This document shows, piece by piece, positions 1 through 62,248 of a stretch of DNA of 62,248 bases (the stretch's first letter is position 1; the number at the start of each line of letters is the position of its first letter). The position numbers were made by a program, and so were the translations under genes. The notes under the pieces were generated by a model. That model had not been told where the DNA came from and searched no databases. It was given only the letters and a program-made list of their open reading frames with translations. The DNA is from Bacteroidota bacterium (GTDB lineage: Bacteria > Bacteroidota > Bacteroidia > B-17B0 > Aurantibacillaceae), in the NCBI GenBank assembly GCA_013816615.1, contig JACDED010000009.1, positions 1 to 62,248 on the forward strand. Reading direction: 5' to 3'.

Positions 1-42
1 GGAGATTGCTTTTCTTAATCATAGTCAAAGATACAAAGCAAC

Positions 43-336
43 TCACATAATAAAAACCAATGATATCAATAGTTTCAGACAATATAGTGTTGAAATCCCA
101 CTGTTCATTGCTTGCAGCGGACTCATATTAGGAATTATATGTCCTTGATCTAAAGTGTTAATGTCTATATTTTCGATTTTAACAGCCACTTCAGGAAAAG
201 GTTTGTTTTTAAAAACCTGTTCTTTTATTATAGTTAATGCATCGATATCATTAAACGCTGTTACACCACATCCAAAATTTAATGGAATTGGATTATTTTC
301 AAATTTAAACCAGAATCGAATTAATTTATTGTTCAC
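43..336 (-). CDS. Small hypothetical protein (97 aa)
   Basis: I do not recognise a characterised function. The N-terminal three quarters look like a real small globular protein: an RFWFKFE start, a GCGVTAFNDIDALTII segment, then IENIDINTLDQGHIIPNM. The pattern recalls small uncharacterised Bacteroidota proteins. There is no signal peptide. The last 19 residues are hydrophobic and low in information, and another frame stays open across the same bases to the window edge, so the C-terminus may be altered or frameshifted. It lies 60 bp downstream of the acyl-CoA ligase on the same strand, with half of a palindromic repeat between them, so cotranscription is uncertain. Confidence 0.55.
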   Translation of the reverse strand: MNNKLIRFWFKFENNPIPLNFGCGVTAFNDIDALTIIKEQVFKNKPFPEVAVKIENIDINTLDQGHIIPNMSPLQAMNSGISTLYCLKLLISLVFIM

Positions 337-344
337 TTAAGAAG

Positions 345-385
345 TTTTTATTTAATCTGCGTCATCTGCGAAATCTGTGGCTTAA
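345..385. repeat. Half copy of a palindromic intergenic repeat
   Basis: The segment ending in ATCTGCGAAATCTGTGGC matches the right arm of the palindrome at 18238-18311 at 16 of 18 positions. The partner arm is missing, so no hairpin forms. It probably represents a decayed element of the same family. Confidence 0.5.
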
Positions 386-396
386 TGTTCACAATG

Positions 397-2172
397 CTAA
401 TCCCCTTCACCAAATATCTTCGTAATTATTTCTTTATTCTTTTCAGCAATTATTTTTCTTTTTAAACTCAATTTCGGCGTAATTTCTCCCGATTCAACTG
501 TCCAGTTGCCTTTTATTAATTGTGTCCGTTTTAATTGTTCGTAAGGCGCTAAAGTTGTATTAATGGCTTTTATATGGGCAGCAATTATTTTTTTGGCTTC
601 ATCATGTTCGTGAAATTGGTCATTGCCCGGCCATTCAATATTATTTTTATTAAAATGTTCTTTAAAGTTAGTGATAGAAGGAATAATTAAAGCCGAAGCA
701 TATTTTTGCCCTTCACCAATTACCATGGTGTGCTCAACAAACTTGCTTTCTTTTAATTTATTTTCAATTGCTACCGGCGAAATATATTTTCCCGAACTGC
801 TTTTAAAGATCTCTTTTTTACGATCGGTAATTTTTAAGAAGTTATTCCCTACAAATTTTCCAATATCACCGGTATGGAACCAGCCATCTTTATCAATTAC
901 TTCGGCTGTTGCTTCCGGGTTTTTATAATAACCCATCATTAAGCTTTCGCCTTTCATTAATATCTCACTATCTTCTTGGGCAATTTTCACTTCTGTATTT
1001 CTTATCACATGACCAACCGTCCCAAACATTTGATTGCCTTTTCCTAAACGGTTAACAGCAACAACAACGCAGGTTTCTGTTAAACCATAACCTTGTAACA
1101 ATTTTAAATTCGCACAGGCAAAAATGCGTTCTACTTTTGGATTTAATGCTGCACCTCCACTTACAATTACAAATACATTACCACCAACAGCTGCACGCCA
1201 TTTTGAGTAAACCATAATGTCGCAGATCTTTCTTTGAAATTCGTACCAGGGTCCGTTTGCTCCATCCAATTCGAATTTTTCTGCTAATCGTACGCTCCAG
1301 TCAAAAACTGTTTTTTTAAATCCACCTAATTTTTCGCCGGCCGACATAATCCTTTCTAATACCCTTTCTAAAACGCGGGGCACGGCCACAAAAATTTCAG
1401 GTTTTATATCACGGCAATTATCGCCAATAGTTTCAAAATTCTCAGCATAATAAATACTAACGTTTTGATATAAATACATGGTATTTAAAAAGCGTTCGTA
1501 AACATGGTTCAATGGTAAAAAACTTAGTGCGCGCCAGTTCGGAGTAAAAGGGGCAATATCTTCACAATTTAATACATTACGAACCAAATTTTTATGCGAG
1601 ATCATTACGCCTTTTGGTTGCCCGGTTGTGCCCGATGTATATAATAAGGTAAGCAGGTCGTTTTCGGTGACCTTACTTTTTATAGCTTCAATTTTAGTGA
1701 GATCTAAATTTTGTTTACCTAACTCTAAAAATTCATCAAACGATTTAACACCTTCAATAGGATGGAAACTGAAAACGTATTTTAAATTTGGTAATTCAGC
1801 TTCAAGGCTTGCCAGTTTTTGGTAAGTAGATTTTTCTGAAATGAAAATAATTTTTGCTTCGCAGTGATTTAAAATGTATGTAAGATCACCACTGCTAATG
1901 GTTGGAAAAATTGGCGCGGTTGGCATGGCTACCTGTTGTGCGCCATAATCCACAAAATTCCATTCGGGCATATTACTGGCCATAATAGCGATATTATCGC
2001 TGCTTTTTAAACCCAAATGCAAAAGGGCCGCGCTTACATAATTTGCTTTACTTACAAAATCGGCAACACTGTGCTTTACCCATTGCTTGTTTTCTTTAGC
2101 TGTTAAGATATCATCCTTTGTTGAGGTATTCTTTAGCTTATCAAGAATATCAAAAACTCTTTTTATCTCCAT
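397..2172 (-). CDS. Long-chain acyl-CoA synthetase (AMP-forming)
   Basis: This 591-aa member of the ANL superfamily should activate long-chain fatty acids to acyl-CoA through an acyl-adenylate. The P-loop-like motif YTSGTTGQPKGVMISHKN lies near residue 170. Further on are the A5-type motif GYGLTETC, the hinge region DGWFHTGDIG and a C-terminal DRKKEIFKSSSGKYISP segment carrying the conserved Lys region. The length fits the FadD15/long-chain subfamily common in Bacteroidota. The start ATG at 2172 is followed directly by a good N-terminus (MEIKRVFDILDK). Upstream is a 440-bp gap full of palindromes. The exact chain-length preference cannot be read from sequence. Confidence 0.93.
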   Translation of the reverse strand: MEIKRVFDILDKLKNTSTKDDILTAKENKQWVKHSVADFVSKANYVSAALLHLGLKSSDNIAIMASNMPEWNFVDYGAQQVAMPTAPIFPTISSGDLTYILNHCEAKIIFISEKSTYQKLASLEAELPNLKYVFSFHPIEGVKSFDEFLELGKQNLDLTKIEAIKSKVTENDLLTLLYTSGTTGQPKGVMISHKNLVRNVLNCEDIAPFTPNWRALSFLPLNHVYERFLNTMYLYQNVSIYYAENFETIGDNCRDIKPEIFVAVPRVLERVLERIMSAGEKLGGFKKTVFDWSVRLAEKFELDGANGPWYEFQRKICDIMVYSKWRAAVGGNVFVIVSGGAALNPKVERIFACANLKLLQGYGLTETCVVVAVNRLGKGNQMFGTVGHVIRNTEVKIAQEDSEILMKGESLMMGYYKNPEATAEVIDKDGWFHTGDIGKFVGNNFLKITDRKKEIFKSSSGKYISPVAIENKLKESKFVEHTMVIGEGQKYASALIIPSITNFKEHFNKNNIEWPGNDQFHEHDEAKKIIAAHIKAINTTLAPYEQLKRTQLIKGNWTVESGEITPKLSLKRKIIAEKNKEIITKIFGEGD

Positions 2173-2281
2173 AATATACTTTAAATTTCATAAAAAATAA
2201 GCGAAAAACAAAATAGAATTTGTCACTGATCATTATCATTTTTCTTTTGTCACTTTTGTCGCGCAAAAGTAACCAAAACGC

Positions 2282-2422
2282 TTTCGATCTTTTGAAGGAG
2301 ATTTTCAATTTCGCAACGAAGAACAGCGAAATCAAAACCGCTGCCTGTCTAAGCATTCTTCTGTATGCTTATTACGTTGAATGCTTAGCTTAGACAGCAG
2401 CTATCTCTGCAAAAGATCGAAA
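2282..2422. repeat. Nested long inverted repeat
   Basis: An outer perfect 13-bp inverted repeat (TTTCGATCTTTTG at 2282-2294, its complement at 2410-2422) encloses an inner hairpin. The inner arms are CTGTCTAAGC (2345-2354) and GCTTAGACAG (2388-2397), plus an overlapping AAGCATTC/GAATGCTT pair. The element fills part of the 440-bp gap between divergent acyl-CoA ligase and hldD. No coding sequence is convincing there. It resembles non-coding dispersed palindromes of Bacteroidota; no transposase is present. Confidence 0.6.
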
Positions 2423-2470
2423 ATGCAACAACCGGAATAGTTTGAGTGCTTACACGATTAAATCATTATG

Positions 2471-2554
2471 GCCTGAGCGCCAGGGATTGCAGTGGAAATC
2501 CTTTTTAGCTTTTTCAGCTAAAAAGATTGGAACGTAAAGCCCGCCCGGGCGCCC
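2471..2554. repeat. REP-like Bacteroidota intergenic hairpin repeat
   Basis: The element has an inner perfect stem CTTTTTAGCT / AGCTAAAAAG (2501-2510, 2516-2525). It is flanked by the typical GGATTGCAGTGGAAATCC and GATTGGAACGTAAAGCCC blocks, closed by a GC-rich GCGCC/GGCGC pair. This arrangement is the familiar dispersed repeat found between genes in many Bacteroidota, and may correspond to the flavo-1 RNA family; I could not test that. It sits about 60 bp upstream of hldD. Confidence 0.65.
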
Positions 2555-2613
2555 AAAAAATCCTCAGAAGCAATTAATTATTTTTAATTAACTTTACCTC
2601 ACAAAATTTAGCT

Positions 2614-3579
2614 ATGATCGTTATTACAGGCTCAGCCGGATTTATTGGCAGTTGTATTGTTTCAAAATTTAACTCGGAAGGAATTACTAACCTGGTATTG
2701 GTGGATGATTTTTCTATAAATGAAAAACAAGCTAATTATACTTTAAAAAGCTTTTACCAGAAAATAGAGCGTAAACATTTTATTGAGTGGTTTGATAATA
2801 ATTATAACATTGTTACAGATGTTATTCATGTTGGTGCAAGAACCGATACTACCGAAAAAGATGTTCATATTTTAAATGAGCTGAACTTACAATACACAAA
2901 AGATATCTGGACCATTTGCGCCAAGAATAATATCAATTTAATATACGCTTCTTCTGCTGCCACCTATGGTTTGGGCGAATTTGGTTACGATGATGATGAA
3001 ACAAAGATTGGCCAATTAAAACCATTAAACCTTTATGGCGAAAGCAAAAATAATTTTGACAAATGGGCTTTGCAACAAAGTAAAACACCACCAAACTGGT
3101 ACGGTTTAAAATTCTTTAATGTGTATGGTCCAAACGAATACCATAAAGGTAGAATGGCATCGGTTATTTTTCATTCTTTTCACCAGATAAATAATACCAG
3201 TAAAGTAAAATTATTCCGCTCACATGATCCAAAATATACAGATGGCGGACAATTACGTGATTTTGTTTATGTAAAAGATGTGGTTAGTGTGATTTGGTTC
3301 TTGTATTCTTCTAAAGTTAAAAGTGGCATCTATAATTTAGGAAGCGGAAAAGCGCGCACATTTTTAGATCTTGCTACAGCAACTTTTAAAGCATTAAATA
3401 TAGAGCCTAATATTGAATTTATTGATACGCCAATTGATATCAGGGATAAATACCAATATTTTACCGAAGCAAATATGAATAAGCTTGTTAGTGTTGGTTA
3501 TTCTAAAAAATTCACAAGCCTGGAAGACGGTGTAGAAGATTATGTGAAGAATTATCTGTTAAAAGGTAATTATATATAA
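2614..3579 (+). CDS. hldD: ADP-L-glycero-D-manno-heptose 6-epimerase
   Basis: This 321-aa extended SDR epimerase converts ADP-D-glycero-D-manno-heptose to the L-glycero form for LPS inner-core synthesis in the cytoplasm. Residues 1-10 carry the NADP-binding glycine motif (TGSAGFIGS). The family signature HVGARTDTTEKD is near residue 72. The catalytic Tyr/Lys pair occurs in LYGESK, with SSAATYG upstream, and FFNVYGPNEYHKGRMASV matches HldD/RfaD closely. Length fits the family. No other heptose gene is adjacent. Downstream lies a large palindrome likely to end the transcript. Confidence 0.93.
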   Translation: MIVITGSAGFIGSCIVSKFNSEGITNLVLVDDFSINEKQANYTLKSFYQKIERKHFIEWFDNNYNIVTDVIHVGARTDTTEKDVHILNELNLQYTKDIWTICAKNNINLIYASSAATYGLGEFGYDDDETKIGQLKPLNLYGESKNNFDKWALQQSKTPPNWYGLKFFNVYGPNEYHKGRMASVIFHSFHQINNTSKVKLFRSHDPKYTDGGQLRDFVYVKDVVSVIWFLYSSKVKSGIYNLGSGKARTFLDLATATFKALNIEPNIEFIDTPIDIRDKYQYFTEANMNKLVSVGYSKKFTSLEDGVEDYVKNYLLKGNYI

Positions 3580-3582
3580 TTA

Positions 3583-3737
3583 GCCACAAATTTCACGAAT
3601 AACACAAATTTTTCAATAATATTTTAATTCAGATTCGTGTAATTGAATATTCTTAAGGATTATCCTTAAGAATAATAATTTCACAAATTTAATGTGCATT
3701 ACATAAATCATTGGTGAGAATTAGTGAAATTAGTGGC
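3583..3737. repeat. Large palindromic intergenic repeat
   Basis: The outer arms GCCACAAATTTCACGAAT (3583-3600) and ATTAGTGAAATTAGTGGC (3720-3737) pair at 16 of 18 positions. The same family appears at 18238-18311. The centre carries the separate perfect hairpin at 3648-3674. It lies between hldD and the aminopeptidase gene, both plus strand. Confidence 0.6.
3648..3674 (+). terminator. Hairpin after hldD
   Basis: Twelve perfect base pairs (TATTCTTAAGGA with its complement) close a 3-nt loop TTA. There is no long U tract, so classical intrinsic termination is uncertain. Its position inside the palindromic repeat suggests a structural or bidirectional stop role. Confidence 0.4.
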
Positions 3738-3804
3738 AGAATTAAATAATGCATTAAACCCTATTTTTCCACTTTCATAAAGATATTTTTCCTAAATTTA
3801 AGTT

Positions 3805-6240
3805 ATGAGAATGTATTTAAAACTAGCCTGCCTATTATTGGCATTAACAGGTGCTGAGCTTTCTGCGCAAAATTACAGTTGCCAACATGGTAAACAACTT
3901 TCAGCTTCAACACCTATATATTATAGTGCCGAAAATTTAAGAAGCGATACGTTTGATATATTAAAGTATACGATCAATTTGGAGATCGGTAATTTTACTA
4001 CAAAAAATATTTTTGGGAATACACAAATTCGTTTCGCGCCAAAAATGAATGGTAAAACCTTTATTCGTTTCGACCTTTTAAAACTCACTATTGATTCAAT
4101 AAAAGAAAATGCTTCGCTTTTAACATTTACTTATAATGATACAGTTGTAAAAGTAAATTTTACGACTCCAAAAAACACAAGCGATACTTCTGTTTTTACA
4201 GTTTATTATCATGGTCTGCCACAAGGTGATCCAAGTGGTTGGGGCGGATTTTATTTTGATAATAATTCAGGTAATCAATACGCCTATAATTTAGGTGTTG
4301 GTTTTGGGGCCAAGCCACACAACTATGGCCGTGTATGGTTTCCGTGTTTCGATAATTTTGTGGAGCGCAGTAAATATGAGTTTAATATTACCAACGATTC
4401 AACAAGAAGATCATATTGCAATGGACAATTAATCTCGGATGTTGTTACATTAGCTAAACGTACGCGTAAATGGGTTTTGAATGAAGAAATCCCAACTTAT
4501 TTGGCAAGTGTTGCTGTTGCAAGATACAGGCAGGTTAACTGGAGCATTAATGCGTTGGATGGTGTAAAACCAATTACTTTAGTTTCTGCAGCAACGGATA
4601 CAACTGCTATGAAGAATGGTTTTGTGCATTTAATAAGTTGTATAAATGGATTCGAAAATTATTTTGGTCCTTATAAGTGGAATCGTTTTGGTTATTGCCT
4701 GGTACCATTTAATAGCGGTGCTATGGAACATGCTACAAATATTGCATATCCAAAAGCGGTTGCGGGAAATCTTGCTTACGAAGCAGATCTGATGGCGCAT
4801 GAATTATCTCATCACTGGTGGGGCGATCTTATTACCTGCGAAACTCAGGAAGATATGTGGATCAATGAAGGTATGGCCACTTTTAGTTCTTACATGTTCT
4901 TGGAATGGCAATATGGTAAAACAAGTTATTTAAATTCTGTAAAAACCGAACACGACAATTTGTTGCATTTTCTTCATAAAAAAGATGGAGGGTTTAGAGC
5001 AGTAAGTGGCATACCACACAGCACAACCTATGGAGATCATGTTTATAAAAAAGGTGCAGATATTGCGCACACCTTAAGAGGTTATATGGGTGATGTTGCT
5101 TTTTTTAACGGAGCAAAATATGTAATGCAGCAAAATGCATATAAAAGTATTAATAGTAATGAGTTTAGAAATTTATTGCAAACAAGCAGCGGACAAAACC
5201 TTGCCGATTATTTTACCAATTGGGTATTTAATGGTGGTTGGTCACATTTCTCAATTGATTCGGTAAAATATAACCAGATCACACCAACAAATGTGGATGC
5301 GGTTATTGCTTTAAAACAAAAAACGTATGGTACAACAGTTTTACATAACAGCGTGCCTTTGGAAATAACTTTTTTTAAGAATGATTGGACCACCGTTGTA
5401 AAAACAGTTACCCTGAGCGGTGCAACGGGAAACTTTACAGTAACAGGCCTTCCTTTTACTCCGGTATATCATGCATTAAATTACGATAGTAAAATTGGCG
5501 ATGCTACATCTCATGAATATAAAAAAATAAAAGCAGTTGCCAATTATAATTATGTTTTAGGGAAAGTTTTTTTAACGGTAAAAAATAAAGGAGCTGATTC
5601 CAGCTTAATTCGTGTTATTCATAATTATGTAAAACCCGATGCCTTTGTAAGTAATCCATTAAATCACAAATTATCAAATCAGCATTATTGGAAAGTTGAA
5701 GGGATTTTATCACCTGGCTTCCATTCAAAAGCAAGATTCAATTACGATGGCAATAAAGTTACTTCAGGCACCTATGCATACATGGATACAAGCTTAACGG
5801 TTGTAAACGGTGATAGCGTTCGTATGTTTTATCGTGCAAATGCAGCTGACGACTGGAAAGTAGTAAAATACATGAACAAGTTTACGGCTTCCTTACGCAC
5901 CGGTTATATCGAAATTGATACTTTAAAATTAGGTGAATATACATTTGGTAATTCTACCGACACAAGTTCAGTTGGTATTAACGAATATTCAAAAAATGAG
6001 GTAAATGTAAAAGTGTATCCAAATCCCGCAAAGCATAAATGCACTGTTGATTTTAAAGAAGAATTAAAACAAATACACGTTTTAAGTATTTATGACCTTG
6101 AAGGGAAATTTATTATGACTAAAGATATTACTGATAAAACAACAGTTTTAGATATTAGCCAGTTGGCAAAAGGGACTTATTTTGTAAAGATAGAACGCGA
6201 TAATAAGATGGTGTATAGCCAGAAGTTATTGATAGAATAA
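3805..6240 (+). CDS. Secreted M1-family aminopeptidase with T9SS type A sorting domain
   Basis: This 811-aa zinc metallopeptidase is predicted to be exported by Sec and then secreted or anchored by T9SS. Residues 1-22 form a signal peptide ending ELSAQ. The M1 exopeptidase motif appears as GAMEH at 305-309, where most members have GAMEN. The zinc site is HELSHHWWGD: H332, E333, H336 and the third ligand E355 in WINEG. The last ~75 residues begin VKVYPNPAK and end with GTYFVKIERDNK, a type A sorting domain. It would release N-terminal residues from extracellular peptides. The upstream gap holds a repeat; only a degenerate -7 box (TAAATTTA) is visible. Confidence 0.92.
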   Translation: MRMYLKLACLLLALTGAELSAQNYSCQHGKQLSASTPIYYSAENLRSDTFDILKYTINLEIGNFTTKNIFGNTQIRFAPKMNGKTFIRFDLLKLTIDSIKENASLLTFTYNDTVVKVNFTTPKNTSDTSVFTVYYHGLPQGDPSGWGGFYFDNNSGNQYAYNLGVGFGAKPHNYGRVWFPCFDNFVERSKYEFNITNDSTRRSYCNGQLISDVVTLAKRTRKWVLNEEIPTYLASVAVARYRQVNWSINALDGVKPITLVSAATDTTAMKNGFVHLISCINGFENYFGPYKWNRFGYCLVPFNSGAMEHATNIAYPKAVAGNLAYEADLMAHELSHHWWGDLITCETQEDMWINEGMATFSSYMFLEWQYGKTSYLNSVKTEHDNLLHFLHKKDGGFRAVSGIPHSTTYGDHVYKKGADIAHTLRGYMGDVAFFNGAKYVMQQNAYKSINSNEFRNLLQTSSGQNLADYFTNWVFNGGWSHFSIDSVKYNQITPTNVDAVIALKQKTYGTTVLHNSVPLEITFFKNDWTTVVKTVTLSGATGNFTVTGLPFTPVYHALNYDSKIGDATSHEYKKIKAVANYNYVLGKVFLTVKNKGADSSLIRVIHNYVKPDAFVSNPLNHKLSNQHYWKVEGILSPGFHSKARFNYDGNKVTSGTYAYMDTSLTVVNGDSVRMFYRANAADDWKVVKYMNKFTASLRTGYIEIDTLKLGEYTFGNSTDTSSVGINEYSKNEVNVKVYPNPAKHKCTVDFKEELKQIHVLSIYDLEGKFIMTKDITDKTTVLDISQLAKGTYFVKIERDNKMVYSQKLLIE

Positions 6241-6305
6241 TTTTTAGGCCATAGAAAATTCCGCTAAAATAAAATTAGATACTTTTTTTGAAAATAAGTT
6301 TCAGA

Positions 6306-7825
6306 ATGCAATACATAAGAAATTTATTTATTTTTTCTTCCTGTTTTGTTGTGTTTTATTAGTTGTTACTTTCAATCATCCTATTGGTGATTTTGGGAAT
6401 TATTATTACGGCAGCAAATTCTTTTTACAAGGCATTGATCCGGTAAAATTTTATTCAGACATTCATTTTTTTAATGCTGAGATCCGAAATTATGAAACCG
6501 GTGCTTTTTTGGAAAATTACGCACCCGTGCCGCCTTTTTCCTTATTATTTTATATCCCTTTCACATTTTTAAAATTAGCAGTCGCCAAGCTTGTATTTAA
6601 CGTGCTGGGACTTTTTATCTTTTGTTTTTCATTGAGCCGTTTAATAGGTCAAATAAAATTTTTCTGTTTATCGTTTTATTTTCTCCCCCTTATATTTTTT
6701 CAACCTATCTTTTCTAATTTTCATCATGGCCAGGCTTACTTATTAATAGCAACTTTGTTTTTTGAATTTTACATTGCATTTCAAAACAATAAAAAAGTAA
6801 CTGTTGGTTGGATCGTAGTTTTATTGTTTGCATTAAAGATCTTTCCGGCGTTTATTGCCATATTTCTTATTTTTAAAAAAGATTGGAAATCGATACAGTG
6901 GATGGTCTTCTTCTCAATTATTTTGTGTGTGATCTGTTATTTTGCAATAGGAGCAAATACTGTAAACTACTACTATCTGGATGTTTTCCCACGCTTAGCA
7001 TTAAATGATATTACCGCACCGTTTTATTTTTATAATCAAAGCATTTACACCTTTTTCTTGAACGCGTTTGTTGCGCAGCCATATTTAAATCCTTCACCGG
7101 TTATTAATGCGCCGATAATTGCAGTGATATTACAATTACTTTTTTGCGCTTTTGTTTTCAGTATGTTCATTACGATCATTTTAAAACAAAGCTTTATGGT
7201 TTCCTTTTTTGTTACTGTTTTAGTATTGTTTCTCTTAAATAAATACTCTACTGTTTACGGCTTAATTGTGTTGTTCCCTTTTGTTTTTTTAGCAAAAGAA
7301 CTTCCGGCAAAAAAAAGCATGCTTATCAGTATTATTTTATTAATACTATGCAATATCCCTATCTATAAACTTCAAAATGCGCCTTTACTGTTTCAGTACA
7401 CACGTGTTTGGCTTTTAATACTATTATTCATTTTACTGATCAGCACATTAAAAACGAGTTTCGACCTTAAATATTTTTTTATTTCTTTATTGATCTTTGC
7501 TTTGCCATCTCTGGCTTTTTACAAGTATACAAATGATCCTGATCTTGAGATGAGGCCTAAAGCCGGCGTTTTGTACAACTTTAATGTAGCGCGTGATCAT
7601 ATAAAATTATATACCTGTTTGGGAAACAGGGATTCAGTTGAATACATTAATTTTACTGCTTTAATAATTGATTCCACTAGTATTGAAATGAATCAGGCTG
7701 TATTTTTACCCGGTAATAAAGCGGTTTTTGTGAATAATGAAAAACTGATCTACATGACGGATGAAAATAATGGAGTAGGATTGTATTATTTAAAAGTAAA
7801 AACACCACGTATTATAAATAATTGA
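6306..7825 (+). CDS. GT87/DUF2029-type integral membrane glycosyltransferase, 5' end disrupted or non-ATG
   Basis: From 6509 the frame encodes a polytopic membrane protein with about ten hydrophobic segments. The same frame is open back to 6248 and carries what looks like the true N-terminus: a first membrane helix (YFFFLFCCVLLVV) followed by GDFGNYYYGSKFFLQGIDPV, the typical acidic first loop of polyprenyl-phosphate-dependent GT87 mannosyltransferases. No ATG, GTG or TTG opens this part. The ATG at 6306 is in another frame, and a one-base change in a poly-T run would join it to the main frame (about 505 aa). I therefore give 6306 as the likely original start. The gene is followed directly by a lipoprotein gene with a TTG overlapping its stop codon. 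Confidence 0.7.
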
Positions 7826-8940
7826 AGAAGGGATTCATATATATAAGTATAATTTTCTGCTTTCTTTTTTCTTGTAAAAATGAAGAAGCGATAGATGCAT
7901 CCTTAAATCTTCAGTTTACCAAAATGTACGACATTGATACCTGGGAAAATGGAAGAACAGGATTGTTATGGACCTTATCCTTTTTAGGCGCCGAATTAAA
8001 AAAAGATAGCTTGGATCATGCCATAACTTGGATCGATTCTACAAAATTTAAACTTGATCTTTCAAAAGTTGGATTTTCAAAAAATGCGTTAAAAGCACTA
8101 ATCTTAATTAGTGATTCACTTAAACGCTCTGAAGAGTATAAAATTAAAAACGCGATCGATCTTGGAGCTTTTGTTTCATTGACATTAGGTTCGAGCAAAC
8201 AATATTATAATATTACCGATGTGGAGAAAGAGTTTTCTGAGAAATTAGAGAAACATAAAGGTCACGAACCGGCGATCTTTCCGGTTTCTAAATCACTGAT
8301 CTCAAAACACACACGCGTTTTAAAATTATATACTGGAGGCGCAATTACCGACTGGTTGTTTATTGCGGAAGAAGGAGATGGTAATGTTTCTAAAAATGCA
8401 TTTAAGGCAAAAGGCTTTGAAGTATTTGATGTTATGCCTAACGGACAATTACGTTTTTCGGTATATAATGCAGAAGGGAAAATAATTGACGGCAGTCCGC
8501 AAAACTTAAGTGAGGCAGGTAAGCCGGCAAAATGTTTATGGTGTCATGAAATGTTCATACAACCCTTATTTACTCAAAATGATTCTATAAGTGGTTTTAT
8601 GTCGCAAGATCAATTTCAGAATTTAGTAAAAACACTAATGTTTAAGCTAGAATTGTATCGTAAAAGCTTGAATAGTGATCTTGATTTTTCGAAAACGCAG
8701 GATCATTCTTTGGCTGAGCGCTTATATTTAGGATATATGGAACCATCTTTATTAAAACTTTCTAAAGAGTGGAATATTCCTGTAGATAAATTAAAAGAGA
8801 TCTTAAAAAATAACAGAACTCATAAACACTCTGAGTTTACTTTTTTTGGAGATATTTATTTTAGAGATTCCATTAGCGCATTTGCACCATTTAAAGCATC
8901 CGTACAGCCTTTTGACGTTAGAGAAAACAAAAGTAAGTGA
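7822..8940 (+). CDS. Lipoprotein with a single CxxCH haem-binding motif
   Basis: This 372-aa protein of unknown family starts with a TTG that overlaps the TGA of the preceding glycosyltransferase gene, so the two are probably translationally coupled. Residues 1-18 form a lipoprotein signal with lipobox LFSC followed by KNEE. A CLWCH sequence at 238-242 fits covalent c-type haem attachment. The rest is mixed alpha/beta with charged stretches and shows no other domain I recognise. It could be a periplasmic or outer-membrane cytochrome-like protein; a chance CxxCH cannot be excluded. Confidence 0.7.
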   Translation: MKKGFIYISIIFCFLFSCKNEEAIDASLNLQFTKMYDIDTWENGRTGLLWTLSFLGAELKKDSLDHAITWIDSTKFKLDLSKVGFSKNALKALILISDSLKRSEEYKIKNAIDLGAFVSLTLGSSKQYYNITDVEKEFSEKLEKHKGHEPAIFPVSKSLISKHTRVLKLYTGGAITDWLFIAEEGDGNVSKNAFKAKGFEVFDVMPNGQLRFSVYNAEGKIIDGSPQNLSEAGKPAKCLWCHEMFIQPLFTQNDSISGFMSQDQFQNLVKTLMFKLELYRKSLNSDLDFSKTQDHSLAERLYLGYMEPSLLKLSKEWNIPVDKLKEILKNNRTHKHSEFTFFGDIYFRDSISAFAPFKASVQPFDVRENKSK

Positions 8941-9128
8941 ATATTTTAAGATCAAATACAGAAGTCATTTTTTTTCAAATACGTTAGAGGAATATCTTAT
9001 TTTTTTTCAAGCCAGATATTATTCTTTCTTTCGCAATTATTAATTATTTTGGTATGTTAGGCGCAATTTTAGCAAACATTCTGAGACTTTTTAGTTTATA
9101 TTTATTCGTTAAAATAAAAAAGTAATTA

Positions 9129-10022
9129 ATGAAGATCCCAAAATTAATATGCTTTGATGTTGGCGCCAGGAATGGATTGAAAGATCTTAAAACACTTTCA
9201 CGAGTCACGTCACTTTACAGTTTTGAGCCGGGTGGACACGAAAACGACGGTTTAAATAAAAATTCAGGGAAGGCGTATGCTAATTTTGAGCTTATCAATA
9301 AAGGTTTGTATTCATCAACCGGTATTTACGACCTTTATTTAATGGCAAATCCAAGCATGAGCTCAATGTTAAAGCCGGATGAAAAAATTCTTGACGAATA
9401 TTTTAATGATATAACAGAGTTTAAGGAATGGCGCAAACAATTAAAGATAGTTGATGTAAAAAAGGTTGAAACAACGACCATTGATGCTGTGATTAAAGAA
9501 CAGAATATTAAAGCAATAGATTATTTAAAAATAGATACACAAGGCACTGAGCTTGAGATTTTAAAAGGAGCAGAAAACAGTTTACGAGATAAAAAGATAA
9601 ATGTCATTAAAACTGAATTTGCGTTTATTCCGCTTTATAAAGATCAGCCAACCTTTACAGAAATAGATCTATACTTAAAAGGTTTTGGATATAAATTAAT
9701 TACCTGCGAATTTAATTACGATGTAAGCTCTGCTCTTACCAAGAACGGCGAAAAACCAAAATGGGGTATTGGTGGCGATGCGTTTTATTGTCTTGATGCT
9801 GAAAAGGTGAACGATAGGGAAAAAATCCTCAACATGGCTGTTGTTATTGGTGGCCTGGGTTTTTTAAGTAACGCTACCCATTTATTTAATAGCATAAATG
9901 TTCCTGTAAACGCGCAAAAACAATTCTACAAGAATGCACAAAGCGTCAATAAAAGAAAGATGTTAAAATATTTTCTTCCTCCTGTTTTCATAAACTTGTA
10001 TAAAAGACTTTTTCGTAAGTAA
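9129..10022 (+). CDS. FkbM-family SAM-dependent methyltransferase
   Basis: The 297-aa protein has the FkbM layout. It begins CFDVGARNG (SAM-binding motif I), has YSFEPG near residue 31, and the family-defining YLKIDTQGTELEILKGAEN near residue 136. FkbM enzymes usually methylate hydroxyl groups of sugars, polyketides or glycolipids. It opens a set of seven plus-strand genes that includes three B12-binding radical SAM proteins, so its substrate is probably the product of that cluster. The start is the ATG at 9129. The C-terminal ~80 residues are variable. Confidence 0.85.
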   Translation: MKIPKLICFDVGARNGLKDLKTLSRVTSLYSFEPGGHENDGLNKNSGKAYANFELINKGLYSSTGIYDLYLMANPSMSSMLKPDEKILDEYFNDITEFKEWRKQLKIVDVKKVETTTIDAVIKEQNIKAIDYLKIDTQGTELEILKGAENSLRDKKINVIKTEFAFIPLYKDQPTFTEIDLYLKGFGYKLITCEFNYDVSSALTKNGEKPKWGIGGDAFYCLDAEKVNDREKILNMAVVIGGLGFLSNATHLFNSINVPVNAQKQFYKNAQSVNKRKMLKYFLPPVFINLYKRLFRK

Positions 10023-10058
10023 AGCTATTGGCTTTTGCCTTATATTTGTAATACAACC

Positions 10059-11561
10059 ATGTCACTAACAGTATTATTATTTAATCCGCGAAGCGCTAAT
10101 TCAAAACCGAGAATACCGAATAGTATTCTGCAGATTGCTGCGAGCATAAATAATAAACATGAATATATTTTTGTTGATGGGAATCTTGAAACGGATCCTC
10201 AAAAAAAGATCCTTGATTATTTTAGAGAACGAAAGATCCATGTTTTTGGTTGCACGGTAATGCCTGGTCCACAATTAAAGCAAGCGATTCCAATTTCAAA
10301 AAAAATAAAACAATTATATCCTAACATTAAAACTATCTGGGGCGGATACTTTCCTTCTAATCAACCCAAGTCTGTTTTAAATTCAGGCTACATCGATTAT
10401 ATCGTTAATGGCCCCGGGGATAATACTTTTCCTCAGCTATTAAATGCGATCGAAAATAATTTACCGGTTAATGGTATTAAAAATTTAATTTATAAAAAAG
10501 AAGATCAGATCTTAAAAACAGCAAAAGAAGATCTACTGGATCTTGATAAATTGCCGGAACTGCCTTACGAAAAATTAAACGCGTTTTATCCTTTACAAAA
10601 ATATTTAGGTAAAACCTATCTTGGAAAAAAAACTATTGCTTATCACAGTAGTTTTGGTTGTCCATTTACTTGTTCCTTCTGCGCGGTAGTGCCAATTTAT
10701 AACGCGCGTTGGAAAGGGAAGTCAGCGCAGGGTATTTATAATGACATTAAATTCTTGAAAGAAAAATACAATGGTGATGCGATAGAGTTTCATGATAATA
10801 ATTTTTTTGTATCTGAAAAGCGAACTGTTGAATTTGCCAAATTGATAAAAAATGAGAACATGATATGGTGGGGCGAAGCCCGCATCGATACCATGGATAA
10901 ATATAAAGACGAATCGCTGGCAATTATTCGCGAAGCAGGTTGTAAGATGATATTTTTTGGAGCAGAGACCGGTAACGATGCTGTTCTTAAAAAGATGGAT
11001 AAGGGCGGCACGCAAACTGGCGCGCAGATCTTAAAATTTGCAGAACGGTTAAAAAAATTCGATATCATTCCTGAATATTCTTTTGTACTTGGTATTCCAA
11101 GCGATACTGAAGAGGAAGCTGATAAACAAATTAACGAGGATATTGAGTTCATTAAAAAAGTGAAAGCCATTAATCCGAAAACAGAAATAATTATTTATAC
11201 ATATAGTCCGGTGCCAACTGAAGGGTCGGAGATGTATAATAATGTTTTGGCAAGCGGATTTAAATTTCCTGAAACCCTTGAAGATTGGATAAGCCCTGCC
11301 TGGGAAAATTTCGATCTTCGTAAAAATCCTTTAACGCCCTGGTTAAAACCATACATGATCGATAAGATCAAAAATTTTGAAACCGTTTTGAATGGATATT
11401 TTCCAACTGAATCGGACATCCGTTTTAAGAAATGGCAGAAAAATATTATCAGGAGTTGGAGCGGTTTACGCTATCACACCGGCTTTTATAAATTTCCATA
11501 CGAGATAAAAGCACTTCAAAAAATTTGGAAATACCGTCAGCCGGAGATCGAAGGATTTTAA
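10059..11561 (+). CDS. B12-binding-domain radical SAM enzyme (first of three)
   Basis: This is a 500-aa class B (cobalamin-binding) radical SAM protein. The N-terminal ~150 residues are a Rossmann-like B12-binding domain ending in DYIVNGPGDNTF. The 4Fe-4S/SAM motif is GCPFTCSFC with C201, C205 and C208. FFGAETGNDAVLKKMDKGG follows in the radical SAM barrel. Reactions in this class include C-methylation and ring rearrangement; the substrate is unknown. I prefer the ATG at 10059 over an in-frame TTG at 10035. The stop TAA shares one base with the start of the next gene. A TATATTTG box lies 11 bp upstream but lacks a proper -33 element. Confidence 0.88.
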   Translation: MSLTVLLFNPRSANSKPRIPNSILQIAASINNKHEYIFVDGNLETDPQKKILDYFRERKIHVFGCTVMPGPQLKQAIPISKKIKQLYPNIKTIWGGYFPSNQPKSVLNSGYIDYIVNGPGDNTFPQLLNAIENNLPVNGIKNLIYKKEDQILKTAKEDLLDLDKLPELPYEKLNAFYPLQKYLGKTYLGKKTIAYHSSFGCPFTCSFCAVVPIYNARWKGKSAQGIYNDIKFLKEKYNGDAIEFHDNNFFVSEKRTVEFAKLIKNENMIWWGEARIDTMDKYKDESLAIIREAGCKMIFFGAETGNDAVLKKMDKGGTQTGAQILKFAERLKKFDIIPEYSFVLGIPSDTEEEADKQINEDIEFIKKVKAINPKTEIIIYTYSPVPTEGSEMYNNVLASGFKFPETLEDWISPAWENFDLRKNPLTPWLKPYMIDKIKNFETVLNGYFPTESDIRFKKWQKNIIRSWSGLRYHTGFYKFPYEIKALQKIWKYRQPEIEGF

Positions 11562-12238
11562 TGCTGAATTATTTACATAAAAAGTATTACGATGTATTGG
11601 TTCAGCCAATTCTTAAACGTTATTTAAAAAAAGTACGTATTTATACTTATGCAGATCTTAAATTAAAAATATATCCTGGTGTTTTTCATCCTGAATATTT
11701 TTTCAGCACTCAGGTTTTTGCAGAATTTATTCAAAAACTATCCTTAAAAGATAAAAAAGTTTGTGAAGTTGGGGCAGGCTCCGGGCTATTGAGTTTTATT
11801 GCATTTTCAAAAGGTGCGAAGGTATTTTCATTTGAGATAAGTTCAAAAGCGATAGACGGGATAAAAGAAAATCTGCAGAATAATTTTAAAGATCAGAAAA
11901 ATTTTAACGTTTGTTTATCAGATCTATTTGATCAGGTTCCTGAAAATAAATTCGATGTTTTTTTGATCAACCCACCTTATTTTTTTAGCGATCCTTCAAA
12001 TGAAGGCTCTTACGCCTGGTATTGTGGAAAAAATGGTGAATATTTCGAAAAACTGTTTACGCAACTTGGTAATTATTCAAACACTTCTTCGCAAATATTC
12101 ATGATCCTGGCTGATAATTGTGACCGGGAAAGAATTTCGACTATCGCAAGAAAGTATGATTATTTGTTAAACCTTGTTCATGAAAAGAAAGTAAAGTGGG
12201 AAAAAAACTTTATCTTTAATATAGTAAAATCTGCATGA
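11561..12238 (+). CDS. Class I SAM-dependent methyltransferase with NPPY motif
   Basis: The ATG at 11561 overlaps the previous TAA by one base and gives 225 aa. Motif I is CEVGAGSGLLSF, an acidic ribose-binding position lies in VFSFEISS, and the catalytic-type motif is INPPYFF. An NPPY motif normally marks methylation of a nitrogen on a planar group, as in PrmC/HemK or RsmC, so the target may be a protein, nucleic acid or amine. Because the gene sits inside the radical SAM operon and ends overlapping the next start by four bases (ATGA), a role in the same pathway is likely. It is short for PrmC and lacks its N-terminal helical domain. Confidence 0.82.
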   Translation: MLNYLHKKYYDVLVQPILKRYLKKVRIYTYADLKLKIYPGVFHPEYFFSTQVFAEFIQKLSLKDKKVCEVGAGSGLLSFIAFSKGAKVFSFEISSKAIDGIKENLQNNFKDQKNFNVCLSDLFDQVPENKFDVFLINPPYFFSDPSNEGSYAWYCGKNGEYFEKLFTQLGNYSNTSSQIFMILADNCDRERISTIARKYDYLLNLVHEKKVKWEKNFIFNIVKSA

Positions 12239-13170
12239 TAGCGATTGAAAATAACGAGGTTATTACTTTATCAAAAACACAATTCGCAATATATAGCTGT
12301 ATTGCTTATTTTGATGTTTTTAATTATCCTATAAAACCAAGCCAGGTACTTGAATTTTTAAACCTGAAAACAAATCAAAACCAGGTTAATTTAATCTTAA
12401 ACGAATTAATAGAGCTTAAATTAATTTCTGAATCAAACGGATTTTATAGCCTGGAAAGTAAACCCGAATTTGTTACAAAACGTATTAATTCCGAAAAACA
12501 GTTCCATAAAAAACTAAAGACTATAAAACGTTACGCCAATTTTATTTCACGTTTTCCATTTGTTCAATCGGTTTGTATTTCCGGATCTTGTTCAAAAGGT
12601 TTATTAGAAGAAGATGGCGATATTGATTATTTTATAATTACAGCGCCACATAAATTATGGCTATGCCGTTCTATTTTGATCGCGTTTAAAAAGATCTTCC
12701 TGTTCAATTCACGTAAATATTTTTGCATTAATTATTTGGTCGATTCTAATAACCTTCAGATTCCTGATGAAAATATATTTGTAGCAACAGAAATTAAAAC
12801 ACTAATACCTGTTAGCAATAAACAACAATTTGAGGCTTTTTTAAATGCTAACAATTGGACAAATGATTTTTTGCCTAACAGAACAAAATATGATTCTTAT
12901 CTTCTGAATGAAAAAAATACAAAAAAATATTTTTTCGGACTAATTGAATTTTTATTTAAAGGAAAACTAGGAGATAAGCTTGACAAAAAATGCTTTGAAT
13001 TAACACTTGCATCCTGGCAGAAAAAATTTCCCGATTTCAGTAAAGCAGAGTTTGATCTTAATTTGCGCAGTCGTAAAAATGTATCTAAACATCACCCACG
13101 CGGCTATCAGCAAAAAGTTTTACTCGAGTTAAATAAACGTCTTGGAAAGATCAAAATCGTATCCCTGTAA
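12235..13170 (+). CDS. Nucleotidyltransferase-fold protein with N-terminal winged-helix-like region
   Basis: This 311-aa protein starts in an ATGA overlap. Residues 10-75 look like a small winged helix (LNELIELKLISESNGFYSL). A Pol-beta-type nucleotidyltransferase signature follows: GS at 117-118, then D129 and D131 in GDIDYFIIT, the two metal-binding aspartates. Such proteins transfer a nucleoside monophosphate to a small molecule or protein. The C-terminus is basic (HHPRGYQQKVLLELNKR). Tight packing between radical SAM and methyltransferase genes argues for a pathway role, for example activating or tagging an intermediate, but this is inference. Confidence 0.75.
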   Translation: MIAIENNEVITLSKTQFAIYSCIAYFDVFNYPIKPSQVLEFLNLKTNQNQVNLILNELIELKLISESNGFYSLESKPEFVTKRINSEKQFHKKLKTIKRYANFISRFPFVQSVCISGSCSKGLLEEDGDIDYFIITAPHKLWLCRSILIAFKKIFLFNSRKYFCINYLVDSNNLQIPDENIFVATEIKTLIPVSNKQQFEAFLNANNWTNDFLPNRTKYDSYLLNEKNTKKYFFGLIEFLFKGKLGDKLDKKCFELTLASWQKKFPDFSKAEFDLNLRSRKNVSKHHPRGYQQKVLLELNKRLGKIKIVSL

Positions 13171-14619
13171 ATGAAAATTTTATTTACACATTCATATTTC
13201 CTGTATTTTGATAATAAACAACTAAAGACCCAAACGCCTTTTCCACCATTAGCTACACTTTATGCTGCTTCTGTTTTGAGGGAGAATGGTTATGATGTAA
13301 AATTGGCAGACCTGCAATTTTCTGTTTCTGCTGAAGAAATAAAACAGCATATTGAAGATTTTAAGCCTGATGTATTTGTAATTTATGATGATTCGTTTAA
13401 TTACTTAACTAAAATGTGCCTTACAAATATGCGCGAGGCAGCTTTTAGAATGCAGCAAATAGCTAAAGAATTTCAGATACCGGTCATTGTTTCGTCATCT
13501 GATGCTACGGATCATTTAGAAAAATATTTTTCGAATAATGCAGATTATATTATTATTGGTGAAGCTGAACAAACACTTTTAGAATTAGTAAACGCATTAA
13601 AGAAAACAAACGCCGTGGATGTTTCTTCAATAAACGGCCTCGCTTATTTTTCTGAAAATAAAATTAATAAAACATCGCCACGATTGGTTTTAAAAGATCT
13701 TGATGAGCTGCCTTTACCGGCCTGGGATCTTGTAAATATTAAACCTTATAAAAAAACATGGTTAAATGGCCACGGTTATTTTTCGATCAATTTTGTGACT
13801 ACCCGTGGCTGCCCCTATAAATGTAATTGGTGCGCAAAACCTGTTTATGGTAACCGTTATAATTCTCATTCACCTCAAAACATTGCAAAACAAATTAAAG
13901 ACTTGCAAGAAAAATTTGGGTTTACACATATATGGTTTGCCGATGATATTTTTGGTTTAAAACCTAATTGGCTTAAAGAATTTAATGAAGCTATACAAAC
14001 ACTTAAAATTAAGATCAGGTATAATATTCAAAGTCGTGCTGATCTTTTATTGGACGATGAAAATATAAAATACCTTGCACAATCAGGTTGTGAGGAAGTA
14101 TGGATGGGCGCAGAAAGCGGCTCGCAAAAGATCCTGGATGCTATGGATAAAGGCACAACAATAGAGCAAATAAAAGAAGCAACGAAGCTTTTAAAAAAGC
14201 ATAAAGTAAAACCTTGTTTCTTTTTACAGTTTGGTTATTCGGGTGAAATAATGGAAGATATTAAAAAAACGATCTTATTGGTTGATGAATTAAAACCGTA
14301 TGATATTGGCATTTCTGTTTCGTATCCCTTACCGGGTACAAAATTTCACGAACGTGTAAAAAAAGATCTTATTGAAAAACAAAACTGGAAAGATTCGGAT
14401 GATCTGCATTTGATGTTTAACAGTTCTTATAAAGCAGATTTTTATCGTCACCTGCAGCGTTTTGTACATTATAAATTTCGCACAGCGCAGTCTATAGAAT
14501 TATTAAAAGATAAGAAGTTCAATAAAAGAATGGTTTTAGGCCCTTATTATTATTTTAAGCAAATAAGCTTAAAGAAAAAATTACAAACTATTGAACCGGA
14601 TGCAGGCAGCCTCTTTTGA
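13171..14619 (+). CDS. B12-binding-domain radical SAM enzyme (second of three)
   Basis: The 482-aa protein starts immediately after the stop codon of the nucleotidyltransferase gene. An N-terminal B12-binding-like domain ends with DYIIIGEAEQTLLELV. The cluster motif RGCPYKCNWC places C214, C218 and C221. VWMGAESGSQKILDAMDKG is the barrel segment typical of this family. It is closer to the third enzyme (15379-16743) than to the first: both carry VYG plus RR/NSHSP after the cysteine motif and the same AESGSQKI(I/L)DAMD run. This suggests duplication with divergence to successive steps. Confidence 0.88.
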   Translation: MKILFTHSYFLYFDNKQLKTQTPFPPLATLYAASVLRENGYDVKLADLQFSVSAEEIKQHIEDFKPDVFVIYDDSFNYLTKMCLTNMREAAFRMQQIAKEFQIPVIVSSSDATDHLEKYFSNNADYIIIGEAEQTLLELVNALKKTNAVDVSSINGLAYFSENKINKTSPRLVLKDLDELPLPAWDLVNIKPYKKTWLNGHGYFSINFVTTRGCPYKCNWCAKPVYGNRYNSHSPQNIAKQIKDLQEKFGFTHIWFADDIFGLKPNWLKEFNEAIQTLKIKIRYNIQSRADLLLDDENIKYLAQSGCEEVWMGAESGSQKILDAMDKGTTIEQIKEATKLLKKHKVKPCFFLQFGYSGEIMEDIKKTILLVDELKPYDIGISVSYPLPGTKFHERVKKDLIEKQNWKDSDDLHLMFNSSYKADFYRHLQRFVHYKFRTAQSIELLKDKKFNKRMVLGPYYYFKQISLKKKLQTIEPDAGSLF

Positions 14620-15382
14620 TAATTACGCACAGCAGTATGACGAGCATTTTACGTTCTCGCCGGTTGGTTGGTTGCAACGCAAAGCGGTGTATGATTATTT
14701 GCTGCCATTATTGAACAAAGAAGTATCCGTTCTTGAAATAAATTGTGGTACCGGTTATGATGCTTTTGAAATTGTGAAATATGTTAAAGAAGTTTTAGCT
14801 ACAGATGCTTCTTCAAAAATGATAGAACAATGCGAAATAAAAAACAAGGCGGCTAAAAATATTTCTTTTAAAGTAAAGCCAATCCAACAATTGCAGGAAG
14901 AAATAAAGAACACAAATTTTATCTTTTCAAATTTTGGAGGGTTAAATTGTCTTTCACCGCAAGATCTTGCAGCGTTTTCAAAAAAATGTAATACAATATT
15001 AAATAAAGAAGCCGATCTGTTTTTTGTGATCATGGGACGTAAATGCATTTGGGAAAGACTTTATTTTAAAATAAAAGGAGATCCAAAAAAAGCAATAAGA
15101 AGACAAAGCAAAGAGGGGATAGATACAGTGATTAACGGATCAGAATTTACAACCTGGTATTATTCTCCAAAAGAAATTCAGGATTTTTTTACTTCAGGAT
15201 ATAAAACGCAGCATATTTCGGGAGTTGGTCTTTTTGTTCCACCTTCTTATTTAAATCCTTTTTTTGCAAATAAAAAGATACTGCTTAAATTATTTAACGG
15301 ACTTGATAAAGTATTCTGTAAATTTAAGTGGACAGCTAATTATGCCGATCATTACATTATTCATTTAACAAAAATAAATTGA
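14600..15382 (+). CDS. Class I SAM-dependent methyltransferase
   Basis: The ATG at 14600 lies 20 bp inside the upstream radical SAM gene and gives 260 aa; a TTG nine bases earlier is less likely. Residues 1-30 (FDNYAQQYDEHF) are the usual lead-in of UbiE/BioC-like methyltransferases. Motif I is LEINCGTGYDAFE with the acidic residue in LATDASSKM. The FSNFGGLNCL segment occupies the post-motif position. The substrate is unknown. The gene is coupled at both ends: its stop overlaps the TTG start of the third radical SAM gene. Confidence 0.84.
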   Translation: MQAASFDNYAQQYDEHFTFSPVGWLQRKAVYDYLLPLLNKEVSVLEINCGTGYDAFEIVKYVKEVLATDASSKMIEQCEIKNKAAKNISFKVKPIQQLQEEIKNTNFIFSNFGGLNCLSPQDLAAFSKKCNTILNKEADLFFVIMGRKCIWERLYFKIKGDPKKAIRRQSKEGIDTVINGSEFTTWYYSPKEIQDFFTSGYKTQHISGVGLFVPPSYLNPFFANKKILLKLFNGLDKVFCKFKWTANYADHYIIHLTKIN

Positions 15383-16743
15383 TCCTTTTAACCCACGGAT
15401 ATTTTTTGCAGGATGATCCCAAAGAAATGGAGATCATGAAACCTTATGTACCATTAGGAATACTTTACATCTCGGCTTACCTTGATAGTAAGGATGTGGA
15501 GCACGAAGTATACGATTCCACATTTTCTTCATTTGACGCATTTAAAAATTATTTACTAAAGAATAAGCCTGAATTAATTGGTATTTATACCAATTTAATG
15601 ACGAAGGTCTCTATCTTAAAGATCACAGAATTCATTCGTAGTAAACCTGAACTTAATGTATGTAAAATTATTTTGGGAGGGCCGGAAATAAGATATAACG
15701 CCGAAAATTATTTATTAAACGGCGCAGATATGTTAGTGGTTGGAGAAGGTGAATGCACTTTTTTTGAGATAACAGAATATTATAAGAATAACAATTCGCT
15801 TCCTGCAGAAGTTACAGGTACTGCTTATTTAAAAGATAAAATAGTTTTTTTTACGCCGGAAAGAACATTGGTAAAAGATATTAATGTACTGCCAATGCCT
15901 GCCCGCAAAAAGATCGATCTTACATTATACGGTAACGCCTGGAAAAAGTATCACGGCTATAGCATGTATTCTTTAAGTACTATGCGCGGATGCCCGTACA
16001 CCTGCAAATGGTGTAGCAGGGCAGTTTATGGAGGGACATACAGGCGAAGAAGTCCGAAATTAGTTGTAGATGAACTTGAATATTTAAAGCAGAATTATAA
16101 TCCCGATCGTGTATGGTTTGTAGATGATGTATTTACGATCAGCCATAAATGGATGAATGAATTTAAAGAAGAGATCTTAAAGCGCAAAGTGTTTATTCCT
16201 TACGAAATAATTACCCGAGCCGATAGATTGAATGAAGAGATCATTAAAATATTAAAAGAAACAGGTTGTTTTAGAGTATGGATTGGTGCAGAAAGTGGCT
16301 CGCAAAAAATAATTGATGCCATGGATAGAAGAGTGAATGTGAAAGAGGTAAGAGAAATGATCATTAAAGCAAAAGAGTATGGAATTGAGGCCGGTACTTT
16401 TATTATGTTAGGTTATCCTGGCGAAAACAAAGAAGATATTAGAGAAACGATCCGACATTTAAAGATCTCTGATCCCAGTTATTATACTGTTACATTGGCT
16501 TATCCGATCAAAGGAACGCCTTTACATAATGAGGTGAATGACACGATTGTGGCGGATGGCGAATGGAATAAAATAAGTGACAGGGATTATGATTTTACGC
16601 GTACTCACTCAAAAAAATTCTATCAATATGCAATACGATGGGTATATAATGAGGTTAATTACAGTAAATCCAACAGTTTTACCAACAAATTAAAGTATAA
16701 GGTGAAGTCTATTTTGGCGCAATCCCTTATGTTGCTTAGTTAA
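15379..16743 (+). CDS. B12-binding-domain radical SAM enzyme (third of three)
   Basis: This 454-aa protein starts at a TTG overlapping the preceding stop (TTGA); no ATG gives a complete N-terminus. The B12-binding-like domain ends GADMLVVGEGECTFFEI. The motif MRGCPYTCKWC gives C205, C209 and C212, followed by YGGTYRRRSP. VWIGAESGSQKIIDAMDRR and FIMLGYPGENKEDI complete the radical SAM core. It is the last gene of the cluster; a new consensus promoter starts right at its 3' end. It is similar enough to the second enzyme to be a paralogue. Confidence 0.88.
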   Translation: MILLTHGYFLQDDPKEMEIMKPYVPLGILYISAYLDSKDVEHEVYDSTFSSFDAFKNYLLKNKPELIGIYTNLMTKVSILKITEFIRSKPELNVCKIILGGPEIRYNAENYLLNGADMLVVGEGECTFFEITEYYKNNNSLPAEVTGTAYLKDKIVFFTPERTLVKDINVLPMPARKKIDLTLYGNAWKKYHGYSMYSLSTMRGCPYTCKWCSRAVYGGTYRRRSPKLVVDELEYLKQNYNPDRVWFVDDVFTISHKWMNEFKEEILKRKVFIPYEIITRADRLNEEIIKILKETGCFRVWIGAESGSQKIIDAMDRRVNVKEVREMIIKAKEYGIEAGTFIMLGYPGENKEDIRETIRHLKISDPSYYTVTLAYPIKGTPLHNEVNDTIVADGEWNKISDRDYDFTRTHSKKFYQYAIRWVYNEVNYSKSNSFTNKLKYKVKSILAQSLMLLS

Positions 16744-16762
16744 ACGATTATCATTAAATTTG
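16732..16762 (+). promoter_or_regulatory. Bacteroidota-type promoter
   Basis: A -33 TTG at 16732-16734 is followed by 20 bp and a perfect -7 box TAAATTTG at 16755-16762. The transcript would start about 15 bp before the ATG at 16785. This separates the beta-barrel gene from the radical SAM operon. Confidence 0.6.
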
Positions 16763-16784
16763 AACTTCAATAAATTTCAAGAAA

Positions 16785-17492
16785 ATGAATAAGGCTTTTT
16801 ATATAATTTCATTTGCGCTGTTCTCAGTTCTTGCGTTTTCTCAAACTCCCGATAAAGACAAACCAAAACCTGATGATGAATTTAGTATAAAAAAATACAA
16901 AGGAGAGCCTGGTGATCGTTTGATCATTGAAATAAACCGAACCGTTTGGTTGGGCGCACCGGCAGATATTAAAACAAATTGGAGAAGTTTAGGATTGAAT
17001 TTTGCATTTATGTTTGATAAGCCAATTGGCCATTCAAGCTTTAGCTTTGGTTATGGTATCGGTATTTTTAGCCATAATTTTCACAGCAACGCCGATTTTA
17101 TTTATAAGCTAGATAGTAATAGTAAATCAGTTACTACTATTCTTCAGCCAAAAACAACTGCATATAAAACAAACAGCTATAATGAAAAGATCCTTGAGAT
17201 CCCATTGGAATTAAGATTCAGAAGTAAAACAGATCGTAAATTTAAAATGGAATTTGGTGTAAAAGGCGGTTATGTAATAAACGATTTTAGAAAAATGGTA
17301 GATGCTGATGGAAAGATAAGGGTTTATAATACAAAAAACATAAATCACATTCGTTACGGTGTAAATTTTAGAATTGGCCTTGAACAAATTTGCTTAACCG
17401 CTTGTTATTATGTTAGCGAAGTATTTCAAAAAGACAGAGGTGTAAACGGCCTTAATATGTTTTCATTTGGAATAGCCATAATTCCATATTAA
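16785..17492 (+). CDS. Outer-membrane beta-barrel protein (PorT-like)
   Basis: This 235-aa protein has a signal peptide (MNKAFYIISFALFSVLAFSQ). A proline/lysine-rich linker leads into alternating hydrophobic strands with a long loop in the middle (DSNSKSVTTILQPKT). EIPLELRFRSK and MEFGVKGGYVINDF match the general pattern of small Bacteroidota outer-membrane barrels annotated as PorT-family or OMP_b-brl. The C-terminal strand ends in an aromatic residue (IIPY). It has its own promoter. The next gene starts 4 bp downstream. The specific role is unknown. Confidence 0.75.
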   Translation: MNKAFYIISFALFSVLAFSQTPDKDKPKPDDEFSIKKYKGEPGDRLIIEINRTVWLGAPADIKTNWRSLGLNFAFMFDKPIGHSSFSFGYGIGIFSHNFHSNADFIYKLDSNSKSVTTILQPKTTAYKTNSYNEKILEIPLELRFRSKTDRKFKMEFGVKGGYVINDFRKMVDADGKIRVYNTKNINHIRYGVNFRIGLEQICLTACYYVSEVFQKDRGVNGLNMFSFGIAIIPY

Positions 17493-17496
17493 AAAA

Positions 17497-18225
17497 ATGA
17501 AGAGGGTAGACATAACAGATCAATTAACCAGGCTTAAAAGTAAAACAAGAAGCAAGGAAGACGATCTGATCAACGAAGCTAACCGCATTCTAAGCAATGA
17601 TCTTTTTTCTGAGAACAAGATCCTTAATAATTTAAAAGACTATAAATCATCTTTCGAAATTGTTGATGAAGATGATGTGGATAGCGATACGATCTTTAAT
17701 TTATCTGAGATCAAGAAAATCGCTTTACAGTATCGCTTAAAATTTATTGATAGCCAGTATTTCAAGTCTGAGGTGCCTTATGAAGCTATTTTAAAAATAA
17801 AACATATTAATTTAAAATATCATAAAGACCTTAAAGGCTTTAAGATCTTAGCACCCATCGAAGCTTTTAAAGAAGGTGGCTTAAAACGCCCTGCTATTTT
17901 ATTGGCACCAACCAACCTGGGAAATTATTATATTATTCATAAGTGGGGTGAAGATTTTAAATGGCACAGGAAAATGTTATCATGGCCGCTGAAAAATTTT
18001 GATCATTTGTTTGGCACTGTTTTGATCTATACTTTAATTGTAACATTAAGTATACCTACAAATTTAATTACCCTTGATGCAACGGCAACCTACTGGTGTG
18101 GTTATAGAGCCGCAGCCTTTATGCATTTAGTGATCTTTCATTGTGGCGTTACTGCCTATATAACTTTTGCTTTTGGTAAGAACCTAAGCTCCATTACATG
18201 GAATCATTATAAAGATTTTGGATGA
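17497..18225 (+). CDS. Hypothetical protein with C-terminal membrane segments
   Basis: I do not recognise this 242-aa protein. Residues 1-70 are charged and probably helical (KTRSKEDDLINEANRIL). The middle is mixed. The last 80 residues contain two hydrophobic segments (VLIYTLIVTLSIPTNLITL and a second near VIFHCGVTAYITFAFG) that probably span the inner membrane. There is no signal peptide, so the N-terminal part is likely cytoplasmic. It starts 4 bp after the beta-barrel gene and is probably cotranscribed. A palindrome separates it from the convergent ferredoxin gene. Confidence 0.7.
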   Translation: MKRVDITDQLTRLKSKTRSKEDDLINEANRILSNDLFSENKILNNLKDYKSSFEIVDEDDVDSDTIFNLSEIKKIALQYRLKFIDSQYFKSEVPYEAILKIKHINLKYHKDLKGFKILAPIEAFKEGGLKRPAILLAPTNLGNYYIIHKWGEDFKWHRKMLSWPLKNFDHLFGTVLIYTLIVTLSIPTNLITLDATATYWCGYRAAAFMHLVIFHCGVTAYITFAFGKNLSSITWNHYKDFG

Positions 18226-18237
18226 TCGACACTATTA

Positions 18238-18311
18238 GCCGCAGATTTCACTGATTACACAGATTTATAATTTTGACAACACTAATTTGTGTAATCAGCG
18301 TAATCTGTGGC
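18238..18311. terminator. Palindromic repeat acting as a probable bidirectional terminator
   Basis: The arms at 18238-18265 and 18284-18311 pair at 24 of 28 positions around an 18-nt loop. The element lies exactly between two convergent genes, with 12 bp to the left stop and 4 bp to the right one. It belongs to the same family as 3583-3737. There is no U tract, so termination would rest on the long stem. Confidence 0.55.
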
Positions 18312-18315
18312 AACC

Positions 18316-18645
18316 CTATACAACTCCATCACCCCAGATCTTAACGGTGATGTTATCCATTTCGGGAATTAATTTTAACTGACACGATAAACGCGAAGTA
18401 GGCGTAATATTTGGAAGTGTATCCAGCATCGCATATTCATCATCAGTTATTTCATTTAAATTTTCAAAGCCTTTTAATACTTCTACATGGCAGGTTGCGC
18501 ATAATGCCATACCGCCGCAGGTTGCTAAAATATCGTAATCGTTACCCTTTAAGATCTCCATTAAACTTAAACCCATATCGGTAGGGGCCTCAATGGTTGT
18601 AATAGTATTGTCAGGATTTTGTATGTTTATTTTAATGTCTATCAT
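18316..18645 (-). CDS. 2Fe-2S ferredoxin (adrenodoxin type)
   Basis: The 109-aa protein carries the plant/vertebrate-type cluster motif. The ligands are C43, C49 and C52 in CGGMALCATC and C88 in SRLSCQL. The acidic region NLNEITDDEYAMLD between the third and fourth ligands is typical of adrenodoxin-like or Isc ferredoxins. It carries single electrons for cytoplasmic oxidoreductases or Fe-S assembly. Downstream is the bidirectional palindrome; upstream, on the same strand, lies methylmalonyl-CoA epimerase 54 bp away. No partner reductase is in the window. Confidence 0.9.
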   Translation of the reverse strand: MIDIKINIQNPDNTITTIEAPTDMGLSLMEILKGNDYDILATCGGMALCATCHVEVLKGFENLNEITDDEYAMLDTLPNITPTSRLSCQLKLIPEMDNITVKIWGDGVV

Positions 18646-18699
18646 AGTATTAAATTTTTTAGAATTATTTATAATGAAGTGAGGTTTGCTCTACTTTAT

Positions 18700-19104
18700 T
18701 CATTTCTTCTCTTCGCACAATTCTATTAAAACACCATTGGTTGTTTTTGGATGTAAAAAACAAATGCGTTTATTATCTGCGCCATCTTTTGGGCTTTGGT
18801 TTATTAATTCAAAACCTTCTTGTTTCAAACGTTCCATTTCTTCATCTAAATTATCTACTTCGTACGCAATGTGATGAATACCTTCACCTTTTTTCTCAAT
18901 AAATTTTGCAATGGCGCTATCCTCATTTGTGGCTTCTAATAATTCGATCTTGGTTTCGCCAAGCATAAAAAAAGAAGTACTTACACCTTCAGAAGCAACA
19001 GCTTCAACTTTGTAATGTTCTTTACCAAACAATTTTTTAAATAATTCATTACTGTTATTTAAATTCTTAACGGCAATACCAATATGTTCTATTTTTTTTA
19101 GCAT
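18700..19104 (-). CDS. mce: Methylmalonyl-CoA epimerase
   Basis: This 134-aa vicinal-oxygen-chelate protein starts KKIEHIGIAVKNL with the first metal ligand His, has the second His in GIHHIAYEV and the C-terminal Glu in GVLIELCEE. Order, spacing and length match methylmalonyl-CoA epimerase, which interconverts the (S) and (R) forms in the propionate/succinate pathway together with the B12-dependent mutase, not present here. It starts 5 bp after the stop of the J-domain gene upstream, so the two are probably cotranscribed. Confidence 0.9.
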   Translation of the reverse strand: MLKKIEHIGIAVKNLNNSNELFKKLFGKEHYKVEAVASEGVSTSFFMLGETKIELLEATNEDSAIAKFIEKKGEGIHHIAYEVDNLDEEMERLKQEGFELINQSPKDGADNKRICFLHPKTTNGVLIELCEEKK

Positions 19105-19109
19105 AAATT

Positions 19110-20024
19110 TTAATCTCTTTTAAAAAATCGTTTTTCACTTACTCTTTTAAATCCTTCATTTAAACCCCCTTGTAAAGTTAATTCATTAATTGAATTTAAC
19201 TCGATAGTATTCCTACTCTCATAAAATTCAGGATTTACTTTAAAGGCACCAAAAATATCTTTTTCTTTTAATTGATAAGAGTAACTAAAATAATTTCCGG
19301 TACAATATTTTATAATGAGTGGGGCTTTTGGAAGTTGAGATATTTCAACATAAAATCCCTGGGCAATATAGCAGCTGCGTACAAATTTATTTTTTGTAAA
19401 AATACAAGCGATCAATTCCAAACCAGTATTGTTTTTTATAACCAAATTTAATTTAGATGCTGTATCGTATTTATTTCGTCCAAAATAACTGCTATAAGGA
19501 GTATCTCCCATTTTGAGTTCAGTAACTTCAATAATTTTCTCTGTCTTTTTTTGCGGAAGTGGCGCTGAGCCAGAAGGCGCTGCTAAATGCAGGATCAATA
19601 AAAAGAGCGCTACCGCAATAGGTGTTGCAAATAGTATATATTTAAATTCGTTATAATGTTTTTTTCCTTCAGTTTCCTGTTTATAGGTTTCTTTTGTTTT
19701 GGCATATTTTTTAATATGCTCTTCGTAATATTTTCTTCGCTTTAGTTCTTTTTCATCAAAGCTCCAGGTTTTTGTACCACTGTTTTTTGAGTTACTTGAA
19801 CTTGTTTGTGTGATAGCCCGGTTATAGTTTAATTTATAATCGTAAGTAGATTTAAGCTGAGGATCTGATAAGGTTTCGTATGCTTTTAAAATTACAGCAA
19901 ATTGTTCCTTGCCCAAAGGGTTTTTATCAGGGTGATAGATTTTTGCCAAACGACGAAAAGCAGATCTTATTTCAGCGAAACTGGCTCCTGAATGTACACC
20001 TAAGATCTCGTAGTAATTAGCCAA
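19110..20024 (-). CDS. J-domain membrane protein
   Basis: Of 304 residues, 1-65 form a J domain with the HPD triad at 31-33, which stimulates Hsp70 (DnaK). There is no Gly/Phe zinc-finger region, so this is a type III J protein. Residues ~80-125 are very basic and helical. One membrane helix ([19 protein letters not shown]) follows, and then a ~130-residue domain of unknown type that would lie in the periplasm if the J domain is cytoplasmic. Its client is unknown. It lies between ALDH and methylmalonyl-CoA epimerase with short gaps. Confidence 0.85.
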
Positions 20025-20045
20025 AGTTTAAAATTTAATTTGCTA

Positions 20046-21506
20046 TTATAATTTTACACAAACATTTTTAGGTTCGGTAAAAAAATCAAGGGCTTCAAAA
20101 CCACCTTCTCGGCCAACACCGCTGGCCTTAACACCGCCAAATGGTGTACGAAGGTCGCGTAACAACCAACAATTTATCCAAACAATACCTGCATGTAAAT
20201 TATTTGCCATTGTATGTGCGCGGGTTAAATTTTGTGTCCATAAAATACTCGCAAGACCATACATTGTTGAATTAGCCATCATCAAAGCTTCTTCTTCTGT
20301 ATCAAAAGGTGTTATGGTAACAACCGGACCAAAGATCTCTTCCTGGTTGGTTCTGCAATCGTAAGTTAAGCCTTCAATAATTGTTGGTTCAATATAATAA
20401 CCCTCACTTAAGTCGCCGCTTAAATTAATTTTATTTCCACCGCATAAAACTTTACCGCCTTCTTTTTTAGCAAGCTCAATATAACTTAATATTTTTTCCT
20501 GGTGTGGTTTAGAAACGATAGCACCAACTTTTGTTTTTTCCTCTAAAGGATTGCCAACATTTAGCTCTTTTGTTTTGGCAACAAAATCAGTTTTAAACTT
20601 ATCGTAAATTTTACGCTCAACAAAAATGCGTGAGCCGCATAAACAAATTTGTCCCTGATTTGCGAAAGAAGAATTTAAAGTAGTTGCAAGCATTTTATCA
20701 TAATCGCAATCTGCAAAAATGATGTTTGGGTTTTTACCACCTAACTCTAAGGATAATTTTTTAAACATTGGGGCAGCAATACTGGCAATACTTTTGCCGG
20801 TTGCAGTTCCGCCTGTAAAAGAAATTAATGGAATGTCTTTATGGCTCACAATAGCGTTTCCTACTTTGGCACCAAGGCCGTGTACAATATTTAAAACACC
20901 GGCAGGTAATCCGGCTTCAATACATATTTCTGAAAGTAAAAATGCTGTCATTGGTGTTATCTCTGATGGCTTTGCAACTACTGTGCAACCAGCTGCTAAT
21001 GCAGGTGCAATTTTCCATGTAAAAAGATATAAGGGTAAATTCCATGGAGAGATGCAACCTGCAACACCAACAGGTTGACGTAAAGTATAATTAATTGCAG
21101 TTTCTTCCATGCTATGTGCATGCGATGCGTAGTGTAAAATACCTGTTCCGTAAAAATGGAAATTAGCTGCAGCACGAGGAATATCAACAGTTTTAGCCAA
21201 TTTTAAAGGCTTGCCATTATCAATACTTTCCGCAAGTGCTAATTTATCTAAATTTTTTTCGATCAATGAGGCAATTTTTAAAAGATAAGCAGAACGTTTA
21301 TCTTTTGAAGTAATGCTCCATTCTTTAAACGCGGCTTTTGCAGCAGCATAAGCTAATTCCACATCCTTCTCATCACTATCCGGTATGTGTGAATATACCT
21401 TACCTGTTGAGGGATTAAAATTATCTAAATATGTTTTTGAAACCGGTTCAACTAAGGCCCCGTTTATATAGTTTTTTATCTGTTGCATACCTTCTGAAAA
21501 TGACAC
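20046..21506 (-). CDS. Aldehyde dehydrogenase, ALDH8/2-aminomuconate-semialdehyde type
   Basis: The 486-aa NAD(P)-dependent enzyme oxidises an aldehyde to a carboxylate. Landmarks are GCISPWNLPLY, SFTGGTATGKSIA, LELGGKNPNIIFADCDYD and the catalytic Cys in FANQGQICLCGSRIFV. The ICLC sequence and the C-terminal GIVWINCWLLRDLRTPFGG are characteristic of ALDH8-like enzymes, including 2-aminomuconic and 2-hydroxymuconic semialdehyde dehydrogenases. Neighbouring kynurenine or catechol pathway genes are absent, so the substrate remains uncertain. The start at 21506 is kept; an ATG six codons on (MQQIKNYING) is also possible. Confidence 0.9.
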   Translation of the reverse strand: MSFSEGMQQIKNYINGALVEPVSKTYLDNFNPSTGKVYSHIPDSDEKDVELAYAAAKAAFKEWSITSKDKRSAYLLKIASLIEKNLDKLALAESIDNGKPLKLAKTVDIPRAAANFHFYGTGILHYASHAHSMEETAINYTLRQPVGVAGCISPWNLPLYLFTWKIAPALAAGCTVVAKPSEITPMTAFLLSEICIEAGLPAGVLNIVHGLGAKVGNAIVSHKDIPLISFTGGTATGKSIASIAAPMFKKLSLELGGKNPNIIFADCDYDKMLATTLNSSFANQGQICLCGSRIFVERKIYDKFKTDFVAKTKELNVGNPLEEKTKVGAIVSKPHQEKILSYIELAKKEGGKVLCGGNKINLSGDLSEGYYIEPTIIEGLTYDCRTNQEEIFGPVVTITPFDTEEEALMMANSTMYGLASILWTQNLTRAHTMANNLHAGIVWINCWLLRDLRTPFGGVKASGVGREGGFEALDFFTEPKNVCVKL

Positions 21507-21537
21507 TAAAGATACGAAACAAACAAAAACCGAGCAA

Positions 21538-21912
21538 TTAAATTTTAGAAATATACGTGTTCCTGATTCTTATGTCAGGATCCCTGAAAGGCCCGTCGCC
21601 CATAGAGTAGAACTCTATTTTTGGGTCTTTTCCCAACATCATTATTCTTATGCTTTCCTGTATACCATAATTAATGATCTTAAGCTCCTGTAAAATTTGT
21701 TTTGTGATCTCGCAATGCACAATATTTAATTCTAAAAAGGATAGATTTTCTTTTAGCTCAAAACAGATCTTTAATTTTTTGCTTATAATATAATCTTCAT
21801 AAGGTTGTAATATAAATGAATGAACTGCTTCCGTTAAAAACGGGATCCTGAAAATTGTTTCCTGGATATCTGCTAATAATCCAAAACGTTGTAAAAAATC
21901 TTTCTGTTCCAT
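21538..21912 (-). CDS. Hypothetical protein (124 aa)
   Basis: I do not recognise the family. The protein has no signal peptide or membrane helix. It is rich in Ile, Leu and Glu and probably alpha/beta (KKLKICFELKENLSFLELNIVHCE). Its C-terminus (GDGPFRDPDIRIRNTYISK) is polar. It lies between a beta-barrel gene and the aldehyde dehydrogenase on the same strand, with gaps of 51 and 31 bp, so it could belong to one transcript. Confidence 0.6.
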   Translation of the reverse strand: MEQKDFLQRFGLLADIQETIFRIPFLTEAVHSFILQPYEDYIISKKLKICFELKENLSFLELNIVHCEITKQILQELKIINYGIQESIRIMMLGKDPKIEFYSMGDGPFRDPDIRIRNTYISKI

Positions 21913-21963
21913 TGTTTTGTTTTTAAAATTAAACGTAAATAATAAACTTTTTTATAAAGAGCA

Positions 21964-22662
21964 TTAATTAAAAGCGTAACCAATTTTAAAAGAATAAACC
22001 AGTTTCGGAAAAAATCCATCACGGCCGTCAGCGTTATATAAAAATTCCAGTATCCTGGCATTATCATAATTTGTTTTGTAATAAATATATTGTGCGCCAA
22101 AACCAATACTCTGATCTATAGTAAAACCATATTTATTAATTGATTGAAATCCGAGCTTGGCTAAAAATGCAGGGTTATGCCTTTGTAAAAGATTTGTGTG
22201 ATCAACTGCATCAAAAGTAGTTTTGGGAATTTTTGAATCGGTATATTGATAAACAAACTGTCCCGAAACGTAGAGGCCCGCATTATTTTTTTTGATTCCT
22301 TTTAATTGAAAAACCAATGGCCAAACTAATAAGCAAAGCGGTTCAAATACTTTTGTTCTGCCAAAATAATGCCTGTACTCAACACCGGACTGAAACCCAC
22401 CTGTATGGTTTTGAGTGAGCGAAGGAAAATAACCCCCGGCAATTGTTGGTCCGTAAGAATACAAATAACCCGCTAAAAATGAAACCGAATTTTTGTGATA
22501 AAGTTTTTCAAACTCAATATTGGCATGGCCTGTATTAAATGATATTGTTGGAAGGTAAGAAGTAAGCGAGGTTTTAATAATTAATTTATCAGATAAGCTA
22601 TCCTGTGCTACTGATCTCATCATTAAAACGGATAAAGCGATCATTAAAAATAGTGTTTTCAT
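21964..22662 (-). CDS. Putative outer-membrane beta-barrel protein
   Basis: This 232-aa protein has a signal peptide (MKTLFLMIALSVLMMRSVAQ). Repeated amphipathic strands with aromatic ends follow, such as VSFLAGYLYSYGPTIAGGYF, GGFQSGVEYRHYFG and a last strand ending KIGYAFN. It resembles DUF3575-like small barrels of Bacteroidota but I cannot assign it firmly. It is followed by the 124-aa gene and preceded by another small exported protein on the same strand. Confidence 0.68.
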   Translation of the reverse strand: MKTLFLMIALSVLMMRSVAQDSLSDKLIIKTSLTSYLPTISFNTGHANIEFEKLYHKNSVSFLAGYLYSYGPTIAGGYFPSLTQNHTGGFQSGVEYRHYFGRTKVFEPLCLLVWPLVFQLKGIKKNNAGLYVSGQFVYQYTDSKIPKTTFDAVDHTNLLQRHNPAFLAKLGFQSINKYGFTIDQSIGFGAQYIYYKTNYDNARILEFLYNADGRDGFFPKLVYSFKIGYAFN

Positions 22663-22723
22663 TTTATTTAGTTTTTAATTTCCGGGGACATTATTAAAAC
22701 AGTGTGTGCCTGGTAAAAATGTT

Positions 22724-23170
22724 TTAAAATTTTAAGCGTAAAGCAAGTGCCGTTATTTTTCCATAAAAAGGTGCGCGTAAAAAAGCCGGCGCAAGCGATA
22801 GCTTTTCTTCTTTAGCATGTTTTTGTTTTTTTAATAAACGAATGCTGCTAAAAATCACAGTTGCTGCACCAACTGATAAGTCAATAGTTTTAAGATCTTC
22901 TTCTTTTTCATTAAAGATCAAACCATTTGCTATTTGAGCACAGCCGGTTATAACGCCAAAACCTGCATTGCTTCTGTTTTTGGTATTATTAAAGTCAATT
23001 ATGTTGCTGGCATTCATAGCCGTATTAATAGTTGAAAAAATAATTGTACTGCCGGCCCTTTCAAATTCTTTATTATTTGACGAATAAGAACCACTTAAGG
23101 ATATATTAATGTATTGTGCCTTTGCTGTCAATGCTAAGAATAAGACTGAGATGTAAATTAATGTTTTCAT
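22724..23170 (-). CDS. Exported hypothetical protein (148 aa)
   Basis: I choose the ATG at 23170 because a signal peptide starts there (MKTLIYISVLFLALTAKAQ) and because a -7-like box at 23189-23196 would put the transcript start after the alternative ATG at 23191. The mature part contains an Asn/Ser-rich stretch and a hydrophobic run (LSVGAATVIFSSI), then a basic KKQKHAKEEK segment. The family is unknown. It heads a run of minus-strand genes that ends at the ferredoxin. Confidence 0.6.
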   Translation of the reverse strand: MKTLIYISVLFLALTAKAQYINISLSGSYSSNNKEFERAGSTIIFSTINTAMNASNIIDFNNTKNRSNAGFGVITGCAQIANGLIFNEKEEDLKTIDLSVGAATVIFSSIRLLKKQKHAKEEKLSLAPAFLRAPFYGKITALALRLKF

Positions 23171-23188
23171 GTTGTTGTTTTTCTTATT

Positions 23189-23196
23189 CAAAATTA
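23189..23196 (-). promoter_or_regulatory. Candidate -7 box of minus-strand promoter
   Basis: Read on the minus strand the bases are TAATTTTG, fitting TAnnTTTG. The best -33 candidate (TTG, complement of CAA at 23211) is only 14 bp away, shorter than the usual 17-23, so the call is weak. It mainly helps to decide the start of the 148-aa gene. Confidence 0.3.
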
Positions 23197-23293
23197 CAGC
23201 ATCAAAAAACCAATGCCTTACGGCTTTGCGTGCGTTTAAACCAATAAAACGTGAAAAACACTTGCTGGAGGGCTTAACAGGCTTGGCTTTGGT

Positions 23294-23313
23294 TAAATTT
23301 GCAATAATTGCAA
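23294..23313. promoter_or_regulatory. TTGCAA-N3-TTGCAA inverted repeat overlapping a -7-like box
   Basis: A TAAATTTG box at 23294-23301 overlaps two palindromic hexamers TTGCAA at 23299-23304 and 23308-23313. It lies 70-90 bp before the HTH regulator gene in a divergent intergenic region. It could be an autoregulatory operator. No good -33 element sits at the right distance. Confidence 0.35.
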
Positions 23314-23380
23314 GTCTGTAGCCTTAAATTTTCTTTTTTTACTAAAAAGCTTATCTTTATCTCTAATAAATCATTAAAAT

Positions 23381-24394
23381 ATGCCAACAAAAAAGGAGAA
23401 AAAACCCGGTAAAGTTAATTTACCGATACAAAATCAGTTTATAGCCAGGTTTAAAGAGGTAATTCCGCCAAGTGTTGGGTTGGCAGAAGAGATCGCAGAT
23501 GTATTGGATGTAAGTATTGATAGCGCCTACCGAAGAATTAGAGGCGAAACTGAATTGACTATTGAGGAGGTTTACAAGATCTCCAAAAAATATGAGATCA
23601 GCCTTGACGAAGTTTTCAGTAACCAAAATGACACAGTAACTTTTTCATACACCAAATTAACCGATAGTGAGAAAAATTTTGAAGCCTATTTAAATCGTTT
23701 ATTAACGCATCTTGTTACATTAAATAAATTCGAGAATAAAAAAATATACTATGTTGCTGAAGAGATCCCTATTTTTTATTCTTTCTTCTCAAAAAAACTA
23801 ACCGATTTTAAATTATTTTATTGGCAGCGTAGCGTTCTAAATGTTCCGGACTATCAACAAAAGAAATTTGACTGGGGTGTTGTTCCGCAAAATTTAGTTG
23901 ATATAGCGCATAATGTATATAAAGAGTATTTAACTATTCCGAGCTCTGAGATCTGGACAACAGAAACCGTATTAACAGGATTAAGACAAATACAATTTTA
24001 TTATGATAGTGGAATAGTTTCGGCACAACATGCTACTGAATTATTACAGGAGTACAGGCAAATGATAGATATGATCTTAAAGAATGCCGAGAATAGTAGA
24101 AAAAATATTAGTGATAAGACCGACACATTTGCTTTATATTATAGTGAAGTAGTGTTAGGCACAAATTGCATTTATGTTGTAATGGGCGAAACAAAATTTT
24201 CATACATTTCATTTAACACTATGAATTCATTAACTACCAACAATCCACAGTTTTGCGACGAAACAGATCATTGGGTGCGAAATCTTGAAAAGAAAAGTAC
24301 TTTAATAAGTGGTGTTTCTGAAAAACAACGTTATCAGTTCTTCACTAAAATGTATAGGAATATTGATGATTGTTTAGAGCGTATTAAGCCATAA
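23381..24394 (+). CDS. Helix-turn-helix transcriptional regulator
   Basis: The 337-aa protein has a lysine-rich N-terminus. A Cro/C1-like HTH spans residues ~30-80 (EEIADVLDVSIDSAYRRIRG then LTIEEVYKISKKYEISLDEVF). The remaining 250 residues are helical with an aromatic-rich middle and no known ligand domain I recognise. This two-part layout is common among unassigned Bacteroidota regulators. A YhiN-type flavoprotein gene follows with no gap, using a TTG start. Upstream is a divergent region with an inverted repeat that it might bind. Confidence 0.8.
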   Translation: MPTKKEKKPGKVNLPIQNQFIARFKEVIPPSVGLAEEIADVLDVSIDSAYRRIRGETELTIEEVYKISKKYEISLDEVFSNQNDTVTFSYTKLTDSEKNFEAYLNRLLTHLVTLNKFENKKIYYVAEEIPIFYSFFSKKLTDFKLFYWQRSVLNVPDYQQKKFDWGVVPQNLVDIAHNVYKEYLTIPSSEIWTTETVLTGLRQIQFYYDSGIVSAQHATELLQEYRQMIDMILKNAENSRKNISDKTDTFALYYSEVVLGTNCIYVVMGETKFSYISFNTMNSLTTNNPQFCDETDHWVRNLEKKSTLISGVSEKQRYQFFTKMYRNIDDCLERIKP

Positions 24395-25600
24395 TTGAAA
24401 AAAACGATTTCTATAATTGGTGGCGGCGCCAGTGCGCTTATATTAGCTTGCGAACTGGATCCCAAAATTTTTTCCGTTTCTATTTTTGAAAAAAACAATG
24501 CCCTGGGGCGTAAATTTTTGGTTGCCGGTGACGGCGGATTAAATTTGACGCATTCAGAAAACGAAGGAGAATTTGTTTTACGTTATACACCTAACGAATT
24601 TTTAAGGCAGGCCTTTTCGCACTTTTCAAATAAAAAATTTATTGAGTGGATAAATGCATTGGGCATTGAGACCTTTGTAGGTACTAGCGGCCGCTTGTTT
24701 CCAAAAAAAGGGATCAAACCCATTGATGTTTTAAAACGCTTTGAAGAAAAAATAAAAAAGAATAACGTAATATTAAATTTTAAGCATGAATGGAAAGGTT
24801 TTGAAAATAATAATGAATTAATATTTAAAACAGCCGAAGGAAACAAGGTCATTAAAAGCGATATAGTTATTTTTTGCCTTGGTGGCGCAAGCTGGCCTGT
24901 TACCGGGAGCAAAGGCGATTGGCGAAGTTTATTTGAAATAAAAAGTGTAAAAACAAATTCTTTCCAGGCAAGCAATTGTAGTTTTAAAGTGGATTGGCCA
25001 AAAAATATAATTAATGACATAGAAGGAAAACCATTAAAAAATATTTCAATTACTTGTGGCGATAAAATGCATGCCGGAGAAATTGTACTAACAACCTTTG
25101 GTATTGAAGGAAGTGGGGTCTATCCTTTAAGTTCACAAATTAGAGAACAAATAAAAGAAAATGAAATTGCAAAAATAATTATTGATCTAAAGCCTCTTTT
25201 AAGCAAAGAGGATTGTTTAAATAAACTATTTAATCTTGATCCTAAACTTTCGTATACTGAAAATAGCGCAAAAAACCTGAATTTAAATAAAACGCAAATT
25301 GTTTTACTAAAATCTAAAATGAGCAAAAATGACTTTTTAGACCCTGTTAAATTTGTTAATAATTTAAAAGCGCTTGAAATACATATTTCTGCATTAGGAT
25401 CGATTGAGGATGCAATTTCCAGCGTTGGCGGAATTTCTTTAAATCAAATAACAGAGAATTTTGAGCTCAAAAAAATAAAAAATAATTATGTGATAGGTGA
25501 AATGCTTGACTACGACGCTCCTACAGGAGGTTACTTGCTTCAATCGTGTTTTAGTATGGGAAAATATTTAGCAGATCATTTAAATGAAATAGCTAAGTGA
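24395..25600 (+). CDS. HI0933/YhiN-type FAD-dependent oxidoreductase
   Basis: This 401-aa flavoprotein starts at a TTG directly after the previous stop. The dinucleotide-binding motif IIGGGASALILACEL lies at residues ~6-20, FEKNNALGRKFLVAGDGGLNLTH follows within residues 30-55, and SGRLFPKKGIKPIDVL matches the YhiN/HI0933 family. The C-terminal GEMLDYDAPTGGYLLQSCFSMG is the usual second FAD-contact motif. Family members are annotated as aminoacetone oxidases or BaiN-like reductases; the true substrate is not established. It is probably cotranscribed with the HTH gene. Confidence 0.87.
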   Translation: MKKTISIIGGGASALILACELDPKIFSVSIFEKNNALGRKFLVAGDGGLNLTHSENEGEFVLRYTPNEFLRQAFSHFSNKKFIEWINALGIETFVGTSGRLFPKKGIKPIDVLKRFEEKIKKNNVILNFKHEWKGFENNNELIFKTAEGNKVIKSDIVIFCLGGASWPVTGSKGDWRSLFEIKSVKTNSFQASNCSFKVDWPKNIINDIEGKPLKNISITCGDKMHAGEIVLTTFGIEGSGVYPLSSQIREQIKENEIAKIIIDLKPLLSKEDCLNKLFNLDPKLSYTENSAKNLNLNKTQIVLLKSKMSKNDFLDPVKFVNNLKALEIHISALGSIEDAISSVGGISLNQITENFELKKIKNNYVIGEMLDYDAPTGGYLLQSCFSMGKYLADHLNEIAK

Positions 25601-25677
25601 GATGATAAAGATCTTGTTTTAAAACTTGGTTTTAACCCCAAAACAGTAAATTCTTAACTTTTTAACGGTTTAAAACT

Positions 25678-25711
25678 TTTGTATTAATTAAAGTCTAATA
25701 TTCTATATTTG
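25678..25711 (+). promoter_or_regulatory. Bacteroidota-type promoter of the crotonase gene
   Basis: A -33 TTTG at 25678-25681 is followed by 22 bp and a perfect -7 box TATATTTG at 25704-25711. The start codon is 23 bp further on. Confidence 0.65.
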
Positions 25712-25734
25712 CTCAGTTTATAATTAAAAAAAAG

Positions 25735-26523
25735 ATGGTGGCTACAAGTGAATATATTTTATGTGAAATACAAAATGGTGTTTTAGTTGTTACAATTAAT
25801 CGCCCTGATAAATTAAATGCTTTAAATAAGCAAACGATCGAAGAACTGCATGAAACTTTAGTAGAAGCAGAAAATCAATCAGAGATCCGTGCAATTATCT
25901 TAACAGGCTCAGGCCAAAAAGCATTCGTTGCAGGAGCTGATATTGCAGAGTTTGCAAATTTTTCAGTGGAGCAAGGAAAACATCTAAGTTCAATAGGTCA
26001 TTTTAAGATCTTTAATTTTATAGAGAATTACAGTAAGCCAATTATTGCTGCCGTTAATGGTTTTGCTTTGGGTGGTGGACTTGAATTAGCGATGTGCTGC
26101 CATATTCGTGTGGTGAGCGATAATGCAAAAATGGGCTTGCCAGAGGTAAGTTTAGGTGTAATTCCCGGATATGGCGGAACACAACGTTTGGCACAATTAG
26201 TAGGAAAAGGGAAAGCATTTGAAATGATCGTTACTGCCGATATGATCAACGCACAGGACGCTTATAAATGGGGCCTTGCCAATTATGTTACTACACAGGA
26301 TGAATTATTAAATAAATGTTTTGAAATAACAGCTAAGCTGGCAACCAAAAGCCCTACAGCTATAAAAACTGCAATTAAAGTAATTAATGCAGGTTATAAC
26401 ACCAAATTAAATGGTTTTGAAGTTGAGATCGAAGAATTTGGGAAATCCTTTGGTACAAAGGATTTCAAAGAAGGTGTAAGCGCTTTTCTTGAAAAAAGAA
26501 AGGCAGATTTTAAAGGTGAATGA
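25735..26523 (+). CDS. Enoyl-CoA hydratase/isomerase family protein
   Basis: This 262-aa crotonase-fold enzyme probably hydrates trans-2-enoyl-CoA in fatty-acid or amino-acid degradation. The oxyanion-hole segments AFVAGADIAEF and ALGGGLELAMCCH are present, as are both catalytic-type glutamates (GGGLE and GLPEVSLGVIPG). Length matches single-domain ECHs. It has its own promoter and a strong terminator, so it is a single-gene unit. Short-chain substrates such as crotonyl-CoA are the most likely, by family rather than direct evidence. Confidence 0.92.
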   Translation: MVATSEYILCEIQNGVLVVTINRPDKLNALNKQTIEELHETLVEAENQSEIRAIILTGSGQKAFVAGADIAEFANFSVEQGKHLSSIGHFKIFNFIENYSKPIIAAVNGFALGGGLELAMCCHIRVVSDNAKMGLPEVSLGVIPGYGGTQRLAQLVGKGKAFEMIVTADMINAQDAYKWGLANYVTTQDELLNKCFEITAKLATKSPTAIKTAIKVINAGYNTKLNGFEVEIEEFGKSFGTKDFKEGVSAFLEKRKADFKGE

Positions 26524-26540
26524 GTAGTTTAAAGTTTAAA

Positions 26541-26572
26541 AAAAGGGTAGCTAAAACAGCTACCCTTTTTTT
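26541..26572. terminator. Intrinsic terminator after the crotonase gene
   Basis: The stem GGGTAGCT / AGCTACCC (26545-26552, 26558-26565) closes an AAAAC loop and is followed by seven T. A-rich bases on the left extend the pairing to 12 bp. Confidence 0.9.
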
Positions 26573-26643
26573 ATGCTCATTTCGCGATATTACTGTTAAA
26601 TCTATAAAAGAAAACAAAAAGTAGCTTAACTTTACAGCATATA

Positions 26644-26913
26644 TTGAAAAATAAAAAAACATATTTTGCTTTTTTGATCATCCTTATCTTTGTTTTTTTT
26701 AGCACAGATATAACGGCGCAGTGTGCTATGTGTAAACAAGCTGCTGCAAGCTCATTAAAGTCAAACCCAAATTCAATGGCGCGTAGTTTAAACAGCGGTA
26801 TCCTGTATCTGATGGCTGTTCCATATTTATTATTAGGCTTTATTTTTAGAAAACAGATCGTACAGCTTTGGAGAAAGATATTTTCTAAAACCTCGCAAAC
26901 GCCCGCTAAATAA
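26644..26913 (+). CDS. Small exported/membrane protein with CAMC motif
   Basis: The 89-aa protein starts at a TTG. It has an N-terminal hydrophobic signal or anchor (FLIILIFVFFSTDITA), then QCAMCKQAAASS with two cysteines two residues apart, and a second membrane helix (ILYLMAVPYLLLGFIF) before a basic tail. Similar short CxxC membrane proteins occur in Bacteroidota without known function. The CxxC could bind metal or be redox-active. No upstream partner is obvious; the preceding gene ends in a strong terminator. Confidence 0.65.
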   Translation: MKNKKTYFAFLIILIFVFFSTDITAQCAMCKQAAASSLKSNPNSMARSLNSGILYLMAVPYLLLGFIFRKQIVQLWRKIFSKTSQTPAK

Positions 26914-27054
26914 GGATTTAAAGCACTCTTTTCAATTCCCTCAGTAAAAAAGCCTTTTCGCTCAGTTCATTTTTTTTCCCTTTGTTAAGTCGGCTATTTA
27001 ATAAGTTACTTCTGACTTCAACTCAAATCAAAATTTTGTTAGTTTTTAATCAGG

Positions 27055-27062
27055 TAGTTTTG
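27055..27062 (+). promoter_or_regulatory. Candidate -7 box before the 992-aa surface protein
   Basis: TAGTTTTG fits TAnnTTTG. A TTTTG at 27034-27038 lies 16 bp upstream, one base below the usual spacing range. The start codon follows 18 bp downstream. Confidence 0.4.
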
Positions 27063-27080
27063 AATCGTAAACTAAATCCT

Positions 27081-30059
27081 ATGAAAACTTTAAAACTAAC
27101 TCTCTTCATCCTTCTTACATTTGTAATAGGATATCACCAAGCGAAAGCATGCCATGGTATGCCGCTGTTAAATTATAATGTTACTGTTGGTACAACAGGT
27201 ATAACTATTAATGCTAATTCAGATCCTTCAACATGTGGTTGTGGACCATATTGGTTACAAACAGAAATTTCGTGTACTCAAAATTTTGTTGGAACACAGC
27301 CTGCATGTCTAACCAGTACATTAACCAACTGGAATAACCCCGCAACATCTTATTTAAATTATCCATATTATAATGCATTATTAAATGTGCCTAATTATAA
27401 TATTGGTACAGGTTGGTTTGATAATTGTGTTTTAGAACCATATCATCCAAATGTAATTCCATTTTCAAATTTATGCCCGGGTAAAACATATTATATCCGG
27501 TCACGCGAAATGGTAATGGCTGGTAACCCCGGTCCATGGTCACCCGTTCAATCATTTGTTGTTCCGGGTTCACCTATTGTTAATCCACCAAATACTTTAA
27601 ACATGACGCTTAGTGCTTCACCTAACCAAATTATTTGTTGCGGCCCTGTTCAGCTTACTGCAATTATTACCGGAACAAATTATGGCCAATGTGTTGGTAA
27701 CGTACCCTCTTGTGAACAAAATGTAACTGTAACGCCAACATTTAGCTGGACGTCTTCAAACAATGTATCAACAACAGTAGGTAACGGTAATACATTTACA
27801 ACTTCAATAAATTTATTATCAGTTACAAATATTACAGCAACTACAACATTCAGTGTTTGGTTAACCTATTTATGTTCTTCACCATCGGGTACTATAATGT
27901 ATACACCGCCAAGCATTCCAATTATTTTTACTAATCTTCCTTTATCTTCATCAAATATTACAAACACATTTGTAACTGCAGCAAGTAATGCTGCGTGGAC
28001 GCAAGCTCTATCTGCATGTTTGAACGGAAGCCCTTGTATGTGTCAATTCTTAAGCGCTCAACCCGCAGTTGTAACCGTAAACGTTTTAAGTGTGCCACCA
28101 CCATTAACAGTTACTATGACGCCTAACACATGTTTAAGCTCACCTAATTTTACATTTACCGATACAAGTCCTAACTCTTCTAACTTTAATCTTAACTGGA
28201 ATTTTGGTGATGGTGGAACGGGAACCGGAACAACTGTAGTACATACATATACAGCAGCAGGTATTTATACTGTTACAGTTAATAAAGCGGGCTGTGGTCC
28301 CTGTATGGCATTTGGTTCTTATACAGTACAGGTTTATCCTGCACCAAATGCAACACTTTCTGTTAACTCACCGGTTTGTATTGGCGGTACAGCTTCATTC
28401 ACAAATACCTTTAATAACGGTGTAAGTTATAGCTGGACAGGTCCGAACAACTATACATCAACTGCGCAAAATCCGGTTATTAATAATGTTACAACTACAA
28501 TGGCAGGTATTTATACATGTGTAACTACAGATGCAAATGGTTGTACCGGAACATCAACAGTAAGTTTAGCAACTTACCAGGCAACTATGAGTGCTGCTGC
28601 AAATTCACCAGTTTGTCCCGGAAGTACATTAAACCTTACTGCTAGTGGCAATGGAAATTATAGCTGGACAGGGCCTAACAATTTTACATCAACACAACAT
28701 AACTCTTCTTTCATTGCCGCAAATAATTCAGGAGGAACTTATTTAGTAACTGCTACATTAACAGGTAACTGTTATGCAAGTGCAAGTGTTACAGTTGCAA
28801 TTAGTACAACTTCAGTTTCGGCAAACAATAATGGTCCTGTATGTTCAGGTAACAATGTTCAACTGCATGCTTTCGGTAACGGAACTTTTGTATGGTATGG
28901 CCCTAATGGTTATACTTCTAATTTGCAAAACCCTGTTATTAATAATGCGACTGCAAATGCAAGCGGTGTTTACACTGTTGTAATTACTTCAGCGCAGGGT
29001 TGTACTGCAACAGCTACTACAAATGTTTTAGTTAATTCACAAAAAGTATTAAACCCTTCATGTTCTCCAGCAGAACTTTGCGAAGGAGGTGTAATTAATT
29101 TCGAAGCACTTGATGGAAGTGGTGTGAGCTATCTATGGAAAGGGCCAAACGGATTTGTTTCAACAAATGCTAATATGGGTATTTTAGATGCTACACTTTT
29201 AAACAGTGGCACATATACTTTAACAATGGTAGATCCTGCAGGTTGCACTGCAGTTGGTAATGTAAATGTTCTGGTAAACGCAAAACCGGTTATTGATATT
29301 GATATGAGCAAAGCCATCTCAGCATGCGCACCGGTTTCAAATGTTGAATTTGAAGCAATTGCTAATTCCGGCATTGAGCTGGAGTGGCAATTAGGCAATG
29401 GTCAATTGGACCAAACTACTAACCCAAAAAATTTAGTATATAACACTGCGGGTATATTTACAATTACTTTAACAGGAACCAACGCTAAAGGGTGTAAAGC
29501 AGAAATTCAAAAAACATTTGAAACTTATCCAACACCTATTGCAAATTTTGATATCGGTAATAACGGATCAACATGGGTAAATGGAACTACACAGTTTACA
29601 GATCTTTCTTCAAGAGCAAAAATTGTAAATTGGGATTGGACATTTGGCAACCCTGATGTAACATCTACAATTCAAAACCCAAGCTTTACTTACCAGGATA
29701 GCGGAAGATATAATGTAACATTAGTAGTTACCAGTGATAAAGGTTGTAAATCATCTATCTCTAAAACAGTAATTGTTGGCGATGAAATGGGATTGTTTTT
29801 ACCAAACGCTTTTACCCCAAACGGTGATGGTAGCAATGATGTTTTCTTAGCTATTGCTAACAACATTACTAAATTTGAAATGTTGATCTTTAACAGAGGT
29901 GGTAGTTTAGTGTTCCAATCAAGTGATATCAAAAAAGGTTGGGATGGAACTTATAAGGGACAATTATCTGAAAACAACGTATATGTTTACAAGGTAAATT
30001 ATATTGGTAAAGACAGTAAATCGCATGTCTTAACAGGAAGCATTACTTTAATAAGATAA
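27081..30059 (+). CDS. Large secreted PKD/Ig-repeat protein with T9SS type B sorting domain
   Basis: I choose the ATG at 27081, which begins a signal peptide (MKTLKLTLFILLTFVIGYHQ); an in-frame start 99 bp upstream lacks one. Of 992 residues, 22-164 form a cysteine-rich domain shared with the 2780-aa adhesin. A PKD domain (NWNFGDGGTGTGTT) lies near residue 375, and Ig-like units with SWTGPNNYTST motifs follow. Two more PKD-like units (WDWTFGNPDVTS) precede the C-terminal ~90 residues, LPNAFTPNGDGSNDVF to the end, a CHU_C/gliding-type B sorting domain. It should be exported by T9SS and act in adhesion or motility. A strong terminator follows 20 bp after the stop. Confidence 0.9.
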   Translation: MKTLKLTLFILLTFVIGYHQAKACHGMPLLNYNVTVGTTGITINANSDPSTCGCGPYWLQTEISCTQNFVGTQPACLTSTLTNWNNPATSYLNYPYYNALLNVPNYNIGTGWFDNCVLEPYHPNVIPFSNLCPGKTYYIRSREMVMAGNPGPWSPVQSFVVPGSPIVNPPNTLNMTLSASPNQIICCGPVQLTAIITGTNYGQCVGNVPSCEQNVTVTPTFSWTSSNNVSTTVGNGNTFTTSINLLSVTNITATTTFSVWLTYLCSSPSGTIMYTPPSIPIIFTNLPLSSSNITNTFVTAASNAAWTQALSACLNGSPCMCQFLSAQPAVVTVNVLSVPPPLTVTMTPNTCLSSPNFTFTDTSPNSSNFNLNWNFGDGGTGTGTTVVHTYTAAGIYTVTVNKAGCGPCMAFGSYTVQVYPAPNATLSVNSPVCIGGTASFTNTFNNGVSYSWTGPNNYTSTAQNPVINNVTTTMAGIYTCVTTDANGCTGTSTVSLATYQATMSAAANSPVCPGSTLNLTASGNGNYSWTGPNNFTSTQHNSSFIAANNSGGTYLVTATLTGNCYASASVTVAISTTSVSANNNGPVCSGNNVQLHAFGNGTFVWYGPNGYTSNLQNPVINNATANASGVYTVVITSAQGCTATATTNVLVNSQKVLNPSCSPAELCEGGVINFEALDGSGVSYLWKGPNGFVSTNANMGILDATLLNSGTYTLTMVDPAGCTAVGNVNVLVNAKPVIDIDMSKAISACAPVSNVEFEAIANSGIELEWQLGNGQLDQTTNPKNLVYNTAGIFTITLTGTNAKGCKAEIQKTFETYPTPIANFDIGNNGSTWVNGTTQFTDLSSRAKIVNWDWTFGNPDVTSTIQNPSFTYQDSGRYNVTLVVTSDKGCKSSISKTVIVGDEMGLFLPNAFTPNGDGSNDVFLAIANNITKFEMLIFNRGGSLVFQSSDIKKGWDGTYKGQLSENNVYVYKVNYIGKDSKSHVLTGSITLIR

Positions 30060-30079
30060 AAAATTTGTGTATCTTAATT

Positions 30080-30107
30080 GCCCGAAACTATTGTTTCGGG
30101 CTTTTTT
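30080..30107 (+). terminator. Strong intrinsic terminator or attenuator
   Basis: A perfect 9-bp stem GCCCGAAAC / GTTTCGGGC (30080-30088, 30093-30101) with loop TATT is followed by six T. Its T tract ends five bases before the ATG of the next gene, leaving no room for a promoter in between. Expression of that gene must therefore rely on readthrough or on a promoter overlapping this element. Confidence 0.88.
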
Positions 30108-30112
30108 ATTTA

Positions 30113-31768
30113 ATGAAATATTTATTTTACATATTACTTTTTTTTGCTTCGAGATCACATTCTCAAACCTGTAATTATTGGTCAACTTATTTGGGAAAAA
30201 CAGGCTCGGATGATATGCGTGGCATAACGATCGATAATAACAAGAACAGTTATATTATTATGCAAACAGACAGCCCTTCGCTAACTGTTACTCCGGGTTT
30301 AATAAGTGATGTGATAAATGGAATTAACGACGCCTACCTTGCAAAATTTGATTCATGTGGAACCTTAGTATGGGCAACGTATTTAGGCACTTCGGCTTTT
30401 GAGAGTGGCGAAAAAATTACAATTTGCCCGGATGGTAATATTGCATTTACTGGTTATACACAAGGAACGGGTTTACCAACTACATTGGGATGTTTTCAGG
30501 CGAATAATGCCGGGCAGTGGGATTGTTTTTTAGGCAAGATCTCGCCAACAGGCGCGCTTCTATGGCTTACTTATTTTGGAAGTAACGGTTCGGATTTTGC
30601 CTATGATATTAGTTGTGATTTTAATGGAAATTTATTTATTGGCGGCACAACTACTTCAACAAACTTATATACCAACGCCTCTTCTTTTCAACAAACGTTT
30701 GGTGGAAGCAATGATGCGTTTATTGCAAAATTTTCAAAAAATGGAATTTTAAAATGGTGCACGTATTATGGCGGAACAGGTAGTGAAGATATACATGTTT
30801 TAAGTACAGATGCTTTTGGAAATGTTTTTGGTGGCGGAGGCACCTTTAGTTTTAATTTAAGTACTTCTGTTGGATGTATACAGGCATCCAAAGATGTTGG
30901 AATGGATTGTTACATTATAAAATTTGATTCATTAGGCAACAGGATCTTCTCAAGTTATATTGGAGGAACCGGGCAGGATGATACCTGGGGTCTTGCAACA
31001 GACGGACTTGGAAATTTGTATATGAGCGGCCAAACTACGAGCCCTAATTTTACAACTACTGTAGGAGCATATCAATCAACAATTACAGGCATGACAGATA
31101 TGTATTTTTTAAAAATATCACCAACCGGTAGTTTGATGTATTCAACATTAATTGGTGGTTCAGATGTAGATGCGGTTAACAGGATGAAGATCCATAATAC
31201 TGAATTGTATATTTTGGGCACAACAGGATCATTGGATTTTCCTATGTTAGGAAGTTCTAATTATAGTGTACTTCCGGGGGTAGTTAATTTTGTAGTGATA
31301 AGATTAAATTCTTCAGGACAACCAAATTATTCTACTTATTTTGGAAGTCCGGGTGGAAACGATTATGGAAACGACCTTGCTATTACAACACAACATATGT
31401 TCTTTTGCGGCAAAACTTCTTCAGCAACTTATCCTGTAAGCGCTTCGGCCTTTCAAAGCCTGTATGGTGGAAATGATGATGGCGCTTTAACTAAAATTGC
31501 CAATAACAATGCCAGCTTAATTACAAAAGTAAATGAAGCTAAGTTAAGTAGAAGTGAGATTGTGTTGTATCCAAACCCAACAAAAGAAAAATTGAGAATA
31601 AAAACCAATTCGGTTTTAGAAACAAAAGCAGAAGTAATTAATTATTTGGGTCAGTGGATAAAAACAGCAACTATTGAAAATTCAGAAATAGATGTAAGAG
31701 AATTGTCTGAAGGAATTTATTTTTTAAGAATAAATAATTCTATTTATAAATTCATTAAAATAAATTAA
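30113..31768 (+). CDS. SBBP beta-propeller-repeat protein with T9SS type A sorting domain
   Basis: The ATG at 30113 gives 551 aa and a signal peptide (MKYLFYILLFFASRSHSQ). The body is made of about seven SBBP-type units with the recurring pattern W-x-TYLG/TYFG followed ~40 residues later by D-A-(Y/F)-(L/I)-(A/G)-K-F. Examples are LVWATYLGTS, LLWLTYFGSN, LKWCTYYGGT and NRIFSSYIGGT. The final ~70 residues (IVLYPNPTKEKLRIK through GIYFLRINN) form a type A sorting domain. It is probably a cell-surface or secreted propeller protein. It ends overlapping the convergent gatC by 4 bp. Confidence 0.88.
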   Translation: MKYLFYILLFFASRSHSQTCNYWSTYLGKTGSDDMRGITIDNNKNSYIIMQTDSPSLTVTPGLISDVINGINDAYLAKFDSCGTLVWATYLGTSAFESGEKITICPDGNIAFTGYTQGTGLPTTLGCFQANNAGQWDCFLGKISPTGALLWLTYFGSNGSDFAYDISCDFNGNLFIGGTTTSTNLYTNASSFQQTFGGSNDAFIAKFSKNGILKWCTYYGGTGSEDIHVLSTDAFGNVFGGGGTFSFNLSTSVGCIQASKDVGMDCYIIKFDSLGNRIFSSYIGGTGQDDTWGLATDGLGNLYMSGQTTSPNFTTTVGAYQSTITGMTDMYFLKISPTGSLMYSTLIGGSDVDAVNRMKIHNTELYILGTTGSLDFPMLGSSNYSVLPGVVNFVVIRLNSSGQPNYSTYFGSPGGNDYGNDLAITTQHMFFCGKTSSATYPVSASAFQSLYGGNDDGALTKIANNNASLITKVNEAKLSRSEIVLYPNPTKEKLRIKTNSVLETKAEVINYLGQWIKTATIENSEIDVRELSEGIYFLRINNSIYKFIKIN

Positions 31769-32067
31769 TTTTTTTGATCGATCACTTTTGGCGCTTTAAA
31801 ATAATCGCTGTCTTTTTTCGGAGCATTCTTTAAAGCATCTTTTTGAGTAAGCGTAATTTCAGCGACATCTTCGCGTAAAATATTTTTTTCTTCGGTCATA
31901 TAAATAAGCGGTGCAACATTTTCAGTATCCAATTCGCTTAATTTATCTACAAAGGCCAACATACGATTCATGTCGTTTAAGATCTCAGCTTTTGATGCAT
32001 CATTAAATTCTAATCGCGCTAAATGTGCAACTTCATCAACCGTTTTAATATCTATTTTATTTGCCAT
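31765..32067 (-). CDS. gatC: Asp-tRNA(Asn)/Glu-tRNA(Gln) amidotransferase subunit C
   Basis: The 100-aa protein begins with the typical GatC pattern DEVAHLARLEF, then LNDMNRMLAFVDKLSELDTENVAPL, and the proline-linked C-terminus KDSDYFKAPKVI. GatC stabilises the GatA-GatB heterodimer, which converts misacylated Glu-tRNA(Gln) or Asp-tRNA(Asn). GatA and GatB are not in the window. It overlaps plsC upstream by 11 bp and is probably cotranscribed with it. Confidence 0.93.
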   Translation of the reverse strand: MANKIDIKTVDEVAHLARLEFNDASKAEILNDMNRMLAFVDKLSELDTENVAPLIYMTEEKNILREDVAEITLTQKDALKNAPKKDSDYFKAPKVIDQKN

Positions 32068-32803
32068 TAAACTCTTTTAATTTTTCCTGTGTAAAGATAT
32101 AAACTTTCTCTTTAAGTTCATCAACGTTTTTATCAGTCATACCTATCGTTGAAATGGGGTCTCCAACAATAATCCTAGGAATACCCGGCCGGCCATTGCT
32201 TTTAAAAAACCCGCCATTTTGTAAAAAATGCCAGTTATTTAAATTAACCACTGGCACTATAGGCACTTGCTTTTCTATTGCCATTTTAAAAGCGCCGTTT
32301 TTAAAGGGCTTTAATTTTCCGGTTTCACTTATAGTTCCTTCAGGATAAATAACTACGCTTAAACCTTCATCTATTTTTTTTCCGGTATCTGAAAAAGCTT
32401 TGTGCGCATTGGTAATACTTTTACGGTTTACAGGAATATCGAGATACACAAAAAAGTATTTAAACAACGGAATTTTTAGCAATTCATATTTCCCCATAAA
32501 AACCGCGGTATGATCAATATAAAATGGAGAAAAAACAATATCTAAATAAGACGTGTGATTTGAAACAACAATACAAGGCTGTGGTAAATTGTATTTTTTG
32601 CTTTGGTATTTTATAGAAGGATATAAAAAAGCACCCATAGATATCATTCTTGCCCATAAACGTTTTAATTTAAAAACAAGACTGAATCTTCCTGTGCGTA
32701 ATGCAAAATAAAATATCGGAAATAAAATTAAAAATGGAATTACAAAACACAGAACAAACCAAAGTTTCCAAATAGGCGAAAATATGTATCCAAAGATCTT
32801 CAT
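32057..32803 (-). CDS. plsC: 1-acyl-sn-glycerol-3-phosphate acyltransferase
   Basis: The protein has an N-terminal hydrophobic anchor (FVLCFVIPFLILFPIFYFAL) and the acyltransferase motif NHTSYLD. Motif III is YPEGTISETGKLKPFKNGAF, and VPIVPV follows. It acylates lysophosphatidic acid to phosphatidic acid at the inner membrane. I prefer the ATG at 32803 (248 aa, MKIFGYIFSP) over the one at 32815, because the only -7 box lies at 32817-32824. gatC overlaps its 3' end. Confidence 0.9.
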   Translation of the reverse strand: MKIFGYIFSPIWKLWFVLCFVIPFLILFPIFYFALRTGRFSLVFKLKRLWARMISMGAFLYPSIKYQSKKYNLPQPCIVVSNHTSYLDIVFSPFYIDHTAVFMGKYELLKIPLFKYFFVYLDIPVNRKSITNAHKAFSDTGKKIDEGLSVVIYPEGTISETGKLKPFKNGAFKMAIEKQVPIVPVVNLNNWHFLQNGGFFKSNGRPGIPRIIVGDPISTIGMTDKNVDELKEKVYIFTQEKLKEFNGK

Positions 32804-32816
32804 GTTATAGAGCAAA

Positions 32817-32824
32817 CAAAATTA
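32817..32824 (-). promoter_or_regulatory. Candidate -7 box of the plsC-gatC transcript
   Basis: On the minus strand the bases read TAATTTTG. No clear -33 TTG lies 17-23 bp upstream, so the call is tentative. It supports the later plsC start. Confidence 0.3.
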
Positions 32825-32860
32825 GCATTAAACTTTTAACGGAAGATTAATAAATACTAA

Positions 32861-35800
32861 TTAATATTGAACCACTACAAAGCCCGTTATTGTTTCTTTA
32901 TCACCATCTAAAAACGATATTACGTAATAATAAGTTGCAGGCGGTACTTTATTATTACCTAAAGTATTAGCTACATTTGGATAAGCATCCCATGTATTAT
33001 CATATTCGGGTTTTTCATAAACCTTATTTCCCCAACGGTTAAAAACAGTGAGTTTTACAGGCCTTCCATTCATTCCTTTAATAAAGAAAACATCATTGCT
33101 ACCGTCACCATTCGGGGAAAATCCATCAGGGATAAAAAGATTTATTAGTGTAAAATCAATTACTGTTGCCGTATCATTATTTGTCGGATCGCCATCCTGA
33201 TCCGGATCCCAGATAAAACCATTGTTTGAACTATCAGATACAATAACGTTATTAATGAATTGTGCAAAACCGATCACAGAGTTTTTAAACGGACCAAAAT
33301 AACCTTTCGGATCTACTCTAACTGTAAACACAATTGTATCACGTTTATTAGCTAATAATGTACTTGTAAACGGTGATGTTAAACTTATTTGAGAAGAACC
33401 GTCAAATAAAGGATTTATCGATAAACTACTATTTTGCGAAGTAATAACCGGCAGGCTCAACACAGTAAAATTTGTTGGCGAAGGAAAAGTAACGGATAAA
33501 TTCTCATCCATACTTACATTGGTTAAGTTAATGGTTGAAGCGTTAACCGCTGTAACTGTAAATGTAACATTGTAATAAGTGTTGTATACTAAAACAGGTT
33601 TGCTTGCAGCTTTGGTCATACCAAACATGGTATTTGAACAATCTATTATAATCACGGGCACTGTTGCTGTATTTGCACAACCTCCCGTTTCGCCGGTAAC
33701 CGTATAAACTGTAATTGCATTTGTTGCAGTTGTTGTAATAGCACTGCCTGTAATATTTATTGGCATCCATGTATAATTTGTGGCACCACTTGCGCTTAAA
33801 GAAAAAGTACCGCCATCACATAAAAGCGTAGCAGAGCTCGCTGCTGTAATTGTTGGTCCGGCAGCAATGCCAATGGTAATTGTTTCTGTATCAGTACAAC
33901 CAAAACTATTTATACCTGTAATTGTATACGTGGTATTAACTGTTGGAGAAACAACAATAACAGAACCCGTTTGTGCGCTTGGTAAAGCCAGGTAATTAAG
34001 GGCGCCGTTTAATGTTAACGTTGCAGAATTTCCTGAACAAACAATGTTAGTTGATGAACTTACAGAAACTGTTGGAGTTGGATTAACTGTAAGTGTTATG
34101 GTAGCGGTATTTTTACAACCGATAACATTAACACCTGTTAAAGTATATATTGTGGTTATAGTGGGTGTTACAACCAATGTATTGGTATTAGCATTGCCTG
34201 GCGACCATGTATAACCGATAGCGCCAGTGCCTAATAATAATGCTGTGCCACCATTACAAATAACAGTAGGTATAGCGTTAATATTAACAGTAGGACTGGA
34301 TAATACATTTAATGTGTATGTTGTTGTGCTGCTGCAAATACCTGATGTACCTGTTACAGTATAAACAGTAGTAGCGGTTGGCGAAACAACCACAGATGTT
34401 CCTGTTAAGCTTCCCGGCATCCATGAATAGCTATTAGCACCAGAAGCTGTTAAGGTAGCCGGGCTTCCGTTACAAACTGCTGTTGATGATGAGGTAATAT
34501 TTAAAGTTGGTGTTGGAGATACTAAAATACTAATGGTTTGCGACATTACGCATCCAAAATTATTGCTGCCGGTAACTGAATACGTAGTAGTTACCGTGGG
34601 TGTAACAACCAATGTATTGCTGTTGGAACTAACAGGGCTCCAGGTATACGTTACGCCACCACCAGCGGTTAATAACACAGGTGTATTACTTGCGCTACAA
34701 ATATTTGTTGGAGAAGCAACAGCTGTGATCGTAGGATTTGGATTAACTACAACAGCTGAAGTTGCTGTACTTGTACACCCAAAAGAATTTGTTCCTGTTA
34801 CTGTATAAGTAGTATTTGTTGTTGGTGAAACAATTGCAACCGAACCTGTAATTGTAACAGGAGACCATGTGTAAGTTGAACCACCTGTCACGGAAATTGT
34901 AGCCGAGTTACCTATACATATTGTAGAGCCAATGGATGATACTATTAATGTTGGTGTTGGAGAAACTGCAATTGGAACAGTATTTGTTGAACTACAAGCA
35001 CCACTTACACTTGTTAAAGTATAAATTGTATTAATTGTTGGAGTAACAATTATTGAAGGTGTTGTTGCGCCTCCCGGATTCCATGTATAACCTGTTGCGC
35101 CGTTAGCAGACAATGTTGCAGACTGGCCTGAGCATAAAGTGCTTGATAATGGTGAAACAACAATTGTTGGATTATCTACAAAAAGTTGTACTGTTGAACT
35201 AGCAGTACAGCCCAAAATATTTGTTCCTGTAACAGTGTAAATTGTAGTTATTAATGGGGCAACGGTTACTGATGTGCCTGATAAATTTATTGGTTGCCAA
35301 GTATATGTTAATGCGCCACCTGCAGTTAAAGTAGCAGTACCGCCCTGGCAAATAATGGTTGGCGATGCGGATGAAGTAACAGTTGGTGCAGGTAAAACTA
35401 CAACACTAACAGCTGCAGCCATTGTACAACTTCCGTTGGCGCCTATAACTGTATAATTACTTGTTGTGGTTGGAGACACAGTAACACTAGGGCCTGTCAT
35501 TAAACCGGGAAACCAGGTGTAAGAAGACGCACCACTTGCTGTGAGTGTAGCAACAGATCCAAAACAAATAGGACTGTTAGATCCTGCAATAAGCGTTGGC
35601 GTTGGTGTTACAGAAACAGTAATAGTGGTACTACCTGTACAAACACCTGTTGAGCCTGTGATAGAATAAGTTGTAGTAACAGTTGGATTTGCAATTACAA
35701 TTGCTCCTGTACCAGGAACAGTTGAGCCAATTGGTGTCCATGTGTAATTTGTTGCACCACTTGCTGTCATTGTTATTGGCGCTGAAGGAGAGCAAAGAGA

Positions 35801-37720
35801 GGTGTTGGATGCAACTGCGTTTATTGTAAGTGTTGCTAAGCTGCTTGGAACATTTATTGTTTGCGTACCGGTGCAACCTGTAACCGGATTTGTAACAATT
35901 ACACTATATATACCTCCGGCATTTACAACTACAAATGACGAAGTGAAAGGACTTATAATACCCGGGCCACTCCATGAAAAAGTATGTGGCGCTAAGTTTG
36001 GAGTAACTGAAAGAGTGGCTGTTGGAGCTGTACAACTTAAACTATTTGTAGAAGTAATAGTTGGAGTAATAGGAGCTGTTCCACTCAACACTGTAAAACT
36101 TGTAATAGATATTTTTGCCGGGCAGGCACTTGTTAATGTACAGTTATAAACCCCGGGCGCATTTACCTGAACCGTTTGCCCTGTTGTAGATGTTACAATG
36201 CCAGGTCCCGTCCAAGTATAAGTTACCGGAGTTACTGTTGTATTTGCGGCTAACGTAATTGTTGGTGTTCCACAAGTAATAGAAGAAGAGGGAATTGCAG
36301 TGATTGTAGAATTAAAAGATGGAATAGTAAAAAAACAATTTGCAAAATCGCTTGGTGTAGCAAACGATGCACCGGTTGTTGTAAAATTTAATGTTGATCC
36401 TGTAAATGTTCCTACATAATAATTTGCTCCGGTATGAGCTGTAACAGTATTACCGATCATTGCAAAACCGCCACCAGATACAGCGGGTAAAATACCCGTT
36501 ACATTATAAGAGCAAGTTAATACACCCGTTGGATCATACATATTAAGGCTTTGCGGAATTTGTGTTCTGAGGTAATAAAAATTATCATAATCATCGCCTG
36601 TAACATCATACGGCCCGCCACCTGCTAATGCAGGAATAGTTGCGAGTAATGTGGCAGCCCCCGTACCGTTATATTTATAAACTTGTCCCGTGCCTCCAAC
36701 TAAATTATAAATAAAGTTCTTACTTCCTCCGGGGTTAACTGCATTAATATTTCCGGTAGAATGAGTGGTATTTACGAAGCTGGTTCCGTTGTAATACCAA
36801 AAGGTACCACCTGAAACTGTCCAATAAGTTGGGTTGGGTGCAGGAAAACCAAAAGCCGGCCCAACGGCCAAGCCGCTTGCTCCCGTCGGAAGCGGTAAAG
36901 CAGAAGAGGTAGATGAGTTAGGGATGGATGCATTTGATTCATAAACATTTGTGCCTACCAGGGCATAGTAAGAACTGCAATTAGGATTTGTAACTGTTGA
37001 AATACATGCAGGATCACTTATATACAATTGATTAAATTCCGATCCGCTTAATTTTCTGTTGTAAAATCTGATGTTGTCTAAAGTTCCATCTAATGGTAAA
37101 TTAAATCCAAGAGTAGTGCCTCCTAATAGTACTTTGGATAAAGGGTTATAAACTAACGAATTTGAATTTGCCATTGTGTTTTCTAAACTTCCATTAACGT
37201 ATAACTTTAATGAATCTGGTCCAATGTAAAAACCAACATGATACCATGTGTTTAGAGCAGCCATGGTTGTGCCATTAAAATAAAACTGACCGCTGGGTGA
37301 ACAGGAGTTATTAGCTTTTGCGATTTGGAAACGCGAATTACCCGGACTTATACTTGCAAGTGTAAGTTGATAACCTTCATGATAGCTTAAACAACCATTA
37401 TGCGCAAAAGCAATTATTTGCGAATTTAACGAGTTTAATTTTACCCAACCAGAAAAAGAAACCGCTGTTGGTTTAATAAGAGGATTGTTTGGTAATTCGA
37501 TATAGCTTGCAATAGTTCCATTAAAAGCCATTGCCGAATTTGCATTATTAAACCTATCGACCGTTGGAGTAACTGCACTCAGTGTACCGGTTAAATTATT
37601 TATAGGTTCCGATGCGTTTCCATTCAAAGCATAACAAGCCGTTAAACTTGTAGATAAACTTTGCGAATAAAATGTAGCTGTGGCTAAGCTAAAAAATAAA
37701 AAGAATAATTTTTTCATCAA
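32861..37720 (-). CDS. Giant surface protein: LamG domain, 10 tandem Cys-pair repeats, T9SS type B sorting domain
   Basis: Of 1619 residues, 1-20 are a signal peptide. Residues ~25-235 are a LamG/concanavalin-like domain (ACYALNGNASEPINNLTG; YIGPDSLKLYVNGSLENT; LDGTLDNIRFYNRKLS). Then comes a ~230-residue propeller-like segment with DVTGDDYDNFYYL. Two Ig-like units with YTWTGPG/FSWSGPG precede ten repeats of ~73 residues with pattern C-x-G-x6-G-A-x2-YTW ... T-x-YTVTG ... C. A DUF11-like domain (YNVTFTVTAVNASTINLTNV) is followed by FIPDGFSPNGDGSNDVFF, the type B sorting domain. Four bp separate it from the upstream OmpA gene, so it is the last large gene of the adhesin operon. Confidence 0.92.
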   Translation of the reverse strand: MMKKLFFLFFSLATATFYSQSLSTSLTACYALNGNASEPINNLTGTLSAVTPTVDRFNNANSAMAFNGTIASYIELPNNPLIKPTAVSFSGWVKLNSLNSQIIAFAHNGCLSYHEGYQLTLASISPGNSRFQIAKANNSCSPSGQFYFNGTTMAALNTWYHVGFYIGPDSLKLYVNGSLENTMANSNSLVYNPLSKVLLGGTTLGFNLPLDGTLDNIRFYNRKLSGSEFNQLYISDPACISTVTNPNCSSYYALVGTNVYESNASIPNSSTSSALPLPTGASGLAVGPAFGFPAPNPTYWTVSGGTFWYYNGTSFVNTTHSTGNINAVNPGGSKNFIYNLVGGTGQVYKYNGTGAATLLATIPALAGGGPYDVTGDDYDNFYYLRTQIPQSLNMYDPTGVLTCSYNVTGILPAVSGGGFAMIGNTVTAHTGANYYVGTFTGSTLNFTTTGASFATPSDFANCFFTIPSFNSTITAIPSSSITCGTPTITLAANTTVTPVTYTWTGPGIVTSTTGQTVQVNAPGVYNCTLTSACPAKISITSFTVLSGTAPITPTITSTNSLSCTAPTATLSVTPNLAPHTFSWSGPGIISPFTSSFVVVNAGGIYSVIVTNPVTGCTGTQTINVPSSLATLTINAVASNTSLCSPSAPITMTASGATNYTWTPIGSTVPGTGAIVIANPTVTTTYSITGSTGVCTGSTTITVSVTPTPTLIAGSNSPICFGSVATLTASGASSYTWFPGLMTGPSVTVSPTTTSNYTVIGANGSCTMAAAVSVVVLPAPTVTSSASPTIICQGGTATLTAGGALTYTWQPINLSGTSVTVAPLITTIYTVTGTNILGCTASSTVQLFVDNPTIVVSPLSSTLCSGQSATLSANGATGYTWNPGGATTPSIIVTPTINTIYTLTSVSGACSSTNTVPIAVSPTPTLIVSSIGSTICIGNSATISVTGGSTYTWSPVTITGSVAIVSPTTNTTYTVTGTNSFGCTSTATSAVVVNPNPTITAVASPTNICSASNTPVLLTAGGGVTYTWSPVSSNSNTLVVTPTVTTTYSVTGSNNFGCVMSQTISILVSPTPTLNITSSSTAVCNGSPATLTASGANSYSWMPGSLTGTSVVVSPTATTVYTVTGTSGICSSTTTYTLNVLSSPTVNINAIPTVICNGGTALLLGTGAIGYTWSPGNANTNTLVVTPTITTIYTLTGVNVIGCKNTATITLTVNPTPTVSVSSSTNIVCSGNSATLTLNGALNYLALPSAQTGSVIVVSPTVNTTYTITGINSFGCTDTETITIGIAAGPTITAASSATLLCDGGTFSLSASGATNYTWMPINITGSAITTTATNAITVYTVTGETGGCANTATVPVIIIDCSNTMFGMTKAASKPVLVYNTYYNVTFTVTAVNASTINLTNVSMDENLSVTFPSPTNFTVLSLPVITSQNSSLSINPLFDGSSQISLTSPFTSTLLANKRDTIVFTVRVDPKGYFGPFKNSVIGFAQFINNVIVSDSSNNGFIWDPDQDGDPTNNDTATVIDFTLINLFIPDGFSPNGDGSNDVFFIKGMNGRPVKLTVFNRWGNKVYEKPEYDNTWDAYPNVANTLGNNKVPPATYYYVISFLDGDKETITGFVVVQY

Positions 37721-37724
37721 TAAC

Positions 37725-39920
37725 TTATTTCAGCTTAGTAATAATAAATTCAGTTCTTCTGTTTTTAGCATGGTCATCTTCAGAACATGTTGGTTTTATT
37801 TTCCCTTCACAGATACAACCATTTAATAGTTTCGCTTCACCAAAACCTTTACTGACTATCCTGTCTTTTTTAACACCTTTTTTAACGATGTACGCAGCAC
37901 TTGATTTTGCGCGTGCCCCTGATAATTTTACGTTTGCTGCTGCTGCACCACGGCAATCTGTATGCGCACCAAGCTCAATATACATATTAGGATATTCATT
38001 CATTACTTTAACAACCTTATCTAATTCAATGGCTGCATCTTTACGAATATTTGATTTTCCCTGGTCAAAATAAATGGGTTTCATATCTATCATCTTTGCA
38101 AGATCTGTACCCACTTCTACTTTTCCTAAAGTAAGATTTAAAGCTTCGTTTATTTTTATTTCACCCGGCGCTTTAATGTCATAAATAAAAATCGCATCTT
38201 TTGTTAGGTAACCTTGTTTTTCAAGTTTTATCGAGTAACTTATTTTATCACCCACTTTTTTTCCTTTTAAAGGTTTACGATAATCGCCTGTTGCGGCAGT
38301 TGTATAAGTGTCAAAAACAGATTTGGCAGGCAATTCAAGAATTGTAATCTTAACACCTTCTAAAGCCATGTTTGTTTTTGCATCAGTAACAAAAGCCAAT
38401 AAATATAATTTAGGATCTTTTTCTATTCTTAGTTCTTTTGTAAATGTGTCTTCTGCGGATGTTTTTGTTGAAACGCTATCTTCTAATTTAAAATAGTCTG
38501 CTTTATCAACTACTAATTTATAATTAAGATCTTCTTCAATTACAGTTGTTAATTCTCCTTTTTCATTTGTAATAACTGTATCACCATTCATTGTGAATTT
38601 TGTATTAGCAATGATCTCGCCATTGTCTTTGTCTTTTGTGATGATCAAAATTTCTTTTCCTCTTTTTACTTCACGTAAGATCTCAAAATTATAAATATCA
38701 TCATCCATACCGCCATTTTTGCGGTTAGAGCTTATGTAACCGATTTTATTATCTTCTGCCAACCAAACACTAAAATCATCTTTATTACTGTTTACAGGTT
38801 CACCCATATTGTAAACTCTTCCGGCTTTTTCATCTTTAAATTTTGTTTCGTAAACATCTAATCCTCCCAGTCCATCAAGTCCGTTAGAAGAAAAATATAA
38901 TAAACCGTTAGCTGCAATAAAAGGAAAAACTTCGGTTCCGGCAGTGTTTACTTTAGGGCCAAGATTTACAGGCGTTGTCCAGGCTCCGGCTTCTTTTTTG
39001 CTGTAATAAATATCCATACCACCAAAACCTCCGGCCATATCAGACGCAAAGAATAAATAATTTCCGTCAACAGATAAAGCAGGGTGAGCAAAGTTATGAT
39101 CATTATTATTAAAAGGTAATACAGTTACATGATCAAATCCATTTTCATTTAAGCCGGCTTCTAATATTTGTAATTTAAATGTCTTCTCACTACTGATATT
39201 AGCTTTACTTGCGTTATTCCTGGTAAAATAAACGGTATTGTAATCTTTTGAAAAACATATTGGCCCGTCATTATATTTAGAACCAAGATCGCCCATAAAT
39301 ATTACAGGCTTTGCATATACGCCCATTCCAATATTTTCTGTAGTATATAATTTTAAATAACTGTCGCTCGTCCAGCCATGTTTTTTATTTATCCATTTTG
39401 TTTTATTTCTTGAAGATGCAAACACAATACCTCCCTGAAATTTAAGAGCAGAAAAATCATTTTGATCAGAATTAAATGGAGCTATTTCTACTTTATACGC
39501 ATCGGCATTTTTAGTATAAGATTTCATTTTATCTAATGAGGAAGCAAGGTTTTTTCCCCTGCTATCCGCACCATACTGATCAAAATAAGTTTTAGCACTT
39601 TCTTTTTGACCGGTTTGATTTAATGCTTGTCCGTAATATAATTTATGGATAGGCTCTTCGTTACCCGATTTTATCAATTTACCATAACACAATAATTGCC
39701 CTTGCGAATTATTAGTTAAACGATAGCAGTCTCCTAAATTAGAAAGTATGATCTTGTTGCTACTATCTTTTTTCAAAACTTTTTCGTAATACGGAATTGC
39801 CTGCGAATAAGCTTTTGTACTATAATAATTATTTGCTTTTTTTAATGCAGCGGTTTGTCCGAACGCGTAGATCGAAAAACAAACATTCAACAACAATAAA
39901 TATTTTAAATTATGTTTCAT
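37725..39920 (-). CDS. OmpA-family protein with TPR and PD40 repeats (PorE-like)
   Basis: The 731-aa protein has a signal peptide ending YAFGQ. TPR-like helices (NNYYSTKAYSQAIPYYEKVL) span residues ~25-120, then PD40/WD40-like beta-propeller units (SVDGNYLFFASDMAGGFGGMDIYYS; GLLYFSSNGLDGLGGLDVYE). One or two carboxypeptidase-regulatory-like segments precede the C-terminal OmpA domain (GAHTDCRGAAAANVKLSGARA, then NRRTEFIITKLK), which should bind peptidoglycan. The layout resembles T9SS component PorE and relatives that link PorP/SprF to the cell wall. It lies 21 bp after the PorP/SprF gene on the same transcript. Confidence 0.9.
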   Translation of the reverse strand: MKHNLKYLLLLNVCFSIYAFGQTAALKKANNYYSTKAYSQAIPYYEKVLKKDSSNKIILSNLGDCYRLTNNSQGQLLCYGKLIKSGNEEPIHKLYYGQALNQTGQKESAKTYFDQYGADSRGKNLASSLDKMKSYTKNADAYKVEIAPFNSDQNDFSALKFQGGIVFASSRNKTKWINKKHGWTSDSYLKLYTTENIGMGVYAKPVIFMGDLGSKYNDGPICFSKDYNTVYFTRNNASKANISSEKTFKLQILEAGLNENGFDHVTVLPFNNNDHNFAHPALSVDGNYLFFASDMAGGFGGMDIYYSKKEAGAWTTPVNLGPKVNTAGTEVFPFIAANGLLYFSSNGLDGLGGLDVYETKFKDEKAGRVYNMGEPVNSNKDDFSVWLAEDNKIGYISSNRKNGGMDDDIYNFEILREVKRGKEILIITKDKDNGEIIANTKFTMNGDTVITNEKGELTTVIEEDLNYKLVVDKADYFKLEDSVSTKTSAEDTFTKELRIEKDPKLYLLAFVTDAKTNMALEGVKITILELPAKSVFDTYTTAATGDYRKPLKGKKVGDKISYSIKLEKQGYLTKDAIFIYDIKAPGEIKINEALNLTLGKVEVGTDLAKMIDMKPIYFDQGKSNIRKDAAIELDKVVKVMNEYPNMYIELGAHTDCRGAAAANVKLSGARAKSSAAYIVKKGVKKDRIVSKGFGEAKLLNGCICEGKIKPTCSEDDHAKNRRTEFIITKLK

Positions 39921-39941
39921 AAGAAAATTAAAATGTAAAAA

Positions 39942-40898
39942 TTAAAAATAACGCGGTGTAACAACTTTTTTACCCTTGTAAGAGAATAAATAATTTATTC
40001 CTATTTCATGTGAGCCCTGAGAATATTTTTGGATCTCGTTAATACTATAATCATACGAATAGCTTACTAAAAATTGCGGGTTAATTTGTATGCCAACAAT
40101 TGCGGCAACTGCAGCATTACTTCGATATGAAACTCCCGCCCAGATCATTTCTTTAATAAGGAAATTGGCACTGATATCATATTGTATAGGTGCATTTTGA
40201 ACGGCTTTTACCATTGCCTGTCCTTTTAATTTCAGATTATCTGATAAAGTAAACATATTGCCAATTGTAAAATAATAAGTGAACTGGCTGGCGCTTACTT
40301 TTGTTGATTGCAACGCAGCACCATTGGTACTAAAAAGCATTCTATCATCCACCATTCTTGGAATGGATATACCTGTGTAAAATGTTTTAGTATTAAAATA
40401 AATTCCTCCTCCAAAATTTGGCGACATAAGATTTGTAGAATTTTGAGACAATTGAGGATCGAACGTCCCGTCATCATTTGTTTTTAGTGATGCAAATTTA
40501 TTTTGTTGCATATGCACACCTCCCATTAAACCAAAAGATAAATGTCCTTTATCACCAGTTTTAACTCTATACGCATAACTTAAATAAACTAAGTTTCTGT
40601 TTAGCACGCCAATTTTTTCGTTTAGCACGCTTAAACCTAAACCCATTTTATTTTGCAACAGCGGGCCGTGCAAAGAAAACGAAGTCGTTACCGGTCTGCC
40701 AGGAAAATTTACCCATTGCTGGCGATGCAATACAGTTGCGCTCATTGCTTCTTTACTTCCAGTATACGCCGGGTTAATAAACATTTCGTTAAACATATAT
40801 TGCGTAAAAAGCGCATCGTACTGTGCTTTACCCGTGGCAACCACTGCAAACAGAAATGCGATCAGGGCTATTTTTTTTGTTTTTTTCATTGTGTTCAT
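39942..40898 (-). CDS. PorP/SprF-family T9SS outer-membrane protein
   Basis: This 318-aa barrel begins with signal peptide MKKTKKIALIAFLFAVVATG (a second ATG at 40889 starts it exactly) and then QYDALFTQYMFNEMFINPAY, the near-invariant PorP/SprF signature. The rest alternates beta strands (GLGLSVLNEKIGVLNR; YFNTKTFYTGISIPRMVDD) to a C-terminal NYLFSYKGKK region. SprF-type proteins are needed for export or anchoring of type B sorting-domain proteins. Here it is sandwiched between a 2780-aa type B protein and the OmpA gene, the usual arrangement of a dedicated cargo-partner pair. Confidence 0.93.
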   Translation of the reverse strand: MNTMKKTKKIALIAFLFAVVATGKAQYDALFTQYMFNEMFINPAYTGSKEAMSATVLHRQQWVNFPGRPVTTSFSLHGPLLQNKMGLGLSVLNEKIGVLNRNLVYLSYAYRVKTGDKGHLSFGLMGGVHMQQNKFASLKTNDDGTFDPQLSQNSTNLMSPNFGGGIYFNTKTFYTGISIPRMVDDRMLFSTNGAALQSTKVSASQFTYYFTIGNMFTLSDNLKLKGQAMVKAVQNAPIQYDISANFLIKEMIWAGVSYRSNAAVAAIVGIQINPQFLVSYSYDYSINEIQKYSQGSHEIGINYLFSYKGKKVVTPRYF

Positions 40899-40916
40899 TT
40901 AAAATATTTTCATTAA

Positions 40917-43900
40917 TTAATATTGTATCACTATAAATCCGTTTGTTGTTTTTATATCACCACCTTTAAATTCGAGGATGTAATAATAAGTTCCAGGAGG
41001 TAATTTATCTGTACCTAATGTGCCATTTACATTCGGCATTCCATTCCATGTATTATCGTAATTATCTTTCGCGTAAACTTTATTTCCCCAACGGTTGTAA
41101 ACTGTAAAAACATTATCTACACCAACCGGCAATCCTTTTATAATGAACAGATCATTTTTGCCATCACCATTTGGCGAGAAGCCATCAGGAATAAAAAAAT
41201 CTGTATTAGGAATAATAAGAACAGTTGGTACATTATCCGCCGGTTCATTCCAAACACCATTGTCATTTGAATCAGGATCATTACCAGTATTTGAAGTATC
41301 AGAAACCGTAATGCTTGTACTACTTAATGCATTACCATATGCACTGTTTTTAAAGATAGTTACTGTGTCCGGATTTACATTAATGGTAAAGATGATCGTA
41401 TTCACATTTCCGGGCGCCATAACATTTAAACCGGATAATAAATTAATATCGCTGTTACCATTGTATAAACTGTTGGCAGTTAAATTTCCACTTACTGTAG
41501 GACCAGATTTCATTGTATAAGTAGCAGGATACTTAATTGTATTATTAAACAAGCTGTCTTTTGCGGTTATGTTTTTCAGCGTATCGTTCCCTAAATTGTG
41601 AATGGTGATCGTATAGGTAATATCGTAGGTTTTATCAGCCATTTTTGTACTAACGGTTCCTGCCTTGGTTATACCAAAGAATATATTTGGTGTGAACTGA
41701 ATTGGAGTAGGAATATTATTATTAGTAGGATCAATATCTGTATCCGGATCCGGATCTGATCCAACTTGCGAGGAATCGCTTACGTAAACACTTGGGCTTG
41801 GACTTGCTAAACCTATTACAGAATTATTGAACGGACCAAAGAAGCCATTAGTGAAGATCTTTACACCAAATACAATAGTATCACTTTGCCCGATATTTAA
41901 TGTACTTGTTGATCCTGTAGTTAATGATGTTTGTAAATTTCCATCAAATGCAGGATCTATTGTTAAGCTACTTCCTGTTGAAGTTATCACCGGCGTAGAT
42001 GTCAACGTAAATGTGGATGGTAAAGGGAAGGTGCTATTCAGGTTCTCGGTTAAAGTAACATCTGTTAAAGGTAACAAGCCGTAATTTTTAACTACCACTT
42101 TATACGTGATATCATAACTGCCATCTAAATTTAAAGTAGGAGTACTAACTGATTTTGCAATTCCTAATGAATTTACTGATAAACAATTTATAGGAATTAA
42201 AATTAAAGTAGTGTCTTTTATACAACCATTCGCATCAAATATTCTTACTGTATAGGCAACAGTTCCGCTTGGATTCGCTAATGTATTTGTAACAATACCC
42301 GTTGTTGGAATATTTGTTGCAGTTAAATAAGTTGCTGTTCCTGTATATGTACTTCCCGAAACATAATCGTATTTATCTGTTCCTGTAAAATTGAATAAAG
42401 TAATTGTTCCATCGTTATTAGAAACACTACCGGTGCAAGTTGCCGGAGTAATAGATGCCGTTACAGCAATATTTGTTTGAATGGCCACAGAAGCAATTGC
42501 TGTGGTTGAACAAGAACTGTTAAGGTCTGTTACAGTTACCGTATAAGTGCCCGATTGTGATGATGTAAATGTTTGCGCACTGCTTGTAAAACTACCCGGC
42601 CCGTTCCAGGCATAAGAAACATTTGTTGATGTTGAACTTGCGTTTATTGTAACACTTGTGTTTGAGCAGGTAATGCTTCCGCTTACTGCAGTTGTTACAG
42701 ATGGAATAGTTGAGTCGGTTGGTACAGTTAAAGTAACGGAAGCGCTGCAACCTGTGCTGTTATCTATTACATTAAAGGTATAGGTTCCTTGTACGCTCAC
42801 TGTTGGATTTTGAACAGTAGAAGTATAAGAGCCAGGACCATTCCATAAATAACTTACGTTAGTTGAAGTTGAACTTCCGGTTAGAGTAACAGTTTGTGCT
42901 GAACATGTAATAGAGCCACTTGTTGTTGCGGTTAAATTTGCAGGTAAAGGTGTTATAAATACAGCAACAGTAAACGAAGAAGAACACACGCCGTTTGCCC
43001 CTGTTACAGTATATGTTGTGTTTATAGTTGGCGTTTCAACAGTTGTTGAAGTTGTATTCCCGCTTGGTAACCAGGTGTAGTTCGTTGCACCCATAGCGGT
43101 AAGCGTGGTTGAATAGCCACTACAAACTGTTGAGTTTAATGGAGAAATTGTTAAAGCCGGAACAGAATTTACAACAACCGTAACGGTTGAAGTTCCTGTA
43201 CAGCCAAACGCATTACTGCTTGAAACTGTATAAGTTGTTGTAATAGTTGGTGTATCTGTAATTGTTGCTGTAGTTAAACCTGTAGGGTTCCATGTGTAAC
43301 TGCCCGAACCGTTAGCTGTTAGTGTAACCGTTGAACCAACACAAATAGAAGTTGCGGATGCTGTAGCTGTTAATGTTGGTATTGGCGACACATTCACGTT
43401 AACAGTGCCTTGTCCTGAACAACCATTAAAATCTGTACCCGTAACTGTATAGGTAGCGTTTGTTGTTGGTGATACAACAACTGAAGTGCCTGTTGCCGTT
43501 GTGCTCCATGAATAAGTTGTAGCACCCGAAGCGGTTAAAGTAGCACTATTGCCCATACAAATTGTAGTTGGCGAAGCAGTAGCAGTTACTGTTGGATTTG
43601 GACTCGGAACCAAACCAACAGTTTGTGTTGACTGGCATAAACCATTTGAACCTATTAATGTAAATATTGTAGTAGCGGTTAAAGGAGTGATCAATACCGT
43701 TGCAGTAGATCCACCCGGCAACCAGGTATAATTGGCTGCTCCTATTGCAGTTAAAGTGGCGTTATTGCCAACACAGATAGGCACTAATGGGATAGCAATT
43801 ATTAAGGTCGGATTTGGAGTAACTACTAAGTTAACTGTATTATTTGCGGTACATCCAAAACCGTTAGTGCCTGTAACCGTATAAAGTGTAGTGGCGGTTG

Positions 43901-46900
43901 GCGTAACTGTTATTGTGCCTCCCGGTAATGAGATCGGGTTCCAGGTATATGAAGTAGCGCCACTTGATGTTAAAGTAGCAGAGTTTCCGGCACAAATATT
44001 TGTAGGCGAAGCTGTTGCCGTAAGTGTTGGATTTGGATTTACAGTAATGGTTAATGTTTTATTATTTGTACATAAACCATTTGCGCCTGTAACAGTATAA
44101 ATAGTAGTAACAGATGGAGTAACGGTTACAATACCTCCTGGTAAAGCACCCGGATTCCAGGTGTAAGATGATGCGCCTGTAGCTGTTAAAGTAACTGAAG
44201 CTCCTGCACAAATAGCTGAACTGCTTGCAGAAGCAATGACTGTAGGTGTTGTTGTAACGTTAACGTTTATGGTTGCAGTATTCGAACATAAGAAACTGTT
44301 AACGACACTCCATGTGTAAACTGTATTTACCGTTGGAGAAACAACGGCAGTTGCACCGGCAACAGCACCCGGGTTCCAAATAGAAACAAACGGCCCGCCA
44401 TTTGCAGCAGTGCCTGTTAATGTGGTTGAGTTTCCACTACAAATAGCAGTAGGTGAAGCAACAACCGTTAAAGAAGGAATAGGGTTAACAATTAAAGTAA
44501 TGGTTTTAGTACTTGTACATCCTAGTGCGCCTGTACCAATAATTGTGTGTGTTGTTGTAACAGTTGGGTTCACTACAACAGCCGATCCGCTTAATGCGCC
44601 CGGTAACCAGTTATAAGTGTTAGCGCCAGTAGCTGTTAAAGTAGAAGAGGCTCCATTACAAATAACAGTAGGTGAAGCAACAACATTTATTGTTGGTGAT
44701 GGATTAACGTTTACAGTAATGGTTTCGCTATCAACACAATTCCCATTCGCACCCGTAAGTGTATAGGTAGTGGTGATGGTTGGAGATGTTACAATGGTAG
44801 TTCCGCTTAAACTTCCCGGCATCCATGAATAACTTAAAGCTCCACTCGCTGTTAATGTAGTTGAATTTCCTGCGCAAATTGTTGTTGGTGAAGCCAATGC
44901 GTTCACAGTTGGATTTGGAGTAACCACTAAGTTAACTGTATTGCTTGCGGTACATCCAAAGCCGTTAGTGCCTGTAACCGTATAAAGTGTAGTGGCGGTT
45001 GGCGTAACTGTTATTGTGCCTCCCGGTAATGAGATCGGGTTCCAGGTATATGAAGTAGCGCCACTTGATATTAGAGTAGCAGAGCTTCCAGCACAAATAT
45101 TTGTAGGCGAGGCTGCTGCTGTAAGTGTTGGATTAGAGTTTACAGTAATGGTAATTGTTTTAGTATTTGTGCACGAACCATTGGCACCTGTAACAGAATA
45201 AGTAGTTGTTACCGTTGGCGTAACAGTAACGGTGCCGCCTGGTAAAGCCCCGGGGTTCCACGTATACGATGTTGCACCGGTTGCTGTTAATGTAATTGAA
45301 GCCCCCGCACAAATAGTTGAACTACTTGCAGAAACAATAACTGTAGGTGTTGTTGTAACGTTAACGTTTATTGTTGCAGTATTTGAACAGCTAAAACTAT
45401 TTGTTACACTCCATGTGTAAACTGTATTTACCATTGGAGAAACAACAGCCGTTGCAGCGGCAACAGCGCCAGGATTCCAAACAGAAACAAACGGTCCGCC
45501 ATTTGCCGCACTGCCGGTTAATGTTGTTGAGTTTCCACTACAAATAGCAGTAGGAGAAGCAACAACAGTTAAAGAAGGAATAGGGTTAACAATTAAAGTG
45601 ATTGTTATAGAATTTGAACAACCCGCAGTGGTTGTACCAATAACAGTATACGTTGTTGTAATAGTTGGATTCACCGCAACGGCCGAGCCGCTTAACGCGC
45701 CTGGCAACCAGTTATAAGCATTAGCGCCTGAAGCAGTTAAAGTAGAAAAAGCGCCACTGCAAATAACAGTAGGTGAAGCAACAACTGTTAAAGAAGGGAT
45801 AGGATTAACAACAACTGTTATTGTTTTAGTGTTTGAACAGGTTCCGTTAGAACAAATAACCGTATAAGTAGTTGTAATTAACGGAGAAACAACCACGTTG
45901 CTTCCTGTTAAAGCTCCGGGACTCCAGGTATAATTTGTTGCTCCATTCGCAATTAAACTCGTTGAACCTCCCGCGCAAATAGCGGTTGGTGAAGCAATAG
46001 TATTTATAGTTGGAACAGGCGTAACAATTAAATTAACGGTGTTAGTTGCGGTACATCCAAAACCGTTAGCACCTGTAACAGTATAAAGTGTAGTAGAAAC
46101 CGGGGTAACACTAACTGTACCTCCGGGTAAGGCACCCGGGTTCCAAGTATATGAAGTGGCACCCGAAGATGATAAAGTTGCAGAGCTTCCTGCGCAAATA
46201 TTTGTTGGCGAAGCAGAAGCCGTAACTGTAGGATTTGGATTTACGGTAATTAAAATTGTTGCAGTACTAGTACAAGCACCATTAGATCCAGTAACAGTAT
46301 ATGTAGTATTGGACGCAGGTGATACCACTACGTTGCTTCCGGTTAACGCACCTGGATTCCATGTGTAGTTTGTTGCACCGGTTGCAGTTAATGTGCTGGA
46401 TTTTGTTACACAAATTGTAGCAGGAGATGCCGCCGGACTAATTGTGGGAATAGGCGTAACACTTAAATTAACTGTATTGGTTGTGGTACAGCCAAAACCG
46501 TTAACTCCTGTAACTGTATATAATGTTGTAGTAGGAGGTGTAACTGTTACAGTTCCTCCAGGCAATGCGCCCGGATTCCAGGTGTAACTGGTGGCCCCCG
46601 ATGAACTTAACGTTGCCGAACTTCCAACGCAAATATTGGTTGGAGACACGATTGCAGTAATAGTTGGGTTCGGGTTCACAATTAAATTAACTGTTTTTGT
46701 TGAAGTACAACTTCCATTACTTCCTGTAACGGTATACAAAGTAGTTGCTGTTGGAGTTATGGTTACGGGGTTGCCGTTTATGTTACCGGGGTTCCAGGTG
46801 TACGTTAATGCGCCTGATGCGGTTAATGTTGCAGATCCGCCGCTACAAATTACAGTTGGCGACGCTGTTGCATTCACTGTAGGAATTGGATTTACCAATA

Positions 46901-49259
46901 ATGAAATAGTTTTTGTATCACTACAATTTGCTGTTATACCCGTAACATTGTAAACCGTTGTTGAAGCTGGATTTACAGTAACTGTACCTCCTGATAAAGT
47001 TCCCGGATTCCACGTGTAGCTTGCAGCGCCACTTGTTGCTAAAGTCGCACTTCCACCAATACAAATAGATGTTGGGCTTGAAACCGGATTAAGCGTTGGT
47101 GTGATATTTACAGAAACCTGGCTAGTGGTTGAATTTGTACAACCTGCAGCATTTGACCCCGTTAAAGTATAAACTGTTGTAGAGCCCGGTGTAACTGTTA
47201 CTGTTCCACCTGGTAAAGCTCCCGGATTCCATATATAACTTAATGCGCCGCTGGCTGTTAAAGTACTCGAGCTTCCACTACAGATCACTGTTGGTGATGA
47301 ATTTGCGCTAACTGTGGGGTTTGCATTTACAACCAACGCAATTGTTTTTGAACTTGTACAGCTTCCATTAGCACCAATAACTGTATATGTTGTAGTTATT
47401 GCAGGTGTAACTATAATGGTACCTCCAGGCAAAGCACCCGGATTCCATGTATAACTTGCAGCGCCTGTTGCACTTAGTGTTGCAGAACTTCCGGCACACA
47501 CTGCAGTTGACGAAGAAGTTGTATTTAATGTCGGCGTTGGCGTTACAGAATAAGAAATCGTATTTGTTGAAACACAACCTATCGCATTTGCACCTGTTAC
47601 AAAATAATTTGTTGTTACAGTTGGTGTAATAACAAGTGATGAAGAAATTACGGCTCCCGGATTCCAGGTATAACTTACAGCGCCGCTGGCGGTTAATGTT
47701 GCAGAGCCACCACTTGCACTACAAATAGTTGTAGGTGAACTTACAACGGTCATAGTTGGACCGTTACTTACAGTTACCTGTAAAGTTTCGGTATCGGTAC
47801 ATGAAAGTAAAGATCCTGTTACGGTATAAACTGTAGTAGCCGCAGGTGATACGCTAACAAAAGATCCAATTAAATTTCCGGGCTGCCATGTATATGTTAG
47901 CGCGCCTCCGGCAAAAAGATTTACAGAGCTTCCCGCACAAATCGTATTGGTGCTGCTAAATGCAGTAACCGTTGGTGAGCCTATTACACTTATGCTTATT
48001 GTATTTGATCCTGTACAACTTCCACTACCACCAACAACAGTATACGTTGTTGTAATTGTTGGATTAACGACAGTAACCGAACCGTTAGCTCCTGTGCTCC
48101 AGGTATAATTGGTCGCACCTGTGGCTGTAAGTGTTGCCGGAAAGCCTGCACAAACAACATTGGTACTTGAGCTTACCGTAATAACCGGTGCCGTAGTGAC
48201 CGTGACCTGCACTGTTTTTGAAGAGATGCAATTTATAGAGCTGGTAGAAGTGACCGTATAAATTTGCGTTGCTCCGGGGGAGACAGTAACCGTACCACCC
48301 GGCAGTGAGCCGGGCATCCACGTGTATGTGACGCCGCCTGTTGCTGTTAATGTTGAGCTTGTAGTAGGGCAAATAGTTGCAGGTGTTGCTGCTACGATTA
48401 TATTGGGCGCTGAAATAAATATAGTCGTCATTTGTGGCCAACCCCCACCGGGGAAGCCGCAAGAGCTCTTTGGAGGACAAACGCCGTTACCGCCACATGA
48501 ATCTATCCTGAAAACAGAATAAGTTGTTGTAGCAGTTACACTTGGTAAAGCAAGTGTTGGTGAAATTGTAATTCCCTGTAAAGCACCTGTGTTATCATAA
48601 TATTTATAATACACAGTGGAGGTAACACAGCTCGGCGCTAAGGCAGGGCTGGCACAGGGTAAAGGACAGTTCGGATTTAAAATAGTTAACGTTTTTGCAC
48701 CGGGGCAGGTTGGTGAAAGCGTTGTGGTAAAAGGTGAATGTGTTAAAGATGCAGAGCATACTACTGGTGGCACACCTGGGACGACAAAGGAATTTACAGC
48801 TGTCCAGGGTCCGGTACTGGTTGTTCCGTAAACAGCCTCCCTGGCCCGAAAATACATGGTGGTTCCGGGGCAAAAATAGGAGTAGGGAATGAGAATATTA
48901 TTATAAGGTTCCTGAACACATTGATCGTTCCAGCCGCTTGCGGCATTATAACCAGGGATATTTAATAAAGAGTTGAAAAATGGATAACTAACATAAGTCA
49001 CACCGGGGCCGGTCCAGTTACTTAAAGCATTTATCAAACAAGTAGGCTGTACGCCACCAAAGCCGGTAGGCGAACACGCAACTTCTATCTGCATCCAGTA
49101 TGGGCCACCACCGCATGTAGCTCCGTTTGACTCACCGCTAACAGTAATACCGGTAGGACCAGTGGTAAAATTATAGTTAACCAAAGGAAATGCGTGAGTG
49201 GCAAAAGTGGTTTTGCAAAATAAAGCTAAAACAAAAATAAGGGCGTAATGAAGCCGCAT
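40917..49259 (-). CDS. Giant 2780-aa repeat adhesin with T9SS type B sorting domain
   Basis: Residues 1-20 are a signal peptide. Residues 21-163 are a cysteine-rich domain homologous to that of the 992-aa protein (GPYWMQIEVAC; NDQCVQEPY; GPWTAVNSFVVPG). From about residue 283 to 2106 there are 25 tandem units of ~73 residues, each with a C(A/S)GxS cysteine near position 10, YTWNPG near 25, YTVTG near 50 and a second cysteine near 57, probably one disulfide per unit. Two Ig-like units with WNGPGS follow, then two DUF11-like domains (DITYKVVVKNYG; DITYTITIHNLG). The C-terminal FIPDGFSPNGDGKNDLF domain is type B. It should span a long distance from the surface as a filamentous adhesin or motility protein and heads the operon with PorP/SprF. 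Confidence 0.93.
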   Translation of the reverse strand: MRLHYALIFVLALFCKTTFATHAFPLVNYNFTTGPTGITVSGESNGATCGGGPYWMQIEVACSPTGFGGVQPTCLINALSNWTGPGVTYVSYPFFNSLLNIPGYNAASGWNDQCVQEPYNNILIPYSYFCPGTTMYFRAREAVYGTTSTGPWTAVNSFVVPGVPPVVCSASLTHSPFTTTLSPTCPGAKTLTILNPNCPLPCASPALAPSCVTSTVYYKYYDNTGALQGITISPTLALPSVTATTTYSVFRIDSCGGNGVCPPKSSCGFPGGGWPQMTTIFISAPNIIVAATPATICPTTSSTLTATGGVTYTWMPGSLPGGTVTVSPGATQIYTVTSTSSINCISSKTVQVTVTTAPVITVSSSTNVVCAGFPATLTATGATNYTWSTGANGSVTVVNPTITTTYTVVGGSGSCTGSNTISISVIGSPTVTAFSSTNTICAGSSVNLFAGGALTYTWQPGNLIGSFVSVSPAATTVYTVTGSLLSCTDTETLQVTVSNGPTMTVVSSPTTICSASGGSATLTASGAVSYTWNPGAVISSSLVITPTVTTNYFVTGANAIGCVSTNTISYSVTPTPTLNTTSSSTAVCAGSSATLSATGAASYTWNPGALPGGTIIVTPAITTTYTVIGANGSCTSSKTIALVVNANPTVSANSSPTVICSGSSSTLTASGALSYIWNPGALPGGTVTVTPGSTTVYTLTGSNAAGCTNSTTSQVSVNITPTLNPVSSPTSICIGGSATLATSGAASYTWNPGTLSGGTVTVNPASTTVYNVTGITANCSDTKTISLLVNPIPTVNATASPTVICSGGSATLTASGALTYTWNPGNINGNPVTITPTATTLYTVTGSNGSCTSTKTVNLIVNPNPTITAIVSPTNICVGSSATLSSSGATSYTWNPGALPGGTVTVTPPTTTLYTVTGVNGFGCTTTNTVNLSVTPIPTISPAASPATICVTKSSTLTATGATNYTWNPGALTGSNVVVSPASNTTYTVTGSNGACTSTATILITVNPNPTVTASASPTNICAGSSATLSSSGATSYTWNPGALPGGTVSVTPVSTTLYTVTGANGFGCTATNTVNLIVTPVPTINTIASPTAICAGGSTSLIANGATNYTWSPGALTGSNVVVSPLITTTYTVICSNGTCSNTKTITVVVNPIPSLTVVASPTVICSGAFSTLTASGANAYNWLPGALSGSAVAVNPTITTTYTVIGTTTAGCSNSITITLIVNPIPSLTVVASPTAICSGNSTTLTGSAANGGPFVSVWNPGAVAAATAVVSPMVNTVYTWSVTNSFSCSNTATINVNVTTTPTVIVSASSSTICAGASITLTATGATSYTWNPGALPGGTVTVTPTVTTTYSVTGANGSCTNTKTITITVNSNPTLTAAASPTNICAGSSATLISSGATSYTWNPISLPGGTITVTPTATTLYTVTGTNGFGCTASNTVNLVVTPNPTVNALASPTTICAGNSTTLTASGALSYSWMPGSLSGTTIVTSPTITTTYTLTGANGNCVDSETITVNVNPSPTINVVASPTVICNGASSTLTATGANTYNWLPGALSGSAVVVNPTVTTTHTIIGTGALGCTSTKTITLIVNPIPSLTVVASPTAICSGNSTTLTGTAANGGPFVSIWNPGAVAGATAVVSPTVNTVYTWSVVNSFLCSNTATINVNVTTTPTVIASASSSAICAGASVTLTATGASSYTWNPGALPGGIVTVTPSVTTIYTVTGANGLCTNNKTLTITVNPNPTLTATASPTNICAGNSATLTSSGATSYTWNPISLPGGTITVTPTATTLYTVTGTNGFGCTANNTVNLVVTPNPTLIIAIPLVPICVGNNATLTAIGAANYTWLPGGSTATVLITPLTATTIFTLIGSNGLCQSTQTVGLVPSPNPTVTATASPTTICMGNSATLTASGATTYSWSTTATGTSVVVSPTTNATYTVTGTDFNGCSGQGTVNVNVSPIPTLTATASATSICVGSTVTLTANGSGSYTWNPTGLTTATITDTPTITTTYTVSSSNAFGCTGTSTVTVVVNSVPALTISPLNSTVCSGYSTTLTAMGATNYTWLPSGNTTSTTVETPTINTTYTVTGANGVCSSSFTVAVFITPLPANLTATTSGSITCSAQTVTLTGSSTSTNVSYLWNGPGSYTSTVQNPTVSVQGTYTFNVIDNSTGCSASVTLTVPTDSTIPSVTTAVSGSITCSNTSVTINASSTSTNVSYAWNGPGSFTSSAQTFTSSQSGTYTVTVTDLNSSCSTTAIASVAIQTNIAVTASITPATCTGSVSNNDGTITLFNFTGTDKYDYVSGSTYTGTATYLTATNIPTTGIVTNTLANPSGTVAYTVRIFDANGCIKDTTLILIPINCLSVNSLGIAKSVSTPTLNLDGSYDITYKVVVKNYGLLPLTDVTLTENLNSTFPLPSTFTLTSTPVITSTGSSLTIDPAFDGNLQTSLTTGSTSTLNIGQSDTIVFGVKIFTNGFFGPFNNSVIGLASPSPSVYVSDSSQVGSDPDPDTDIDPTNNNIPTPIQFTPNIFFGITKAGTVSTKMADKTYDITYTITIHNLGNDTLKNITAKDSLFNNTIKYPATYTMKSGPTVSGNLTANSLYNGNSDINLLSGLNVMAPGNVNTIIFTINVNPDTVTIFKNSAYGNALSSTSITVSDTSNTGNDPDSNDNGVWNEPADNVPTVLIIPNTDFFIPDGFSPNGDGKNDLFIIKGLPVGVDNVFTVYNRWGNKVYAKDNYDNTWNGMPNVNGTLGTDKLPPGTYYYILEFKGGDIKTTNGFIVIQY
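42942..48411. repeat. 25 tandem ~219-bp coding repeats with an internal segmental duplication
   Basis: The repeats encode the 73-residue units of the 2780-aa adhesin. At DNA level, blocks ~43812-44695 and ~44912-45795 are near copies with a 1101-bp offset (five units), sharing long runs such as the bases around 43900 and 45000. These blocks hold units 18-21 and 13-16; unit 17 separates them. The copying looks recent compared with the rest of the array. Confidence 0.85.
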
Positions 49260-49488
49260 AGTATATTAATTTAATTGGCTAACTTATTAAATATTTTTGA
49301 ACAATTTTCTTATAATTAGTTTACGAATACAATCAATTATGTATCAATATGAAAATCAATATGTTAAAAAGGTCACAAATAATAGGTAAGTGGTAATTAT
49401 TTTTTTAACGAAACTGTTTTATGTTATTTTAGCATGTTTTAGCAAAAATATTTTAAAAGAAATAGAACTTTTAAAATAGCAGAATCGT

Positions 49489-49496
49489 TACTTTTG
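49489..49496 (+). promoter_or_regulatory. Candidate -7 box of mutL
   Basis: TACTTTTG fits TAnnTTTG and lies 10 bp before the mutL ATG, implying a very short leader. The only upstream -33 candidate is a T-rich stretch near 49469. Confidence 0.35.
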
Positions 49497-49506
49497 AGAG
49501 AATTAT

Positions 49507-51339
49507 ATGTCAAAAAACACAATAGCACTATTACCGGATCATGTGGCAAATCAAATAGCTGCAGGTGAGGTAGTGCAAAGGCCGGCAAGCGTTGTAAAAG
49601 AGCTTTTAGAGAATGCGATAGATGCCGGTGCTACACAAATAAAACTTATTATTAAAGATGCCGGCAAATCATTGATCCAGGTGATCGACAATGGTAAAGG
49701 CATGAATCCTTTTGATGCCAGAATGAGTTTTGAAAGACATGCAACTTCTAAAATAAATTCGGCTGATGATCTATTCGCTTTAACTACCAAAGGCTTTAGG
49801 GGCGAGGCTTTAGCAAGTATTGCAGCCATTGCACAAGTGGAATTAAAAACGAAACAAGCAAGTGATATAGTTGGCCAGCATATTGAAATTGAAGGTGGAA
49901 AATTTATTGCACAAAGCGAATGTCAATGCGCCAACGGAACAACATTTATTGTAAAGAATTTATTTTTTAATATTCCCGCGCGCAGAAATTTTTTAAAGAA
50001 CGATCAGGTAGAACAAAAACATATTATTGATGAAATAGAGCGTGTAGCTATTCCCCACACTGATATTCATTTTATTTTTCAAAGCAACGGCAACGAAATC
50101 CTGAATCTTCCTGCAGGAAATTTAATGCAGCGCATAAAATCGTTGATAGGAAGTTATATCCAAAAAGAGTTAGTTCCTATTAGTGAGGATACTAATTTTG
50201 TAAAGATCCGCGGGTATGTTAGTCTGCCCGAAAATGCTATTAAAGCAAGAAAAGAACAATACTTTTTTGTGAATAATCGTTTTGTAAAAAACCCTTTTTT
50301 AAATCACGCAATTTACGAAGCGTACAAAGAATTAATTACGTATCAATCACACCCCCGTTATTTTTTGTTCCTTGAGATGGATCCAAAAAACATCGATATC
50401 AACATCCATCCAACAAAAACCGAAGTAAAATTTACAGATGATAAGGCTGTTTATATGCTTTTGGTGAGCTCCATCAAACGGGCGCTGGGCAAGGCAAACG
50501 TGGGCCCGTCGTTAGATTTTGATTCGGAAATGAGCTTGAGTTTGGATTCACAATCAGAGAACAGGATCATTACTCAACCTAAAGTAAGTTATAATCAAAA
50601 TTATAATCCATTTACAAATGCAGGATCAGGCCCTGTAGAAAACCAGTTACAAAAAGCAAATAAACAACATTGGGAAACCATGTTTGATGGCTTTAAGAAT
50701 ACACAGGAAAATACTATTACAACTTCAGAGGTTTCACAGCAAAATGCTTTGGAAGAATTAAAGCACGAGGCAATTAATTTTATTTTTTTCCAGTTAAATC
50801 AAAAATATATTGTTACAACTTTCAACAAGAACGTTTTAATTGTTGATCAGCAAAGAGCGCACGAACGTATTGTTTACGAACATTATTTAAAAACCAAACA
50901 GGAAACAAAAATCGCATCACAACAATTGCTTTTTCCCGAACAAATAGAATTAAGCGCCAATGATTTTACCTTAATAAAAGACCTTAACGATGAATTTAAA
51001 ACATTGGGTTTTGATTTTGAGGTTTTTGGAAAGAACAGTATTGTTGTTAACGGCACGCCGGTTGATCTTAAAGATTTTAAAATTGCAGAAACATTGGAAG
51101 GTATATTGGAAACCTTTAAGATAAATACAATAGATACCAAGATGGAAAAGCATGATAATTTATGCCGCGCCATCGCTTATAATACATGTATAAAATATGG
51201 CAAGCAATTGGAAGAGCAGGAGATGAGCCTGATACTGCAACATTTAATGAGTTGTGAAAACCCTTTATATACAGCATCAGGCAAATCAATTATGATGGAA
51301 GTAGATCATACAGACATAGAAAAGTTTTTTAAGAAATAA
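49507..51339 (+). CDS. mutL: DNA mismatch repair protein MutL
   Basis: This 610-aa GHKL ATPase couples MutS mismatch recognition to strand removal. ATPase motifs are IAAGEVVQRPASVVKELLEN, DAGATQIKLIIKDAGK, DNGKGM and TKGFRGEALASIAAI. The transducer segment FFVNNRFVKNP and NIHPTKTEVKF follow. The C-terminal dimerisation domain begins near residue 420 and has VDQQRAHERIVYEHY in place of the canonical DQHA(x)2E(x)4E endonuclease motif, so nicking activity is uncertain. Two rhomboid genes follow with no gap, suggesting an operon. Confidence 0.96.
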   Translation: MSKNTIALLPDHVANQIAAGEVVQRPASVVKELLENAIDAGATQIKLIIKDAGKSLIQVIDNGKGMNPFDARMSFERHATSKINSADDLFALTTKGFRGEALASIAAIAQVELKTKQASDIVGQHIEIEGGKFIAQSECQCANGTTFIVKNLFFNIPARRNFLKNDQVEQKHIIDEIERVAIPHTDIHFIFQSNGNEILNLPAGNLMQRIKSLIGSYIQKELVPISEDTNFVKIRGYVSLPENAIKARKEQYFFVNNRFVKNPFLNHAIYEAYKELITYQSHPRYFLFLEMDPKNIDINIHPTKTEVKFTDDKAVYMLLVSSIKRALGKANVGPSLDFDSEMSLSLDSQSENRIITQPKVSYNQNYNPFTNAGSGPVENQLQKANKQHWETMFDGFKNTQENTITTSEVSQQNALEELKHEAINFIFFQLNQKYIVTTFNKNVLIVDQQRAHERIVYEHYLKTKQETKIASQQLLFPEQIELSANDFTLIKDLNDEFKTLGFDFEVFGKNSIVVNGTPVDLKDFKIAETLEGILETFKINTIDTKMEKHDNLCRAIAYNTCIKYGKQLEEQEMSLILQHLMSCENPLYTASGKSIMMEVDHTDIEKFFKK

Positions 51340-52197
51340 ATGAATTTCAATAATCAATATAGGCCAGGCGCTTTTGGTGGTTTGCCAGTAGTTACCAAAA
51401 ACATTATTATTATTAATGCAGTGTTCTTTCTGTTAACTGTTGCCTTACAAAGTACTCAACACATTGATCTTGCAAAGTATTTAGGTTTGCATTATCCAAC
51501 CGCACCCGATTTTAAGCCACATCAATTTGTTACATACATTTTTATGCATGGCAGCTTTTCTCATATTTTATTTAATATGCTGGCCGTATATATCTTTGGC
51601 CAGGTTTTAGAACAGATCTGGGGCCCTAAACGTTATTTGATCTTTTATATTTTAACCGGGTTTGGTGCCGCGTTAGCCCAATACATTGTTATTTACTTTT
51701 CTGTGGGCCCGTTGATCGATTCTATCCAGGCAACTCAAAATAATTTAAACGGAGGAACAATTAATGCATTACTAAATAGTTTAGAATTTCAAAACAGTCT
51801 TAGTTCTCAAACCTTTTCTATTTACGAAACCTTTGTCGATCAATACAATAAAGCTATTCAGGAAAATTCACCAAGAGCTTTGAGTTTGGCATCACAGTTT
51901 TTATTGGACTATAAGAATGAATATTTAAATCAAAATGTGGTTGTAGGCGCTTCCGGCTCACTATTTGGCTTGCTTGGTGCATTTGGAATGATATTTCCTA
52001 ACCGAATGCTGTATCTTTATTTTCTTTTTCCCGTAAAAGCTAAATGGTTAGTGATCGGTTATGGAGCAATTGAACTTTTTTCGGGCTTAAGAAGTAATCC
52101 CGGTGATAATGTAGCTCATTTTGCACATCTTGGCGGTTTATTTGTTGGTATTATTATTGTTTTAATTTGGCGTAAAGACAAACAACATTTTTATTGA
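51340..52197 (+). CDS. Rhomboid intramembrane serine protease (first of two)
   Basis: The 285-aa protein starts directly after the mutL stop. It has six hydrophobic segments. The loop-1 region is FMHGSFSHILFNMLAVYIFG. The catalytic serine is S205 in GASG and the catalytic histidine is H263 in AHLGGLFVG, the textbook dyad. It should cleave membrane-anchored substrates at the inner membrane. A ~70-residue insertion (SIQATQNNLNGGTINALLNS and following) lies between the third and fourth membrane segments. A second rhomboid gene follows 1 bp later. Confidence 0.92.
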   Translation: MNFNNQYRPGAFGGLPVVTKNIIIINAVFFLLTVALQSTQHIDLAKYLGLHYPTAPDFKPHQFVTYIFMHGSFSHILFNMLAVYIFGQVLEQIWGPKRYLIFYILTGFGAALAQYIVIYFSVGPLIDSIQATQNNLNGGTINALLNSLEFQNSLSSQTFSIYETFVDQYNKAIQENSPRALSLASQFLLDYKNEYLNQNVVVGASGSLFGLLGAFGMIFPNRMLYLYFLFPVKAKWLVIGYGAIELFSGLRSNPGDNVAHFAHLGGLFVGIIIVLIWRKDKQHFY

Positions 52198-52198
52198 T

Positions 52199-53023
52199 AT
52201 GAATTTTTTTCAAAAAATAAAATATAACTTTCAGCAACAAGGTGTTCTCCTGCAAATCATTATTATTAACGTTGCCATTTTTTTAACAGTTAATATTGCT
52301 CAAAACATTGCGTCCCCTGGTCTCCTTGCATACCTTGCTTTACCGGTAGGTGGCTATGGATTTATTTATAAATTCTGGACACTTTTTACTTACATGTTCA
52401 CGCATGCAAACCTTGGCCATATTTTTTGGAATATGTTCCTGTTTTATTTTACGGCCCAAATATTTTTTACCATTCTTGGCCAAAAGAAAATGCTTTATGT
52501 ATACGTTATGAGCGGTTTGTGTGGTGGGGCGCTTGTGTTAATTTTAGGTTTATTATTTCCAGAATCATTTGGTCACGCTTTGCTATTAGGCGCTTCTGCA
52601 TCGGTACTTGGTGTAGGCGCTGTTATGGCCATTTATTCACCAAATTACAGGATCTATTTGTTTGGTGTAGTAGAAATGTCTTACAAATACTTTTACCTTA
52701 TCACCTTTGTAGTGAGCACAATTATTGATCTTTCGGTTAATACCGGAGGTAAGATATCACACGTTGGGGGCGCTTTATTTGGTGTATTATATGGTTATTA
52801 TCTAAAAAAGGGTATCGATCTTTTTAATTTAGATATCTTTTCAAGAAAGAACAAAAAGTTAAAAGTGGTAAGTAATAATACCGGCTCGGGCTATTCTGCA
52901 GCCAAATATGATAATTCGGAGCAGGCAATGAACGAAATACTGGATAAAATTTCAAAAAGTGGCTATGACAGCCTGACAAAAAAAGAAAAAGACGAGCTTT
53001 TTAAATTGTCGCAAAAAAAATGA
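52199..53023 (+). CDS. Rhomboid-family protein (second of two)
   Basis: The 274-aa protein carries FTHANLGHIFWNMFLFYF, a serine motif GASAS with S133, and the histidine H188 in SHVGGALFG. Both dyad residues are present, although GASA replaces GxSG. After the last membrane helix there is a ~70-residue cytoplasmic tail ending in a helical YDSLTKKEKDELFKLSQKK segment, found in many Bacteroidota rhomboids next to mutL. The tail might recruit the enzyme to a partner. It is probably cotranscribed with mutL and the first rhomboid. Confidence 0.9.
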   Translation: MNFFQKIKYNFQQQGVLLQIIIINVAIFLTVNIAQNIASPGLLAYLALPVGGYGFIYKFWTLFTYMFTHANLGHIFWNMFLFYFTAQIFFTILGQKKMLYVYVMSGLCGGALVLILGLLFPESFGHALLLGASASVLGVGAVMAIYSPNYRIYLFGVVEMSYKYFYLITFVVSTIIDLSVNTGGKISHVGGALFGVLYGYYLKKGIDLFNLDIFSRKNKKLKVVSNNTGSGYSAAKYDNSEQAMNEILDKISKSGYDSLTKKEKDELFKLSQKK

Positions 53024-53060
53024 AGTTTTATTAATATTTTATTATATTAGTCCTCCCAAA

Positions 53061-54686
53061 ATGAAACTAAAATTTTCCGGCATACTAATTATCCTGTGTT
53101 TTAGCACCGGTCTTTTTTCGCAAGCTACAAGCAAGAAAAAAGACATTGAAGATGCCAATGAACATTTTAAGCACAAAAATTACTTAATGGCCATTCCTAT
53201 TTACAAGGCCGAATTAAAAAAAGATAAGGACAATAAAAAAATTAAGTATAATCTTGGTATTTGTTATCTCAATACAAAGATCAATCGCGAAGAATCGATT
53301 AAATATTTTGAAGATTATTCTAACGAATCCGGAGCTGATGATGAGGTTTGGATCAATTTAGGAAGAGCTTATTTATTGAATAACAGAATTGATGATGCTG
53401 TTACCGCTTTCGAAAAATTTAAAAACGTAAAACCGAAAGAAGCCGATAAGGTTAAACGTTATCTCGAAAATTGTGAGAACGCCGCAAGATTTATAAGTGG
53501 CCCCACCAATGTTACGTTTCAAAATTTAGGTAAAGAGATCAATAGTGATGAGCCTGATTATTATCCTTTTGTTAGTGCCGATGAAACTATTATGGCTTTT
53601 ACTTCAAGAAGAAAAGAAAACGTTGGAGGAAAAAAAGTGGAGATGGATGGTTATCACAGTAGTGATGTTTATTATAGTAAAATAGAAAATTCAAACTGGA
53701 CCAAAGCTGTAAACGCAGGAAAGAACATTAATGGCGCACTTGATGAGCAGGTTGTAGGTATGCGTCCTGATGGTTTAGAGTTATATTTATATTTAGATCA
53801 CATTGATAAATTCGGTGATCTTTATGTTTCGGCCAGAAAAGATCAAAATACAGATTTTCCAAAACCAAAATTATGTGATCCCATAATTAATACAAAAATC
53901 GAAACCAGTGGTTGCTTAAACGAAGGGGGAAACATTATGGTATTTGCAAGAAGAGATAATATCAATTCTAACAGTGATCTTTATGTGTGTAAAAAATTAC
54001 CGAATGGTAAATGGGGTCCTGCACAAAAACTGCCGCCAAGTATTAATACATCTTATAACGAAGATTTTCCTTACTTATCTAACGATTGTGCTATACTTTA
54101 TTTTGCCAGCGAAGGGCATAACAGTATGGGCGGTTTTGATCTGTTTAAAACTGAATGGAATGTAGAAGAAAACACCTTTTCTGAACCACAAAATTTAGGT
54201 TATCCTATTAACTCAACAGATGATGACAGAAATATTTGTGTAACACCAGATGACCGTGTAGCTTACATCAGCGCATTCAGACCGGGAGGTTTTGGCGATC
54301 TTGATCTTTATCGTATTAAATTTAATGAGAATGACCAGGTCAGCAAAATTTTTGTTGGACAGGTTTATTTAGGCGACTCGCTTAAAAAACCAAAAAATTA
54401 TGTTGTGTCGATGATCGTAACAAATGCACAAAATAAAGTAGAATATAATTTTACGCCACATTCAAAAACCGGAAAATTTGTAATGAGCCTTCCTGCCGGA
54501 TTTTACAAACTAACTATTGTATCACAAGGTTATCTTGACTATAAAGAAGAAATTACTATTTCTGATTTTGGAAAAATAGATATTGAAAAGAACAGGAATT
54601 TTATACTTAAACCAAAGCCCGGTTATGTGCCTCCTGTACAAAAAGTGGATAACAAAAAACCAAAGCCTAAAGCCGGCGCAAAATAA
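53061..54686 (+). CDS. TPR/PD40-repeat exported protein without an OmpA domain
   Basis: This 541-aa protein has a signal peptide (MKLKFSGILIILCFSTGLFS). TPR helices span residues ~25-140 (NEHFKHKNYLMAIPIYKAEL; VWINLGRAYLLNNRIDDAV). PD40-type propeller units follow (DYYPFVSADETIMAFTSRRK; EDFPYLSNDCAILYFASEG). A carboxypeptidase-regulatory-like domain near 430-520 comes before a proline/lysine-rich tail (KPKPGYVPPVQKVDNKKPKP). The first parts match the 731-aa OmpA protein at 37725-39920, but the peptidoglycan-binding module is missing. It may be a periplasmic partner of T9SS-related machinery; the function is inferred. Confidence 0.83.
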   Translation: MKLKFSGILIILCFSTGLFSQATSKKKDIEDANEHFKHKNYLMAIPIYKAELKKDKDNKKIKYNLGICYLNTKINREESIKYFEDYSNESGADDEVWINLGRAYLLNNRIDDAVTAFEKFKNVKPKEADKVKRYLENCENAARFISGPTNVTFQNLGKEINSDEPDYYPFVSADETIMAFTSRRKENVGGKKVEMDGYHSSDVYYSKIENSNWTKAVNAGKNINGALDEQVVGMRPDGLELYLYLDHIDKFGDLYVSARKDQNTDFPKPKLCDPIINTKIETSGCLNEGGNIMVFARRDNINSNSDLYVCKKLPNGKWGPAQKLPPSINTSYNEDFPYLSNDCAILYFASEGHNSMGGFDLFKTEWNVEENTFSEPQNLGYPINSTDDDRNICVTPDDRVAYISAFRPGGFGDLDLYRIKFNENDQVSKIFVGQVYLGDSLKKPKNYVVSMIVTNAQNKVEYNFTPHSKTGKFVMSLPAGFYKLTIVSQGYLDYKEEITISDFGKIDIEKNRNFILKPKPGYVPPVQKVDNKKPKPKAGAK

Positions 54687-54740
54687 ATTAATTTATTTTT
54701 CTGGTTAGTATACCATTTTTGTATTCTCTAATTTCTCTTC

Positions 54741-55904
54741 TTAAAACGCCTGTAAAATATCGTTTAAGATATCTTCTTTGTTCTCAAGACCAATAGAAAT
54801 GCGAATTAACCCGGGTGTAATTCCAACAGTTAACCTTTCCTGCTCTGATAATTTACAATGTGTTGATGAGGCCGGATGCGTAGCAATTGTTCTGGCGTCG
54901 CCCAAATTTGGCGAGATCTTTATCATTTGCAATTTATCTAAAAATTGTTTTGCAGCATCATAACCACCTTTTATCGTAAGAGTAATAATACCGCCACCAG
55001 CTTTCATTTGTTTTTTTGCTATGTTGTAATTTGGATGAGATTGTAAAAATGGATAAGAGATATTTTCCAGTTTTGTATTTCCTTCCAAAGCTTGTGCAAT
55101 GTATAAAGCATTTTCGCAATGCCTGTCCATTCTTAATGCTAAAGTTTCTAAGCTCTTGCTTAATACCCACGCGTTAAACGGACTTAAAGACGGGCCGGTT
55201 AATCTGCCAAATAAATAAATATCATTTATAAGTTCTTTTTTACCAACAGTAATTCCTCCCAATACACGGCCTTGTCCATCCATGTATTTAGTGGCAGAGT
55301 GAATCACCAGATCGGCACCAAACTTAATGGGTTGTTGTAAATAAGGCGTTGCAAAACAATTATCTACGATAAAAAGTAAATTATGTTTTTTTGCGATTTT
55401 ATTTACTACTTCAAGATCAATTAATTCTATTGCAGGATTGGTAGGTGTTTCTAAATAAATAAAACGTGTTTCAGGTTTAATCAGTTTTTCTATTTCGGTA
55501 ACGTTATTAGTATTGAAATAAGAATGTGTAATATTTAATTTAGGAAAATATTTTGTAAAGATGGCATGTGTGGCACCAAAAACAGAAGAGCAGGAAACAA
55601 TGTGATCGCCCGATTTTAATAGAGCCATAAAGGTGGTATAGATCGCCGCCATACCAGATCCAAAGGCAACACCTGCCTGAGCACTCTCAAGCAGGCAAAC
55701 TTTATTTACAAACTCATTTACGTTTGGATTGGTATAGCGCGAATATATAAACTCATCTGATTCATCATTAAAAGCAGCACGCATTTCTTCTGCAGTATCA
55801 AAAATAAAACTCGACGTTAAATAGAGTGGGGCAGAATGTTCGTTATTCTGACTGCGCTCCGTTTGCGCCCGTATTGCCTGTGTTTCAAAATGTTTATCTT
55901 CCAT
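54741..55904 (-). CDS. metZ: Trans-sulfuration PLP enzyme, probably O-acyl-homoserine sulfhydrylase
   Basis: This 387-aa Cys/Met-metabolism enzyme has the PLP-lysine motif HSATKYMDGQGRVLGG typical of MetZ-type sulfhydrylases, with FGSGMAAIYTTFMALLKSGD and FIYLETPTNPAIELIDL upstream. It would combine acyl-homoserine with sulfide to form homocysteine. Presence of metX on the same strand suggests O-acetylhomoserine as substrate. Cystathionine gamma-synthase activity cannot be excluded from sequence. It is the last gene of the SAM-riboswitch strand, 75 bp after osmC with a dispersed repeat in between, so it may have partly independent expression. Confidence 0.88.
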   Translation of the reverse strand: MEDKHFETQAIRAQTERSQNNEHSAPLYLTSSFIFDTAEEMRAAFNDESDEFIYSRYTNPNVNEFVNKVCLLESAQAGVAFGSGMAAIYTTFMALLKSGDHIVSCSSVFGATHAIFTKYFPKLNITHSYFNTNNVTEIEKLIKPETRFIYLETPTNPAIELIDLEVVNKIAKKHNLLFIVDNCFATPYLQQPIKFGADLVIHSATKYMDGQGRVLGGITVGKKELINDIYLFGRLTGPSLSPFNAWVLSKSLETLALRMDRHCENALYIAQALEGNTKLENISYPFLQSHPNYNIAKKQMKAGGGIITLTIKGGYDAAKQFLDKLQMIKISPNLGDARTIATHPASSTHCKLSEQERLTVGITPGLIRISIGLENKEDILNDILQAF

Positions 55905-55922
55905 TTATAATTTTTGATGTAT

Positions 55923-55972
55923 GTCCTTCGACTCTGCTTCGACAAGCTCAGCACAAGCTCCTCAGGATGACA
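55923..55972. repeat. Dispersed Bacteroidota repeat between metZ and osmC
   Basis: The bases running from GTCCTTCGACTCTGCTTCG to CTCAGGATGACA match a well-known dispersed intergenic sequence of Bacteroidota (TGTCATCCTGAG...TCGAAGGAC read on the other strand). It holds the internal inverted pairs CTTCGAC/GTCGAAG and AGCTC/GAGCT. Confidence 0.6.
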
Positions 55973-55979
55973 TGAATAT

Positions 55980-56393
55980 TTAGTTTACGCTTACCTTATA
56001 TGTTATTTTTGCTGTTGGCTCTAATGTTTTTGAGACCGAACAATATTTTTCTGCTGATAATTTTACAGCGCGTTCCGCTTTATCTTTATCTACGTTACCT
56101 TTAATTTTAAAGTGTAATGTAATGGTTCTGAACAGCGAATAGTCTTCAATTTTTTCACGTTCACCTTCCACTTCAATTTCAAACGAATCAATAATTTGTT
56201 TTTGTTTTTTTAAGATCAAAATAACATCAATAGCGCTACAGCCTCCCAGAGCTGATAAAAGCAGCTGCATGGGCCGCATGCCCTTTCCGTGTCCGCCAAT
56301 GTCTTTAGCGCCATCCATTAATAAAGAATTACCTTCTTCGTTAACGGCTTCCATGTTAAAATCATCATCTATTCTTTTTATTGCGATCTTCAT
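55980..56393 (-). CDS. OsmC-family protein
   Basis: I choose the ATG at 56393 (137 aa, MKIAIKRIDDDFNM), because the longer frame overlaps the aldo/keto reductase gene and adds no recognisable domain. GMRPMQLLLSALGGCSAIDVI holds the first redox cysteine and AVKLSAEKYCSVSKTL the second, the two-cysteine active site of OsmC/Ohr thiol peroxidases. It should reduce organic hydroperoxides or related electrophiles. It lies 19 bp after the aldo/keto reductase stop, in the metX-to-metZ gene string. Confidence 0.87.
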   Translation of the reverse strand: MKIAIKRIDDDFNMEAVNEEGNSLLMDGAKDIGGHGKGMRPMQLLLSALGGCSAIDVILILKKQKQIIDSFEIEVEGEREKIEDYSLFRTITLHFKIKGNVDKDKAERAVKLSAEKYCSVSKTLEPTAKITYKVSVN

Positions 56394-56412
56394 TTTAGAA
56401 AATAATAATTGG

Positions 56413-57318
56413 TTACGAATTTTTAGCAGTATTAATAGCGGAAAAATATATTTCATGCCAATCCTGTTTATCCAATTCAATATTTACTGCAGACGTTGCA
56501 TTTTTTATTCTTTGCAAATTATTTGTGCCCACTATAGGTAAAGCGCCTGTTTTTAATAACCAGGCAATAGCAAGTTGTTCTTCATTAACAGAATATTTTT
56601 TAACAATTGATCTTAATGTGTTTCGGATATTAAAAGTAGAAGGATCATTTGCATCAAGTAATTTTCCGCCAGCCAATGGTGCCCATGCTAAAGGGCGACT
56701 GTATTGTTGTTTAATAAAATCAATCGTTCCATCGGTAAGCGGTTTGGTATTCAATAAATTAAATTCAAGATGATTGGTAATGATGGGAATGCTTAAACGC
56801 GATTGTAATAATTGATGTTGATGCACTGTAAAATCGGCAACACCAATATATCTGACTGTTCCTTTATTCACCAGTTTCGTTAACGCAGAAGCAGTTTCAT
56901 CTGCATCCATTAGCGGATCGGGATGGTGAAGCAAAAGAATGTCAATATAATCCGTCTGTAAATTTTTAAGAGAATTTTCTACACTTTTAAAAATATGCTC
57001 GGGCGAACTATCGTAATGTCTTAAACGATTGTTGGGATTAGAAGCGCTTATATTATTAATGCCACATTTGGTAGAGAGGACGATGTCTTCACGTTTTACA
57101 TCTACTTCTTTTAAAGCTTTACCAAATAATTTTTCAACCTGGTAATCACCATAAATATCAGCATGATCAAAGGTGGTAATACCTAAATTAAGGCAGGCCT
57201 GTAACTTACTTTTAACAGTTCCGTAGGCAACACCGTCCGGATCTTCCATTGCGCGCCAAAAACTATAAATTACCTGCGATACTTCGGGTCCATTTTCTCC
57301 TAAATGTACTTTTTTCAT
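56413..57318 (-). CDS. Aldo/keto reductase (YdhF-like)
   Basis: This 301-aa TIM-barrel oxidoreductase uses NADPH to reduce aldehydes or ketones. The catalytic Tyr and Asp are in FDHADIYGDYQVEKLFG, the Lys in VLSTKCGI, and the His in DILLLHHPDPLMD. QLAIAWLLKTGALPIVGTNN is the C-terminal cofactor region. The closest architecture is E. coli YdhF. It sits 10 bp after the peroxiredoxin gene and just before osmC, so it may detoxify carbonyls formed by peroxidation. Confidence 0.9.
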   Translation of the reverse strand: MKKVHLGENGPEVSQVIYSFWRAMEDPDGVAYGTVKSKLQACLNLGITTFDHADIYGDYQVEKLFGKALKEVDVKREDIVLSTKCGINNISASNPNNRLRHYDSSPEHIFKSVENSLKNLQTDYIDILLLHHPDPLMDADETASALTKLVNKGTVRYIGVADFTVHQHQLLQSRLSIPIITNHLEFNLLNTKPLTDGTIDFIKQQYSRPLAWAPLAGGKLLDANDPSTFNIRNTLRSIVKKYSVNEEQLAIAWLLKTGALPIVGTNNLQRIKNATSAVNIELDKQDWHEIYFSAINTAKNS

Positions 57319-57328
57319 ACTATTTATT

Positions 57329-57964
57329 TTAAATATTTGGTTGAGGTGTTGTTCTTAAATAGGGCTTTATTTCTTTAAATCCTTTTGGGAATTTCGCAGG
57401 AATATCTTCTGTTTTTATTGACGGAATAATTACTACATCTTCACTGTATTTCCAATTGGCAGGTGTAGCCACACTGTATTCAGCGGTTAATTGTAATGAA
57501 TCTATTACGCGCAATATTTCGTCAAAATTTCTTCCTGTTGAAGCTGGATAAGTAATTAATAATTTTACTTTTTTAGCAGGATCAATTATTACTACTGATC
57601 TTACGGTAAACTTATCTGAAGCGTTTGGATGAACAAAGCCATACAACTTTGAAACTTCAAAAACGGGATCAGCAATGATCGGATAATTTACTTTTGTATT
57701 TTGCGTTTCGTTAATATCGTTTATCCATTTTAAATGCGATTCAACAGGATCAACACTTAACGCGATAACTTTTACATTGCGTTTATCAAATTCAGGTTTT
57801 AATTTGGCAACAGTGCCTAACTCTGTCGTACAAACAGGTGTGAAATCCGCAGGGTGAGAGAATAAGATCCCCCAGCTGTTACCCAAGTATTCGTAAAAAT
57901 TTATTTTCCCTTCGCTCGACTCTGCTACAAAGTCCGGTGCGCTATCTCCTAATCTTAATGACAT
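57329..57964 (-). CDS. 1-Cys peroxiredoxin (Prx6 type)
   Basis: The 211-aa protein has the peroxidatic cysteine C45 in HPADFTPVCTTELG and no other cysteine anywhere in the sequence, so it is a true 1-Cys enzyme. VIALSVDPVESHLKWINDI and the long C-terminal domain (YSVATPANWKYSEDVVIIPS) fit the Prx6/AhpC-TSA-C family. It reduces H2O2 and lipid hydroperoxides with an external thiol. It lies 13 bp after homoserine dehydrogenase, inside the sulfur operon. Confidence 0.93.
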   Translation of the reverse strand: MSLRLGDSAPDFVAESSEGKINFYEYLGNSWGILFSHPADFTPVCTTELGTVAKLKPEFDKRNVKVIALSVDPVESHLKWINDINETQNTKVNYPIIADPVFEVSKLYGFVHPNASDKFTVRSVVIIDPAKKVKLLITYPASTGRNFDEILRVIDSLQLTAEYSVATPANWKYSEDVVIIPSIKTEDIPAKFPKGFKEIKPYLRTTPQPNI

Positions 57965-57977
57965 TTATTTTTCTTTT

Positions 57978-59225
57978 TTAATTATTAATTAATTGTTTTT
58001 CTTTAATTGAAATTTTAGTTTTTGTATTTAATTCTATTTTGTCATTTACCAACGAGATAAATAAATTATTTTTTAAAATATAATCGCGGTTAGTTATAAG
58101 TGTTTGCAGGTTTACTTTTCCCACAATGTAATTGTAATCAGTACCAGTGTATTTTTCAGTGATCTCATCAAATTCGATCTTATCAAGATCGATGATAGAA
58201 TTATAGCGGAAATATACATTTATGAATACATCGTTTGTAAAATCAGAAGCATGCTTTTGAACATGTTTTTTATATTCGTATTTGTAGCCATGCGAAAGCG
58301 CCGAAATATCAGATAATACAGCCGCACCTGTTGGATAGCTTCCGGCACCTTTACCCTGTAAGAATTGCTCGCCCGAAAATTTACCTTCAACAATTACACC
58401 GTTAAATTCATTATCAACATTAAATAATTGATCAGTTTCTTTTACAAAACGTGGCGCAACTAAAATACCCACTTTGTCATTTTCTAGTCGTTGAATAACC
58501 GGTGTCAGTTTTATTTTATAACCCTTTTCAGATGCGTATTTAATATCGTTATCATGTAATGTAGTAATACCAAGATTTAAAATTTGTTCCGGTTTAATGA
58601 TCAGTCCAAAAGCATGTAATGCAATGATCACGGCTTTGTATTTTGGATCAAAACCTTCTACATCGCTTGTTGGATCGGTTTCTGCAAAACCTTTTTCCTG
58701 CGCTTGTTTTAAGGCTGTTGCGTAAGATAATTTTTCGTTAATGGTTTTTGTAAGAATGTAATTCGTTGTTCCGTTAAAGATGCCCGATACTTTTTCCAGT
58801 TCTTCATTATCAAAATATTCTTCTAAAGTTCTAATGATAGGAATGCTTCCACCAGCTGATGCTTCATACAATAAAGAAACATTGTTTTCCTGCTGTAGTT
58901 TATATAATTCTTCCAAATGATTAGCCAATAACTTTTTATTAGCTGTTACCACATGCTTACCTCTTTTTAATGCTTCGCTTACAATATTAAATGCTTCTTC
59001 TGCATCGTCTATCAATTCAACAATTACATCAATTTCGGGATTGTTTAATATTTCCCATTTATCAAAGGTGATTAGCTCTTTTGATACGCTGCGTTCTTTG
59101 GTTTTATCTTTCACTGCAATTTTTACGATGTCGGCTTTAAAGCCGGTGCTATTATTCAACACATAATATAAGCCCTGGCCAACACAGCCAAATCCGAATA
59201 ATCCTATTTTTAATTTCTTTGCCAT
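57978..59225 (-). CDS. hom: Homoserine dehydrogenase
   Basis: The 415-aa enzyme reduces aspartate semialdehyde to homoserine. The N-terminal nucleotide-binding motif is GLFGFGCVGQGLYYVL. TANKKLLANH and YEASAGGSIPIIRTL with VSGIFNGTTNYILTK are the catalytic-domain signatures, and FAETDPTSDVEGFDPKYKAVI follows. The C-terminal ~90 residues do not look like a clear ACT domain, so allosteric threonine inhibition may be absent. It is 14 bp downstream of metX, supplying its substrate. Confidence 0.94.
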   Translation of the reverse strand: MAKKLKIGLFGFGCVGQGLYYVLNNSTGFKADIVKIAVKDKTKERSVSKELITFDKWEILNNPEIDVIVELIDDAEEAFNIVSEALKRGKHVVTANKKLLANHLEELYKLQQENNVSLLYEASAGGSIPIIRTLEEYFDNEELEKVSGIFNGTTNYILTKTINEKLSYATALKQAQEKGFAETDPTSDVEGFDPKYKAVIIALHAFGLIIKPEQILNLGITTLHDNDIKYASEKGYKIKLTPVIQRLENDKVGILVAPRFVKETDQLFNVDNEFNGVIVEGKFSGEQFLQGKGAGSYPTGAAVLSDISALSHGYKYEYKKHVQKHASDFTNDVFINVYFRYNSIIDLDKIEFDEITEKYTGTDYNYIVGKVNLQTLITNRDYILKNNLFISLVNDKIELNTKTKISIKEKQLINN

Positions 59226-59239
59226 TTTTTCTAATATTT

Positions 59240-60304
59240 TTAATTGTTCGTTTTTTGTAAATTCAATTTGTCTTTTTTTATTTTTTCCTCCGCGTAATAC
59301 ACTGAAATGATCTTTGTTAGTTTTTCTGTTTCAATTAAAAACCCATCATGGCCAAAAGCTGAATCTATTTCTGCATAATTTGCACCGTTAATATTCTTTG
59401 CTAAGAATTTTTGTTCTGCCAAAGGAAAAAGTATATCCGTTGTTAAGCCTATTACCAAAGTGCTAGCTTTAATTTGTTTCAATGCCAGCTCTTTTGTTTC
59501 ACTTCTGTTTCTTGCAACGTTGTGACTATCCATGGCATCTAATAATCTTACATAAGAGTAGGCGTTAAAACGATTCGCTAATTTTTCTCCCTGGTAGCGT
59601 TGGTAAGAAGCCGACGCATAATTATTAGTTTTATTATAATTCTCATCTTTTTGTGTTGCATCATACGTGTTATAGCCTCTATAGCTTAATAAGGCAATAC
59701 TTCTTGCAGCAGATAAACCCTTTTTCGCAGCGTCCACTGTATTTGAATAATATGTTCTATCCGCTTTTATCGCTAAACGTTGCGATTCATTAAAAGCAAT
59801 TCCCCATGGCGAGTGTTGCGCATTAGTAGCGATCAAAATTAAATTTTCTGCCAGGTCTTTATTTTGTAATGCCCATTCTTGTGCAATTTGCCCGCCTTGC
59901 GAACCACCAATCAATGTGTGAATTTTATCTATTCGCAAATGCTCTTTTAATAATTCTAAGGATGCAGCAATATCTTTAATAGTTATTTGAGGAAAGTAAT
60001 TGAACCATGCTTCTTTTGTTTCCTGGTTAATACTTAGCGGACCTGTTGTGCCATAGCAAGAACCAATATTGTTTGCGCAAACAATAAAATGATCTTTTGG
60101 ATTGTAAAGACTATTGTCGCCAAACAAACCATTCCACCAGTCGAACACATTGCTGTTTGCGGTTAGTGCGTGGCACACCCAAATAACATTGTTACGCTCT
60201 TTGTTAAGCGTGCCAAAAGTATGGTATGCAATTTCAAGCGAAGGAAGTGATTGACCACTCTCTAATTGAAATCTTTTTTGATATGTAAATTTTGATAAGC
60301 TCAC
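59240..60304 (-). CDS. metX: Homoserine O-acetyltransferase
   Basis: This 354-aa alpha/beta-hydrolase-fold enzyme acetylates homoserine. The nucleophile S135 lies in GGSQGG, a Gln variant of the usual GGSMGG elbow. CHALTANSNV and GSCYGTTGPLSINQ are family marks. The acid is in TDILFPLAEQ and the histidine in FGHDGFLIE. Whether acetyl-CoA or succinyl-CoA is used cannot be fixed from these motifs alone. It is the first enzyme gene after the SAM-I riboswitch leader and the small 80-aa gene. Confidence 0.94.
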   Translation of the reverse strand: MSLSKFTYQKRFQLESGQSLPSLEIAYHTFGTLNKERNNVIWVCHALTANSNVFDWWNGLFGDNSLYNPKDHFIVCANNIGSCYGTTGPLSINQETKEAWFNYFPQITIKDIAASLELLKEHLRIDKIHTLIGGSQGGQIAQEWALQNKDLAENLILIATNAQHSPWGIAFNESQRLAIKADRTYYSNTVDAAKKGLSAARSIALLSYRGYNTYDATQKDENYNKTNNYASASYQRYQGEKLANRFNAYSYVRLLDAMDSHNVARNRSETKELALKQIKASTLVIGLTTDILFPLAEQKFLAKNINGANYAEIDSAFGHDGFLIETEKLTKIISVYYAEEKIKKDKLNLQKTNN

Positions 60305-60321
60305 GTTTTCAGTTTTGTTTT

Positions 60322-60564
60322 TTAGTTATTAAAAATAGTTCCTGAAAAAATTAATTGTTTTTTCTCAACAGAGCTTAACAAATTGACATCGCTTGTTAAA
60401 CGATTTACATGAGGGGGAATGATAGTGAACGGATAAGCGCCACCGCGTTGTGCTATACCATATTCGGTTTGCAATGCTAAAAAATCTTTATGTGTATCAT
60501 CGCCTAATAAATTAGCAGAGATAAGTATGCTTGTATTTTTTGGTTTGTTATTATTGTTATTCAT
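60322..60564 (-). CDS. Small hypothetical protein in the met leader (80 aa)
   Basis: The protein has no recognised family. It starts MNNNNNKPKNTSILISANLLG and is polar to the end, with no signal peptide or cysteine. It lies between the putative attenuator and metX, 17 bp before metX, so it must be in the same transcript. An A-rich stretch precedes the ATG. It could be a small regulator or a decayed gene; conservation would decide. Confidence 0.5.
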   Translation of the reverse strand: MNNNNNKPKNTSILISANLLGDDTHKDFLALQTEYGIAQRGGAYPFTIIPPHVNRLTSDVNLLSSVEKKQLIFSGTIFNN

Positions 60565-60610
60565 GATTTCTTTTTTTAAGGATTAAATAAAATTGTAATT
60601 GAAGGATGCG

Positions 60611-60657
60611 AAAAATCCGGGTAACAGAATGCATCAATTTTGCCCCGGTTGCCAGGG
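60611..60657 (-). promoter_or_regulatory. Two mutually exclusive hairpins (candidate attenuator)
   Basis: On the minus strand CCCUGG-CAA-CCGGGG (60657 to 60643) can form an upstream hairpin with one G-U pair. Its right half, CCGGG, can instead pair with CCCGG at 60621-60617, which is followed by AUUUUU, giving a terminator with a ~22-nt loop. The Cys codons of the leader peptide contain GUUGC, able to pair with GCAAC of the first hairpin. The stems are short (5-6 bp), so this is a structural hypothesis. Confidence 0.45.
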
Positions 60658-60692
60658 TTAAATTTTCCAATAAAATTTTGAGAAAATTTAGC

Positions 60693-60812
60693 TTAGCACA
60701 TGTAGCAGCAGCAACACATACAACAAGCCATCATTAAAAATGAAGAAATGCGGTTAGAATTAAATCCTTTTGACTGAATGTCGTTTTGTTTTTTTGAGTT
60801 TGTGTGTTTCAT
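60693..60812 (-). CDS. 39-aa Met/Cys-rich leader peptide of the sulfur operon
   Basis: A small ORF begins with ATG at 60812, 8 bp after the 3' strand of the riboswitch P1 helix, and ends with TAA at 60693. It encodes an N-terminal polar part (MKHTNSKKQNDIQSK...) and a tail MMACCMCCCCYMC. Eleven of the last 13 residues are Met (4) or Cys (7). Such runs in front of sulfur amino-acid genes are the hallmark of leader peptides that sense charged tRNA. Two alternative hairpins follow the stop codon. A metal-binding peptide is the main alternative reading. Confidence 0.72.
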   Translation of the reverse strand: MKHTNSKKQNDIQSKGFNSNRISSFLMMACCMCCCCYMC

Positions 60813-60820
60813 TTTTCTTT

Positions 60821-60950
60821 TTTTAATTTATTTCTCTCCGTTTTTCATCGGAGTAGGAGTTGGCACCTGTTTTCCAATCCGTAAGGACTTTTAGTTGGTT
60901 GCCAGTGGGTCAGTGAGCCTATTCTCTCGCCACTTCTTAATAAATTAAAA
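60821..60950 (-). promoter_or_regulatory. SAM-I (S-box) riboswitch
   Basis: On the minus strand the conserved core is present: GTGGCGAGAGAATAGGCTCA, then CACTGGCAACC (60907-60897) and GGTGCCAACTCC (60867-60856). The P1 helix is a perfect 12-bp pairing of 60939-60950 with 60821-60832. A small CTCCG/CGGAG hairpin (60854-60837) lies before the 3' strand of P1. SAM binding would stabilise P1 and trap the A-rich start region of the leader peptide. It controls the metX-hom-prx-akr-osmC(-metZ) string. Confidence 0.9.
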
Positions 60951-60977
60951 CACACATTGGGTGGTTTTAATCTGCGA

Positions 60978-61010
60978 CAAATTTAATGCATTTATTTTTA
61001 TACTTCCAAA
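60978..61010 (-). promoter_or_regulatory. Bacteroidota-type promoter of the sulfur operon
   Basis: On the minus strand a -33 TTTG (61010-61007) is followed by 21 bp and a perfect -7 TAAATTTG (60985-60978). The transcript would start about 20 bp before the riboswitch P1 helix. Confidence 0.72.
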
Positions 61011-61155
61011 TAAATTTTAAAATAATTAGCCTTTTGTAGAATTAACGGGTATTTCAGGGCGAAAAAAACAGGCCGGATGCTATCATTTTGGATAATCTTT
61101 GAATGAATTTGAGCTTTTGATTTCCGGAAGCGGCTAAAATTTTGTAAATTGAAGA

Positions 61156-61527
61156 ATGAAGAAATTCTGGATATTTATTTTTTTTAGTTGCTTTTTGACC
61201 TGCTTTTCGCAAATCGACCCCAGTAAAACCGAAACAGGAACGGCCAGCTTTTATGCTAAAAAATTTGAAGGAAGGAAATGCAGTAGTGGGCAAAGATTTC
61301 ATCATGATAGTTTAACGGCTGCACATAAAACCTTAAAGTTTGGAACAAAAGTGAAAGTGATCAATATAAAAAATGATAGTGTTGTATTTGTTACTGTTAA
61401 CGATCGCTTACCAAAAAGCTCGAAACGAAAAATTGATCTTACCATGCGTGCTGCAAAACAATTAAATTTTGTAAAAAGCGGTTTAACTAAAGTAAGAATT
61501 GAAGTTTTAAAAGATTCATTACCTTAG
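61156..61527 (+). CDS. RlpA-like double-psi beta-barrel protein
   Basis: This 123-aa exported protein has a signal peptide (MKKFWIFIFFSCFLTCFS) followed by the RlpA core: ETGTASFYAKKFEGRKCSSG, then LTAAHKTLKFGTKVKVINI and VVFVTVNDRLPKSSKRKIDL. RlpA proteins bind denuded peptidoglycan and some are lytic transglycosylases. There is no SPOR domain, so septal targeting is unlikely to follow the E. coli mode. A lipoprotein gene starts 5 bp after its stop and probably shares the transcript. Confidence 0.85.
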   Translation: MKKFWIFIFFSCFLTCFSQIDPSKTETGTASFYAKKFEGRKCSSGQRFHHDSLTAAHKTLKFGTKVKVINIKNDSVVFVTVNDRLPKSSKRKIDLTMRAAKQLNFVKSGLTKVRIEVLKDSLP

Positions 61528-61532
61528 CGTAT

Positions 61533-62180
61533 ATGAAAAATTATATCTTTCTTTTTTGCGTTTTACTATTTGCTTCTTGTAATAACGAAGAGCAAAAAAA
61601 GTCTGCTGATGTTGTAAAATCTGATAGTAGCGTTGTAGAAACGACATCTTCTTTTCCTTTTTTAGAAAAAAATTTTAAACAACTTACTTTACCATTAAAC
61701 ATGGATACATTGTTTGTTCAAACGGTGGATACGAATCACAGAATTACCTATCAACAAATTCGTCAATTGGGTATTAACTTTTTAAAAGGACAATTAGGTG
61801 ATGGTTTGGTTTATGATATTAATGAGCATGCGCAAATTGATTCGTTAAAGCAAAGCGGCGGCTATAAAGCGTATTTGGAAAAGCTGGATATTGGCATGAC
61901 CAAAACCTGTATTGCTTATAAAGTTGGTGTTGTGAATTTGAGTGATGGAAATAAAATTTTTATCTGGGGAATTACTAATGCAAGTTATGAAGCTTGCCCG
62001 TTCTTTTCAGGAACTTTGTTAGTAGGCACTTTTGTAAATAAGAATAATGAAGCCACACTTTTTAATATGGCTGAACTTTCTGCAGGTGGCGATCCTCCGG
62101 CAATGATGGACACCGAAACAATGGGTCAACTTAATTTTCTGGGGAGCAGATTCATTAAGCAAACAGTTTCCCTAACCTAA
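61533..62180 (+). CDS. Hypothetical lipoprotein (215 aa)
   Basis: The N-terminus MKNYIFLFCVLLFASCNNEE is a lipoprotein signal with lipobox FASC. The mature part is mixed alpha/beta with a GITNASYEACPFFSGTLLVG segment and no domain I recognise. It follows the RlpA-like gene by 5 bp. The Ser/Val-rich stretch after the lipid site is a typical linker, with the NNEE at the start perhaps favouring surface export. Confidence 0.7.
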   Translation: MKNYIFLFCVLLFASCNNEEQKKSADVVKSDSSVVETTSSFPFLEKNFKQLTLPLNMDTLFVQTVDTNHRITYQQIRQLGINFLKGQLGDGLVYDINEHAQIDSLKQSGGYKAYLEKLDIGMTKTCIAYKVGVVNLSDGNKIFIWGITNASYEACPFFSGTLLVGTFVNKNNEATLFNMAELSAGGDPPAMMDTETMGQLNFLGSRFIKQTVSLT

Positions 62181-62248
62181 ACAAGAAGAATTTAACATCA
62201 GTTACGCCTCTTAAATTGGCTCTAAAGAGTTTTATTTTGGAGTTAAAC

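Follow-up and report, generated by a model that had tools for sequence, protein, structure and literature searches.

A cysteine- and methionine-rich leader ORF directly behind SAM-I riboswitches in Bacteroidota: a candidate two-input control of sulphur assimilation

What does a SAM-I riboswitch act on when a short open reading frame (ORF) ending in a run of Cys and Met codons begins only a few nucleotides behind it? The question is raised by a locus on the minus strand of a 62,248-nucleotide stretch of DNA from a Bacteroidota bacterium (the whole of this stretch is called the window here). The order is a predicted member of the SAM-I aptamer family, scoring above the RF00162 gathering threshold, then 12 nt, an ORF of 39 codons (MKHTNSKKQNDIQSKGFNSNRISSFLMMACCMCCCCYMC), a spacer of 128 nt, a second small ORF (ORF2), metX and hom (Table 1). 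After hom, on the same strand, come genes for a peroxiredoxin, an aldo-keto-reductase-like protein, an OsmC-like protein and a homoserine-sulfhydrylase-like PLP enzyme, the last of which possibly belongs to the same operon as metX. The tail of the leader ORF is MMACCMCCCCYMC, and its last 13 residues are four Met, seven Cys, one Ala and one Tyr. In being a short ORF that precedes the operon and is rich in codons for a product of the pathway, it has one of the defining features of a ribosome-mediated attenuator.

Such an attenuator had been proposed in an earlier reading of the letters alone (the sequence-only reading). Its ORF, tail composition and upstream SAM-I element are where it placed them, as are the motifs from which it built two alternative hairpins: CCCUGG (60657-60652), CCGGGG (60648-60643), CCCGG (60621-60617) and AUUUUU (60616-60611). 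It also set the ORF between the riboswitch and metX, which is correct as a position, but metX is not the next ORF: ORF2, which that reading omitted, intervenes. No Cys-specific T-box was matched by Rfam at gathering in the window, where only RF00162 and Flavo-1 reach that threshold. The Flavo-1 RNA (RF01705, 69.3 bits) lies at 2466-2550 on the plus strand, and a very long ORF of 2780 aa occupies 40917-49259 on the minus strand.

Table 1. Features of the metX locus in the window.
Feature	Position	Strand	Remarks
SAM-I riboswitch aptamer (RF00162)	60825..60946	-	70.3 bits; gathering 44.4
Cys/Met leader ORF, 39 aa	60693..60812	-	Cys-rich tail at stop; ATG 12 nt 3' of aptamer
Predicted hairpin 1:2	60691..60728	-	Cys codons and stop codon; MFE and RNAalifold, 9 close loci
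Possible alternative pairing 2:3	60650..60698	-	UGCUAAG (60698-60692) with CCUGGCA (60656-60650)
Predicted hairpin 3:4, CCCUGG-CAA-CCGGGG	60643..60657	-	no U tract; kept in close loci
Terminator-like hairpin, CCGGGG with CCCGG-AUUUUU	60611..60648	-	in window; not accepted as a conserved part
ORF2, 80 aa	60322..60564	-	conserved; encoded between leader ORF and metX
metX, homoserine O-acetyltransferase	59240..60304	-	TIGR01392 331.6 bits (curated cut-off 500), PRK00175 314.3 (cut-off 331); both below cut-off
hom, homoserine dehydrogenase	57978..59225	-	NF004976 344.6 bits (cut-off 205); PF00742
O-succinyl/acetylhomoserine-sulfhydrylase-like PLP enzyme	54741..55904	-	best NCBIfam NF006003, 499.6 bits (cut-off 522)

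RF00162 was searched in the genome of the window and 59 relatives and was found at 82 places, of which the window's genus accounts for 61. A leader was scored where a short ORF with at least three Cys in its last 12 residues started within 90 nt of the aptamer. In the genus, a Cys-tailed leader was present at all 16 places before metX and all 4 before metY (20/20) and absent before metH (0/30), CGS/CGL genes (0/2), methyltransferase genes (0/5) and others (0/4). An even sample of the class comprised 99 genomes, three of them from the window's own genus, with 95 SAM-I places in 72 genomes, two below the family cut-off. Here the leader was found before metY in 7 of 11 cases and before metX in 1 of 3 (together 8/14), before 2 of 8 other genes, and never before metH (0/61), CGS/CGL (0/8) or methyltransferase genes (0/4); one of the two 'other' matches, L279, is doubtful (an ORF of 15 residues starting 69 nt away). 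Six of the 14 metX/metY sites in the class sample were without a leader by the criterion used. Among its four metY misses, the ORF of L249 ends in CC and that of L243 has CC near its end, and no such ORF was present at L256 and L291. Comparison of metX/metY with metH places gave Fisher p-values of 1.8 × 10−7 (class) and 2.1 × 10−14 (genus), values that overstate the difference because related places were treated as independent. Fifteen genomes contain both a leaderless metH SAM-I element and another element with a leader. SAM-I elements without a Cys leader also precede methyltransferase-like genes at L031, L246, L288, L298 and five genus loci.

To follow the arrangement through named genomes, we used a pattern that combined the SAM-I core with an ATG and three Cys codons and that returned at least 117 stretches; at least 80 loci were examined. 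Among the matches listed, 74 of 80 loci carried a Cys-tailed ORF, and four of these (L102, L124, L134 and L147) were dropped as they had no RF00162 match. The 70 listed loci that remained comprise 69 with RF00162 above gathering and one, L114, that begins inside the aptamer; by title, 69 of these 70 are from Bacteroidota, L114 being titled only 'bacterium'. Locus L105 (Anaerolineae) has SAM-I and no Cys-tailed ORF. Named genomes accordingly hold at least 69 SAM-I-confirmed Cys-leader loci, in Pontibacter, Rufibacter, Sabulibacter, Marivirga, Nafulsella, Cesiribacter, Saprospiraceae, Lewinella, Cyclobacteriaceae, Mucilaginibacter and others, all of which we take to belong to the phylum Bacteroidota. 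Because the pattern demanded three Cys codons, this set shows the spread of the element, not its frequency. For the statistics below, 61 and 22 loci were combined into 83, after exclusion of nine loci that repeat genus loci; some of the 83 are still near-identical.

Leader copies away from SAM-I were sought in 41 genomes with a profile hidden Markov model (HMM) built from 11 leader peptides. None appeared among the ten matches with E < 1e-3, all of which were SAM-I-linked, and among 12 weaker matches that of G008 was SAM-I-linked too; the sensitivity of the model is limited, since it missed the known leader of G022. A search of a plasmid collection gave no match.

Cysteine is confined to the end of the leader. 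It makes up 510 of the 1,162 last-14 residues in the 83 loci, and 8 of 1,869 residues upstream; the final residue is Cys in 63 of the 83. A Cys-rich tail was the entry condition, so the informative part is the absence of Cys upstream. Met, which was not selected for, is enriched in the tail independently of the search pattern (47/826 versus 13/1,223 upstream; counted, among the matches listed, over the 59 pattern-found loci that do not belong to the window's clade). In seven close loci, differences at codon positions 1, 2 and 3 numbered 12, 12 and 47 in the tail and 131, 96 and 128 in the body, and pairwise codon differences were 18 synonymous to 40 nonsynonymous in the tail and 35 to 185 in the body. 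The body has thus diverged more freely, and the tail is the better conserved part, although its changes are not strictly synonymous. As judged from these comparisons, the ORF and its Cys tail are confirmed to be real, conserved and beyond chance. The sequence-only reading had tied its proposal to finding Cys/Met-tailed small ORFs behind other SAM-I riboswitches and to the conservation of ORF and tail in relatives, and both were observed; the association of a Cys/Met leader peptide with a sulphur operon proved widespread in Bacteroidota.

The high Cys content and conserved tail would also suit a functional micropeptide, for example a metal-binding one, acting without any stalling of ribosomes. 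We regard this as very improbable: the N-terminal body is unconserved between families, Cys occurs only next to the stop codon, and the leader is tied to SAM-I elements before sulphur genes.

The spacing between aptamer and leader is short and falls in a narrow range. The first ATG lies 2–15 nt 3' of the aptamer in 27/27 leader loci found with RF00162, and 2–18 nt in 66 of the 69 pattern-found loci among the matches listed; in the other three the ATG called lies within the aptamer, by 16 nt, and a further ATG in the same frame falls in the 2–18 range. The P1 helix of the aptamer falls within the expected footprint of a ribosome on the leader ATG, and it is weaker in leader loci than in other SAM-I elements (−2.7 versus −4.8 kcal/mol; 27 and 123 loci). 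Since only 12 nt separate the aptamer from the leader ORF, the leader is the probable target of the riboswitch, a connection that the sequence-only reading missed. The arrangement does not resemble a SAM-I element with a terminator as its expression platform, given the 2–18 nt between aptamer and ATG and the few U-tract hairpins after the leader. If the aptamer is co-transcribed, the ORF would not be leaderless, its ATG following a 122-nt aptamer; this would set it apart from the polycysteine ORFs of mycobacteria, which are reportedly leaderless, going by the title of an experimental paper.

One could also read the two elements as serial controls, in which the leader senses Cys and the aptamer acts elsewhere than at the leader start, or has little effect. 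In favour of this, no alternative partner for P1 was identified and P1 is weak in leader loci; yet 2–18 nt leaves no space for a terminator belonging to the aptamer itself, and the close spacing is preserved across many families. Serial controls of this kind seem unlikely to us.

An intrinsic terminator after the leader was the other main element of the original proposal, according to which stalling would form an antiterminator and ribosome release would let a U-tract hairpin terminate. The window does have the hairpin (−9.5 kcal/mol), and similar ones occur at some Cys-leader loci, for example L056 and L082. However, its CCCGG-AUUUUU 3' arm is missing from the other eight close loci. Hairpin 3:4 is kept in the close loci, where one of its pairs is doubly changed. 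We scored U-tract hairpins of −8 kcal/mol or better identically at all classes of site. They were found at 63/84 SAM-I/metH places, 10/10 SAM-I/CGS-CGL places and only 16/83 Cys-leader loci. The median score was −15.0 for metH (shuffles, mean −1.9) and −2.1 for Cys-leader loci (mean −4.2; shuffles, mean −2.7). All ten shuffles were beaten at 61/84 metH places versus 21/83 Cys-leader loci, so that a minority of the latter may terminate intrinsically. With a looser score the values were −6.5 versus −4.1. A conserved intrinsic terminator after the leader was accordingly rejected, and we think classic attenuation of this type improbable.

The spacer is nonetheless structured beyond shuffles (mean z −1.53, with 50 of 83 loci below −1), and its length is steady (median 125 nt, quartiles 110.5 and 132, in the 66 loci with the next start assigned). 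In the window's clade, RNAalifold predicted one hairpin in which the Cys codons and the stop take part, another of A-U pairs and a third, CCUUGG..CCAAGG, with double changes in 4 of 35 pairs. The 2:3 helix has 85.7% of cells paired in nine loci, without covariation, one of its sides being coding. With a ribosome set at either of the first two Cys codons, seven of the nine close loci were predicted to pair UGCUAAG at the stop with CUUGGCA in place of the CCUUGG hairpin, which returned when the ribosome was moved to the stop. In L025 the CCUUGG hairpin was weaker with the ribosome at the stop, and the 2:3 fold was kept without a ribosome. The window and L045 retained their hairpins in both ribosome states.

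Over the 83 loci, a ribosome-position switch gave no signal, if anything below shuffles (mean z −0.23, s.e. 0.11), and pairing between the Cys codons and an anti-Cys element farther downstream was weak (mean z −0.37; 10/83 at p ≤ 0.05). Neither was retained as a general mechanism. The alternative pairing that had been proposed is thus partly supported, by the predicted folds of most close loci, but neither by that of the window itself nor across the wider set.

Under translational attenuation, codons immediately ahead of the Cys run would instead base-pair with the beginning of the next ORF, which a stalled ribosome would free. Pairing with the ORF2 start is better than in shuffles at nine of nine closely related loci of the window's clade (z −0.97 to −3.61). 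It is not general (mean z −0.19, s.e. 0.17, 66 loci), and more of the start region is unpaired than of the spacer (0.58 versus 0.45). Sequestration of the next start, seen only in this clade, was rejected as a general mechanism, and we consider translational attenuation quite unlikely.

ORF2 itself represents a family of 72–80-aa proteins whose genes separate the leader from metX or metY; GG, R, N and E residues and the last residue, N, are invariant. Of the 20 genus loci carrying the leader, 19 have a homologue, and others were found at L098, L099, L115, L116, L119, L121, L125, L132, L146, L153 and L158. It has no Pfam or NCBIfam match, and its AlphaFold model is poor (mean pLDDT 59.7).

The metabolism encoded in the window's genome bears on why a methionine operon might respond to cysteine. 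The genome (assembly 97% complete) encodes a PLP enzyme closest to cystathionine beta-synthase (CBS; TIGR01137 493.9 bits, cut-off 510.25), two strong Cys/Met PLP enzymes and two PAPS-reductase-family proteins. No CysK scored above cut-off in this assembly, the single match being the CBS-like frame, and no CysE match exceeded 32 bits; given the completeness of 97%, either may have been missed. With a CBS-like enzyme and neither CysE nor CysK above cut-off, cysteine is probably made from homocysteine, and metX, on this gene content, probably feeds both amino acids. Across 15 hand-picked genomes with SAM-I before metX or metY, CysK was above cut-off in 2 of 10 with the leader versus 3 of 5 without it (p = 0.25, no significant link).

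The first downstream gene was assigned by blastx against references chosen from the same loci, and families by Pfam. In the at least 69 named loci it was metY in 35, metX in 11, sulphite reductase in 6 and PAPS reductase in 1; other genes were ATP-grasp (4), TonB receptor (3), ferredoxin-like (2), M14 peptidase (2), PhyH (2) and NhaC-like (2), with none in 1. The leader thus accompanies genes whose products form or fix sulphide (metX, metY, sulphite reductase, PAPS reductase), whereas interconverting genes (metH, CGS/CGL) have SAM-I without the leader, mostly with a terminator.

Several genes of unclear role also lie behind SAM-I and a Cys leader: ATP-grasp (L138, L165, L166, L169), PhyH (L111, L163), TonB receptor (L092, L136, L148) and NhaC-like (L139, L151). 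From this position, they may take part in the synthesis of thiols or the uptake of sulphur. Single genomes can carry two such elements before different genes (L109 and L169 in Nafulsella, L120 and L165 in Sabulibacter, L138 and L166 in Pontibacter aydingkolensis), which may therefore form a regulon. In Pontibacter, pairs of divergent SAM-I aptamers on opposite strands were seen at L136 (3405-3508/3797-3897) and L148 (5540-5645/5914-6012).

We judge it moderately probable that the SAM-I aptamer is wired to the short Cys/Met leader ORF, not to a terminator, and that the two together form a two-input control of sulphur assimilation. A low level of charged tRNA-Cys (or tRNA-Met) would stall ribosomes on the tail and raise expression of the operon. 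The SAM-bound aptamer, to go by the geometry of P1 and the ATG, would block translation of the leader and keep the operon off. The output would in most cases not depend on a canonical intrinsic terminator; it would run through the structured spacer (about 125 nt), either by termination of the Rho type or by a switch between the 2:3 pairing and the 3:4 hairpin, the latter in the window's clade. If the aptamer blocks the leader start and an untranslated leader leaves the operon off, we infer an AND gate, with full expression expected only when SAM and the charging of Cys (or Met) tRNA are both low. More tentatively, and as a possibility that we would not yet call probable, there may be a Bacteroidota-wide class in which the expression platform of SAM-I is the leader start, serving as an AND gate for de novo sulphide assimilation whose output would not need an intrinsic terminator.

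Parts of this arrangement have precedents. Cys-run leaders near the stop were described in Actinobacteria before the cys operon (Mycobacterium, Propionibacterium) and cbs (Bifidobacterium); they share with ours the short ORF, the Cys run near the stop, the sulphur genes and the lack of a conserved terminator, Rho having been suggested by the authors of that study, and differ in phylum, in genes and in that no SAM riboswitch is reported there (PMC1262725). The uORFC-8-2 motif before cysS in Rhodobacterales likewise has conserved uORF Cys codons in a hairpin and a proposed ribosome-mediated attenuation, but it has two Cys codons, a U-run terminator, cysS as its gene and no riboswitch (PMC8632094). 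In the Xanthomonas met SAM-I element, tRNA charging (uncharged initiator tRNA) is also a second signal in methionine synthesis; it is described as acting by direct tRNA binding with sequestration of the SD sequence, and no leader peptide is reported (PMC7270179). The ubiG-mccB-mccA operon of Clostridium acetobutylicum (S-box, T-box, antisense RNA) similarly joins SAM to a second RNA-based signal in one sulphur operon, but with the SAM element antisense, a T-box in place of a leader peptide and the methionine-to-cysteine direction (PMC9943018). Canonical SAM-I elements before metH and CGS/CGL in the same taxa, often in the same genome, share the aptamer family and differ in being followed by a U-tract hairpin and having no Cys leader. 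No Cys leader behind a SAM riboswitch was found described in the literature searched (open-licence papers).

Leader-peptide control is suspected in Bacteroidota but hardly described there: leader-peptide attenuation in general was suspected in Flavobacterium (PMC9723704) and Bacteroides (PMC7366714). The element occurs in isolates with names, among them members of Pontibacter, Rufibacter and Marivirga, which makes direct testing possible. If our reading is true, the element would be a natural two-input RNA device combining a metabolite riboswitch with ribosome-based sensing of tRNA. It would predict sulphur-related roles for the ATP-grasp, PhyH, TonB receptor and NhaC-like transporter genes, and it would explain how metX is set by both of its end products in an organism in which cysteine is apparently made from homocysteine.
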